This document shows positions 1-37,936 of a stretch of DNA of 37,936 nucleotides, piece by piece (within the stretch, counting starts at the first letter, position 1; every line of letters starts with the position of its first letter). The DNA is taken from IMG/VR virus record IMGVR_UViG_3300007735_000694, positions 1 through 37,936 of that record. One strand, written 5' to 3'. This DNA comes from a virus. The notes under the pieces were generated by a model. That model saw only the letters and a list, made by a program, of their open reading frames with translations. It was not told the origin of the DNA and did no database searches. Made by a program: the position numbers and the translations under genes.

Positions 1-77
1 CGAGGCCCTTTCCACCGATATGGAGGATGGCCAGCAAGCCATGCCCGAGGTTGGTGATGAAGTGGTTTTGGACGATG
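1..77. repeat. Terminal direct repeat, copy 1 (contig circularises)
   Basis: These 77 bases match the last 77 bases of the window (37860..37936) except at positions 52 and 55, which correspond to 37911 and 37914. Both differences are third-codon-position changes (GTT/GTG for Val, GGT/GGG for Gly) in the gene that spans the join. The same reading frame continues through both copies. The simplest reading is that the contig closes into a circle of 37,859 bp. A true packaged terminal repeat of 77 bp is less likely. Confidence 0.9.
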
Positions 78-256
78 TTCGCGGCGTTCTCAAGAAGCTG
101 GAGAACGGAGAGGCCTACGTCGAGATCCGCAGCGTCAACGGCATGCCCGCTGAGTACGAGAACAAGGACGACAAGGAGATGTACTCCAAGAAGCCCATGG
201 ATAAGGAGTCCATGATGAAGATGGCTGCGGATTACGACAGCGAGATGGAGTCCTAA
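2..256 (+). CDS. Acidic small virion-region protein, C-terminal part (5' end lies at window end)
   Basis: This is the 3' portion of the gene that begins at 37720 and crosses the contig join. Joined, it would encode about 131 residues. The C-terminal half is rich in Asp, Glu, Lys and Met (MYSKKPMDKESMMKMAADYD) and has a short beta-rich stretch (VRGVLKKLENGEAYVEIRSV) with the look of a small barrel or SH3-like segment. It lies directly after the major capsid gene, and the next gene follows one base after its stop, so a virion or head-accessory role is inferred from position. I do not recognise a named family. An internal ATG at position 20 exists but would discard conserved-looking upstream sequence, so it is not preferred. 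Confidence 0.75.
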   Translation, partial: EALSTDMEDGQQAMPEVGDEVVLDDVRGVLKKLENGEAYVEIRSVNGMPAEYENKDDKEMYSKKPMDKESMMKMAADYDSEMES

Positions 257-257
257 G

Positions 258-512
258 ATGCCGATCTACACCTTCGAGAACAATGGTCAGTGCATCGAGC
301 ACATCGCTCCGATGGGCACCGACTCTGTTGTCCTTGATGGGAAGCGGTGGAAGCGACAGCCGGTGGCCCGCTTCGGGGTCACCGGTTTTGCTTCTGAGCC
401 GGGACTCAAGGATCATGTGAAGCGCGGGTTCAGCCGGATGGAAGACCGGCAGGGATCACGTTTCGAGAGCACTTTCAGCAAGAATCAGATTCGGAAGATT
501 TGGGATATATGA
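258..512 (+). CDS. Small uncharacterised head/tail-region protein
   Basis: 84 residues, starting MPIYTFENN, one base after the preceding stop (TAAGATG). The N-terminus resembles the opening beta strand of small phage zinc-ribbon proteins that begin MPIY or MPTY, but only one cysteine is present, so no metal site is claimed. The C-terminal part is basic and includes the pattern EPGLKDHVKRGFSRMEDRQG. The next gene overlaps its stop codon by four bases (ATGA). The position between capsid and tail-fibre genes suggests a minor virion component. No function can be assigned. Confidence 0.7.
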   Translation: MPIYTFENNGQCIEHIAPMGTDSVVLDGKRWKRQPVARFGVTGFASEPGLKDHVKRGFSRMEDRQGSRFESTFSKNQIRKIWDI

Positions 513-775
513 GCGACGTATCAAATCAGGCGATCCAGTATTCGATGGGCGTGGCAGGTGGCCGACTCGTTCAGGATACTGCGAGCTACACCGGCCCGTT
601 CGTGGCACTCACGTTCCTGGCTCCGACTGTGATCTCCAGCATCTCTGGGGCTAACATCGTTGGCACCTTCTCGACCGTGACGATCCCGGCTGGCGTCACG
701 ATTCAGGCCCCGATCAACAGCTTCCAGCTTTCGAGTGGAGTGGTGTGGGCCACGAACGGTGTGATCCAATCCTGA
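509..775 (+). CDS. Small beta-rich virion-type protein
   Basis: 88 residues from an ATG that overlaps the upstream stop (ATGA). A TTG nine bases earlier is in frame but less convincing. After a short N-terminus the protein is almost entirely alternating hydrophobic and Thr/Ser residues (TGPFVALTFLAPTVISSISG, then VTIPAGVTIQAPINSFQLSS). That pattern is typical of small trimeric beta-structured phage surface or decoration proteins. There are no cysteines, signal peptide or membrane helix. Context and composition support a virion surface role, but the specific assignment is inference. Confidence 0.7.
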   Translation: MSDVSNQAIQYSMGVAGGRLVQDTASYTGPFVALTFLAPTVISSISGANIVGTFSTVTIPAGVTIQAPINSFQLSSGVVWATNGVIQS

Positions 776-781
776 TCCCTG

Positions 782-1021
782 GTGACTACCCTGGCTCTAG
801 GAACGAGGTTGGCGGCAGTGGGTGGCGGAAGCGTCACTCCCATTGATCCGCCGATCTTGCGCCGGGATCTGCTGCAGGAGGATGAGTTTTTCATCCTGCT
901 GGAGAACGGGGTGGATAAGATCGTAATCACATTCGGAACTTTTGATTCCCTTCTGCTAGAGGACAACACGACGTTCCTTTCGCGGGAGGACACAGGAAAA
1001 CTCATCATCCAAGCTAACTGA
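782..1021 (+). CDS. Small uncharacterised virion-region protein
   Basis: 79 residues from a GTG six bases after the previous stop. A central acidic segment (RRDLLQEDEFFILLENGVDK) is followed by a hydrophobic beta-like tract (IVITFGTFDSLLL). It is followed two bases later by the first fibre gene. There is no clear Shine-Dalgarno; initiation probably depends on coupling. No recognised family. Its position suggests a structural or assembly accessory. Confidence 0.6.
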   Translation: MTTLALGTRLAAVGGGSVTPIDPPILRRDLLQEDEFFILLENGVDKIVITFGTFDSLLLEDNTTFLSREDTGKLIIQAN

Positions 1022-1023
1022 TT

Positions 1024-1974
1024 ATGGCAGACACGAAGATTACAGCACTGACGGCTCTTACGGGAGCCGATCCCGCGAATGACGTTATCCCCATCGTTGA
1101 TGTCAGCGATACCACGATGGCGGCTTCGGGAACCACGAAGAAGATCAGCGTCAACAACATCCTCGGCGCATCCGGCACCGCGACCCTCGCCTCCGCCACC
1201 ATCACCGGCGATCTGACGGTGGATACCAGCACTCTGAAGGTGGACAGCGCGTTGAATAAAGTTGGTGTTGGTGTTGCAACGCTGACTGGTTTGCAGACAT
1301 TCAATGTCGCTGGAGACGTTGGAATCACTTCTGATCTTGTCCTTAAGAACTCTGGTGGAACGGTTCAGGGGTACATTTTTGGATCGAGCGGTCTGAATTA
1401 TCGCGTCATCGCTGGTCAGCCTCATGTTTGGCAAGAAGGAGGAAGCGACTTAATGCGCCTGAACTCCACCGGCTTGGGCGTGGGGGTGACGCCTGCCGGT
1501 ACTGGCGGTTGCTTGCAGCTAAAGTCCGGCATCACCTTCCCCGCCACGCAAGTCGCTTCGTCCGATGCGAACACGTTGGATGATTATGAGGAGGGGACGT
1601 TTACTCCTGGTATCACATTTGGTGGTGCTAGTGTTGGAATGACAGGCACTTTTGCTGGACGATACACTAAAGTAGGAAGGTCTGTAACAGCAAATGGTTT
1701 GATAGTTTTGACGGCAAAAGGATCTTCTACTGGAACTGCGTTGATTACTGGCCTTCCGTTTACATCCACAAATGCTGCCGGATCGTATTGGGCTGCTTCA
1801 TTAAGACTATCGGCGATTACTTTTACTGATGTTTTTCAGGGATATGTTCCGCCTAACTCAACAGTAATAAACTTGGAGCAAATAACGAATGCTGGTTCTG
1901 ATAGCGTGCTTTCTAATTCAAACTTTCCGTCTGGAACAAGTGTGTTGATTTTCAATGTCACTTACGACGTCTAA
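1024..1974 (+). CDS. Tail fibre / receptor-binding protein
   Basis: 316 residues. The N-terminus (MADTKITALTALTGADPAND, with a DVIPIVDVSD patch) is the usual virion-anchoring start of short phage tail fibres. It is followed by a repetitive beta region (TATLASATITGDLTVDTSTL). Around residues 185-200 is LDDYEEGTFTPGITFGG, a motif that often precedes the receptor-binding tip in phage fibres. The C-terminal roughly 120 residues are beta-rich and aromatic. The DNA for that tip (about 1590-1974) is clearly more AT-rich, about 38-50% GC by hand in the 60-base lines counted, than the anchor-coding half, which suggests exchange of the tip. A second fibre-like gene is at 3127. Confidence 0.85.
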   Translation: MADTKITALTALTGADPANDVIPIVDVSDTTMAASGTTKKISVNNILGASGTATLASATITGDLTVDTSTLKVDSALNKVGVGVATLTGLQTFNVAGDVGITSDLVLKNSGGTVQGYIFGSSGLNYRVIAGQPHVWQEGGSDLMRLNSTGLGVGVTPAGTGGCLQLKSGITFPATQVASSDANTLDDYEEGTFTPGITFGGASVGMTGTFAGRYTKVGRSVTANGLIVLTAKGSSTGTALITGLPFTSTNAAGSYWAASLRLSAITFTDVFQGYVPPNSTVINLEQITNAGSDSVLSNSNFPSGTSVLIFNVTYDV

Positions 1975-1978
1975 TCCC

Positions 1979-2233
1979 ATGCTCACCGAACGCACTATCT
2001 TCTCGCTCTGCGAGGTTCTTCCCAACGCGACGTTGCAGGTCCGTCTTGCGGATCAGATCGTCGATGGAGAGGCCGTGAAAGCCTCCACCTTCCGCCGCTA
2101 CTGCCTGACCCCCGGCTCCGACCTTACGGGTCAGCCTGAGCAGGTCGTTGCGATTGCCAACGCCATCTGGACCGCTGAAGCCATTGCCGCTTATCAGGCC
2201 AGCATCGCCAACTCCAGCCCCACCACCCAATGA
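1979..2233 (+). CDS. Fibre-adjacent accessory protein, paralogue A
   Basis: 84 residues from ATG 1979, which follows the fibre stop by four bases. An in-frame ATG at 1955 would overlap the fibre end by 20 bases and is the alternative. The C-terminal half (LTPGSDLTGQPEQVVAIANA then WTAEAIAAYQA) aligns position by position with the next gene (LYPGDSLEGQPPEVVKIANA then WTSAVVEAYKA), so the two are tandem paralogues. Lying between two fibre-like genes, they may be fibre-associated or fibre-assembly proteins, but that is inferred from position only. Confidence 0.75.
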   Translation: MLTERTIFSLCEVLPNATLQVRLADQIVDGEAVKASTFRRYCLTPGSDLTGQPEQVVAIANAIWTAEAIAAYQASIANSSPTTQ

Positions 2234-2475
2234 TCGTACCAGTCCCAATCACGACCGTTCAGGTCAACACCGACAACTCGCTGTTCGTGACGACCGGCGT
2301 CGATTACGACAACAGCGGTTCAATCGTTGGCTCTGAAATCACCGCGCAGTACACGCTGTATCCCGGAGATTCTCTGGAGGGACAGCCGCCTGAGGTGGTG
2401 AAGATTGCCAACGCGCTGTGGACTTCTGCTGTTGTTGAGGCTTACAAAGCCGCTCAACCTAAAGCCTCCGAGTAA
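2230..2475 (+). CDS. Fibre-adjacent accessory protein, paralogue B
   Basis: 81 residues, start overlapping the upstream stop by four bases (ATGA). The N-terminal half (TTVQVNTDNSLFVTTGVDYD) has no counterpart in paralogue A. The C-terminal half shares Y-x-L-x-P-G, L-x-G-Q-P, V-V-x-I-A-N-A and W-T with it. The shared part looks like two short helices around an invariant Trp. I do not know the molecular function. Confidence 0.75.
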   Translation: MIVPVPITTVQVNTDNSLFVTTGVDYDNSGSIVGSEITAQYTLYPGDSLEGQPPEVVKIANALWTSAVVEAYKAAQPKASE

Positions 2476-2478
2476 ACA

Positions 2479-2652
2479 ATGGACGCAACCAACCACGGCG
2501 GAAGCCACGGCCTCGGTGTTTCACTGGCCACAGCAAGCGCAGCGACGATGATCTCGTTCCTGCCCCAGCTCACCGAGTGGCTCCGGTTCGCCACCGCCGT
2601 GGTTGGTTTGATCGCTGCCTGTGTCGCACTCTACAAAGCCCTGAAGAAATGA
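2479..2652 (+). CDS. Small membrane protein, putative holin component
   Basis: 57 residues. A polar His/Gly-rich N-terminus (MDATNHGGSHGLGVSLATAS) is followed by a hydrophobic segment with a Trp (MISFLPQLTEWLRFATAVVG) and another running to a Lys-rich tail (YKALKK). Size, one or two membrane helices and a basic C-terminus are typical of phage holins. It begins four bases after the previous stop and is followed by a second membrane protein with ATGA overlap. The pair plus the lipoprotein gene at 2895 form a plausible lysis cassette. Holin identity is inference from architecture and context. Confidence 0.6.
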   Translation: MDATNHGGSHGLGVSLATASAATMISFLPQLTEWLRFATAVVGLIAACVALYKALKK

Positions 2653-2834
2653 AAAACACCAAGACCACTATCGCCGGTATCGGTGCCATCCTCGTCGCTG
2701 TTGGCGGGGCTCTGAAAGCTCTCTTCGATGGCGACCCGTCCACCAACCTGGACCTGACTGCCACCATCGCCGCGATCTCTGCTGGCGTTGGTCTCATCAT
2801 GGCCAAGGACGCCTCCGAGAAGAAGGCCGAGTGA
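2649..2834 (+). CDS. Small membrane protein, putative holin/antiholin
   Basis: 61 residues, starting at the ATGA overlap with the upstream gene. Two hydrophobic helices are visible: TTIAGIGAILVAVGGALKAL near the N-terminus and TATIAAISAGVGLIMAKDAS near the C-terminus. They are separated by a short polar loop (DGDPSTN) and followed by a charged tail (EKKAE). This two-helix, charged-tail layout fits holin-like proteins. Two adjacent, unlike membrane proteins could be a holin/antiholin pair, but nothing in the sequence decides which is which. Confidence 0.6.
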   Translation: MKNTKTTIAGIGAILVAVGGALKALFDGDPSTNLDLTATIAAISAGVGLIMAKDASEKKAE

Positions 2835-3004
2835 ACTGGATCTACCAGATCCTCAAGGTCATCCTCGATTGGCTCCGGGAAACACCACCAACCGATGTTC
2901 AACACGGCAATGCGCCCAAAGATCTCAAAGCTGATATGGCTGGGCGCATTGCCGACCTTCCTCGGTTGCCAGATGACCAAGGTGGTTCTGGTCCCTTCCG
3001 GTGA
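2831..3004 (+). CDS. Very small amphipathic protein, possible inner spanin-like partner
   Basis: 57 residues from a GTG that overlaps the upstream stop (GTGA). The first 16 residues are hydrophobic and aromatic (VNWIYQILKVILDWLR); the rest is polar and Pro/Asp-rich. The 3' two-thirds overlap, in another frame, the lipoprotein gene that starts at 2895. This arrangement recalls the overlapping Rz/Rz1 spanin pairs. The N-terminal helix is short for an inner-membrane anchor and there is no long coiled coil, so the spanin reading is tentative. It may be only a coupling peptide that carries ribosomes into the lipoprotein gene. Confidence 0.4.
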   Translation: MNWIYQILKVILDWLRETPPTDVQHGNAPKDLKADMAGRIADLPRLPDDQGGSGPFR

Positions 3005-3125
3005 CCCCGTGATGCTTGCCGCGCCCGTTAAGGCTCGCGTCTACGCTTTCGATTCCAATAAGAAGCTCGTAGGACCATCCACCGTGGTCCTGCCTGCTGG
3101 CTGGTACGCACTTCCGAAGAACTGA
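2895..3125 (+). CDS. Small lipoprotein, possible outer spanin
   Basis: 76 residues from ATG 2895, or 71 from ATG 2910, which gives a cleaner signal (MRPKISKLIWLGALPTFLGC). The hydrophobic stretch ends in a lipobox-like L-G-C, so cleavage and lipidation at that Cys would leave a mature protein of about 51 residues. The mature part (MLAAPVKARVYAFDSNKK, then VVLPAGWYALPKN) is a conserved-looking small phage motif. It lies out of frame inside the previous gene, as in overlapping spanin pairs. Lipoprotein nature is well supported; the lysis role is inferred from neighbours. Confidence 0.65.
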   Translation: MFNTAMRPKISKLIWLGALPTFLGCQMTKVVLVPSGDPVMLAAPVKARVYAFDSNKKLVGPSTVVLPAGWYALPKN

Positions 3126-3126
3126 T

Positions 3127-4494
3127 ATGGGAACTCCACTCACAGGCAGCACGGTCGCATCGACCTACACTGGCCTACTCAAGACTTCTGATAACGCTAC
3201 GATCACCTCGACCCTCAAGTCGTTGGGTGATGGCGGCGGCAACGATTCCGCGCTCCAGGTCTCAAGCACCGCGGTCAACACCACGGGAGACTTCAGCGTT
3301 GGAACCAGCAAGTTCACGGTCGCTGCTTCCAGTGGAAACGCTTCGGTTGCTGGTGCGCTCGGAGTAACCGGTGCCGCCACCGTTGGTTCGTTGGCCACGG
3401 CTGGAAATATCGCCACGAGCGCAGGCACGATTAGCTCGTTCGGAGCGATCTCTCAGACTCAATCCGGTCAGAACAACAGCCTCGCTGGCAATCTCGCGGT
3501 GGGTGGAAACCTGAGCGTCACGGGTGCTACCACGCTCTCTGGAAACCTCTCGGTTCCAGGCACTCTCTCTTGCACTGGTGACTTCGCGGTAAACACCAAC
3601 AAGTTCAATGTCACTGCGTCCTCCGGAAATACATCCATTGCTGGCACTCTTGGCGTTGCTGGCGATCTGGCTGTTGCTACCAACAAGTTCAACGTCACGG
3701 CAGCGAGCGGTAATACTTCGGTCGCAGGAACACTCGGTGTTACTGGCGCGACAAGCCTGTCTACGCTGGGAGTGAGCGGTGCGGCAACGCTCTCATCGAC
3801 ACTCGATGTCACCGGGGTCACGACGCTGAGCGGAAACCTGCTTTCCAACGGTGATACCACGATCGGAAATGCGGCTGGTGATCTGCTGACGATCAACGCC
3901 AACAACATCACGCTTCCCAACGCGACCAACGTCACGGTTGATCTGGCCAACGATAAGGTGCTGATCACGGACGCCAGCGATTCGAGCAAGGTTCGCACGG
4001 TCTCCGCGAGTGCGCTTGGCATTACCGCTTCCAATGCTCCGCAATGCGTTCAAACGGTTGGAAATGATCGATCGAATTACGTTGGATCGCTTACCGGTCC
4101 AGGAACCGAGATCGCTGTTGTAACCACCAGCATCACTCCTCGATCCGCCTCTTCAAAGGTTCTGGTCAGCATCGTTCTTAACTACTCCTGCACGACGAAT
4201 GCTTCTCAGTACGTCTTGTTCAGGCTGACCAGAAATGGAACCGAGATTGGCACCTCCGTTGGTGCGGGCCAAAGGGGTATAGCTTCAGGAAGCTACGAAG
4301 ATGGTGAGGTTAATGCGATCAACAACACCAAGATCGAGTTCCTTGATTCTCCTGCAACGGGATCTGCTGTGACCTACAAGGTTCACATCTTTAGCCCGCT
4401 TTCTCCCACCAATTTGTATCTGAACTATGCGTTCAACGGTGGCACAAGCTTCACCACCTGTTCTTCGATGACGCTTCAGGAATTCTTCGCATGA
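3127..4494 (+). CDS. Repetitive tail fibre-like protein
   Basis: 455 residues, starting one base after the lipoprotein stop (TGATATG). Residues about 40-260 are a beta-repeat shaft of phrases such as VTGATTLSGNLSVPGTLS. A longer unit (KFNVTASSGNTSIAGTLGV) occurs three times, encoded near 3308, 3600 and 3684. The C-terminal 150 residues form a different, probably globular tip (SSKVLVSIVLNYSCTTNASQ, then FRLTRNGTEIGTS), of the type found at the ends of phage fibres. The tip DNA is less GC-rich than the shaft. It most likely forms a second trimeric fibre or a longer fibre joined to the product of 1024. Confidence 0.8.
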   Translation: MGTPLTGSTVASTYTGLLKTSDNATITSTLKSLGDGGGNDSALQVSSTAVNTTGDFSVGTSKFTVAASSGNASVAGALGVTGAATVGSLATAGNIATSAGTISSFGAISQTQSGQNNSLAGNLAVGGNLSVTGATTLSGNLSVPGTLSCTGDFAVNTNKFNVTASSGNTSIAGTLGVAGDLAVATNKFNVTAASGNTSVAGTLGVTGATSLSTLGVSGAATLSSTLDVTGVTTLSGNLLSNGDTTIGNAAGDLLTINANNITLPNATNVTVDLANDKVLITDASDSSKVRTVSASALGITASNAPQCVQTVGNDRSNYVGSLTGPGTEIAVVTTSITPRSASSKVLVSIVLNYSCTTNASQYVLFRLTRNGTEIGTSVGAGQRGIASGSYEDGEVNAINNTKIEFLDSPATGSAVTYKVHIFSPLSPTNLYLNYAFNGGTSFTTCSSMTLQEFFA

Positions 4495-5252
4495 AACCCT
4501 CCGAAGTAGCCCAGGCGGCTTGCGATAAGCTCTCGTTCACAGACTCTGCCACGCTCGCGTTGGCCAAGAAGTTCTGCGTCCGCCGCTACTCGATGATATG
4601 GGATTCGTGCCTCTGGAACGACACCCTCGGGGTCATATCCACCAGCGTTACGGACGGCCAAGAGATCGTTGTCTTGTCCGATTACGTCACGGCCAGCTAC
4701 GCCTCTGGAACCGGTTACAACACGTTCCTCGATTTCCCGGTCGCCACCCGATTCACGATCGATGGCGACACCGATGGCATCGAGGTTCCTGCCGCGGAAT
4801 GGGTCTCGTTCTTCCAACTCGATCCAAATACCTGGAACAACGTCGATTCCCGTAAGTCCACTCCGGGTAACTTCGTCAACTGGGCGCGGCTCATCGGTGG
4901 TGCATACGGACAGGCCGGTGTTCCTCGCATCAAGCTCGTTCCCACGCCCAACGCGAACGGGACGCTCTTCATCCTCGGCAAGAAGCAGTCGCAGATGCGG
5001 CAGTTCGGCGAAGAGCAGACCATCATCAACGACACAAACTTCGAGCTTCGAGGAGTGGAGAATGCACTGATGGCCTACACCGAAGGCGATCTGCTCGAAT
5101 ACTCGCGCCAGTACGGTAAGGCGCAGGCCAAGTTCCAGGAAGGAGCCGCTCAGGTATCCATCATGAAGGACATGGAGCGTGGCCAACAGCAGCAGATCAG
5201 CCGCATCATCCCGGATAGCCTCTACGATTACACCTTCCAGGACATCCTGTAA
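4491..5252 (+). CDS. Tail adaptor-like (head-tail connector / tubular protein A-like) protein
   Basis: 253 residues, ATGA overlap with the fibre gene. The first 40 residues form helices, followed by a beta-rich middle. The C-terminal region is strongly helical (ENALMAYTEGDLLEYSRQYG, KAQAKFQEGAAQVSIMKDME), as in podovirus adaptor proteins, whose helical ends dock on the portal. The next gene is a long nozzle-like protein overlapping by one base, the expected order for tail tube A/B pairs. Identification rests on size, secondary-structure pattern and neighbour order. No catalytic motif is expected. Confidence 0.6.
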   Translation: MKPSEVAQAACDKLSFTDSATLALAKKFCVRRYSMIWDSCLWNDTLGVISTSVTDGQEIVVLSDYVTASYASGTGYNTFLDFPVATRFTIDGDTDGIEVPAAEWVSFFQLDPNTWNNVDSRKSTPGNFVNWARLIGGAYGQAGVPRIKLVPTPNANGTLFILGKKQSQMRQFGEEQTIINDTNFELRGVENALMAYTEGDLLEYSRQYGKAQAKFQEGAAQVSIMKDMERGQQQQISRIIPDSLYDYTFQDIL

Positions 5253-7210
5253 TGCCATTCCAATCCACAGACGCTCTCGACGATCAGATGCTTCTGGATG
5301 GAAGCACTGGGTTCAGCACCGGAGTCATCTCGGCCACTCGTCCTGATGCCATTCCTGCCACAAGCATGGAGTCGGCCATCAACATGGACTACGATGACTT
5401 CGGCAATCTCGTCACGCGTCTTGGATCGGTCTCGCTCGCTGGCAACAGTATCTCCGCGAACTGGGAGGACGTAATCACCAACTGGGAGGCTACCACCTCC
5501 AACTTCGGATCGAACCTTCCAGTCAACGCTTCGGTATTCTCTGGTTTCTACTTCGACACGGCTGCTTCGGAGCGTCTGGTCATCGCGGTCAACGATCTTG
5601 GTACCTCGACCAAGAGTCTCTACTTCGGATCTCCTGGTGTTTCGTACAACCAGATCACAGGATCTACGCTCAACTCTGCTGCAAGCTACGTTTACTTCGC
5701 GCAGTTGAACGACAAGCTGTTCTACAGCGACGGCATCGGGACGCTGAAGTACGTCAGTTCGAGCAACATCTACTCGACGATCACCGCTGGAAAGATCAGC
5801 CGCATCGATGTCATCAATCAGGGGTCGAATCTTTCGACGATCCCAACGGTCACAATCTCCGCTCCTCCGAGTGGTGTTACGGCCACAGCGGATGCCGTTG
5901 TGTCCGGTGATGGCAATCTCGTTGCGGTCACAATCACCAATCCTGGCAGTGGGTACACCACGGCTCCTTCCGTGAGCATCAGCGGTGGTGGTGGAGCGCA
6001 TGCAGTGGCCTACGTCTCGCTGACGCCTCCCAACAAACCGCTGTATCTCACGGTCCACACCAATCGCCTGTGGTGCGTCTCCGGTGACACCTCGATCCAG
6101 CCCGACACGCTCTACTTCTCGGACATCCTCGATGGCGAATCCTGGGATCCGCTTGGATCCATTCGCGTTGGCGGTGACGGCGATCCCATCAAGGGCTTGT
6201 ACTCGTGGTTCGGATACCGGCTCATCGTGTTCAAGGAGCGGTCGATCTGGGCCGTGGACGCCGATCCTACGCAGGATCCTGCGGACTGGAGTATCACGCT
6301 CGTCAGCGGAAACATTGGATGCTCGTCGCACCGCTCGATCGCTGCTGTCGGACCCGATGTCTTCTTCTTGTCGCGTGACGGCATCCGCTCTCTCCAGCAG
6401 ATCCAAGCGGGTACTCAGACGAGCGTTGGGTTGGCTCTCTCCAGCCCGATCAACGACCTGATCAGCAAGATCGATAAGACCAAGCTTGATCTGTGCGACG
6501 GTACGTTCTGGAACAACCGCTATCTGCTCGCGGTTCCGTTCGTGACCGAAGGCCCTGCGATCCTGGGACTTGAGAGCGAGTACGCTCTGCTCACCGAGAA
6601 CTCGATCGACATCTCGCTGGAGGGTGCGCTCAACGAGAACAACGCGGTCATCGTGTACCACACGCTGGCCCGCTCTTGGCTCGGTTACTGGGACAACTGG
6701 GTGGTGAACGATTTCATCCCCACCTCGTTCTCAAACTTCGGACCCGTCCTGATGTTCGCTGGCGATATCGTCTCTGTTTCTGCTGGCGCAGGTCAGGTAT
6801 GGTCGTTCAACGATTACCTACCCAATAGCCGTCTGTCTCCTGTCGCTTCGTCCGCTTACCTCGACGGTGGCTCCAACTACTCGTCCACGGTCATCACGAA
6901 GGCGTACAACCTCGGTGAGCCTATTCCTGACAAGATCGGCTACAGCATCCAGTTCGCGTTCGACAATCCGTACACGGAGCAGAACACGACCGCTGCGCTC
7001 TCGTTGGCCACGAATATGTCGGGCAGCTTCTCGTCGCTGGACCCTGCTCTGGCGATCACGAACTCGCAGAAGTTCCTGAAGGCGTACAACCTGATCAGCC
7101 GCGGACGCTGGAACACGTTGCAGTTCAAGGTCCACACCGATGGCGGTCGGCTTTCGCTTCAATCCACAATCCTCTCTGGCTTCGTTGACTCGGTTCGACC
7201 GCAGCAATGA
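5252..7210 (+). CDS. Tail nozzle-like (tubular protein B-like) structural protein
   Basis: 652 residues, start overlapping the upstream stop by one base (TAATG). The N-terminus contains NMDYDDFGNLVTRLGSVSLA, the usual opening of podovirus nozzle or stabilisation proteins, where a 'my parameters/gradient' beta-propeller follows. Blade-like repeats follow (RLVIAVNDLGTSTKSLYFG; NRLWCVSGDTSIQPDTLYFS; YRLIVFKERSIWAV). A short inserted domain at about residues 180-260 has two copies of an Ig-like phrase (INQGSNLSTIPTVTIS and ITNPGSGYTTAPSVSIS). Length and position support the tail tip assignment. A specific fold should be confirmed by structure prediction. Confidence 0.65.
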   Translation: MPFQSTDALDDQMLLDGSTGFSTGVISATRPDAIPATSMESAINMDYDDFGNLVTRLGSVSLAGNSISANWEDVITNWEATTSNFGSNLPVNASVFSGFYFDTAASERLVIAVNDLGTSTKSLYFGSPGVSYNQITGSTLNSAASYVYFAQLNDKLFYSDGIGTLKYVSSSNIYSTITAGKISRIDVINQGSNLSTIPTVTISAPPSGVTATADAVVSGDGNLVAVTITNPGSGYTTAPSVSISGGGGAHAVAYVSLTPPNKPLYLTVHTNRLWCVSGDTSIQPDTLYFSDILDGESWDPLGSIRVGGDGDPIKGLYSWFGYRLIVFKERSIWAVDADPTQDPADWSITLVSGNIGCSSHRSIAAVGPDVFFLSRDGIRSLQQIQAGTQTSVGLALSSPINDLISKIDKTKLDLCDGTFWNNRYLLAVPFVTEGPAILGLESEYALLTENSIDISLEGALNENNAVIVYHTLARSWLGYWDNWVVNDFIPTSFSNFGPVLMFAGDIVSVSAGAGQVWSFNDYLPNSRLSPVASSAYLDGGSNYSSTVITKAYNLGEPIPDKIGYSIQFAFDNPYTEQNTTAALSLATNMSGSFSSLDPALAITNSQKFLKAYNLISRGRWNTLQFKVHTDGGRLSLQSTILSGFVDSVRPQQ

Positions 7211-7635
7211 ACGCTCATCCCACGATCATCGCAGCCGCTAAGCTGCTGAGAGAGAAGTGGCCCACTTGTTCCACATGGAACGATGACCAGCTTCTCAACT
7301 GGATCGGCATCTTCAACAAGGTGCGCCAGTTCGGGATCGTGGAGAACGAGGCTGGTGAATGCGTTGGTGTTGGTGCGGTAAGGTTCCTCAACTCGGTCGC
7401 TGAGTCAGAGGACATCAACAACAACTTCCGTGATGGTCACATCGCTTGGATTGAGATGGTTGTTGGAACAGAGCCAAAGGCGGTTCAGACGCTTTGGTTG
7501 GCCATGATGGGCATGTGTTCCAAGAACGTCACCAAGCTCGGAGGCGTCCGGAAGGGCGTTTCCCGTTTGTACGATTTCGACCGGTACTTCAAACTCTTGA
7601 TGAACAACAGGATTTGCTATGGGCGGAACATATAG
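7207..7635 (+). CDS. Small protein with possible GNAT-like fold, tail/internal virion region
   Basis: 142 residues, ATGA overlap upstream, and its 3' end overlaps the next gene by 17 bases. The sequence GHIAWIEMVVGTEPKAVQTL has the beta-strand-then-helix order of an acetyltransferase core. It is followed by GGVRKGVSRLYDFDRYFKLL, which resembles the late 'R-x-x-x-x-Y-x-x-x-x-Y' part of GNAT-like small virion proteins such as T7 internal protein A. No clear acetyl-CoA Q/R-x-x-G-x-G/A loop is visible, so an active enzyme is doubtful. Location directly ahead of the internal-protein genes supports a virion or scaffolding role. Confidence 0.5.
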   Translation: MNAHPTIIAAAKLLREKWPTCSTWNDDQLLNWIGIFNKVRQFGIVENEAGECVGVGAVRFLNSVAESEDINNNFRDGHIAWIEMVVGTEPKAVQTLWLAMMGMCSKNVTKLGGVRKGVSRLYDFDRYFKLLMNNRICYGRNI

Positions 7636-8950
7636 GGCTCCAGACATGGCCGCGGCGAACCGTGAAGCGGTTTACGCTCAGGCACAGACTTTCCCGATTC
7701 TTCGGCAGATCGAGGCTGCATCTCGAACCGGTGGAAAGGGGACGTATCCAGTTTATGATTCGTCTGGAAAGGTTATCGATCAACGCCCGTATGATTTCAC
7801 CGGGATCTCTGACATCGATATCACGCGAGAGACTGCCCGTGCGCTCGCATCGCTTGCTCCTGAGCAAACTGCCCAGCAACTAGAACTGGCCAAGCAGTAC
7901 GGCACCCAGTTCGCCGAGCAACGCCGTGCTGAGCTTCAGGCCACTGATCCGGAGCGGTACAAGCTGTACGAAGGATTCCTGAAGGACATTGGGCAATCCC
8001 CGATTTCTCAGGCTGGTCCCACCGCTCCCACCTACGAGCAGGTTGGAATGCCCACCGCTCCTCAGGATACCGGTGCGGCTCGCGCCATGCGCTCTGATCT
8101 GGAGCGTCAGATCCAGCAGGGTCTCGCCCAGGTTGGAACTCTCGATCCCACGATGATCCGCGCCGCTGAACAGGCTGCTCGGGCTCGTGGTACGGCTACT
8201 GGAAACATCCTTGGCAATCTCTCCGCGCTCCGTGAGGCGCGAGGCGTCAGTGAGGCTATTGCGAACGCTGACATGCAGCGTAGGGCTCAAGCTCTAGGTC
8301 TGCTCCAGTCTGGCCAGACGACAAGTGACGTTGCGAATCGTCAGGCTCAGGAGTCGTTCCAGAACATCCTCGCTGCCACTGGCCAACGGAACACTGCTCA
8401 GCAGCAGACATTCGCTGGTCAGATGGCCGCTCAGCAGCAGCGTCAGGGGGCGCAGCAGCAGAACATCGCCAACATCCAGTCCGCGCTCGGTCTCCAGCCG
8501 ATCGTGTCGCAGGCCGCTCAGCTTGGTGCGCTCCAGCAGGGTGCGTCTCCGTTCGCGGCTCCGCAGTTGATGCAGGGCATGCAACAGGCGGGTCCGGGTC
8601 AGTTGCTCCAAACTGGATCCAGCTTCGCGTTGCAGAACGCTCAGAACGCCTTCCAGGCTTCGCAGGCCAATTCCCCGCTGGCGATTTTCAAAGGTGTTAC
8701 CGAAGGCATTGGAAACCTTGGTCAGGGATTCAGTGGATTCATGGGTTGCTACGTCGCTCGCGAGTGCATCCCAGATCAGTGGGAGGCGTTCTTCTTCTGG
8801 AAGGAACTCGTTGGCCCCGCTTGGTTCAAGAGCTTCTACGACAGCAACGCGGAGAAGTTCGCGAAGTGGATCAAGAACAAGCCCACCATCAAGAAGTTGG
8901 TGGCCAACTGGATGCTCGGTCGGATCAAGAGCTTGGTTCCGAAGCGTTGA
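7619..8950 (+). CDS. Probable internal virion protein with conserved C-terminal Cys/Trp domain
   Basis: 443 residues. Residues 60-130 are helical and charged. Residues 150-330 are rich in Gln and Ala with a coiled-coil look (QQLELAKQYGTQFAEQRRAE; GQMAAQQQRQGAQQQNIANI). The last 70 residues form a separate compact domain starting CYVARECIPDQWEAFFFWKE, with PAWFKSFYDSNAEKFAKWIK. That Cys-x-x-Ala-Arg plus Trp/Phe-rich pattern is seen at the ends of many phage tail or ejection proteins. It overlaps the upstream gene. An ejection or core role is inferred from architecture and from neighbours on the 3' side. Confidence 0.6.
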   Translation: MGGTYRAPDMAAANREAVYAQAQTFPILRQIEAASRTGGKGTYPVYDSSGKVIDQRPYDFTGISDIDITRETARALASLAPEQTAQQLELAKQYGTQFAEQRRAELQATDPERYKLYEGFLKDIGQSPISQAGPTAPTYEQVGMPTAPQDTGAARAMRSDLERQIQQGLAQVGTLDPTMIRAAEQAARARGTATGNILGNLSALREARGVSEAIANADMQRRAQALGLLQSGQTTSDVANRQAQESFQNILAATGQRNTAQQQTFAGQMAAQQQRQGAQQQNIANIQSALGLQPIVSQAAQLGALQQGASPFAAPQLMQGMQQAGPGQLLQTGSSFALQNAQNAFQASQANSPLAIFKGVTEGIGNLGQGFSGFMGCYVARECIPDQWEAFFFWKELVGPAWFKSFYDSNAEKFAKWIKNKPTIKKLVANWMLGRIKSLVPKR

Positions 8951-8953
8951 TCT

Positions 8954-9907
8954 ATGGCAAACGACATCGGATCAAACTACTGGTTCATACCGGGAGGAGA
9001 AACATCTGCTCCCCCGGTTGCTCCACCTGTTCAAGAGCCGGTGTCTCCGTTTCCTACGGTCAACTACTTGCAGGATCCGGTTCAGCTTCTGATGAATCCT
9101 GGAGCCGGTACCGCTCCTACCAGCAGGCCAAGCTTCACTCCTCAAGCCGCTCCTCCTGCGGTTCGTCTTGACCAGCCTCAGACCATATTCGGACCCGTTA
9201 CTCCTTCGGGCTACGCGATCCCTCCGGTGGATCCGATGAGCTATTACGCGGAACCCGCTGCTCCTGTTGAGCAACCCTCGGTTCAACCCCCAATTTCCGA
9301 GCCTCAACCGGAAGAGCTTGGAGACGCAACACTTCCTGATTGGTGGACAAACCAGTACGTCAACACTGGTACTGGTCCTATCTGGAGCCCTGGAACCACT
9401 CGTCCAGCGGAGCCCCCGATCACGACCACTCCGCCGCAGACGGGTGGGGAGCCGATTGTGACGCCACCGCGTGAAAGCCTCGTGCTTCCCCCTGAATCGG
9501 TGACCACGGTTCCGGTTCAGCCGATCGTCACTCCGCAGCCTCCGGTCACTCCTCAGCCTCCGGTTACGGAGCCCGAGCCGTTGCTTCCGGAGGTGGTAAC
9601 GATCAATCGGCCCACGTTTCCAATCTACGAGCCTCCTCCCAGCAGGGGGCCTGTAACCATTCCCGGCACCGCGGTGTCTTCAAGGCCCGTGTTGCAGCCC
9701 GTCGAGCCGATTGCTCAGGTTGCCCCCACCACGGTCCCTGTTCCGACTCGGCAGGACATGTCGTTCTCCCCCGGCAGATTCGATTACATCAACTACGATC
9801 CGGAGGAAATTCTTGCCGCTGCGATGCGGGCGATGGGTAACTCTCGAATCCGCCAGTCCATCACGGATGAGGCGGTCCAAAACCGGATGTTCAGCAGAAT
9901 GAGGTGA
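8954..9907 (+). CDS. Proline-rich, largely disordered virion-region protein
   Basis: 317 residues. Residues 15-260 are dominated by Pro, Thr, Val and Gln (for example VQPIVTPQPPVTPQPPVTEP) with almost no predicted regular structure. The last about 50 residues (YDPEEILAAAMRAMGNSRIR then SITDEAVQNRMFSRMR) form a helical tail. Such linkers are common between ejection proteins. The start is three bases after the previous stop and the next gene begins one base after this stop (TGATATG). Function unknown; a virion-associated or DNA-ejection-associated role is inferred from position. Confidence 0.6.
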   Translation: MANDIGSNYWFIPGGETSAPPVAPPVQEPVSPFPTVNYLQDPVQLLMNPGAGTAPTSRPSFTPQAAPPAVRLDQPQTIFGPVTPSGYAIPPVDPMSYYAEPAAPVEQPSVQPPISEPQPEELGDATLPDWWTNQYVNTGTGPIWSPGTTRPAEPPITTTPPQTGGEPIVTPPRESLVLPPESVTTVPVQPIVTPQPPVTPQPPVTEPEPLLPEVVTINRPTFPIYEPPPSRGPVTIPGTAVSSRPVLQPVEPIAQVAPTTVPVPTRQDMSFSPGRFDYINYDPEEILAAAMRAMGNSRIRQSITDEAVQNRMFSRMR

Positions 9908-9908
9908 T

Positions 9909-10724
9909 ATGGCTACTCCAGAAGAAATCAGAGAAGAACTCAAGAAGCAGGCTGGCCAACGTGTCAACCCGCTGCTCAAGGGATTGTCCATGCTTACCGG
10001 CGGCATCGCTGGCGAGTTCACCGGAACCAACGAGCAAATCCGACAGCAGCGTCAGGCCAAGCGGGCATTGATGGAGGAGAACCTCGCGGCGTTGCAGGAG
10101 CAACGCATAATGGAGCGCATGAAGGCGACTCGCGCTGAAATGATGAAGGAGGATCTGGCGAGACTTGGAGAGCAGTACAAGCAGATTGGCCAACGTGATG
10201 TTGCTCAGCTTGAAGCCAAGCGTCCTGAAATGGAGGGCTATCTCCGATCGAGATCCGGCGTTGATGGCAGGACTTATAACCTCGGACAGCCCGATATCGG
10301 AACCCTGACCGAGATGTACTCGTTTGAGAAAGGAAAGGAAGAGCAGCAGCAGGAAGCGGCGAAAAAGAAAGCTGGATATACTCAGGTCAATGTTCCCGGT
10401 TACGGAACGGTTGCTGGAACTCCTGATCAAATCTCGGAGCTTTCAAAAACCATTCCGCAGCTTAAGCGATTCCTTGAACAGACTCCTTCCGAAGAGCCTC
10501 CTTATGAGGTTACATATTCAACGGACTCACTTACTGGACAGATGCAACCCACTGTCCGATTCAAGAAACCTGTGCCTATTGCTGAGCAGCAGAAGATCTT
10601 GCAGCAACTGTTCGCCAATCAGGGTCAGGGGTTCGGAACTCCTCCTCCACCCGCCGGAACCGCGAAGAAACCTGAGGAAGAGAAAACCACTGACATTCCT
10701 GGTTTCAAAGTCAGAATGAAATAA
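9909..10724 (+). CDS. Helical, charged internal virion-type protein
   Basis: 271 residues. A short segment at residues 20-38 (NPLLKGLSMLTGGIAGEFTG) is mildly hydrophobic. Residues 40-110 are a long charged helix, probably coiled coil (RALMEENLAALQEQRIMERM and TRAEMMKEDLARLGEQYKQ). The C-terminal part is more irregular, with PYEVTYSTDSLTG and a basic end. The gene sits between the disordered protein and the 1563-residue protein and uses the same stop-T-ATG junctions, so it is probably part of the same virion complex. No recognised family. Confidence 0.55.
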   Translation: MATPEEIREELKKQAGQRVNPLLKGLSMLTGGIAGEFTGTNEQIRQQRQAKRALMEENLAALQEQRIMERMKATRAEMMKEDLARLGEQYKQIGQRDVAQLEAKRPEMEGYLRSRSGVDGRTYNLGQPDIGTLTEMYSFEKGKEEQQQEAAKKKAGYTQVNVPGYGTVAGTPDQISELSKTIPQLKRFLEQTPSEEPPYEVTYSTDSLTGQMQPTVRFKKPVPIAEQQKILQQLFANQGQGFGTPPPPAGTAKKPEEEKTTDIPGFKVRMK

Positions 10725-10725
10725 T

Positions 10726-13700
10726 ATGCCTATCTACGAGGTCACTCAGGAAGCAACCGGAGTAACTCTTGAGCTAGAAGGCGACAGGCCCCCGACAAAA
10801 GAAGATGTCGAGCGGGCCTTCGCTTTTGCTGGCCGACAGAAGTATCCTAATGCTCCAGTTCTCCAAGCTCCGCCGAGTCTGTTTGAGCAGGCCAAGGCGT
10901 TGGCTCCTTCGTTTCTGAGGGTTGCTTCTCCTCTTGCGAATCCTCCGACTCCGCAAGATATCGCAGCCGTAGGCAGAACGATTCAGCAGATCACGGGTGG
11001 TGAACCTAAGCTTGGAATGCTTGAAGGTGCTTCTCGTATCGAGAAGGAAGGCCCGATGGCCATCCTCTCTGCTTCTCCAGAAAAGCGTGAGCAAGCTGCT
11101 GCCATCGGTCGCAGACTTGGAGAAGCTGTCAGCGAGTATACTCCGATTCCTGAATACATCACTCGCCCCGCTGGAGAGGTGACCGGACAGATTGCTGCCG
11201 ATCTCCTTTCTCCGATGAACCTGATGACCCTTGGCGTTGCCGGGGCTGCTCGTCAGGCGTCTCAGATTCCTAGGTCTGTTGCTGCTGCCGCCGAGTCGTT
11301 CGCTGAAGGTGTTGCGCCATCCGCTGTCCGTGCGTCTCAAATCGCAGATCTTCGTGCTGCGGCACAAGCGGCTGAGATTCCAGGTATCATTGAAACAGGA
11401 TTGCCTGCTGCATTGGCTCCTGAGGTTACCCGTGGTGCCGCTGAGTCTACTGGCGTTGCGTTGCAGACCATCGCAAATCCTGATGCCACTCCAGAAGAGA
11501 AGCTCAAGGCTTCGTTTGAGGCCGCGATTGGAACACTGTTCTCTGCTGGTCTTGGCGCACAAGTGGCCCGCTCGTTTGGGATGCGAGGCAAAGGCGTCAC
11601 TCAGGCCGATGTGCTTGAGAACCTTGCTTCTCGAAAACAGACAGTTGGAGAAGCAATCGGTCAGGTCAGTGGATTGATTGACCAGATGGACCGGATTGTT
11701 CCGGTTCAGGATCTCAAGACTCAGTTCCGTGAACTGATCGCCGGGATGAACCCGGACGAGCCGTTCGTCTACACTCCAGAGAAGATCGGTGAAGGTCCAC
11801 GCGCTGCTGTTGAAGGAGGAAGGCTTCCTGTTCGAGAACTGATTGATGAGACTCCTGAAACGCTTCGCACTCAGGAGCAAATCTTGGCAGACCGTCTTCG
11901 CGCCCGCGATGAACGTATTGCCGATGAAGAACAGGTTGCTCTTGAGCGTGAAGCTGCTCGTGCCGGAACTCCGCTGAGAACTGCTGAAGAGGTTCAAGCT
12001 CAACGTGCTGCTGAACGTCAGGCTTTCCGCGAACGTGCCGCCGCCATTCGGGAGGCTATTGGAAGGCGTGAGTTCACCGCTGAGGAGTTGATGCGTGGAG
12101 AGGTCGCTCCCGAAGCTCCGGTTACTGAACCTGTCAGTAGGCCACTGATCGTTCCAGAACTGGAAGCTCAACGCGCTGCTCCTCGTGAAGGAGGCATGCT
12201 TCCCCCTCGTGAGGCAGAGGTTCCTGTTGCTCCAGAAGGAACGCCTCTCAGGTCTGTTGATGATATCATTGCAGAACGTCTTCGCGCTCGTGAACAGCGT
12301 ATTGCTGCCGAGCAGGAAGCTGCTGCTACGCGCCCGTCCACTCCTCTCGAAACCGTTGAGCAGAAACTCACTCGCGCCCTCGCTCAACGCGACAAGCGTC
12401 TTGCAGCAGAGGCCGTTGCCGAGAGCCTCGAATCCGGTGCTGCTCAAGGGGAGCCAATCAGAGTCACTCGCAAGAAGGTCGAAGAAGCTATCGGTGTTGG
12501 CCGAAAGGAGGCTGGCCTACCTGTCGCTGAGCAAACCATCTTCAACGAGGTCTGGAACAAAGCGGTCGAGGAGACTCAAGGTAAGTTCCGACAGAAGGCA
12601 GAAGGCGTTGCTGAGAGGCTTGAGGGACTTCGCACCCAGGTTGAACCCGGACTCGGTGCCAACCCGTTTCCGCAGCTTATGGGTGCGGCTTGGAACGGTG
12701 CGCTGACCGTTGCTCAGGGAATCATCCGCGCTGGTGGATCAGTCGCTGACGCTGTTGCTGCTGGACTCCGTTACGCCCGCGAGAACTTCAAGGATAAGTT
12801 CGACGAGGCTGAGTTCTCGAACGAACTCACTCGCACGATTCAACGCCCCTCTGCCGTTGAAGCTCCCCCGAAGATGGAGCCTCGTGCATTTGCTGAGCGT
12901 GTTGCCGCTGCTCCTGGTGTTCCTCCTGTGATCCGAGAAGCCGTGGCAAAATCGCCTCGTGCCTCGTATTTTCCTCAGAACGTGGAGCAGGTTGTTGAGC
13001 AGGTCTCACTTGCTACTCCAGAGCAACTCAACGCAGACATTGGAAACGCCAAGTCCAACACCCGTGTTGCGTCTGGAATGGAGCTTTTCAATCGGCTCAT
13101 CAACGAAGGTCGCACTCAGGAAGCTGCAGATCTTTCTCTGAAGCTCGCAGAAAGCGGAACCACTTGGGGTCAACTGATCAACCAGTTCAAGTTGCTTAAG
13201 TCTGCATCTCGTGAAGGCGTTGTTCAGTTGGTCACGAAGTCGATGGCTGAACGAGGAAAGCAGATCACTCCCGAGCAGGCCACCAAGCTGGGTGATGCCA
13301 TGGATCAGTATCGTAGCGCGGTTGACGCCGTGAAACGCGCTGAGATCCGCATGAAGGACGCAGCAAACAAGGGCGATGTCCGCGGGCTCAAGGTCGCTTC
13401 TGGTCTGGCCGACATGGCGGACGCTCTTCGGAATGAAGCCGATGTTACGCTGAACGAACAGGTCGCTCGCATGAATCCTTCAACGGCTTCTGATCTGTTC
13501 CTTTCAATGGTTCAGGGATCTGTGATGGGTCCGATCTCCATCGTTCGTAACGTGCTTGGAAACACGATCAACATCCCGCTGCGCGAGTTGGCTGACATGA
13601 CCGCGGCTGGAATCGATTCGGCTCTGTTTGGTGGAAAGAACAATTCCTATAACATCAGGGCAAGAACGCTCAATCGCATCCAAGCTTTTGCTAAGTCACT

Positions 13701-15417
13701 GCCGGCTGCGAAGAGGGCCATTCTCAAGGGCTCTGACGCCAATCCGTATGAGCTTGGAACCGACATTGGAAACCCTCTGAACTTCCAGCGGGCATGGCGC
13801 AATCTGTTCGACGCGATGTCCGGTGAGTACAAGGATGTTCCGGTGATCCGCAATCTTGCGGAGGCTACGCTTGGTGTCGTCCCGGACATCATGCTCCGAA
13901 TGACTCAAGCCACTGACGTTCCGTTTCGGCAGGCTGAGCGGGCAAGAGTGATAACCGAGCTTGGTCGGCAGCGTGGACTGAGCGAAGCGCAGATCCGTGT
14001 GGCCAATCGTAATCCGAAGCTGATGCTCATTTCGGACGAGGCCCGTGCCGCTGGCCAACGTGGATTTACGGCTGAAGATCTCGGTCAGATTGAGTTCGAG
14101 GCTGCTCGCTCAATTTTCCAGCAGGACAATACTGCGACTCGTGCTGTGGCCGGAATCAATCGGTTCATCAAGCAGGAGGCTCCGCTGCTCTACGCTCCGT
14201 ACCGCATGGTGTCTTTGTTCCAAAAGACCCCCATCAATGTGGCTGCTGAAATATTGCAATTCACCCCTGCTGGTGTGCTTCGCAACTGGTCGAAGATGAC
14301 CCCGAAGGAGCGCAACACTGCGACTGCTCGACTTATCGTTGGAACCACTGTCGCTGGAGCTTACGCCTATCTTTATGACAAGGGTGTGATCACCCCGAAT
14401 CTCGACACTCCGGGTGAGACGAACAAGGCTCGTGAGTTGGCCAAGGCTGGCGGTGTCATGCCCCCTGGCACGATCAACACCAGTGGCCTACGCCGATTGA
14501 TCCGTGGAGAGGACCCCGCATTTCGCCCTGGTGACGAGGTGAAAGATCTGTCCGCTCTCGGGACTCACGGCGCAATTGGACTCATGGTCGGAACGACTCG
14601 ACGCATTCAAGAGCGTTCGCGCACAAGCGACCCTGATTTCTTGTCGCTCGGCAAAGGAGCGGCTCTTTCTGGCGTCAACTTCGTGATGGAGCAGCAGTTC
14701 CTGAAGGGTGTCAGCGATGTGATCAAGCTAATGTCTGAAGAGTCGGCCAATTCTCTGGACCGATTCGTTAAGAATCTCGCTGTAACTGCTGCCTCACCGA
14801 TTGCGCCAAACATCTTGGGTGCGGCCCGCAGAGCAGAGCGTGAATACCTGCCTTCCATCGGAGGAGAAGGTTTCATCAAGGACGCGATCAACGAGGTCAA
14901 TCAACGGTATGCCGCACTCGGGCTGGCCATTCCTGGAATCAAAGACCCGAATGCCATGCCGGTGCGCCGGGATCTGTGGGGAGAGGCTGTGGAGCAGACT
15001 CCGAAGGGCGAGAATCCTTGGACCTACAACTTCTTCGATGCGTGGAAGAGTCGATCGATCGATGCCGATCCGCTGAATTCTTCGATCTATCGACTCTGGC
15101 GCAGGACCGCAGACAATCAGGCGATTCCTTCGGTTCCCAATCCTGTGCTGACGTTCCACAACAAGACGTTCGAGCGCATGAATCCGGAACAGTTCGACCG
15201 CTACACCCAGCTTGTCGGATTCTACCGCCGCGGCCTCGCTGAGCGCGTCTTTACGAGCGGTCAGTTCCAGCAAGGAAACGACGATGTCCGACTCAAGCTC
15301 CTGCGTTCCGCCTATGACAAGGGCTTGGAAATCGGCAAGTACCGGTTCCTGCGAGAACTCGCAGAAAACGGCCAATCTCTGACGCTCCAGGCACCGCGGA
15401 GAGGATTCGCCGAATAA
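10726..15417 (+). CDS. Giant probable internal/ejected virion protein
   Basis: 1563 residues, the largest gene in the window. Residues 1-35 (YEVTQEATGVTLELEGDRPP, then TKEDVERAFAFAG) are the short N-terminal domain often found on very large phage virion proteins. Residues 360-590 are highly charged and helical, with duplicated phrases (LRARDERIADEEQVALEREA and RLRAREQRIAAEQEAA). Residues 920-1300 contain several hydrophobic stretches (SMVQGSVMGPISIVRNVLGN; RLIVGTTVAGAYAYLYDKGV) and YAPYRMVSLFQKTPINVAAE, which resembles segments of giant 'polyvalent' or core ejection proteins. I see no lysozyme or transglycosylase catalytic signature. The role, forming a channel or delivering DNA, is inferred from size, order and composition. 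Confidence 0.6.
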   Translation: MPIYEVTQEATGVTLELEGDRPPTKEDVERAFAFAGRQKYPNAPVLQAPPSLFEQAKALAPSFLRVASPLANPPTPQDIAAVGRTIQQITGGEPKLGMLEGASRIEKEGPMAILSASPEKREQAAAIGRRLGEAVSEYTPIPEYITRPAGEVTGQIAADLLSPMNLMTLGVAGAARQASQIPRSVAAAAESFAEGVAPSAVRASQIADLRAAAQAAEIPGIIETGLPAALAPEVTRGAAESTGVALQTIANPDATPEEKLKASFEAAIGTLFSAGLGAQVARSFGMRGKGVTQADVLENLASRKQTVGEAIGQVSGLIDQMDRIVPVQDLKTQFRELIAGMNPDEPFVYTPEKIGEGPRAAVEGGRLPVRELIDETPETLRTQEQILADRLRARDERIADEEQVALEREAARAGTPLRTAEEVQAQRAAERQAFRERAAAIREAIGRREFTAEELMRGEVAPEAPVTEPVSRPLIVPELEAQRAAPREGGMLPPREAEVPVAPEGTPLRSVDDIIAERLRAREQRIAAEQEAAATRPSTPLETVEQKLTRALAQRDKRLAAEAVAESLESGAAQGEPIRVTRKKVEEAIGVGRKEAGLPVAEQTIFNEVWNKAVEETQGKFRQKAEGVAERLEGLRTQVEPGLGANPFPQLMGAAWNGALTVAQGIIRAGGSVADAVAAGLRYARENFKDKFDEAEFSNELTRTIQRPSAVEAPPKMEPRAFAERVAAAPGVPPVIREAVAKSPRASYFPQNVEQVVEQVSLATPEQLNADIGNAKSNTRVASGMELFNRLINEGRTQEAADLSLKLAESGTTWGQLINQFKLLKSASREGVVQLVTKSMAERGKQITPEQATKLGDAMDQYRSAVDAVKRAEIRMKDAANKGDVRGLKVASGLADMADALRNEADVTLNEQVARMNPSTASDLFLSMVQGSVMGPISIVRNVLGNTINIPLRELADMTAAGIDSALFGGKNNSYNIRARTLNRIQAFAKSLPAAKRAILKGSDANPYELGTDIGNPLNFQRAWRNLFDAMSGEYKDVPVIRNLAEATLGVVPDIMLRMTQATDVPFRQAERARVITELGRQRGLSEAQIRVANRNPKLMLISDEARAAGQRGFTAEDLGQIEFEAARSIFQQDNTATRAVAGINRFIKQEAPLLYAPYRMVSLFQKTPINVAAEILQFTPAGVLRNWSKMTPKERNTATARLIVGTTVAGAYAYLYDKGVITPNLDTPGETNKARELAKAGGVMPPGTINTSGLRRLIRGEDPAFRPGDEVKDLSALGTHGAIGLMVGTTRRIQERSRTSDPDFLSLGKGAALSGVNFVMEQQFLKGVSDVIKLMSEESANSLDRFVKNLAVTAASPIAPNILGAARRAEREYLPSIGGEGFIKDAINEVNQRYAALGLAIPGIKDPNAMPVRRDLWGEAVEQTPKGENPWTYNFFDAWKSRSIDADPLNSSIYRLWRRTADNQAIPSVPNPVLTFHNKTFERMNPEQFDRYTQLVGFYRRGLAERVFTSGQFQQGNDDVRLKLLRSAYDKGLEIGKYRFLRELAENGQSLTLQAPRRGFAE

Positions 15418-15433
15418 TTTCCACAAAAATCTC

Positions 15434-15470
15434 TTGCAAGGAGTCAACACGTTGCTACATTCGCAACGTG
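15434..15470 (+). promoter_or_regulatory. Promoter-like sequence with perfect inverted repeat over the start of the HTH gene
   Basis: TTGCAA (15434-15439), a 16-base spacer and TACATT (15456-15461) resemble a sigma-70-type promoter, each with four of six consensus bases. CACGTTGC (15448-15455) and GCAACGTG (15463-15470) are a perfect 8-bp inverted repeat with a 7-base spacer, covering the -10 element and the GTG start at 15468. It sits in the only gap between the late and early gene blocks. The most economical reading is an early promoter with an operator, possibly bound by the product of the gene it overlaps. A Shine-Dalgarno-like AAGGAG (15438-15443) is too far upstream to serve GTG 15468. 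Confidence 0.5.
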
Positions 15471-15638
15471 AGCGTGAAACTCCTGACCATCAAAGAGATC
15501 GCACGGGCTCTCGGGACTCATCCCGAGACCGTTCGTCGCTGGATCCGGGGAGGTAAGCTGCCGGCCATGAAGGCCACAAAGCGCACGATCCGTGTCCGCT
15601 CCGACGTAATCGAAGCAATACTCCGCCAAAACCAATGA
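15468..15638 (+). CDS. Helix-turn-helix DNA-binding protein (excisionase/MerR-type wing)
   Basis: 56 residues. LLTIKEIARALGTHPETVRR then WIRGGKLPAMKATKRTIRVR is the classical short HTH fold of excisionase-like and DNA-binding helper proteins: a helix-turn-helix followed by the W-I-x-x-G-K-L-P wing. GTG 15468 is chosen; GTG 15474 is also in frame. The stop overlaps the ATG of the RecT-like gene by four bases. The start codon lies inside an 8-bp perfect inverted repeat next to a promoter-like sequence, so it may control its own operon. With no integrase nearby, a regulator is more likely than an excisionase. Confidence 0.85.
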   Translation: MSVKLLTIKEIARALGTHPETVRRWIRGGKLPAMKATKRTIRVRSDVIEAILRQNQ

Positions 15639-16408
15639 ACGCAATCGCAACGACACCGCAACCCAAAGCCGAGATGTATGACCGTATCTCGGACCCAATC
15701 ACCGCCATCGAGAAGATGGGCGAGTGGATCGCTTCCAGTGGAATGCTGGGATGTACCAAGGTCGAACAGGGAAAGCTCATCGCGTGGCAGTGCGCCGCTG
15801 AGCGCAAGACCCCGTTCGATTTCCGTAGAGAGTACCACATCATCAACGGCAGCTTAAGCATGCGCTCCGACGCCATGCTGGCTGGCTACCGCGCCCGCGG
15901 AGGCAAGGTGGTGTGGAAGCAGTTCGACTCCAAAGCAGCCATCGCTCTGTGGACCTACGATGGCAACGCATGCGAGATTGGATTCACCGAGCAGGATGCC
16001 AAGCTTGCTGGCCTACTTCCCGCCAAGCCGGGATCTGGATGGGCCAAGGATCCGAGTGCCATGCTCCGCGCTCGTTGTATCTCAAAGGCGATCCGCATGC
16101 TGGCTCCTGAAGTGGTCGCTGGCATCTACACGCCGGAAGAGAACGAAGACTTCCAGCCCGCTGTTGCCGAGGTTCCTGTCGCTCCGACAAAGAGCTTCGA
16201 CATCACCGAGAAGCTTGAGTCACTCTTCGAACACCGCGAATCCGAGGTGAACGCCATCCTAATCGCCGCCGGTCGCATCAAGGAAGGTCAGACATTCCGT
16301 GACCTCGATGACGCCACTGCCGGTCGCTACATCAAGCGTCCAGATCTCATCACAAGCAAGTTGGCCACCATCACCGAAGTCGTCGCCCCGGAGGTGTCCA
16401 ATGGCTAA
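15635..16408 (+). CDS. RecT-like single-strand annealing protein
   Basis: 257 residues. The middle of the protein has the order seen in phage RecT-type recombinases: AAERKTPFDFRREYHIINGS, SMRSDAMLAGYRARGGKVVW, then WAKDPSAMLRARCISKAIRM with LAPEVVAGIYTPEE. That last helix with its Arg/Lys residues is the most recognisable part of the family. The protein would anneal complementary single strands produced by the exonuclease encoded next door, whose gene overlaps by eight bases. The pairing of annealing protein, exonuclease and SSB is the standard phage recombination module and supports the call. Confidence 0.85.
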   Translation: MNAIATTPQPKAEMYDRISDPITAIEKMGEWIASSGMLGCTKVEQGKLIAWQCAAERKTPFDFRREYHIINGSLSMRSDAMLAGYRARGGKVVWKQFDSKAAIALWTYDGNACEIGFTEQDAKLAGLLPAKPGSGWAKDPSAMLRARCISKAIRMLAPEVVAGIYTPEENEDFQPAVAEVPVAPTKSFDITEKLESLFEHRESEVNAILIAAGRIKEGQTFRDLDDATAGRYIKRPDLITSKLATITEVVAPEVSNG

Positions 16409-17192
16409 CATCGTCTGCAACATGCCCGCGGAGCAGTACCATGCTACCCGCGCTCTCTCGAAGTCCGGGCTAGATCAGTTCCGTAAATCGCCTGCTCACT
16501 TCCGCGCTTGGCAGGATGGACTGATTAAGAACGAATCCAGCCCCGCGCTGGAGTTCGGCACATCGGCTCACATGGCCGTCCTTGAGCCTCACCTCTTCAT
16601 CCAGAAGTACACTAAGTTCAGCGGCGACAAGCGCACGAAGGAAGGCAAGGCCGCTTGGCAGGCCATCATCGACAGCGGCAAGACTCCGCTGAGCGAGGAC
16701 CATTGGGAATGCGTCAACGGAGTCGCAGCCGCTGTCCACGCTCACCCTGGTGCGGCTAAGCTGATCGATGCGATCAAGCCCGGACGCTTCGAGGTCTCTG
16801 CCTTCGACAACTGGATGGGTACGAAGGTCAAGGCTCGCATCGATGGACTCGGTGATGACTACATCATCGATCTAAAGACCACGCAGGATGCGTCACCGGC
16901 AGCATTCGCAAAGTCCTGCGCCCAGTTCCGATACCACGTTCAAGCCGCTTGGTATCAGACCATCACCAAGACAAGCCGCTTCGTCTTCATCGCAGTCGAG
17001 AAGGAAGCACCCTATGGCGTGGCCTGCTATGAGCTTGATCAGCAGGCCATCGATCTCGGAGTCTCGATCATCGAGGAGCAACTCCGCACGTTCAACGAGT
17101 GCCAAGCCCTCAACTCTTGGCCCTGCTACTCGTCTCAAATTGAAACCCTTTCGCTGCCCGCGTGGGCGGCGCGTCAGTCAGAACAACAATAA
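16401..17192 (+). CDS. RecE/YqaJ-like 5'-3' exonuclease (PD-(D/E)XK nuclease)
   Basis: 263 residues. The N-terminus (LSKSGLDQFRKSPAHFRAWQ) matches the opening helix of RecE-type nucleases. EFGTSAHMAVLEP (about residues 51-63) contributes a conserved His. The catalytic core is ARIDGLGDDYIIDLKTTQDA, with Asp148, Asp157 and Lys159. FRYHVQAAWYQ (about 177-186) is the Q-x-x-x-Y motif of the family. ATG 16401 lies inside the end of the RecT gene, an eight-base overlap. It would resect double-stranded ends to give 3' single strands for the annealing protein. An in-frame extension upstream would only duplicate RecT sequence in another frame and is rejected. Confidence 0.9.
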   Translation: MANIVCNMPAEQYHATRALSKSGLDQFRKSPAHFRAWQDGLIKNESSPALEFGTSAHMAVLEPHLFIQKYTKFSGDKRTKEGKAAWQAIIDSGKTPLSEDHWECVNGVAAAVHAHPGAAKLIDAIKPGRFEVSAFDNWMGTKVKARIDGLGDDYIIDLKTTQDASPAAFAKSCAQFRYHVQAAWYQTITKTSRFVFIAVEKEAPYGVACYELDQQAIDLGVSIIEEQLRTFNECQALNSWPCYSSQIETLSLPAWAARQSEQQ

Positions 17193-17214
17193 CAACGACA
17201 CACACACCAAACAC

Positions 17215-17634
17215 ATGACATTCAAAGTAGATCGTTCCCAAGCAGAAGTGAAACCGTTCGCCGGCCCCGGCGAATACACAGTCGTCATCTCGGCCTGCAA
17301 AGATGATGGTCTGGACAAGAGCGGAAACTCCATCGTCAGCCTCCGCTACAAGGGGCCGAGCGGTGAGGTCCTCAGCGATCGGTTCGTATTGAAGGACACC
17401 ATGATGTGGCGTCTTCAGGCCCTGATCTCTGCGACCGAGGCTAACATCGATGACGGTGCCGAGTTCGATTTTAGCGTGAGCGGAGCCTTCTATCGTTTCC
17501 TCCAGGGCTTCGTCGGGCTGTCGCTCGTGATCACCATCGAGGAGGAGAAGTACACCGACAAGAACGGTCAGGAGCAGACCGCGCTCCGCGTCCGCCGCAT
17601 GAAGAAGGTGCCGTCCGACAACGACGGTCTCTGA
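17215..17634 (+). CDS. Putative single-stranded DNA-binding protein
   Basis: 139 residues from ATG 17215. Beta-rich sequence (GEYTVVISACKDDGLDKSGN; IVSLRYKGPSGEVLSDRFVL) is followed by a helical segment (MMWRLQALISATEANIDDGA) and a final strand pair (GLSLVITIEEEKYTDKNGQE; RVRRMKKVP). This is the arrangement of phage SSB-like proteins of the DUF669 type, an OB-fold with charged ends. It follows the nuclease gene after a 22-base A/C-rich leader that contains CAACGACA and no Shine-Dalgarno, and is followed by a strong terminator. Function is inferred from fold pattern and module context. Confidence 0.65.
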   Translation: MTFKVDRSQAEVKPFAGPGEYTVVISACKDDGLDKSGNSIVSLRYKGPSGEVLSDRFVLKDTMMWRLQALISATEANIDDGAEFDFSVSGAFYRFLQGFVGLSLVITIEEEKYTDKNGQEQTALRVRRMKKVPSDNDGL

Positions 17635-17645
17635 TCGGTAAACAA

Positions 17646-17677
17646 AAGCCCCCGGAGGTTACAGCCTCCGGGGGTTT
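17646..17677 (+). terminator. Rho-independent terminator after the recombination module
   Basis: A perfect 10-bp stem, CCCCCGGAGG (17649-17658) with CCTCCGGGGG (17665-17674), has a six-base loop. It is flanked by AAAA on the left and TTT on the right, so the stem can be extended by A-T pairs. It lies 14 bases after the SSB-like stop and would end transcription from the early promoter before the helicase gene. The T-tract is short. Confidence 0.85.
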
Positions 17678-17715
17678 GCAATGAGTCCAAAAACAACAAA
17701 GCGCAACGACACGCT

Positions 17716-19206
17716 ATGCAACTGAGACCGTACCAAGAAGAGTGTGTGGGTCAAGTCTTCCAGTCTTGGGAAGATTATCAACGATCGCTGATCGTCATCC
17801 CCACTGGTGGCGGGAAGACCATCGTCTTCGCTCACATAGCCAATCGCGCCCAGGGTCGCACCCTTATCATCGCGCACCGCGAAGAACTCCTTCAGCAGGC
17901 CAAGGACAAGATCAAGCAGGCCGTCGGTCGAGACGCTGCACTCGAACGCGCTGAGGACTTCGCTGGTCAAGAGTTCCGTATCGTCGTCGGATCCATTCAA
18001 ACCCTTCTCCGCCGACACAATCGGTTCGCTCCAGATTACTTCACCAACATCATCATCGACGAGGCGCACCACGTTGCAGCCGACTCGTACCAGAGCGTCC
18101 TAAGCCACTTTCCGCAGGCCAATATCCTCGGGGTCACAGCAACCCCAGATCGCTCCGATAAGAAGCAGCTCGGGTCATTCTTCGAGAACGTGGCCTACGA
18201 GGTCACACTCCTCGATCTCATCAAGCAGGGCTATCTCGTGCCCATCAAGGCCCGTGTCTGCGATGTCTCCATCGATCTCACCAAGGTCAAGTTCCACGCT
18301 GGCGACTTCGATGCCAATGACACCGCTCACGCCATCGAGCCGTACCTCGAACGCATAGCAGCCCAGATCAAGCAGTTCGGCGGGAAGAAGACCATCGTGT
18401 TCCTACCGCTCATCGCCACATCGGAAAAGATGACCTCCATCTGCCGCGCCATCGGACTCGATGCCGAGCACGTGGATGGCACCAGCACCGATCGCAAGGA
18501 GATCCTCAAGCGGTTCGCCCAGAAGCAGCGCGGAGTCCTCTGCAATGCCATGCTGCTGACCGAGGGGTACGATGAGCCCAGCATCGACACCATCGTCTGC
18601 CTGCGACCCACCAGAAGCCGCTCGCTCTACACCCAGATGATCGGTCGCGGAACCCGGCTACATGCCGGCAAGACGCATCTCACCATCCTCGACTTCCTGT
18701 GGATGACCGGACGCCACAAGCTCGTGCGTCCCACGCGCCTCATCTCCCAGGATGAGATCGGAGAAATCGCTGATGAACTCATAGCCAAGCAGGGCGAGTT
18801 CGATCTCCAGGAGGTCGTCAACGACGCGGTGATCCAGCGCGAGAACGCGTTGGCCAAGCAGTTGGCTCAGAAGAAGAAGCTGTCCGGTAAGACCATCGAT
18901 CCGCTAGAGTTCGCCCTGTCGATCCACGACACAACGATGGCCGACTGGGAACCGACCATGCCGTGGCACTCGCAGCCGGTCACTGAATCGCAGGCCAAGA
19001 CACTCAAGAGCTTCGGGTTCTCCACAGACTCGATCACCTGCCGCGGTCAGGCCAGCGCGGTGCTGGAGCGTGTGATGAATCGAGCGGCCCTCAAGCTCGC
19101 CACACCCAAGCAGGTTCGCTGTCTGACCCGTTTCGGAATCAAGAACGCGCACACATGGAAGTTCGATGCGGCATCCCAATTCCTCTCGAAGGCATTCAAA
19201 CGATGA
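17716..19206 (+). CDS. Superfamily 2 DNA helicase
   Basis: 496 residues. Motifs in order: Q-motif region LRPYQEECVG near the start, Walker A PTGGGKT (29-35), AHREELLQQA (Ia), DEAH (115-118), TATPDR (III, 141-146), LTEGYDEP (V, about 281-288) and QMIGRGTR (VI, 307-314). The C-terminal 120 residues carry two similar helix-hairpin-like units (SQAKTLKSFGFSTDSITCRG and TPKQVRCLTRFGIKNAHTWK) that probably bind DNA. It would unwind or remodel DNA during phage replication or recombination. The leader is A/C-rich with CAACGACA and no Shine-Dalgarno; the next gene overlaps by four bases. Confidence 0.92.
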   Translation: MQLRPYQEECVGQVFQSWEDYQRSLIVIPTGGGKTIVFAHIANRAQGRTLIIAHREELLQQAKDKIKQAVGRDAALERAEDFAGQEFRIVVGSIQTLLRRHNRFAPDYFTNIIIDEAHHVAADSYQSVLSHFPQANILGVTATPDRSDKKQLGSFFENVAYEVTLLDLIKQGYLVPIKARVCDVSIDLTKVKFHAGDFDANDTAHAIEPYLERIAAQIKQFGGKKTIVFLPLIATSEKMTSICRAIGLDAEHVDGTSTDRKEILKRFAQKQRGVLCNAMLLTEGYDEPSIDTIVCLRPTRSRSLYTQMIGRGTRLHAGKTHLTILDFLWMTGRHKLVRPTRLISQDEIGEIADELIAKQGEFDLQEVVNDAVIQRENALAKQLAQKKKLSGKTIDPLEFALSIHDTTMADWEPTMPWHSQPVTESQAKTLKSFGFSTDSITCRGQASAVLERVMNRAALKLATPKQVRCLTRFGIKNAHTWKFDAASQFLSKAFKR

Positions 19207-19340
19207 GCACCGCACTGACCATCATCTCCATGGCGGCGCTGATGCCCATCTGCGTGATCGCAGGCATCTACGTGGGCCACACTCTCACCATCAAGTCCCA
19301 ACAAACAACCAATGAGCAATCGAATCGTAATCGCATGTGA
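19203..19340 (+). CDS. Small single-span membrane protein
   Basis: 45 residues, ATGA overlap with the helicase stop. One hydrophobic helix (LTIISMAALMPICVIAGIYV) fills residues 5-24, followed by a polar C-terminus (KSQQTTNEQSNRNR). The last 29 bases overlap the start of the resolvase gene in another frame. Its function is unknown; it may act in the host membrane or serve mainly as a coupling reading frame. There are no cysteines beyond one inside the helix. Confidence 0.55.
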   Translation: MSTALTIISMAALMPICVIAGIYVGHTLTIKSQQTTNEQSNRNRM

Positions 19341-19770
19341 CCCCGGCGTGAACGGCGGGTTCGCGGTCCAGACATTGGACGGCATCCTCCTGTTCCCAAT
19401 GCCCGAGTCACTCCCCGACATGGCGCAACTCCTCACCGGGTTCAAGGTGGCAGATAGCCACCTGTGGATCGAGAAGGTGCCCAAGTTCGTGAGCAAGCTG
19501 ACCCCGGCCTCCGCGGTCGCCACGCTCCACGAGAACTACGGCATCATCCAGGGCTTGGCCTACGCCACCGGCTACGCGCTGCACAGGGTCGAACCCAAGG
19601 TGTGGCAGGAACCCCTCGGCCTCGGCGGTCGCAAGGCCTGCGCCACCGGCCCTGAATGGAAGCGCAAGCTCAAGAGCAAAGCCCAAGAGCTGTACCCGCA
19701 CCTCGATGTGACGCTCGGCAACGCGGACGCGCTGCTGATCCTTCACTACGCCCAGGGAGGTGGCCGATGA
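19312..19770 (+). CDS. RuvC-like Holliday junction resolvase
   Basis: 152 residues. An RNase H-type fold is indicated by RIVIACDPGVNGGFAV with catalytic Asp10, WIEKVPKFV with Glu54 and GNADALLILHYA with Asp139. The spacing matches phage RuvC/crossover-junction endodeoxyribonucleases. ATG 19312 lies inside the membrane protein gene. It would resolve branched DNA before packaging, in keeping with the recombination genes nearby. The last Gly/Arg-rich residues run into the next start (ATGA at 19767). Confidence 0.85.
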   Translation: MSNRIVIACDPGVNGGFAVQTLDGILLFPMPESLPDMAQLLTGFKVADSHLWIEKVPKFVSKLTPASAVATLHENYGIIQGLAYATGYALHRVEPKVWQEPLGLGGRKACATGPEWKRKLKSKAQELYPHLDVTLGNADALLILHYAQGGGR

Positions 19771-19916
19771 GCGAGCTTGCTAAGAAGATCGATCAGCAGG
19801 GCACCGGAGTGTACCAGATGACCCGCAAGGAAGCGGGCGAGGCATACCGCGCTGCGAAGAAGGTCAAAGCCTATCAGATCACGTACTGGAACCGGAAGAA
19901 GAAGGAGGGCAAATGA
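19767..19916 (+). CDS. Very small basic protein
   Basis: 49 residues, ATGA overlaps at both ends. The sequence GTGVYQMTRKEAGEAYRAAK then KVKAYQITYWNRKKKEGK is strongly basic and may be a small DNA/RNA-binding peptide. A GGGAGG sits six bases before its ATG, within the resolvase gene. The last codons (AAG GAG GGC AAA TGA) supply the ribosome-binding sequence for the next gene, an early form of the junction seen repeatedly downstream. Function unknown. Confidence 0.55.
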   Translation: MSELAKKIDQQGTGVYQMTRKEAGEAYRAAKKVKAYQITYWNRKKKEGK

Positions 19917-20155
19917 GCAACCAGATCAACGACGGAGGACCGGCATTTGCACGGGACAGCCACATGGATAAGCAACTCGGTTTGTACGTCCACCAGCAGG
20001 GGATGTCCCTCCGCGACTACTTCGCGGCGGCGGCGTTGCAGGGGTTGTTGTCGATCATGGCAAAGGATTATGACGCATTCTTTGCGAACAAATTGGCTCA
20101 TGCTTGTTACGAAACTGCCGACGCAATGATCAAAGCGAAGGAGGCCAAGCCGTGA
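19913..20155 (+). CDS. Conserved small phage protein (GMSLRDYFAA family)
   Basis: 80 residues. NDGGPAFARDSHMDKQLGLY then HQQGMSLRDYFAAAALQGLL is a pattern I know from many phage and prophage small proteins of unknown function. The C-terminal helix HACYETADAMIKAKEAKP ends in the K-E-x-K-P peptide that recurs in the following genes. The gene starts at ATGA and its end gives the Shine-Dalgarno and GTG start of the next. Confidence 0.7.
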   Translation: MSNQINDGGPAFARDSHMDKQLGLYVHQQGMSLRDYFAAAALQGLLSIMAKDYDAFFANKLAHACYETADAMIKAKEAKP

Positions 20156-20379
20156 TTTCTCAAATCCACTACGCCGAGACGCAATACGGATTCGATTGGG
20201 GTGCCGTAAAAGTCATTCGCGGATTCTCTGACAAAGAGAAGGGATGGGTGTGGCTGCTTCTGGAAACACCGAAACATCAGGGACGAAACTCGCTGCAAAT
20301 CCGAGTCACCAAGTCTGGAAAGATTCGGATTGCAGATGCGAACGGAGAATGGACGCGAGCCAAGGAGTCCAAGCCGTGA
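20152..20379 (+). CDS. Small coupled protein 1 of the K-E-x-K-P chain
   Basis: 75 residues from GTG 20152 within the coupling cassette. The body is beta-rich (VKVIRGFSDKEKGWVWLLLE, then LQIRVTKSGKIRIADANGEW), which could be a small barrel. The C-terminus is TRAKESKP. No cysteine cluster, membrane segment or recognised family. It shares only the coupling peptide with its neighbours. Confidence 0.65.
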   Translation: MISQIHYAETQYGFDWGAVKVIRGFSDKEKGWVWLLLETPKHQGRNSLQIRVTKSGKIRIADANGEWTRAKESKP

Positions 20380-20660
20380 GCAGCGACGCACTTGAATACT
20401 TCTATGGAATTACACCAGAAAGACTCGATGCCATGAAAAATACACCACCCCCAAAATCAACCGATGAAGCGTGGAAGGAACATTACCGCTTGCAGGAGGA
20501 ATACATCGAAGAACTGGAGCGTGAAATCGACCGCTTGAAGATGCGAATCCTGTCGCTGGAAGTGGCAGGTCAGAACGTGGTCTACCAAGCCACGGAGATG
20601 TCGAAGCACGGAGCAATCAGAGAATGGATGAATCTAATGAAGAAGGAGGCCAAGCCGTGA
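20376..20660 (+). CDS. Small coupled coiled-coil protein
   Basis: 94 residues from GTG 20376. The N-terminal part (SDALEYFYGITPERLDAMKN) is followed by one long charged helix (RLQEEYIEELEREIDRLKMR), almost certainly a coiled coil with leucine spacing. The tail ends LMKKEAKP. It probably oligomerises. Unknown function. Start and stop both lie in the repeated coupling cassette. Confidence 0.65.
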   Translation: MSSDALEYFYGITPERLDAMKNTPPPKSTDEAWKEHYRLQEEYIEELEREIDRLKMRILSLEVAGQNVVYQATEMSKHGAIREWMNLMKKEAKP

Positions 20661-21013
20661 GCGATACTATGTGCGCCAAGACCACAGAAACAAGTCGATG
20701 CCAACGATGTGGGTCTGAGTTTGATTGGCTTTCTGACGGAACCAAAGTTCATGCAGGAAAACGGTATTTTGAAAGCGATTCGTTGTTGTGTTTAGAGCGA
20801 CAACTCAACGCAGCGAACACCAAGATCAAGCGGTTGGAGGAGTTCGTTGAGCAACTGACGAATCCGAAGTTCACACGCGACGATTTGCCTAAAGAAGCGT
20901 TGCTTCAGTACATCAAACGGATGGAGGAGGCGGGGGATGCGATGATAAACGAAGGGTGGAATGAACCGCACCTAGCAAACGCATGGCGCAAAGCCAAGGA
21001 GGTCAAGCCGTGA
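20657..21013 (+). CDS. Small coupled protein with Cys pair and coiled coil
   Basis: 118 residues from GTG 20657. An N-terminal CQRCGSEFDWLSDGTK carries one CxxC pair, half of a zinc ribbon; another Cys follows in LLCLERQLN. Then a coiled coil (NTKIKRLEEFVEQL) and a C-terminal helix with RMEEAGDAM that is repeated, with changes, in two later genes of the chain. The tail LANAWRKAKEVKP is nearly the same as that of the next gene, also at the DNA level, so the two 3' ends are duplicated. Function unknown. Confidence 0.65.
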   Translation: MSDTMCAKTTETSRCQRCGSEFDWLSDGTKVHAGKRYFESDSLLCLERQLNAANTKIKRLEEFVEQLTNPKFTRDDLPKEALLQYIKRMEEAGDAMINEGWNEPHLANAWRKAKEVKP

Positions 21014-21354
21014 ATACCGTACCAGACAAATGCCCGTTCTGCGAGTCGCAGATCATGGTTCATGGAGGAAATCTACTGAGGTCGGCGGATGGAGGGTTTA
21101 CAAGCTACGAATGCAAGACCGTTCAAGATATCGAATTGTCCGACGACGAATGGAAACGCGCCGGTCAATCTGATGCGTGCCGCAAGCGTGAGGTTCAACT
21201 GCTGACGAAGCAGCGTGATGAAGCGCGTGAGCGAATCAAGCGGCTGGAGGAGTCGGGAGATGCGATGGCCGCATGGCTGTCAGATCCAAGGAATCTTGGA
21301 GACGATCCGTTCATGTCTTCGCAATGGCGCAAAGCCAAGGAGGACAAGCCGTGA
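21010..21354 (+). CDS. Small coupled zinc-ribbon-like protein with coiled coil
   Basis: 114 residues from GTG 21010. CPFCESQIMV and, about 30 residues on, YECKTV with a later Cys (DACRKREVQ) give a possible zinc-ribbon like those of restriction-alleviation-type small phage proteins. The following helix (QRDEARERIKRLEESGDAMA) and tail SSQWRKAKEDKP parallel the preceding gene. A nucleic-acid or protein-binding role is plausible. I do not claim a specific function. Confidence 0.65.
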   Translation: MNTVPDKCPFCESQIMVHGGNLLRSADGGFTSYECKTVQDIELSDDEWKRAGQSDACRKREVQLLTKQRDEARERIKRLEESGDAMAAWLSDPRNLGDDPFMSSQWRKAKEDKP

Positions 21355-21536
21355 GTGACGAAGAATGGAAGAAGCGAGTAGAGCGAGCCGTGGAAGTTTC
21401 GACCTATTGGTTTGATAAATTCCACGCGGCCAACAACCGCATCACCCAACTAGAGCGTGAGAACGACGCTCTCCGCGCCGATCTGCTGCTGTGGGACAAA
21501 GCTGGCATCGGATTCACAACGGAGGACAAGCCGTGA
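21351..21536 (+). CDS. Small coupled coiled-coil protein
   Basis: 61 residues from GTG 21351. Mostly one helix (VERAVEVSTYWFDKFHAANN, then RITQLERENDALRADLLL) with heptad-like leucines. It ends GFTTEDKP, a variant of the coupling peptide (ACG GAG GAC AAG CCG TGA). No catalytic motif. Confidence 0.6.
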   Translation: MSDEEWKKRVERAVEVSTYWFDKFHAANNRITQLERENDALRADLLLWDKAGIGFTTEDKP

Positions 21537-21817
21537 GATTAACCCAAGGACACAAGAGAGTGCTTCTCAATGCAATCAACGGTTTGCCGGTAAAACGATG
21601 CTGCTTATTCTGCGGACACAAGCAGCTCAATTTAGAAACTGTAATCGACACAACAGAATACAACGATGGAATACCGGCAGCACTGATTCAGGGCGCAGGA
21701 CACATTCCGTTTGTTCAAGTTATCTGCGCTCAATGCGGATTCGTCCACCTCTTCAACGCCATCGCCCTTGGTGTTGTTGATAAAGAAACCGGAAAGCTAA
21801 AGGAGGCCAAGCCGTGA
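21533..21817 (+). CDS. Small coupled zinc-ribbon protein
   Basis: 94 residues from GTG 21533. Two well-separated Cys pairs, CCLFCG (about residue 24) and CAQCG (about residue 69), fit a four-cysteine zinc ribbon. The stretch between is beta-rich (LETVIDTTEYNDGIPAALI). The C-terminus is KETGKLKEAKP. This is the clearest metal-binding candidate in the chain. Its partner (DNA, RNA or protein) is unknown. Confidence 0.65.
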   Translation: MRLTQGHKRVLLNAINGLPVKRCCLFCGHKQLNLETVIDTTEYNDGIPAALIQGAGHIPFVQVICAQCGFVHLFNAIALGVVDKETGKLKEAKP

Positions 21818-22104
21818 GCCATCTTGTTAACGCCAACAAAAAGGTCGTCTCCAAAACCCCGCGCACAGACCGGCAGGTGCGACTTTGGTCTGATCTAAAT
21901 CAGCAGTGGGTTAAAATCGGATTCGCCCGTCAGCTAGAGCGGCAACTGGTTGGTGCGAACAAGAGGGTCGTTGAGCTAGAGAAGGAGAACGAACGCATCC
22001 ACAGATTGGAACGTGCTGGCGATATGCTGTGCGCCGCTGCGGCCTTCCTAGGCTGGCATGGTGAGATTGAGCAATGGAACAAGGTGAAGGTAAGGAAGCC
22101 GTGA
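21814..22104 (+). CDS. Small coupled coiled-coil protein
   Basis: 96 residues from GTG 21814. The N-terminus has TPRTDRQVRLWSDLNQQWVK, and is followed by a long helix (ARQLERQLVGANKRVVELEK) and RLERAGDMLCAAAAF, the third form of the R-L/M-E-x-x-G-D-x-L/M motif in this chain. The gene family with a 'TPRTD' start and coiled coil is common in phages and uncharacterised. Ends VRKP in the degenerate eighth cassette. Confidence 0.65.
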   Translation: MSHLVNANKKVVSKTPRTDRQVRLWSDLNQQWVKIGFARQLERQLVGANKRVVELEKENERIHRLERAGDMLCAAAAFLGWHGEIEQWNKVKVRKP

Positions 22105-22319
22105 ACGTACCAATCGGACCTGTAGCATTCGTCTTCAAGCACCGGAAGACCGGACAAGTCATCGTGGCACCCAGCGAGCGGTGGCATGAGTACTACGACA
22201 ACAAGCAGGACTGGGAACATACCGCAAGCATCAATGCCTGTATGGCCATCGAATACCTCATCAACGTCAAACCGAAGGAGCGGAACAGGTACATCAGATC
22301 ACTCACCGAAAAGGTATGA
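22101..22319 (+). CDS. Small coupled protein
   Basis: 72 residues from GTG 22101 in the last coupling cassette. The sequence GPVAFVFKHRKTGQVIVAPS suggests two beta strands; the rest is helical (TASINACMAIEYLINVKPKE). It does not end in K-E-x-K-P; the junction downstream is ATGA. Unknown function. Confidence 0.6.
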   Translation: MNVPIGPVAFVFKHRKTGQVIVAPSERWHEYYDNKQDWEHTASINACMAIEYLINVKPKERNRYIRSLTEKV

Positions 22320-22522
22320 CCCTCCTGCTCCACGAACTCCCGCACCATCACCACCTCCGAAACTCCGCACTCCAAACCATCGACGTTCGCATCAGGTGCC
22401 GACACACCAAGTCGAGCCGCGACCCTCGAACGTGGAAGATCAAGAGCAACAGCTACAACGAACTCAACGATTCCTGGCAGACGAACTTCGACTTCATCGT
22501 CACCGTCTCCAGCGACCAATAA
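22316..22522 (+). CDS. Small His-rich protein of unknown function
   Basis: 68 residues, ATGA overlap upstream. An N-terminal His cluster (LLLHELPHHHHLRN) is followed by a beta-like stretch (TIDVRIRCRHTKSSRD) and an acidic, aromatic end (SYNELNDSWQTNFDFIVTVS). Coupling at the start and the tight packing support it. Codon pattern is similar to neighbours. No family recognised. Confidence 0.5.
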   Translation: MTLLLHELPHHHHLRNSALQTIDVRIRCRHTKSSRDPRTWKIKSNSYNELNDSWQTNFDFIVTVSSDQ

Positions 22523-22526
22523 GAAA

Positions 22527-22787
22527 ATGAATCAGCTAGCAAGATTTGGGTTGACCAAGGAGTCGATGCAGCGCATGCTCGGCACCGTCACCGTAACCAC
22601 CACGGCAAAGAAACGGGAGATTCCTCCCGGTCCCAACCGTAAGTGGTACAGCGTTCCAGACGACATCAAGACCGCGATCCTCGAAGCCCACCCAACCTAC
22701 ACTTACCGTGAGTTGGCCAAGAAGTATGGCGTGTCCCTAACCAGCGTATGGAAAATCAAGAACCAAAACCAAAACAACAAGAAGTAG
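22527..22787 (+). CDS. Small helix-turn-helix protein
   Basis: 86 residues from ATG 22527. The C-terminal half (VPDDIKTAILEAHPTYTYRE, LAKKYGVSLTSVWKIKN) has the resolvase/transposase-type HTH pattern 'T-Y-R-E-L-A-K-K-Y-G-V-S-x-x-S-V-x-x-I'. The N-terminal half is basic and irregular. It probably binds DNA and may regulate nearby early genes. A second small gene starts inside its 3' end at 22748. Confidence 0.7.
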   Translation: MNQLARFGLTKESMQRMLGTVTVTTTAKKREIPPGPNRKWYSVPDDIKTAILEAHPTYTYRELAKKYGVSLTSVWKIKNQNQNNKK

Positions 22788-22927
22788 AGGAACTACAACG
22801 ATGGAAGCAGTTATGTCACGAATTGGCCGCATGCTTGGGCTGCGGCTGCACAACTCAGACCGGCCTGTGCATGCAATGCCACAAAGCCAACAAACGATAT
22901 CGAGCAGTCCAAATACCACTTCGATGA
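22748..22927 (+). CDS. Small Cys-rich (zinc-finger-like) protein, overlapping two HTH genes
   Basis: 59 residues from ATG 22748, which lies inside the previous gene, to TGA 22927, which overlaps the next start (ATGA). The first half is polar (ENQEPKPKQQEVEELQRWKQ). The second half is LCHELAACLGCGCTTQTGLC, then MQCHKANKRYR, giving C-x-x-C-x-C and C-x-x-C-H groupings typical of a small zinc-binding fold. The tight start and stop overlaps and the Cys spacing make it a convincing gene despite its length. Confidence 0.7.
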   Translation: MENQEPKPKQQEVEELQRWKQLCHELAACLGCGCTTQTGLCMQCHKANKRYRAVQIPLR

Positions 22928-23316
22928 AACTCCGCGAGTCCATAAACCAAGTCACAGAACTCAGATCCAAAGGCCACACCTACAAGTCCATTGGCCAACA
23001 ACTAGGGTTCAGCAAGCAGCGAGTCCACCAGATCCTACGATCTGCCAAGACACTCAGGGAGAATGAGGCGCTCTGGACCAACGGACTCAGCGCCCGCAAC
23101 GTGGCGATCCTATCGAAGCTCCACATCACCTCACGCGAGGTAGCCATCCACGCGGTCAATACCGGTGACATCAGGCCATTCAAGTGGGCCAACTACGGTG
23201 CCACTTCCTACACCGAACTCTGCGAATGGCTAGGCATTCAGCCGGTTGCCAATACCGCCAACAGCCGAAGCTCACGCGCATCCAAGGTCTGCCCGCACTG
23301 CAATAAACCCCTATGA
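22924..23316 (+). CDS. HTH DNA-binding protein (sigma-region-4-like)
   Basis: 130 residues from ATG 22924 (ATGA overlap with the Cys-rich gene). In-frame starts at 22801 exist but would duplicate the previous gene's DNA in another frame. NQVTELRSKGHTYKSIGQQL then GFSKQRVHQILRSAK is a canonical HTH as in sigma-70 region 4 or resolvase-type proteins. The last residues, KVCPHCNKPL, hold one CxxC pair. A second helical region (LSARNVAILSKLHITSREVA) may be another DNA-binding helix pair. A transcriptional regulator of early or late genes is likely, by inference. Confidence 0.75.
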   Translation: MKLRESINQVTELRSKGHTYKSIGQQLGFSKQRVHQILRSAKTLRENEALWTNGLSARNVAILSKLHITSREVAIHAVNTGDIRPFKWANYGATSYTELCEWLGIQPVANTANSRSSRASKVCPHCNKPL

Positions 23317-23573
23317 GCCGCCATTCATTCCCACTCGTCGAATCCATCAAGGTGGTCACCCTCTCAGGCGGGATCACCGTCCGAGTGTGGCGTGATCGAA
23401 CCAAAGAGAACCTGAAGATCAACTACGGAGACGGCGATATCCACCTCACCTGCGTTGCTCAAGCCCATGACCCCATTGAAATGGTCAAGACGCTGGCCCG
23501 CTTGCCGGATATCCGCTCGGTCGAACTGGTCGATCCCAAAGGGAATGGTCTCATCATCCACAAACAACAATGA
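23313..23573 (+). CDS. Small uncharacterised protein
   Basis: 86 residues, ATGA overlap upstream and downstream. Beta-rich sequence (VVTLSGGITVRVWRDRTKEN; LKINYGDGDIHLTC) is followed by a helix (DPIEMVKTLARLPDIRSVEL). It may be a small alpha/beta domain. No cysteine pair, membrane helix or known family. Confidence 0.6.
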   Translation: MSRHSFPLVESIKVVTLSGGITVRVWRDRTKENLKINYGDGDIHLTCVAQAHDPIEMVKTLARLPDIRSVELVDPKGNGLIIHKQQ

Positions 23574-23830
23574 ATCCATCGTCAACGACAGACCTCGTGA
23601 GCGCACTCAAGGTGCTGTCTCAGGACATCCAATCGCCAGATAATGTCCCACAAATCATCCTCCTCGAAGCAGCCAACCGTATCACTGACTTGGTCAAGCT
23701 CACGAGCGACCTCACTCAACACATCGTCTCCAACCCTGTGCATCATCATCGATGTAACGCCAGAACCAAGGGCTCCTACTGCAACTGTGTCCTGTCGCGC
23801 ATCGTCCCCGCGGAGATCCAAAAGCAATGA
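23570..23830 (+). CDS. Small helical Cys/His protein
   Basis: 86 residues, ATGA coupling. A helical N-terminal half (VSALKVLSQDIQSPDNVPQI, ILLEAANRITDLVKLTSDLT) is followed by HHHRCNARTKGSYCNCVLSR, in which His/Cys residues could bind a metal. Unknown function. The next gene begins at the ATGA junction 23827. Confidence 0.55.
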   Translation: MNPSSTTDLVSALKVLSQDIQSPDNVPQIILLEAANRITDLVKLTSDLTQHIVSNPVHHHRCNARTKGSYCNCVLSRIVPAEIQKQ

Positions 23831-24078
23831 GAACCCCACGCCGTGAGCAACCCTGGTACGGGTATCGTTTGGAGAACAACAAGAAGCCAGAGAAGATGAC
23901 CGCGGAAGAGCGGGCCAGTGTCGCGTCGGTCAATCAGGAGATCATCGCCAACGCGAAAGCCATCGTAGACGAGGCCATCCGAAAGGGTTGGATCTCATAT
24001 CCTAAACCAGACCAAGATCCCGCCCCATGGAATCCTCAGATCAACCCACCCATATCCACCGATTCTTTCCCCTGGTGA
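23827..24078 (+). CDS. Small uncharacterised protein
   Basis: 83 residues, ATGA start. Polar and aromatic start (TPRREQPWYGYRLENN) followed by a helix (MTAEERASVASVNQEIIANA, KAIVDEAIRKGW) and a Pro-rich tail (PDQDPAPWNPQINPPI). The next gene's GTG overlaps its stop. No recognised family. Confidence 0.55.
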   Translation: MRTPRREQPWYGYRLENNKKPEKMTAEERASVASVNQEIIANAKAIVDEAIRKGWISYPKPDQDPAPWNPQINPPISTDSFPW

Positions 24079-24215
24079 AGGTCGAACTGCTCGCGCCAGC
24101 CGAGCTTCGCATTGCCGAGATCAAGCGGAAGGTGGTCATCTACAGACGCGGCGAGAACTACTACGTCCGTACCAAGCAGGAGTTCGACACCGTGTTCAAG
24201 CCGATCCAACCATGA
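24075..24215 (+). CDS. Very small protein with beta-strand pair
   Basis: 46 residues from GTG 24075, which overlaps the upstream stop (GTGA) like the other genes of this operon. An in-frame ATG at 24027 would add 16 residues and a 52-base overlap and is the alternative. The sequence VELLAPAELRIAEIKRKVVI then YRRGENYYVRTKQEFDTVF suggests a small beta hairpin and helix. Function unknown. Confidence 0.55.
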   Translation: MKVELLAPAELRIAEIKRKVVIYRRGENYYVRTKQEFDTVFKPIQP

Positions 24216-24370
24216 TCAAGAAAACCAAGGCCGGATACAAAGTGGAGTCCAAGACTCACCACAAGAACATGGGTACTTACCCAACCAAAACGCAGGCCAT
24301 CAAACGCATGATGGAAGTCGAGATGTTCAAGGCCATGAAGAAGGCCGGAACACTTCGCAAGAAGAAGTAG
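24212..24370 (+). CDS. Very small basic protein
   Basis: 52 residues, ATGA start. Almost one third Lys (IKKTKAGYKVESKTHHKNMG, then RMMEVEMFKAMKKAGTLRKK). The pattern 'G-Y-K-V-x-S...' then helix could be a small DNA-binding protein; short phage proteins of this sort are common. It is the last member of the coupled chain before the primase-helicase gene. Confidence 0.55.
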   Translation: MIKKTKAGYKVESKTHHKNMGTYPTKTQAIKRMMEVEMFKAMKKAGTLRKKK

Positions 24371-24392
24371 CAGCAACGACAAACGCAACGAC

Positions 24393-26168
24393 ATGACAGC
24401 ATACCAAAGGGCAGAGCTATGGTTATCCAAAGTTCCGCCAGCGATCTCCGGATCAGGAGGTCACAACACTACTTACACCGCAGCCGTGGGCCTAGTCCAC
24501 GGCTTCGGCCTATCAGAGGGTGACGCACTACGCCTCCTGTCGGAATGGAACCGTTCCTGCCAGCCACCCTGGACCGACAGAGAACTGGCCTACAAGATCC
24601 GCTCCGCGGTATCCACGAGCCACGACAAGCCAGCGGGCCATCTGCTCAATGCTGTTGGCACCGTGGAATGCACGGACCTATCCCGCGTGGTGTTCAGGAA
24701 ACCAGCCGGTAGCGCAGATCCAGCATCCTCAGAGTTCAAGCGGTTCCTCGAATCCGCATTCGCACCCACCGAGGTGGTCTGCATCTGCGAGCAGGTCGAG
24801 GAAGGCAAGCCCATGACCTCCGGGTCATTCCTGCCGGTCGAGGAATGGATCAAACGGTTCGACAACCCGGACTCCATCCTGTTCAGAGACGACCGTACCG
24901 ATGGCGTCTTCGTCCGTATCAATCCGTTCAAGCCCGGACTCTACAGCGGCTCGGACAACGATGTCAGCGCGTACCGCCATGTCCTCGTAGAGTTCGATGA
25001 ACGTCCCAAGCCCGAGCAGGAGAAGCTCCTCCGGGATTCCGGACTGCCCATCAGCGTCATGATCGATAGCGGCGGCAAATCCATCCACGGATGGGTCCGC
25101 GTGGACGCCGCCAACCGCAAGGAATGGGATCTTCGCCGCGATGAGATATACAAGGCGATCCCAGGCATCGATCCCAAGAACAAGAACCCATCACGCTTCT
25201 CCCGGCTCCCAGGATCGTGGCGGGGCGAGGCGAAGCAGAAACTGTTGGCCACCAACCTCGGTGCGAACTCATGGGAGGAATGGCTCACCAATCGCGAGAC
25301 CGACGAGGATCAGTCCACCATCGTCACGGTCAAAGACCTCCTCACGTTCGATCCGGAAAACGATCCAGACAATCTCATCGGCAATCGATGGATCACCCGC
25401 GGATCCTCCATGATCATCAGCGGAGGCACCGGCATCGGTAAGTCCTCACTGATGATGCAGATCATTGTGCGCTGGTGTCTCGGTCTCGACTTCTTCGGGA
25501 TCAAGCCGGTCAAGGCACTGAAGATCGGTGTCATCCAAGCTGAGAACGATCGTGGCGACCTCTCCGAGGCATTCCGCGGGGTAACCCACAGACGGTTCAC
25601 CATTGAACAGATGAACCTGCTTCAGAAGAACCTGGAGTTCCGCACCGAGACAGTCCGCACCGGGGAAGCATTCCTCGCCTTCGCCCGACGGTTCATCCAC
25701 AAGTCCAAGCTAGACCTCATCATCGCCGATCCACTGTTCTCCTACTTCGGTGGAGACCTGAGCGATCAGTCCGAGGTATCCGTGTTCCTACGCAACAAAC
25801 TCCAGCCCATCCTCCACGAGACCAAGGTCGCTTGGATCTGGATGCACCATGTCGCGAAACCACAACGAAAAGAAACAGGCGAACCACTCACCACCATGGA
25901 ACTGGCCCACTCAGGATTCGGAAGCTCCGAGCTTGCCAATTGGGCGCGGGAGATCGCGGTTCTCCATGAGGTAGGCCAGTCCAAGCCTAGACGCTTCCAA
26001 TTGGCCTTCTGCAAGCGGGGAGGGAGGCTCGGACTCCCATCCCCCATTCTCAACCTTCAGCACTCAGCCACCGGGATCCAGTGGGAACAGTGCAACCCGC
26101 TCGCGTTCACTGGGGCGGAATTGAAGGAGAAGAAGCCCTACCAACCTCGTCGAGGGCGGCACACATAG
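24393..26168 (+). CDS. Primase-helicase (primase-like N-terminal region plus RecA-type ATPase)
   Basis: 591 residues. Residues 1-75 (GLVHGFGLSEGDALRLLSEW, PPWTDRELAYKIRSA) match the small helical domain found in phage primase/helicase proteins. Residues about 195-275 carry VLVEFDERPK, DSGGKSIHGWVRVD and SRFSRLPGS, the set of motifs of archaeo-eukaryotic-type primases. Residues 343-352 are Walker A (SGGTGIGKSS), with Walker B-like LDLIIADPLFSYFG (about 440-453) and a terminal-strand motif WIWMHHVAKPQ, as in RepA-like hexameric helicases. It would open and prime the replication fork. No polymerase gene accompanies it. The leader has two copies of CAACGACA and no Shine-Dalgarno. Its 3' end overlaps a convergent minus-strand gene by 62 bases. 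Confidence 0.8.
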   Translation: MTAYQRAELWLSKVPPAISGSGGHNTTYTAAVGLVHGFGLSEGDALRLLSEWNRSCQPPWTDRELAYKIRSAVSTSHDKPAGHLLNAVGTVECTDLSRVVFRKPAGSADPASSEFKRFLESAFAPTEVVCICEQVEEGKPMTSGSFLPVEEWIKRFDNPDSILFRDDRTDGVFVRINPFKPGLYSGSDNDVSAYRHVLVEFDERPKPEQEKLLRDSGLPISVMIDSGGKSIHGWVRVDAANRKEWDLRRDEIYKAIPGIDPKNKNPSRFSRLPGSWRGEAKQKLLATNLGANSWEEWLTNRETDEDQSTIVTVKDLLTFDPENDPDNLIGNRWITRGSSMIISGGTGIGKSSLMMQIIVRWCLGLDFFGIKPVKALKIGVIQAENDRGDLSEAFRGVTHRRFTIEQMNLLQKNLEFRTETVRTGEAFLAFARRFIHKSKLDLIIADPLFSYFGGDLSDQSEVSVFLRNKLQPILHETKVAWIWMHHVAKPQRKETGEPLTTMELAHSGFGSSELANWAREIAVLHEVGQSKPRRFQLAFCKRGGRLGLPSPILNLQHSATGIQWEQCNPLAFTGAELKEKKPYQPRRGRHT

Positions 26169-26640
26169 TCCTAAACCATTCGTTCGGATTCTCAGCAGCC
26201 TTTTCCTTCTCAGGGATCGGCTGCTGTTCTGTTTCGGAAGCATCAACATTCAATGCCGGATCATCCTCAGACCTCACTGCACCTTTCCTTCGGCGTAAGG
26301 AAACCATCTCGTGTTTCACCTTCCTGAGATCAGATCGCAACGACGCAATGTCACGCTTCAACTCTGTCACGGTACTCATCAATAGTGATATCTTGTCAGG
26401 CTCCTCAAATGGAACCCAATCACATCCACGCCACTGGCGATGGATACGATCGTATATCAATACCGCGCTCTTGATATGGCGCATCGAATTGAACGATCTG
26501 ATAGCGCGACCGATATCACAGTTAAGGTTGTCCTTTATGTAGGCCAGAACCTCGGATCGGTTCGGATCGATGTCATGCCTCATCGGCGGCATCAGTCGGA
26601 ACATGGCGCGGAGGGTGGAACCGTTCTCTAGATAACTCAT
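26107..26640 (-). CDS. Putative minus-strand regulatory DNA-binding protein
   Basis: 177 residues from ATG at 26640 (a TTG at 26685 would extend it by 15). The first half is helical and basic (EVLAYIKDNLNCDIGRAIRS, then FNSMRHIKSAVLIYDRIHRQ), compatible with a DNA-binding helix set. It is followed by a coiled coil (LLMSTVTELKRDIASLRSDL). The C-terminus is polar. It is transcribed toward the primase-helicase gene and overlaps it at the 3' end. Tandem operator-like dyads lie about 95-135 bases upstream of its start, so a regulatory role and autoregulation are possible. That is inference. Confidence 0.6.
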   Translation of the reverse strand: MSYLENGSTLRAMFRLMPPMRHDIDPNRSEVLAYIKDNLNCDIGRAIRSFNSMRHIKSAVLIYDRIHRQWRGCDWVPFEEPDKISLLMSTVTELKRDIASLRSDLRKVKHEMVSLRRRKGAVRSEDDPALNVDASETEQQPIPEKEKAAENPNEWFRTMCAALDEVGRASSPSIPPQ

Positions 26641-26734
26641 TGGACGATCAAAGTGCGTTGTCCCATGAAGCCTGTCAAGGACCAAGATCTAACTCTAGAT
26701 TCCGGTCCCAGATTCTTCTCCGCCCCTCCCGCTA

Positions 26735-26775
26735 TCTCCCCTAAAAGGGAGTATTTCACTCCCTTAAAAGGGAGT
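26735..26775. promoter_or_regulatory. Two tandem operator-like dyads (CTCCC-N-TAAAA-GGGAG)
   Basis: Sites 26735-26752 (TCTCCCCTAAAAGGGAGT) and 26758-26775 (ACTCCCTTAAAAGGGAGT) agree at 16 of 18 bases. Their CTCCC and GGGAG half-sites alternate at spacings of 11, 12 and 11 bases, so all four fall on one face of the helix. The spacer between them (GGGAGT-ATTTC-ACTCCC) is itself a dyad. They lie upstream of the minus-strand gene at 26107-26640. This strongly suggests a cooperative protein-binding site. Confidence 0.6.
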
Positions 26776-26841
26776 CGAAAAATGCATCGCCGCTTCGCTT
26801 TGGGGGGGCTCTTACGGCCCCCGCGGCGGCGGCATTTTTCG
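26776..26841. other. Large bulged hairpin, possible bidirectional terminator
   Basis: CGAAAAATGC (26776-26785) and GCATTTTTCG (26832-26841) pair perfectly. Inside, CGCCGC (26788-26793) pairs with GCGGCG (26826-26831), CGC (26796-26798) with GCG (26823-26825), and five Gs (26802-26806) with five Cs (26818-26822). That makes about 24 pairs with small bulges. The T5/A5 in the outer arm places a T-run at the end on either strand. It lies downstream of the minus-strand MazG-like gene and next to the operators. Whether it terminates transcription or is another structured element is open. Confidence 0.55.
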
Positions 26842-26842
26842 A

Positions 26843-27026
26843 TGACCCCCGACACCCAGTACCCAGTACTCGGTTCGGAGGTTCGGGAATCGGTGGCTCG
26901 GGAGCTTGGAAGCTCGGGAGCCGGGAGGATGGGTGATGATGGATGGATGCGGATGCCCCGCAATCGAGCGGAAAGGGGGCTAGGAGCGCGTTTGGTATGC
27001 GTCCCGCATCATTTTGCGAATCGACC
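26843..27026. other. Non-coding stretch of degenerate G-rich short repeats
   Basis: With the hairpin and operators this forms a 386-base gene-free gap (26641-27026). This part holds short slipped duplications: ACCCAGTACCCAGTAC, several TTCGG/CTCGGGAG phrases, and GATGGGTGATGATGGATGG. An open frame on the + strand (26653-27030) crosses the hairpin and low-complexity DNA and does not look coding. I see no RNA gene in it. Confidence 0.5.
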
Positions 27027-27410
27027 TTAGATTTGCGCCAGCGGGCAATCGCGGATGGTGCCGATTTTCGCCCGCTCGATCTCCTGGATGATGCGCTGGA
27101 GGTAGATGGCGAGGTCCAGAGCCTCGTCACGGGCATGACTGGCCCACTCCTGGAGCTTGAGCGGATTGTCCTGAACACTCGTGCCGTACTTGTTCAGACC
27201 CAGGAACTGGCGTTTTGCGATCTCACGACACACAAGTGCCTCGGTGCCGGTGGCCTTTATCATATCCGGCTGGTGATCGCGGATCTGTTTAACAATAAGA
27301 TTGGCCTGCTCTACAAGCTCCGAGAGGAGCTTGCGGCCTTCGCCACTGGTATCCTTATACACAGAGGCGTACCAGATGAGATCAGTGATAATAGTGTCGA
27401 TGGATTTCAT
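27027..27410 (-). CDS. MazG-like nucleotide pyrophosphohydrolase-family protein
   Basis: 127 residues from ATG at 27410. The helical N-terminus (DTIITDLIWYASVYKDTSGE) leads to REIAKRQFLGLNKYGTSVQD, then NPLKLQEWASHARDEALDLA and IYLQRIIQEIE. The order 'F-G-x-x-K-Y-G ... N ... W ... H-A-x-(D/E)-E-x-x-D-x-x-x-Y-L' is that of phage MazG-like proteins, which hydrolyse nucleotide triphosphates. The acidic residues needed for metal binding are present in the last helix. It is divergent from the phosphoesterase gene across a 71-base gap. Substrate is unknown. Confidence 0.75.
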   Translation of the reverse strand: MKSIDTIITDLIWYASVYKDTSGEGRKLLSELVEQANLIVKQIRDHQPDMIKATGTEALVCREIAKRQFLGLNKYGTSVQDNPLKLQEWASHARDEALDLAIYLQRIIQEIERAKIGTIRDCPLAQI

Positions 27411-27481
27411 GCGGAATGGGTGTTCATGGTTGACGATTACGGGCGTTTGCAGAAGCAGAAACTTTATGCTTGAAATTCGCC

Positions 27482-28231
27482 ATGTTAGCTGTTCGAGGGC
27501 GCAAAAGGGTCATGGCGGTAGGCTGTTCCCACGGGAATCGCGCCAATGCCGATGCCCTGGCCGCGGTGCTGCTCTTCAGGGAGCAGTTCGCGCCGGATGA
27601 GGTCATACACCTCGGGGATGCTTACGATCTCGCGTCCCTCCGTGCCGGTGCATTGGTGAATCCAGCGGACTCCGATGCCGCGGATGATTACCTGGACGAT
27701 ATCGAGTGCGGGGTCCGGTTCCTGGATGCCCTGAGACCCACCGTGTTCATACTGGGGAATCATGATCATCGGGCGATCAAGTACATGCATCACCATAATA
27801 CCGTGGTCCGGGGATTCGCGGAGGCGATATGGCAGAAGATGATGGCTCCGATTGAGCGGCATGCCCGAGTGAAGATACTGCACCATGATGTGCTGCCGAG
27901 ATCGTGGTACAGGCTGGGTGGGTTCTCGTGGGGTCATGGGCTCTTGTACTCGGAGAACTTCCTGAGGGATACCGCGGAGACCTGGGGGAATACGGTTGTC
28001 GCTCACGCTCATCGGGCGGGCATGGCCACGGGTCGGAGATCGGATAATCCCATATGCCTGTCGCCAGGGACACTGGCCGACGCTCCTTGCATGGACTACG
28101 CGCTCCGACGCCGCGGGACGCTCGCATGGTCGCACGGGATCGTGTTCGGCGAATACTGGGACGATGGCGCACAACTCTACGTCCACCAATGGAAACAAGG
28201 GGAAACCAAATGGACTCTGCCGAGCTTCTGA
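27482..28231 (+). CDS. Calcineurin-like metallophosphoesterase
   Basis: 249 residues from ATG 27482; TTG 27470 and ATG 27512 are in-frame alternatives. Motifs in order: VGCSHGNRA, VIHLGDAYDL, FILGNHDHRA, GFSWGHGLL and VVAHAHRAG, i.e. the D/S-x-H, G-D, G-N-H-D, G-H and G/A-H-x-H set of the superfamily. The first motif has Ser where Asp is usual (CSHGN), a known variant. It would hydrolyse a phosphomonoester or diester using two metal ions. The substrate could be nucleic acid or a small nucleotide. The 3' end overlaps the next gene by 22 bases. Confidence 0.85.
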   Translation: MLAVRGRKRVMAVGCSHGNRANADALAAVLLFREQFAPDEVIHLGDAYDLASLRAGALVNPADSDAADDYLDDIECGVRFLDALRPTVFILGNHDHRAIKYMHHHNTVVRGFAEAIWQKMMAPIERHARVKILHHDVLPRSWYRLGGFSWGHGLLYSENFLRDTAETWGNTVVAHAHRAGMATGRRSDNPICLSPGTLADAPCMDYALRRRGTLAWSHGIVFGEYWDDGAQLYVHQWKQGETKWTLPSF

Positions 28232-28458
28232 GGCGGATACGGGACGAGATCAACTGCAAGGTCGAAGTCCCAGATCCAGAATGGAAAACCGCACGGCAAT
28301 GGATGCAGGAATGGGGAATGCAGCTATCCCAGACCAATCGAATGATCGGCATAGCCGTCCGGGCCGGGATCATGGAACGCAAGGTGTTCCGCATATCCTG
28401 CGACGGACGACCGCACTATCCGGTGCCGCACTATAGGGCAACGGCTTCCGCACCATGA
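28210..28458 (+). CDS. Small winged-helix-like protein
   Basis: 82 residues from ATG 28210, inside the end of the phosphoesterase gene. TARQWMQEWGMQLSQTNRMI then GIAVRAGIMERKVFRISCDG has the order of a helix-turn-helix and wing, with R-P-H-Y at the end, as in small phage regulators. Likely DNA-binding; target unknown. After it comes about 150 bases without a gene, and then a terminator. Confidence 0.65.
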   Translation: MDSAELLRRIRDEINCKVEVPDPEWKTARQWMQEWGMQLSQTNRMIGIAVRAGIMERKVFRISCDGRPHYPVPHYRATASAP

Positions 28459-28611
28459 TGGGAGTGGGCGATTCCCGATTCTCGGATTCCGAATTCCGAA
28501 TTTGCGTATGGCGTATGGCGCGGAGCATGAGCGGCACATAAGGATGGCCTACTGATAAACGGGCGGACGGGTTCCTTGGATCGATCGAAAGGGTACAGGA
28601 TCGGAGCAAAG
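28459..28611. other. Non-coding gap with slipped short duplications
   Basis: The gap contains GATTCCCGATTCTCGGATTC, then GAATTCCGAATT and GTATGGCGTATGGCG, i.e. adjacent degenerate copies of 5-8-base words. I see no open frame with coding character, no tRNA and no clear promoter. The nearby TGGCCTAC at 28545 is one of the enriched octamers. Confidence 0.5.
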
Positions 28612-28645
28612 AAAAGGCCCCAGAGAATAAACCCTGGGGCTTTGG
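28612..28645 (+). terminator. Rho-independent terminator
   Basis: GCCCCAG (28617-28623) pairs with CTGGGGC (28634-28640), with a ten-base A-rich loop. AAAA precedes and TTT follows the stem. It would end the + strand transcript of the phosphoesterase pair and, because A and T tracts are on both sides, also the minus-strand operon that ends at 28659. Confidence 0.75.
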
Positions 28646-28658
28646 TTGGTTGCTTAGA

Positions 28659-28748
28659 CTAGTTTCCTGCGAGGGCCGAGACTAGCATTGCGAGGGTGAA
28701 TAATAGGCAGAGGGCAAGGTAACCTAGGACCCGCAATAGGGGCTTCAT
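28659..28748 (-). CDS. Tiny hydrophobic peptide
   Basis: 29 residues from ATG at 28748, overlapping the stop of the upstream minus-strand gene (ATGA). The sequence RVLGYLALCLLFTLAMLVSA is a single membrane helix with a short basic start (MKPLL). It is the last gene of the minus operon, 14 bases before a terminator. Similar in type to the 37-residue membrane peptide at the operon's start. Coding is supported by the overlap and composition, not by any family match. Confidence 0.5.
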   Translation of the reverse strand: MKPLLRVLGYLALCLLFTLAMLVSALAGN

Positions 28749-28981
28749 ATCATCACGTGGACGCATGTCCCATCGGGCAAGTGTCCCGTTGCAAACACCA
28801 CATGCCCGAAATCTTTGGAGAAATCCCGGTCAAATAGCATGCGGGCCGCTAGTTCGTGCCTTTCCTGTCGGCCCATTTCGTAAGGGTAGGGTATCGTCAA
28901 GCTTCCTTTGCTCCATGATGCCTTTATGCGGGCTCCCTTCGTGTTTGTCGGCCCCAGGAATCTGGTTTTTATCGCTTCCAT
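28745..28981 (-). CDS. Small conserved phage protein of unknown function
   Basis: 78 residues. FLGPTNTKGARIKASWSKGS then LTIPYPYEMGRQERHELAAR is a pattern I recognise from many uncharacterised phage proteins (N-T-x-G-x-R-I-K-A and I-P-Y-P). The C-terminal part GHVVFATGHLPDGTCVHVMI ends in a beta strand. Function is not known. It is followed by the tiny peptide via ATGA. Confidence 0.7.
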   Translation of the reverse strand: MEAIKTRFLGPTNTKGARIKASWSKGSLTIPYPYEMGRQERHELAARMLFDRDFSKDFGHVVFATGHLPDGTCVHVMI

Positions 28982-29002
28982 GGTATGGGTATGGTTCGGG
29001 GT

Positions 29003-29224
29003 TTAGATCATTCCCAGGGCAAGGAGAATTGAAGGGCATCCGTGATGGCAGCAACCATCGGGCTCAACCATGCATCCTTCGGAGCAGCATGCCCTGCATT
29101 CTCCATCCCAGAGAACGTGACGGGCGAAGGAGTCTAAGCTTGTGAAACCCTCCTCCTTCAAAGCTTCGGTCGCTTTGATACGGTAAGGGTTGGCGTTTTT
29201 CTTCGCGGCTTGTGTGGTGTTCAT
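29003..29224 (-). CDS. Small Cys-rich conserved phage protein
   Basis: 73 residues from ATG at 29224. The first 45 residues are polar and helical; the second half is ECRACCSEGCMVEPDGCCHH then GCPSILLALGMI. C-x-x-C-C-x-x-x-C and C-C-x-x-x-C could bind zinc. The V-E-P-D-G ... H-G-C-P-S-I-L-L-A-L-G pattern is conserved in many phages, function unknown. It lies 60 bases after the UGA-interrupted gene in the same minus operon. Confidence 0.7.
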   Translation of the reverse strand: MNTTQAAKKNANPYRIKATEALKEEGFTSLDSFARHVLWDGECRACCSEGCMVEPDGCCHHGCPSILLALGMI

Positions 29225-29284
29225 GATTTGATGGGCATCAATTGCCCGTGGAACCTACCGTTGCCGATAGGCTCACCGGGGAAT

Positions 29285-29968
29285 TCAGGCACCGATAAAG
29301 TGACGTTTTCCGGTCCCGTGGGCAGGAATGAAAACGGCCCGTTGCCCAGAACGGGAGCCTGCGCATGCTAGGCAATCGGAACAGGGTGTCCCGATTCGAT
29401 CGCTGGCGCATAGGGTTTCCATGGAATGATGGTCTAGATCCGGGGTCACACGGAAGGTTGACCAGCCCATCGATCGGGCGATCACAAGCTCGGCGGTAGT
29501 GTCGACGCTGGCCATCAGCAATTGACGCCAAGGTTGGAGACTGGGCTTGCGCCACTGGTGCGTATAGCCTGTCCAACCAGAAGCGACGCCGGCGATGGCA
29601 AGGGCGAGACTTAGGGGCAAGTGTGTCGGGTCTCCGTAGGCTCCGAATCTCACCTTGCGGCCCGTGAAAACGGAAACAGAGGGTAAGGGCAAATAGGCTC
29701 CGGAACGCCAAGCTCTCCAAATACCCAATGGGGCTTGGCTGACGTTGACGTAACAGGAACGGGAGCCCCCGGAGCCATCGCCACGGTGTCAACAGTTTCC
29801 GCAAATCAAACGATCCAAGCCCGATTTGATCGCTTCGACGGGATCGACCGCTTTGCAGAAAATCCAGATCTGGATCATGTCTCCGGTTTTCCGGTTATCG
29901 CTGGGATTGGAAAAGCCGGTCGCGATGATCACTCGATGGGCGTCTTCATGGAGAATGAAGCCATTCAC
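29285..29968 (-). pseudogene. Conserved phage protein (RFGAYGDP / TGYTHQW family) interrupted by one in-frame UGA
   Basis: 228 codons read from GTG 29968 to the stop at 29285, with a single TGA at 29791-29789 (codon 60). Both sides belong to one conserved protein: before it ATGFSNPSDNRKTGDMIQIW and GLDRLICGNC; after it HRGDGSGGSRSCYVNVSQAP, then VRFGAYGDPTHLPLSLALAI, WTGYTHQW, LLMASVDT and GWSTFRVTPD. GGAGG stands six bases before the GTG, which also overlaps the upstream stop (GTGA). Family function is unknown. A CGA (Arg) to TGA change would explain it in one step. Downstream codons show no decay, so it is either very recent, a variant in the population, or read through. An in-frame restart after the stop (TTG at 29728) would give 147 residues. 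Confidence 0.75.
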
Positions 29969-30219
29969 AGGGCACCTCCGTAGATTTCACGCATAATCGA
30001 ACGCAAGGCAGTGTCGATGTGCGTATCGTCAAGGTACGCGTAAAGGTCAGACATGATTCCGTCACAACCGGAGGCGCGGAAAGCATCCCAACGGAGACGC
30101 TTTTCAATATCCTTGGCCTTTCCCTCAGATTTCAGGAAGTCACGATGAGCGGAAAGGCGACCAGCAAGCGGAAGAATCGCCGAACGAATCGCGGAGTAAT
30201 GCGACGGAGTGATTTTCAC
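29965..30219 (-). CDS. Small conserved phage protein
   Basis: 84 residues from GTG at 30219, overlapping the upstream stop (GTGA). The sequence SHYSAIRSAILPLAGRLSAH, KAKDIEKRLRWDAFRASG, then DLYAYLDDTHIDTALRSIMR is an all-helical pattern that I know from uncharacterised phage proteins (the K-D-I-x-K-R-x-R-W-D motif and L-Y-A-Y-L-x-D-x-H-I-D-T-A-L). The end, GGAL, gives GGTGCCCTGTGA, the same junction as at the upstream gene's end. Confidence 0.7.
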   Translation of the reverse strand: MKITPSHYSAIRSAILPLAGRLSAHRDFLKSEGKAKDIEKRLRWDAFRASGCDGIMSDLYAYLDDTHIDTALRSIMREIYGGAL

Positions 30220-30329
30220 AGGGCACCCCCGATGAAAAACAGGGTGAAGCAGTAGGCGAGGGCACCGATCACAAGCGCGAGGAGCGCGAGGAAGGCGAGG
30301 GATTGCAGGAAAGATTTGAGGGAACGCAT
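30216..30329 (-). CDS. Tiny hydrophobic peptide, first gene of the minus operon
   Basis: 37 residues from ATG at 30329. LAFLALLALVIGALAYCFTL spans the membrane, after a basic N-terminus (MRSLKSFLQ). It ends FFIGGAL, and the DNA for GGAL plus stop is the start signal of the next gene. Divergent from the terminase small subunit gene. Too short for a family match; overlap and composition support it. Confidence 0.5.
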   Translation of the reverse strand: MRSLKSFLQSLAFLALLALVIGALAYCFTLFFIGGAL

Positions 30330-30412
30330 AGGATTTGAAGGATCCATTGATTGGATCACGTGGGAAGATTGCGACGGGAGGCGATGGTTGTCAACATGGA
30401 AAGGTGAAGAAA

Positions 30413-30874
30413 ATGGCGGTGGCTTACTTTGTGGGGCAAAGCGAGACCATGGAACGGGAAGGATTGGAGATTGGGAAGCGACCGAAAAGGGAAGGGAAGG
30501 CGAAGGGAGGGAGACCCGAAAAGGTAGTTACTCCCGAGATGAAAAAAACAGCAACTCGAGCGGCTTACTTGGGAATGCCTCACGATCGGGTCGCGATCCT
30601 TTGCGGGTTCTCCTCTGGTTCACCTGCGGGATGGGGTCAATACCTTGCGCGTCATCCAGACTTCGCCAGGGAACTGGAGATGGCCCGGGCAAAGGGTGAG
30701 GTTGAAATGCAGGATCGGGTTCTGGATGCATCCAACGGATGGCAGGGTGCTGCATGGTTACTAGAGAGAACCCGCGGTTACGTCGCCCGCGCCCAACTGG
30801 ATCACACTACCAAAGGTAAAGAGCTATCAATATCCGGTAACCTACTCGGAGCATTCGGGGTTGTTTCTAAATAG
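30413..30874 (+). CDS. Terminase small subunit
   Basis: 153 residues from ATG 30413, with AAAGG about eight bases upstream. In-frame TTG 30335 is an alternative that would extend it over the promoter region. KGGRPEKVVTPEMKKTATRA, AAYLGMPHDRVAILCGFSSG, then WGQYLARHPDFARELEMARA is the HTH DNA-recognition domain of phage small terminases. LDASNGWQGAAWLLERTRG is the usual 'x-x-W-x-A-x-x-x-L-E-R' segment before the C-terminal end. It would recognise the packaging start and work with the large subunit encoded next. Confidence 0.8.
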   Translation: MAVAYFVGQSETMEREGLEIGKRPKREGKAKGGRPEKVVTPEMKKTATRAAYLGMPHDRVAILCGFSSGSPAGWGQYLARHPDFARELEMARAKGEVEMQDRVLDASNGWQGAAWLLERTRGYVARAQLDHTTKGKELSISGNLLGAFGVVSK

Positions 30875-30875
30875 G

Positions 30876-30911
30876 GTAGTAGGATAGCGTAGTAGGATAG
30901 CGTAGGAATAG
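30876..30911 (+). repeat. Tandem 13-base repeat at the terminase junction
   Basis: GTAGTAGGATAGC occurs at 30876-30888 and 30889-30901, followed by a partial third copy (GTAGGAATAG). It overlaps the gap just after the small terminase stop (30874). Repeats next to terminase genes are often part of packaging-recognition sites. No direct evidence here. Confidence 0.7.
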
Positions 30912-30916
30912 ACCAC

Positions 30917-30975
30917 GGGGGCGGGGGACCACCCAGGTGGGGGGTGGGGTGATCCTGATACCCCCTCCCCCTACC
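30917..30975. other. G-rich segment: possible G-quadruplex and long imperfect hairpin
   Basis: G-runs of 5, 5, 6 and 4 at 30917-30921, 30923-30927, 30939-30944 and 30946-30949 are separated by loops of 1, 11 and 1 bases, a standard quadruplex-capable arrangement. The same G-rich block (30936-30950) is complementary to ACCCCCTCCCCCTACC (30960-30975), so an about 14-pair hairpin with a nine-base loop is the competing structure. It ends 14 bases before the large terminase gene and has no T-tract, so it is not a standard terminator. Confidence 0.6.
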
Positions 30976-30988
30976 GCACATCAATTTT

Positions 30989-32533
30989 ATGGCAGTCAAG
31001 CAAATTAAGCGCAAGAAGTCCTCCTTTACCAATTCCTATGGTGGAGGCGGCTCGATGCCCGCGTGGAAGCAGAAGAAACTCATCGAGGAGGCTCAGAAGC
31101 TTCAGAACTTCCCCAAGATGATGCTTGGCCAACGTGAGGTGTACCCGTGGCAGGAGGCGGTGCTCGGTGCGTTGAACGAGAAGCACTCCAAGGTGGCGTT
31201 GAAGGCTGCGAACGGCTCGGGCAAGACGAGCATGGTCGCCGCCAGTGCGGTGATCTGGCACATGCTCCGCTGGCCCGGAAGCCTCGTTGTATGTACCGCC
31301 GGCGTTTACCGTCAGGTAGCTGATGCTCTTTGGCCCCACCTACGAAAGCTGGCCAACGGATTGGGCGGCGAGGAGAACGGGTTCTTCATCAAGGACGGCG
31401 AGGTGCGTTATGTGTACCCGAAGCTGCACGAGGGGCAGGAGCTAGTCAGCCGGTGCATCGGTTTCTCGGCAAGCAACGCGGAGAAGGCGGAGGGCTGGCA
31501 CGTTCAGGGTCCGAGTCAGGACTTGATGTATGTGGTCGATGAGGCCAAGGCGGTGCCTGACGGGATTTTTCAGTCAATGGAGCGGTGCCAGCCGACGCGT
31601 GTGCTGCTGATGAGCAGCCCTGGAGGAAGCTCCGGGTACTTCTACGATGTATTCCGCCGGAATGATGGGAAGTGGAGTACGTTCACGGTCACTGCGTATG
31701 ACTGTCCGCACATCCGTAAGGAGTGGATCGATGATCAGATAGCGCGATGGGGCGAGGGTCATCCGTTGGTGCGCTCGATGATCTACGCGGAGTTCATGGA
31801 GGACGACGGGAGTCTCACTGCCATCAAGACCATGGACTGGCAGAAGTGCGTCTCCAGCCCGTGCAAGGAGGAGAGTGATGGCCAACGATTGACCGCAGGG
31901 TGCGATTTCTCTGCCGGCGGCGACGAGAGCGTCCTCGTGATCCGGAAGGGGAACACGGTGAAGGGCTTGGTCCGTTGGAAGGACAAGGACACGATGGCCA
32001 GCGTGGGCCGGTTCATCGCGGAGTTCAGGAAGTGGAAGCTCAAAGCCGAGGATATCTATGCCGACGTAGGAGGCATGGGGGTGGTGATGTGCGACGCGCT
32101 CCGGGCTGAGGGCTGGGATGTGCGGCGGGTGAATTTCGGTGAGCGGGCCATCCGGGATGATCAGTTCGTGAACCGTGCGGCTGAGATGTGGATCGAGTTC
32201 GGTCGGATGGTGGAGGAGGGGAAGGTGAACTTGGGACCGGTCGGGACCGACGAGGTGCTCCTCCAACAGTTCGTGAGCCGCAAGGTCCGCACGAACGGGA
32301 AGGGCAAGCTGACGCTGGAGGGTAAGGATGAGCTCCGGGCCAGAGGGGTGAACAGTCCCGATAGGGCGGATGCGATGGTGCTGGCCTTCTGCGGCGGCGG
32401 CGGTAAGCGGATGGACGAGTACATGAAGGCGCTGGGCGAGGACGGGCGGAGCCTGCTCGAACGGATGGAGGATGAGCTAGGACCGATTGAACCCGAGGGG
32501 GTTGCGCTTGCTGGTTGCGAGGTGGGGGGATAA
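30989..32533 (+). CDS. Terminase large subunit
   Basis: 514 residues. ATPase: Walker A-type AANGSGKTS (73-81), Walker B LMYVVDEAKAV with Asp-Glu at 184-185, and the coupling motif VLLMSSPGGSSG. Nuclease (RNase H-like): GCDFSAGGDES with Asp305, IYADVGGMG with Asp358, and PDRADAMVLAF with Asp457 and Asp460. It drives DNA translocation into the head and cuts it. No Shine-Dalgarno; start ATG 30989 follows an AT-rich CAATTTT. Sequence is richer in G/C-ending codons than the tail region. Confidence 0.95.
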   Translation: MAVKQIKRKKSSFTNSYGGGGSMPAWKQKKLIEEAQKLQNFPKMMLGQREVYPWQEAVLGALNEKHSKVALKAANGSGKTSMVAASAVIWHMLRWPGSLVVCTAGVYRQVADALWPHLRKLANGLGGEENGFFIKDGEVRYVYPKLHEGQELVSRCIGFSASNAEKAEGWHVQGPSQDLMYVVDEAKAVPDGIFQSMERCQPTRVLLMSSPGGSSGYFYDVFRRNDGKWSTFTVTAYDCPHIRKEWIDDQIARWGEGHPLVRSMIYAEFMEDDGSLTAIKTMDWQKCVSSPCKEESDGQRLTAGCDFSAGGDESVLVIRKGNTVKGLVRWKDKDTMASVGRFIAEFRKWKLKAEDIYADVGGMGVVMCDALRAEGWDVRRVNFGERAIRDDQFVNRAAEMWIEFGRMVEEGKVNLGPVGTDEVLLQQFVSRKVRTNGKGKLTLEGKDELRARGVNSPDRADAMVLAFCGGGGKRMDEYMKALGEDGRSLLERMEDELGPIEPEGVALAGCEVGG

Positions 32534-32551
32534 GAGGAGGGGAGGACATTT

Positions 32552-34459
32552 ATGATGACCGATAAACAGCGGAGTGCGTTGCAGGGGCAGATTGTCGAGG
32601 CTGTGGGCCAGCGTAGCCCGTGGGAGCTGCGGCAGACGAGGTGGTACGAGCTGCGGCACCATGGATTGCGCCGTACGAACAAGCCCTGGCCGAAGGCCGC
32701 GGACCTGCACTGGCCGCTGATCGATACGGCGATCGAGAAGCTGAAGCCGCTCTTCCTCCAGCAGGCGCTGGGCATGGATGTCGTGGCCAGCTTTGTGCCG
32801 ATGCGCCAGCAGTTGAACGCGTACACGAAGGTCGCTGAGGACTGGTTCAATTATAAGATCCGGGAGAAGACCAATTTCGTGGATGAGGTCCTGAGCTGGG
32901 TGGACTACACGCTGATGAGCGGTCGCGGGGTGATGAAGTGCTTCTGGAACCCGGGCGATAAGCGGGTGGGATTCGAGGCTGTGGACCCGATGTATTTCGT
33001 GGTGCCTGCGTACACGGTTGATCTGCAGGATGCGGACTGGGCGGTGCATGTGATGCCGATGAGTGTCCCGGCGTACAAGCGGATGGCTGGCCAGTTCGGG
33101 TGGAAGGCGGACTCGAAAACGATCGAGAAGATCCGGGGGAACCCGCAGGAGGACGACAATATCCCGGGGGCTGCGACCGAGGACGATGCGAAGCAGTTGC
33201 GCGAGGGCATCACGTACACGAACAACACGGATGGAGTGATTGTCTGGGAGGTGTACCGGAAGCGGGATGACGGGGTGTGGGAGGTGTATCTGTACAGCCC
33301 CGCGGCGGTGGATCTGGACCTCCGGGACCCCATGGAACTCCCGTATGATCATGGCCAACTTCCGTTCGTGGATTTCCCGTACGAGATCAAGGACAAGGGC
33401 TGGTTCAGTCCGAGAGGCGTGTGCGAGATCCTGGCTCCGTTCGAGCTGTCCATGACCTCGATGTGGAACCACAAGCATGATGCGATGACGCTGTACAACC
33501 GCCCTCTGTTCCGTGCGGAGCGGGAGCTGCCGAACAGCATCAATTTGAGGTTCCAGCCGGGTCAGATCCTGCCCTACGGGGTGGCCCCGGTGCAGATGCC
33601 GCAGCCTCCGGTGAGCTTCGATCAGGAGCTGAACCAGACCCGTGCGGTGGCTGAGAACCGTATCGGTAGCCCGGATTACGGCATGTCCACGGTGATGAGC
33701 GGCGGCAGCGATCGCCGTACCGCCACCGAGATCCAGAGCATCAACGCGCAGGCGATGCAGAGCGGTGATTTGCGGGCGAGACTCTTCCGTATGTCGCTGG
33801 GCAAGCTGTATCGTCAGGCTTGGAGCCTGTATGTTCAGTACGATTCCAAGAGCTTGCGGTATCGGTTCGCGGAGGACTCGCTCGATGCGGATCCGGTCGC
33901 GCTCCATGACCAGTATGAGCTTGAACCGAAGGGTGGCATGGACATGGTGAGTCGTCAGATGATGATTCAGCAGGCCATCAATCGGAAGCAGTTGTTCATG
34001 AACTCGCCCTGGGTGGATCAGGTGGAGTTGGACAAGAGCATCATGGAGTTGGATGACCCGAGTCTGATCAAGCGATTGCTCCGGGATCCGGGCCAGAAGG
34101 CGCAGGATGAGCTTGAGGACGAGACGAAGACGATCCCGACGCTGCTGGTTGGCATTCCGGTGCCTGCGAAGCCTGGGCAGAATTATGCGGGTCGGATTGG
34201 TGTGCTGATGCAGTACCTGAATGGCGCGATGCAGCAGGGCCAGCAGTTGAATCCGCTGAGCAAGAACGCGTTCATGATGCGGATCGATAGCTTGCTCCAG
34301 GGCTACGAGCAGGTGGCGACGAACGAGGCGCGGAAGCTGCGGAAGGAGATCCAGAAGTTCTTCGAGAGCACGGGATTGCTCGCGGCTCAAGCCGCCCCGC
34401 CCCCCGCTCCGGTTCCTGCGGAACAGGCTCCGGTTCCCCCTGAGGCTCCCGTGATGTAA
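32552..34459 (+). CDS. Portal protein
   Basis: 635 residues, with GGAGG about 12 bases upstream of ATGATG. It has the hallmarks of podovirus portal proteins: LIDTAIEKLKPLFLQQALGM in the N-terminal wing, LSWVDYTLMSGRGVMKCFWN, then VDPMYFVVPAYTVDLQDADW, and a stem/crown with SFDQELNQTRAVAENRIGSP and GGSDRRTATEIQSINAQAMQ. It forms the dodecameric ring through which DNA enters and leaves the head. It follows the terminase as expected. The Pro/Ala-rich C-terminus (AAPPPAPVPAEQAPVPPEAP) is disordered. Confidence 0.9.
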   Translation: MMTDKQRSALQGQIVEAVGQRSPWELRQTRWYELRHHGLRRTNKPWPKAADLHWPLIDTAIEKLKPLFLQQALGMDVVASFVPMRQQLNAYTKVAEDWFNYKIREKTNFVDEVLSWVDYTLMSGRGVMKCFWNPGDKRVGFEAVDPMYFVVPAYTVDLQDADWAVHVMPMSVPAYKRMAGQFGWKADSKTIEKIRGNPQEDDNIPGAATEDDAKQLREGITYTNNTDGVIVWEVYRKRDDGVWEVYLYSPAAVDLDLRDPMELPYDHGQLPFVDFPYEIKDKGWFSPRGVCEILAPFELSMTSMWNHKHDAMTLYNRPLFRAERELPNSINLRFQPGQILPYGVAPVQMPQPPVSFDQELNQTRAVAENRIGSPDYGMSTVMSGGSDRRTATEIQSINAQAMQSGDLRARLFRMSLGKLYRQAWSLYVQYDSKSLRYRFAEDSLDADPVALHDQYELEPKGGMDMVSRQMMIQQAINRKQLFMNSPWVDQVELDKSIMELDDPSLIKRLLRDPGQKAQDELEDETKTIPTLLVGIPVPAKPGQNYAGRIGVLMQYLNGAMQQGQQLNPLSKNAFMMRIDSLLQGYEQVATNEARKLRKEIQKFFESTGLLAAQAAPPPAPVPAEQAPVPPEAPVM

Positions 34460-34464
34460 CAAGG

Positions 34465-34794
34465 ATGATCACCGTGACATGTAAGGATTGCCGGTTCTAT
34501 TGTGTGGACGGGACTTGCCGTAGGTTCCCGCCCGCTGGAAGGCCTAGTTGTTGGCCTACTCTCAATGCCAACGACTGGTGCGGCGAGTTCGAGGCCAAGA
34601 AGATCATGATACCACTCACCGAAGGAACCGTCGTCCAATGCAACGTCGCGCCGGCCACCCCGCGGGAGATCGAGCCGGGAGGATTGCAGGCCCTCGAAGA
34701 GGGAGTTCCTCCGAAGGTCCGGTTCCAGCGCAAGAAGCCCGCGGTGTCCGATCTCAAGGAGATTCAGGAAACACCGCTGTTCGGAGGCGAATGA
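34465..34794 (+). CDS. Cys-rich small protein (CxxCxxY ... DWCGEF type)
   Basis: 109 residues from ATG 34465. CKDCRFYCVDGTCRRFPPAG then CWPTLNANDWCGEFEA is a compact metal-binding-like motif with six or seven cysteines. Small proteins of this type are common near phage portal and capsid genes, function unknown. The C-terminal half is less structured, Pro/Glu-rich. The next gene begins one base after its stop. Confidence 0.75.
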   Translation: MITVTCKDCRFYCVDGTCRRFPPAGRPSCWPTLNANDWCGEFEAKKIMIPLTEGTVVQCNVAPATPREIEPGGLQALEEGVPPKVRFQRKKPAVSDLKEIQETPLFGGE

Positions 34795-34795
34795 T

Positions 34796-35041
34796 ATGGC
34801 TGAATACCAAGGCAAGAAGGTAACGCTCAACAAGCCCTTCTACACTCCGGGAGAGAAGAAGAAGAAGGCGGTGTATGTTCGCAATCCGAAGGGTACCGTG
34901 ATCAAGGTCCGCTTCGGTGATCCGAATATGGAGATCAAGCGGGACGATCCGGAGCGTCGGAAGAACTTCCGAGCACGGCATAACTGCGCCAGCGCCACGG
35001 ACAAGACCACGCCGAGGCATTGGTCATGCAAAGCGTGGTGA
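34796..35041 (+). CDS. Conserved small phage protein of the head region
   Basis: 81 residues, start one base after the previous stop (TGATATG). KKVTLNKPFYTPGEKKKKAV, YVRNPKGTVIKVRFGDPNME, then IKRDDPERRKNFRARHNC is a widely conserved phage sequence; ATDKTTPRHWSCKAW completes it with a second Cys. Two or three Cys with basic residues suggest a nucleic-acid-facing or zinc-bound domain. It often lies near capsid and protease genes. Role unknown. Confidence 0.75.
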   Translation: MAEYQGKKVTLNKPFYTPGEKKKKAVYVRNPKGTVIKVRFGDPNMEIKRDDPERRKNFRARHNCASATDKTTPRHWSCKAW

Positions 35042-35054
35042 CCCATTTCCTAAC

Positions 35055-35216
35055 ATGAAGAAGAAATCCAAGTTCAGTAAGCTCGCCACCCAGCTCAAGA
35101 AAGAGGGTGCCGATGATCCCAAGGCCCTTGCCGCGTGGATCGGTCGCAAGAAGCTCGGTGCCGCGGAATTCATGCGCCGTCAGGCCGCGGGTCGGAAGAA
35201 GGCCGCCGCTAAGTAA
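35055..35216 (+). CDS. Small basic protein
   Basis: 53 residues from ATG 35055. Helical and Lys/Arg-rich (KLATQLKKEGADDPKALAAW, then IGRKKLGAAEFMRRQAAGRK). The 'D-P-x-A-L-A-A-W-I-G-R-K-K' pattern is common in uncharacterised phage proteins. It may bind DNA in the head. An upstream in-frame extension exists but would overlap the previous gene heavily and is rejected. Confidence 0.65.
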   Translation: MKKKSKFSKLATQLKKEGADDPKALAAWIGRKKLGAAEFMRRQAAGRKKAAAK

Positions 35217-35218
35217 CC

Positions 35219-35542
35219 ATGATCTCCATCATCGCACGAGTCCGCGCTGCTTGGACCTTTGGCCGACATCAGTGCTGGGTGAATCCCTTGCCATGGCGCA
35301 AGGAGGATGCCAATGCACTGAGCAACTTCTTCAAGAGCGATAGCGGGAAACGCTTCAAAGACGCTTTGCTGAATACCGTTCTCATGCAGAACGCTTCAGC
35401 CATAACTGACCGAAACCATTTGCAATACTCATCGGGCTTTGCAATGGGTCAGGCCAGTCTTGTGAAGGTCATCGAGATGATGGCCGACCAAGAATCAATT
35501 ACGGGGCAGGAAGATGATCCGGATTCTGCCACGAACACATAG
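35219..35542 (+). CDS. Small uncharacterised head-region protein
   Basis: 107 residues, ATG two bases after the upstream stop. Helical sequence (DANALSNFFKSDSGKRFKDA, LLNTVLMQNASAITDRNH) with a Gly-rich middle and an acidic end. Gene order (portal ... small proteins ... scaffold ... capsid) suggests a head-associated role. I do not recognise a named family. Confidence 0.65.
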   Translation: MISIIARVRAAWTFGRHQCWVNPLPWRKEDANALSNFFKSDSGKRFKDALLNTVLMQNASAITDRNHLQYSSGFAMGQASLVKVIEMMADQESITGQEDDPDSATNT

Positions 35543-35597
35543 GATCAAAGTTGCGGTTGTTGGTCTGTGCGGACCAGCAAACGAGTAAAAGCACAAT

Positions 35598-36548
35598 ATG
35601 GCAGATGATACACTGAGTGCCGATGCGATGCTCGCCTTGGCCAACGACTACGATGCCGGTGTCGATATCGACAGCCAGCCCAAGGAGCAGTCTCCAAGTA
35701 CCAATGAGACGGCTCCGGTTGAGCAAGATTCCTCCGATGCGGGGAGTGCCGGCAAAGAGGTTGATGGTGGAGAGCAGGAAGTAGGCACGAAAGCGGAGCC
35801 CGAGGCGAAGGCCGAGAAGAAGGCGGAGCCGAAGACGGAGAAGGACAAAAGCAGCAAATTCGCCCAGGAACAGAACCGAAAGGCGAAGACCTGGGAGCAA
35901 ATCAACGCTGAGAAGGAGGCCCTCAAGGCTGAGCGCGAGGCGGTGAGGCGGGAAAGGGAGGAGTGGAGCAAGCAGCGGGAGCAATCCAAGGCTGCTGAGA
36001 CCAGTTCCTTCCGAGATGAGAAGGGCTACACGGCAGAGGACTACGAGGCTGCGGCCAAGGAGTTCGAGGCCGATGGCGATTCTCAGTTGGCCAAGGCAGC
36101 GCGAGCCAAGGCTGATGGAGTCCGAAAAGCTGCTACGGAGCGACAGCAGAAGGCGCAGCAGGAGAAGTTCGCAAAGGCATGGTCTGATTCGTATGCACGG
36201 TTGTCCGAGAAGGAGACTTGGCTGAAGGATCAGAACAGCCCCGAGTACAAACGTACTGTCGAACTGCTCCAGAAGGTGCCGATGCTGACATCAATGCCCG
36301 ATGGACTTGTCCATGCGGTGGAATTGATGAAGCTCCAGGACACTGCGTCCAAGGCTCAGTCGATCGAGGCCGAGAACAAGGCTCTGAAGGAACAACTCAA
36401 TAAGCTCCAGCAGAAGACCGCTATTGGCAAAAGCGTTCCGGCAGGACAACTGAAAGCTGAGGAGAAAGATTTCTCGAAGCTGTCCCTCAAGGAGCAGAGG
36501 GAGGCGCTGTTGAAAGCGTCGAGGGCGTTCGACCGGGACGAAAACTGA
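35598..36548 (+). CDS. Capsid scaffold-like protein
   Basis: 316 residues. The first 100 are acidic/Lys-rich and disordered (AEPEAKAEKKAEPKTEKDKS). The middle is a long charged coiled coil (WEQINAEKEALKAEREAVRR; REEWSKQREQSKAAE; KQQ-type heptads to residue 270). The C-terminal portion ends SLKEQREALLKASRAFDRDE. This acid-to-helix layout directly before the major capsid gene is typical of phage scaffolds. No protease domain is seen, so removal would need host or another phage function. Confidence 0.75.
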   Translation: MADDTLSADAMLALANDYDAGVDIDSQPKEQSPSTNETAPVEQDSSDAGSAGKEVDGGEQEVGTKAEPEAKAEKKAEPKTEKDKSSKFAQEQNRKAKTWEQINAEKEALKAEREAVRREREEWSKQREQSKAAETSSFRDEKGYTAEDYEAAAKEFEADGDSQLAKAARAKADGVRKAATERQQKAQQEKFAKAWSDSYARLSEKETWLKDQNSPEYKRTVELLQKVPMLTSMPDGLVHAVELMKLQDTASKAQSIEAENKALKEQLNKLQQKTAIGKSVPAGQLKAEEKDFSKLSLKEQREALLKASRAFDRDEN

Positions 36549-36569
36549 TAGCACAACCACAACTCAAAT

Positions 36570-37718
36570 ATGCCAGTTACTACTTCAACCACGCTCACGA
36601 GCCAGTTCCAGAACTACTTCAGCAAGGAGCTGCTCTCCATCGTTCAGCAGGAGACCATCCTGGATCAGTTCGCCATGAAGGCTCCGATCCCCAAGAACAA
36701 TGGTAACAAGGCCATCTCGATGTTCCGTTTCGGACCGCCGAGCATTGGCAGTGTCCAGTCTCTTGCTGAGGGTACTGCGATCAGCTCCGCCAACTACCGC
36801 GCTCTGGCCCTCAACAGCCTGAGCAAGTCGCTGGCTCAGTACGGTCAGGTCATCGGTTTGACCGACATCCTCCGCGCCACCGACCTGTTCAACAGCCTCC
36901 AGCAGGCCACCAAGACCTCCGGTCTGGACATGGCCCTCTGGGTTGACTCGGTGATCCGCAACGTGCTGATCGGCTCCAACCTCACCGCCAGCGGTTCCTC
37001 CATCGGTTCCGCCGCCGAGGGTGGTGGTACGTTCGATAACTCGGACGCCGTGAACACCATCGCCAGCTCCGGTGGCGTGAAGGTCTACGGTAACCCCGCC
37101 ACGCTGACCACGCAGAGCTTCTCTGCGCTGAATAGCGACACGACTGCTGCCAACACCACGATGACGGCCTCGGCTGTCCTCGATTCCATGACCCGCCTGA
37201 AGCGCAACCGCGCCCCGCTGATCAACGGCGGCTACGTCCTCGCCACCGATCCTCGTGTGGCCCGTGACCTCATGCGCGACAGCGACTGGTTGAACGCCTC
37301 GAACTACGGCAACAAGGGCCAGCCGTTCTACAAGGGCGAGGTCGGCTCCATCTACGGTTGCCGCGTCGTCACCCAGACCAACTCGTTCGTCAGCACCGGT
37401 TCCGGTACCGCTGCCGATGAGTTCGTGTATCAGGCTTCCGCCGCGGGTGGTGGTCTGGCCGCTGGCAAGGACATCATCGCCTCGTTCTTCTTCGGCAACG
37501 AGTCGTTCGGTATCCCTGCTCTAACCGGTGATGATCCGTTGTCCCCGCGCATCGTGATCACCGACACCCCCGACAAGTCGGATCCGTTGAACCAGCTCGT
37601 CACCGTCGGCGTGAAGCTGTACTTCGCCGCCCTGCGTCTGGCCGCTGGTAACACCGGTTCCACCGGTAACCCGGTGTGGTACTTGGTGCATCGGACGAAG
37701 ACCTCGACCACGCTGTAA
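36570..37718 (+). CDS. Major capsid protein (N4-gp56-like family)
   Basis: 382 residues. The N-terminus SQFQNYFSKELLSIVQQETI, then LDQFAMKAPIPKNNGNKAIS with FRFGPPSIGSVQSLAEGTAI, matches N4-gp56-type capsid proteins ('...L-x-x-x-x-x-x-L-x-x-Q-F-x-x-K-x-P-I-P-K-x-x-G'). Later segments LGQ-like SLAQYGQVIGLTDILRATDL, MTRLKRNRAPLINGGYVLAT and YGCRVVTQTNSFV are consistent with HK97-type domains. Position after the scaffold confirms it. A hairpin follows at 37767. Confidence 0.9.
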   Translation: MPVTTSTTLTSQFQNYFSKELLSIVQQETILDQFAMKAPIPKNNGNKAISMFRFGPPSIGSVQSLAEGTAISSANYRALALNSLSKSLAQYGQVIGLTDILRATDLFNSLQQATKTSGLDMALWVDSVIRNVLIGSNLTASGSSIGSAAEGGGTFDNSDAVNTIASSGGVKVYGNPATLTTQSFSALNSDTTAANTTMTASAVLDSMTRLKRNRAPLINGGYVLATDPRVARDLMRDSDWLNASNYGNKGQPFYKGEVGSIYGCRVVTQTNSFVSTGSGTAADEFVYQASAAGGGLAAGKDIIASFFFGNESFGIPALTGDDPLSPRIVITDTPDKSDPLNQLVTVGVKLYFAALRLAAGNTGSTGNPVWYLVHRTKTSTTL

Positions 37719-37719
37719 T

Positions 37720-37936
37720 ATGCGACCAAAGACGGCCACCATCATGGTGATCGCCGTCAGCCCGAAGGGGCATCATCGTAATGGTGGTGCCCCTTCTTCT
37801 CATTCCGCTTGCGGATGCGAAGAGGCTGACAACAATGCGCCCATGATTTCGATTCCAGTCGAGGCCCTTTCCACCGATATGGAGGATGGCCAGCAAGCCA
37901 TGCCCGAGGTGGGGGATGAAGTGGTTTTGGACGATG
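37720..37936 (+). CDS. Acidic small virion-region protein, N-terminal part (continues at position 2)
   Basis: Frame open from ATG 37720, one base after the capsid stop (TAATATG), to the window end, and continued in frame from position 2. Joined it encodes about 131 residues. The N-terminal about 40 residues (TATIMVIAVSPKGHHRNGGA, then ACGCEEADNNAP) precede an in-frame ATG at 37843, which is the alternative start if the hairpin at 37767-37793 is a real terminator. The sequence after it (ISIPVEALSTDMEDGQQAMP, then EVGDEVVLDD) is acidic. Family not recognised. Confidence 0.7.
   Translation, partial: MRPKTATIMVIAVSPKGHHRNGGAPSSHSACGCEEADNNAPMISIPVEALSTDMEDGQQAMPEVGDEVVLDD
37767..37793 (+). terminator. 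Terminator-like hairpin after the capsid gene
   Basis: GGGGCATCATC (37767-37777) and GGTGGTGCCCC (37783-37793) pair over 11 positions, counting two G-U pairs, around a five-base loop. TTCTTCTC follows. It is weak as a terminator because the T-run is interrupted, and it lies inside the reading frame that starts at 37720. It may attenuate transcription past the capsid gene. Confidence 0.4.
37860..37936. repeat. Terminal direct repeat, copy 2 (contig circularises)
   Basis: Same as positions 1-77 apart from 37911 and 37914 (both G here, T in copy 1). Both differences are silent in the gene across the join. See copy 1. Confidence 0.9.

Follow-up and report, generated by a model that had tools for sequence, protein, structure and literature searches.

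The DNA analysed here, a viral stretch of 37,936 nucleotides (the window), carries on its minus strand a conserved phage gene that is interrupted by one in-frame TGA. Comparison with related sequences indicates that this stop is very probably a CGA-to-TGA substitution private to one contig: a nonsense mutation, or else a minority variant or erroneous base that entered the metagenome consensus. The features of the locus are:

29285-29968, minus strand: DUF7227-like / phrog_2554 gene with one internal TGA; 228 codons, both the internal and the closing stop included; PHROGs E 9e-64; 80 uninterrupted IMG/VR relatives
29789-29791, minus strand: TGA in frame at codon 60, where the closest relatives have CGA
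29792-29968, minus strand: fragment of 59 codons, predicted on termination at the TGA; of the invariant cysteines only Cys56 and Cys59
29288-29788, minus strand: 167 codons 3' of the stop; same constraint kept; the other five invariant cysteines; first in-frame start TTG 29728
29741-29780, minus strand: GC-rich region 3' of the TGA, containing a short hairpin; no stronger than shuffled sequence

The frame opens at GTG 29968, runs through 59 codons to the TGA at 29791-29789 and continues for another 167 codons before it closes with TGA at 29287-29285. An initial annotation of this DNA had given these coordinates and codon counts exactly, and the GGAGG upstream of GTG 29968 and the translational coupling that it reported were both found, the latter as a GTGA overlap with ORF 29965-30219. 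The read-through protein, used as query, matched 147 phage records, in each of them at a single place and over 80% or more of the query length. Each half aligns over its full length with uninterrupted single proteins of relatives, so that the two belong to one gene, as the initial annotation had it, and not to two separate ones; the converse case, in which relatives would lack the first part of the protein, did not apply, the relatives holding one full gene.

The read-through protein matched the phrog_2554 profile with its residues 11-224 (E 9.2e-64). No Pfam hit was obtained with the window protein or with that of relative L001, and the gathering cut-off of DUF7227 (PF23872) was not reached (relative L124, 23.7 bits versus a cut-off of 27); the matches of a fold search among viral proteins included one named DUF7227. 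The fold search in the PDB revealed no credible relative and no close solved structure, and the PDB sequence search gave one match only, which was weak (E 0.054). Among annotated phrog_2554 / DUF7227-like proteins, gp74 of Mycobacterium phage RhynO and gp064c of Caulobacter phage S2B are homologous to the window protein over 93-98% with 42-46% identity, but both are encoded by a single uninterrupted gene, the internal stop being found only in the window gene. Seven cysteines (56, 59, 72, 187, 196, 199 and 202 in L001 numbering) are invariant in 39 aligned relatives, which suggests a putative metal site. In a model of L001 built from the alignment of relatives (mean pLDDT 85), a loop that is poorly predicted begins at the position of the stop.

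Codon 60 was compared in the best 80 relatives in IMG/VR, whose proteins are 74-86% identical to that of the window. The gene was uninterrupted in all 80, with a sense codon at this position: GTC in 51, ATG in 12, CGA and ATC in four each, AGA in three, and CGG, CGC and GTG in two each. The encoded residue was therefore Val in 53, Met in 12, Arg in 11 and Ile in four, and neither a stop nor Cys was observed; distant homologues have P, K or M in this column. The carriers of CGA (L001, L002, L003 and L008) comprise the three relatives nearest in protein sequence and the one nearest in DNA, and so the window differs from them by one C>T transition. This comparison had been proposed in the initial annotation, together with the view that Arg (CGA) would be natural at the site; indeed, CGA is the codon of the closest relatives, although the residue is not conserved and Val is the commonest. 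Further, IMG/VR was searched with a degenerate motif (CG-x-C-stop-HRG with TGA, TAG or TAA), the CGA version serving as comparison. The CGA version was found in 11 contigs; TGA and TAA gave no match and TAG no homologue, its lone hit (L136) being fortuitous and in an unrelated frame. Since no stop was present in the 80 relatives and no stop-bearing homologue was recovered by the motif search, the stop is not a conserved feature. The exact 40-mer of the window with C or T at the site was found in no other contig, so polymorphism is not visible, and a close clade nearer than the relatives compared may share the stop.

Selection was then compared on both sides of the stop. Between the window and ten relatives, pN/pS was 0.14-0.29 before and 0.15-0.25 after the stop, and 66 control pairs among the relatives averaged 0.20 and 0.19, respectively. 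The equally low values imply a young change, an error, or read-through; the last is the least likely of the three, because the stop is absent from all relatives and no recoding signal was detected. Synonymous differences between the window and its relatives are large (pS ~0.6-0.9), which points to a long branch leading to the window, most of which was probably under normal constraint. Relaxed selection was considered and rejected: the window departs from three conserved positions as compared with 0-4 in 58 relative lineages, a value towards the upper limit of the range yet unexceptional.

UGA is a normal stop in this DNA. The 23 window genes examined end in TGA (11), TAA (9) or TAG (3), and a survey of the window against nine related contigs, restricted to sense genes, revealed no interior stop in any conserved sense frame of the window other than codon 60; a six-frame version of the survey mixed in antisense and over-extended frames. 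In the nine related contigs, six interior stops were flagged in ~63,000 aligned residues of 24 genes. Five of them fall within a mechanical ORF (16888-17634), the beginning of which overlaps with a second gene; the sixth is near the C-terminus of one protein in L110. Interior stops are thus rare in this phage group, yet a single one in one contig requires no special mechanism. With UGA reassigned, UGA would be expected in-frame in many genes and unused as a stop; the window has one interior UGA and 11 of 23 genes ending in TGA, which bears out the earlier judgement that general reassignment is unlikely. Neither tRNA genes, including suppressor tRNA and tRNA-Sec, nor Rfam families were found in the window. 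The CGGG-GGCT-CCCG hairpin described in the initial annotation is present and begins 17 nt 3' of the TGA, but its value as a hint of recoding did not hold up: the region downstream of the TGA folds no better than shuffled sequences (z +0.34, +0.19 and -0.61), no decoding element was detected in the window, and no relative has a stop or Cys at the site.

These data bear on the other explanations of the stop. Tolerated or regulatory read-through, in which decoding of the UGA by a near-cognate tRNA, as Trp or a different residue, yields some full-length protein, is compatible with the conservation of the part 3' of the stop and with the variability of codon 60 (V, M, R, I), where an inserted residue could be tolerated. 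TGA followed by C is a leaky stop context, and a C does follow directly here. Programmed read-through, however, goes with a stop conserved among homologues, and TGA at codon 60 was found in none of the 80 relatives and in none of the contigs matched by the IMG/VR motif scan; since, in addition, UGA serves as a normal stop, there is no suppressor tRNA in the window and no unusual structure lies near the TGA, we regard read-through as unlikely. Less likely still is a combined form, in which read-through at the variable site would keep the protein functional while the stop lowers its dose, and in which the change would also leave no GTCGAC palindrome, a type of site avoided by the phage lineage. 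If the 3' part were a separate gene, it could begin as an in-frame piece at TTG 29728, the earliest in-frame start codon beyond the stop, or in an alternative 188-codon frame starting at 29804. This frame, however, matches no family and stays open as far as the end of the gene in just two of the 80 relatives; neither a ribosome-binding site nor a Shine-Dalgarno sequence is visible at TTG 29728; and all relatives, including annotated isolates, have a single gene. Two genes are therefore very improbable, and for the ancestral gene this arrangement is already refuted. Selenocysteine insertion is the least probable of all and hardly credible: the UGA adjoins a CxxC pair and is followed by the hairpin at 17 nt, but the hairpin is weak, tRNA-Sec and any other Rfam match are missing from the window, and no homologue has Cys in the UGA column, as would be expected for a Sec-for-Cys replacement.

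Hexamer palindromes are strongly avoided in the window (1-37936), with 342 observed versus 610 expected from dinucleotides; CGCGCG and GCGCGC are absent, and avoidance of 6-bp palindromes is common to nine relatives. GTCGAC occurs once in the window versus 14 expected. Restriction-site avoidance as driver of the C>T change was rejected, since hexamer palindromes are rare in general and not GTCGAC alone, since L002 and L008 retain GTCGAC at the site, and since a silent change of the Cys codon would remove the palindrome too; at most, such avoidance is a possible bias.

Other loci of the window differ in their relationships. The helicase-like gene (ResIII/DEAD, 17716-19206) shares 99% identity with a single contig among the nine related ones and lacks a comparable match in the other eight, while many other genes are 60-90% identical; judged by these identities, it is a recent exchange. 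The major head protein (36570-37718) is up to 99.7% identical to a relative, compared with at most 86% for the interrupted gene, and the genome is therefore mosaic. A 1563-residue protein (10726-15417) has no PHROGs or Pfam match; conserved counterparts occur on six or more pieces of related contigs. One related record (G004; L093 and L104) has two terminase matches at opposite contig ends, a full one with 92% identity to the window and a partial one with 86%, and is possibly a chimeric or wrapped assembly.

In sum, a single C>T transition at codon 60 would have converted an Arg codon (CGA) to TGA in an otherwise intact phage gene, arising as a recent nonsense mutation in the phage or as a minority variant or base error of the metagenome consensus. 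If the stop is real, translation would end after 59 residues and the protein would be lost, since the resulting piece has two of the seven invariant cysteines and there is no good restart site downstream. The base difference, its absence from relatives and the intact constraint on both sides were seen directly, and from these we infer recent age and loss of function; a recent CGA-to-TGA change had also been suggested in the initial annotation, and it agrees with the four CGA-bearing relatives, which include the closest ones. Counting against this explanation is the downstream part, which is free of decay; continued expression by read-through would give the same. According to a published survey (Belinky et al. 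2021, PMC7918605), in-frame stops occur widely in prokaryotic genes, do not persist for long, and are found in excess in genes of phages and transposons. The private nonsense substitutions described there share with the window a single in-frame stop, conserved flanks, a nonsynonymous/synonymous ratio below 1 and a short life, but that survey centred on stops common to at least two genomes, whereas the stop described here comes from one contig only. The event is ordinary, and the lesson is that relatives should be checked before the stop codon of one contig is taken for recoding. If real, the stop suggests that loss of this conserved phage gene is possible, at least temporarily.
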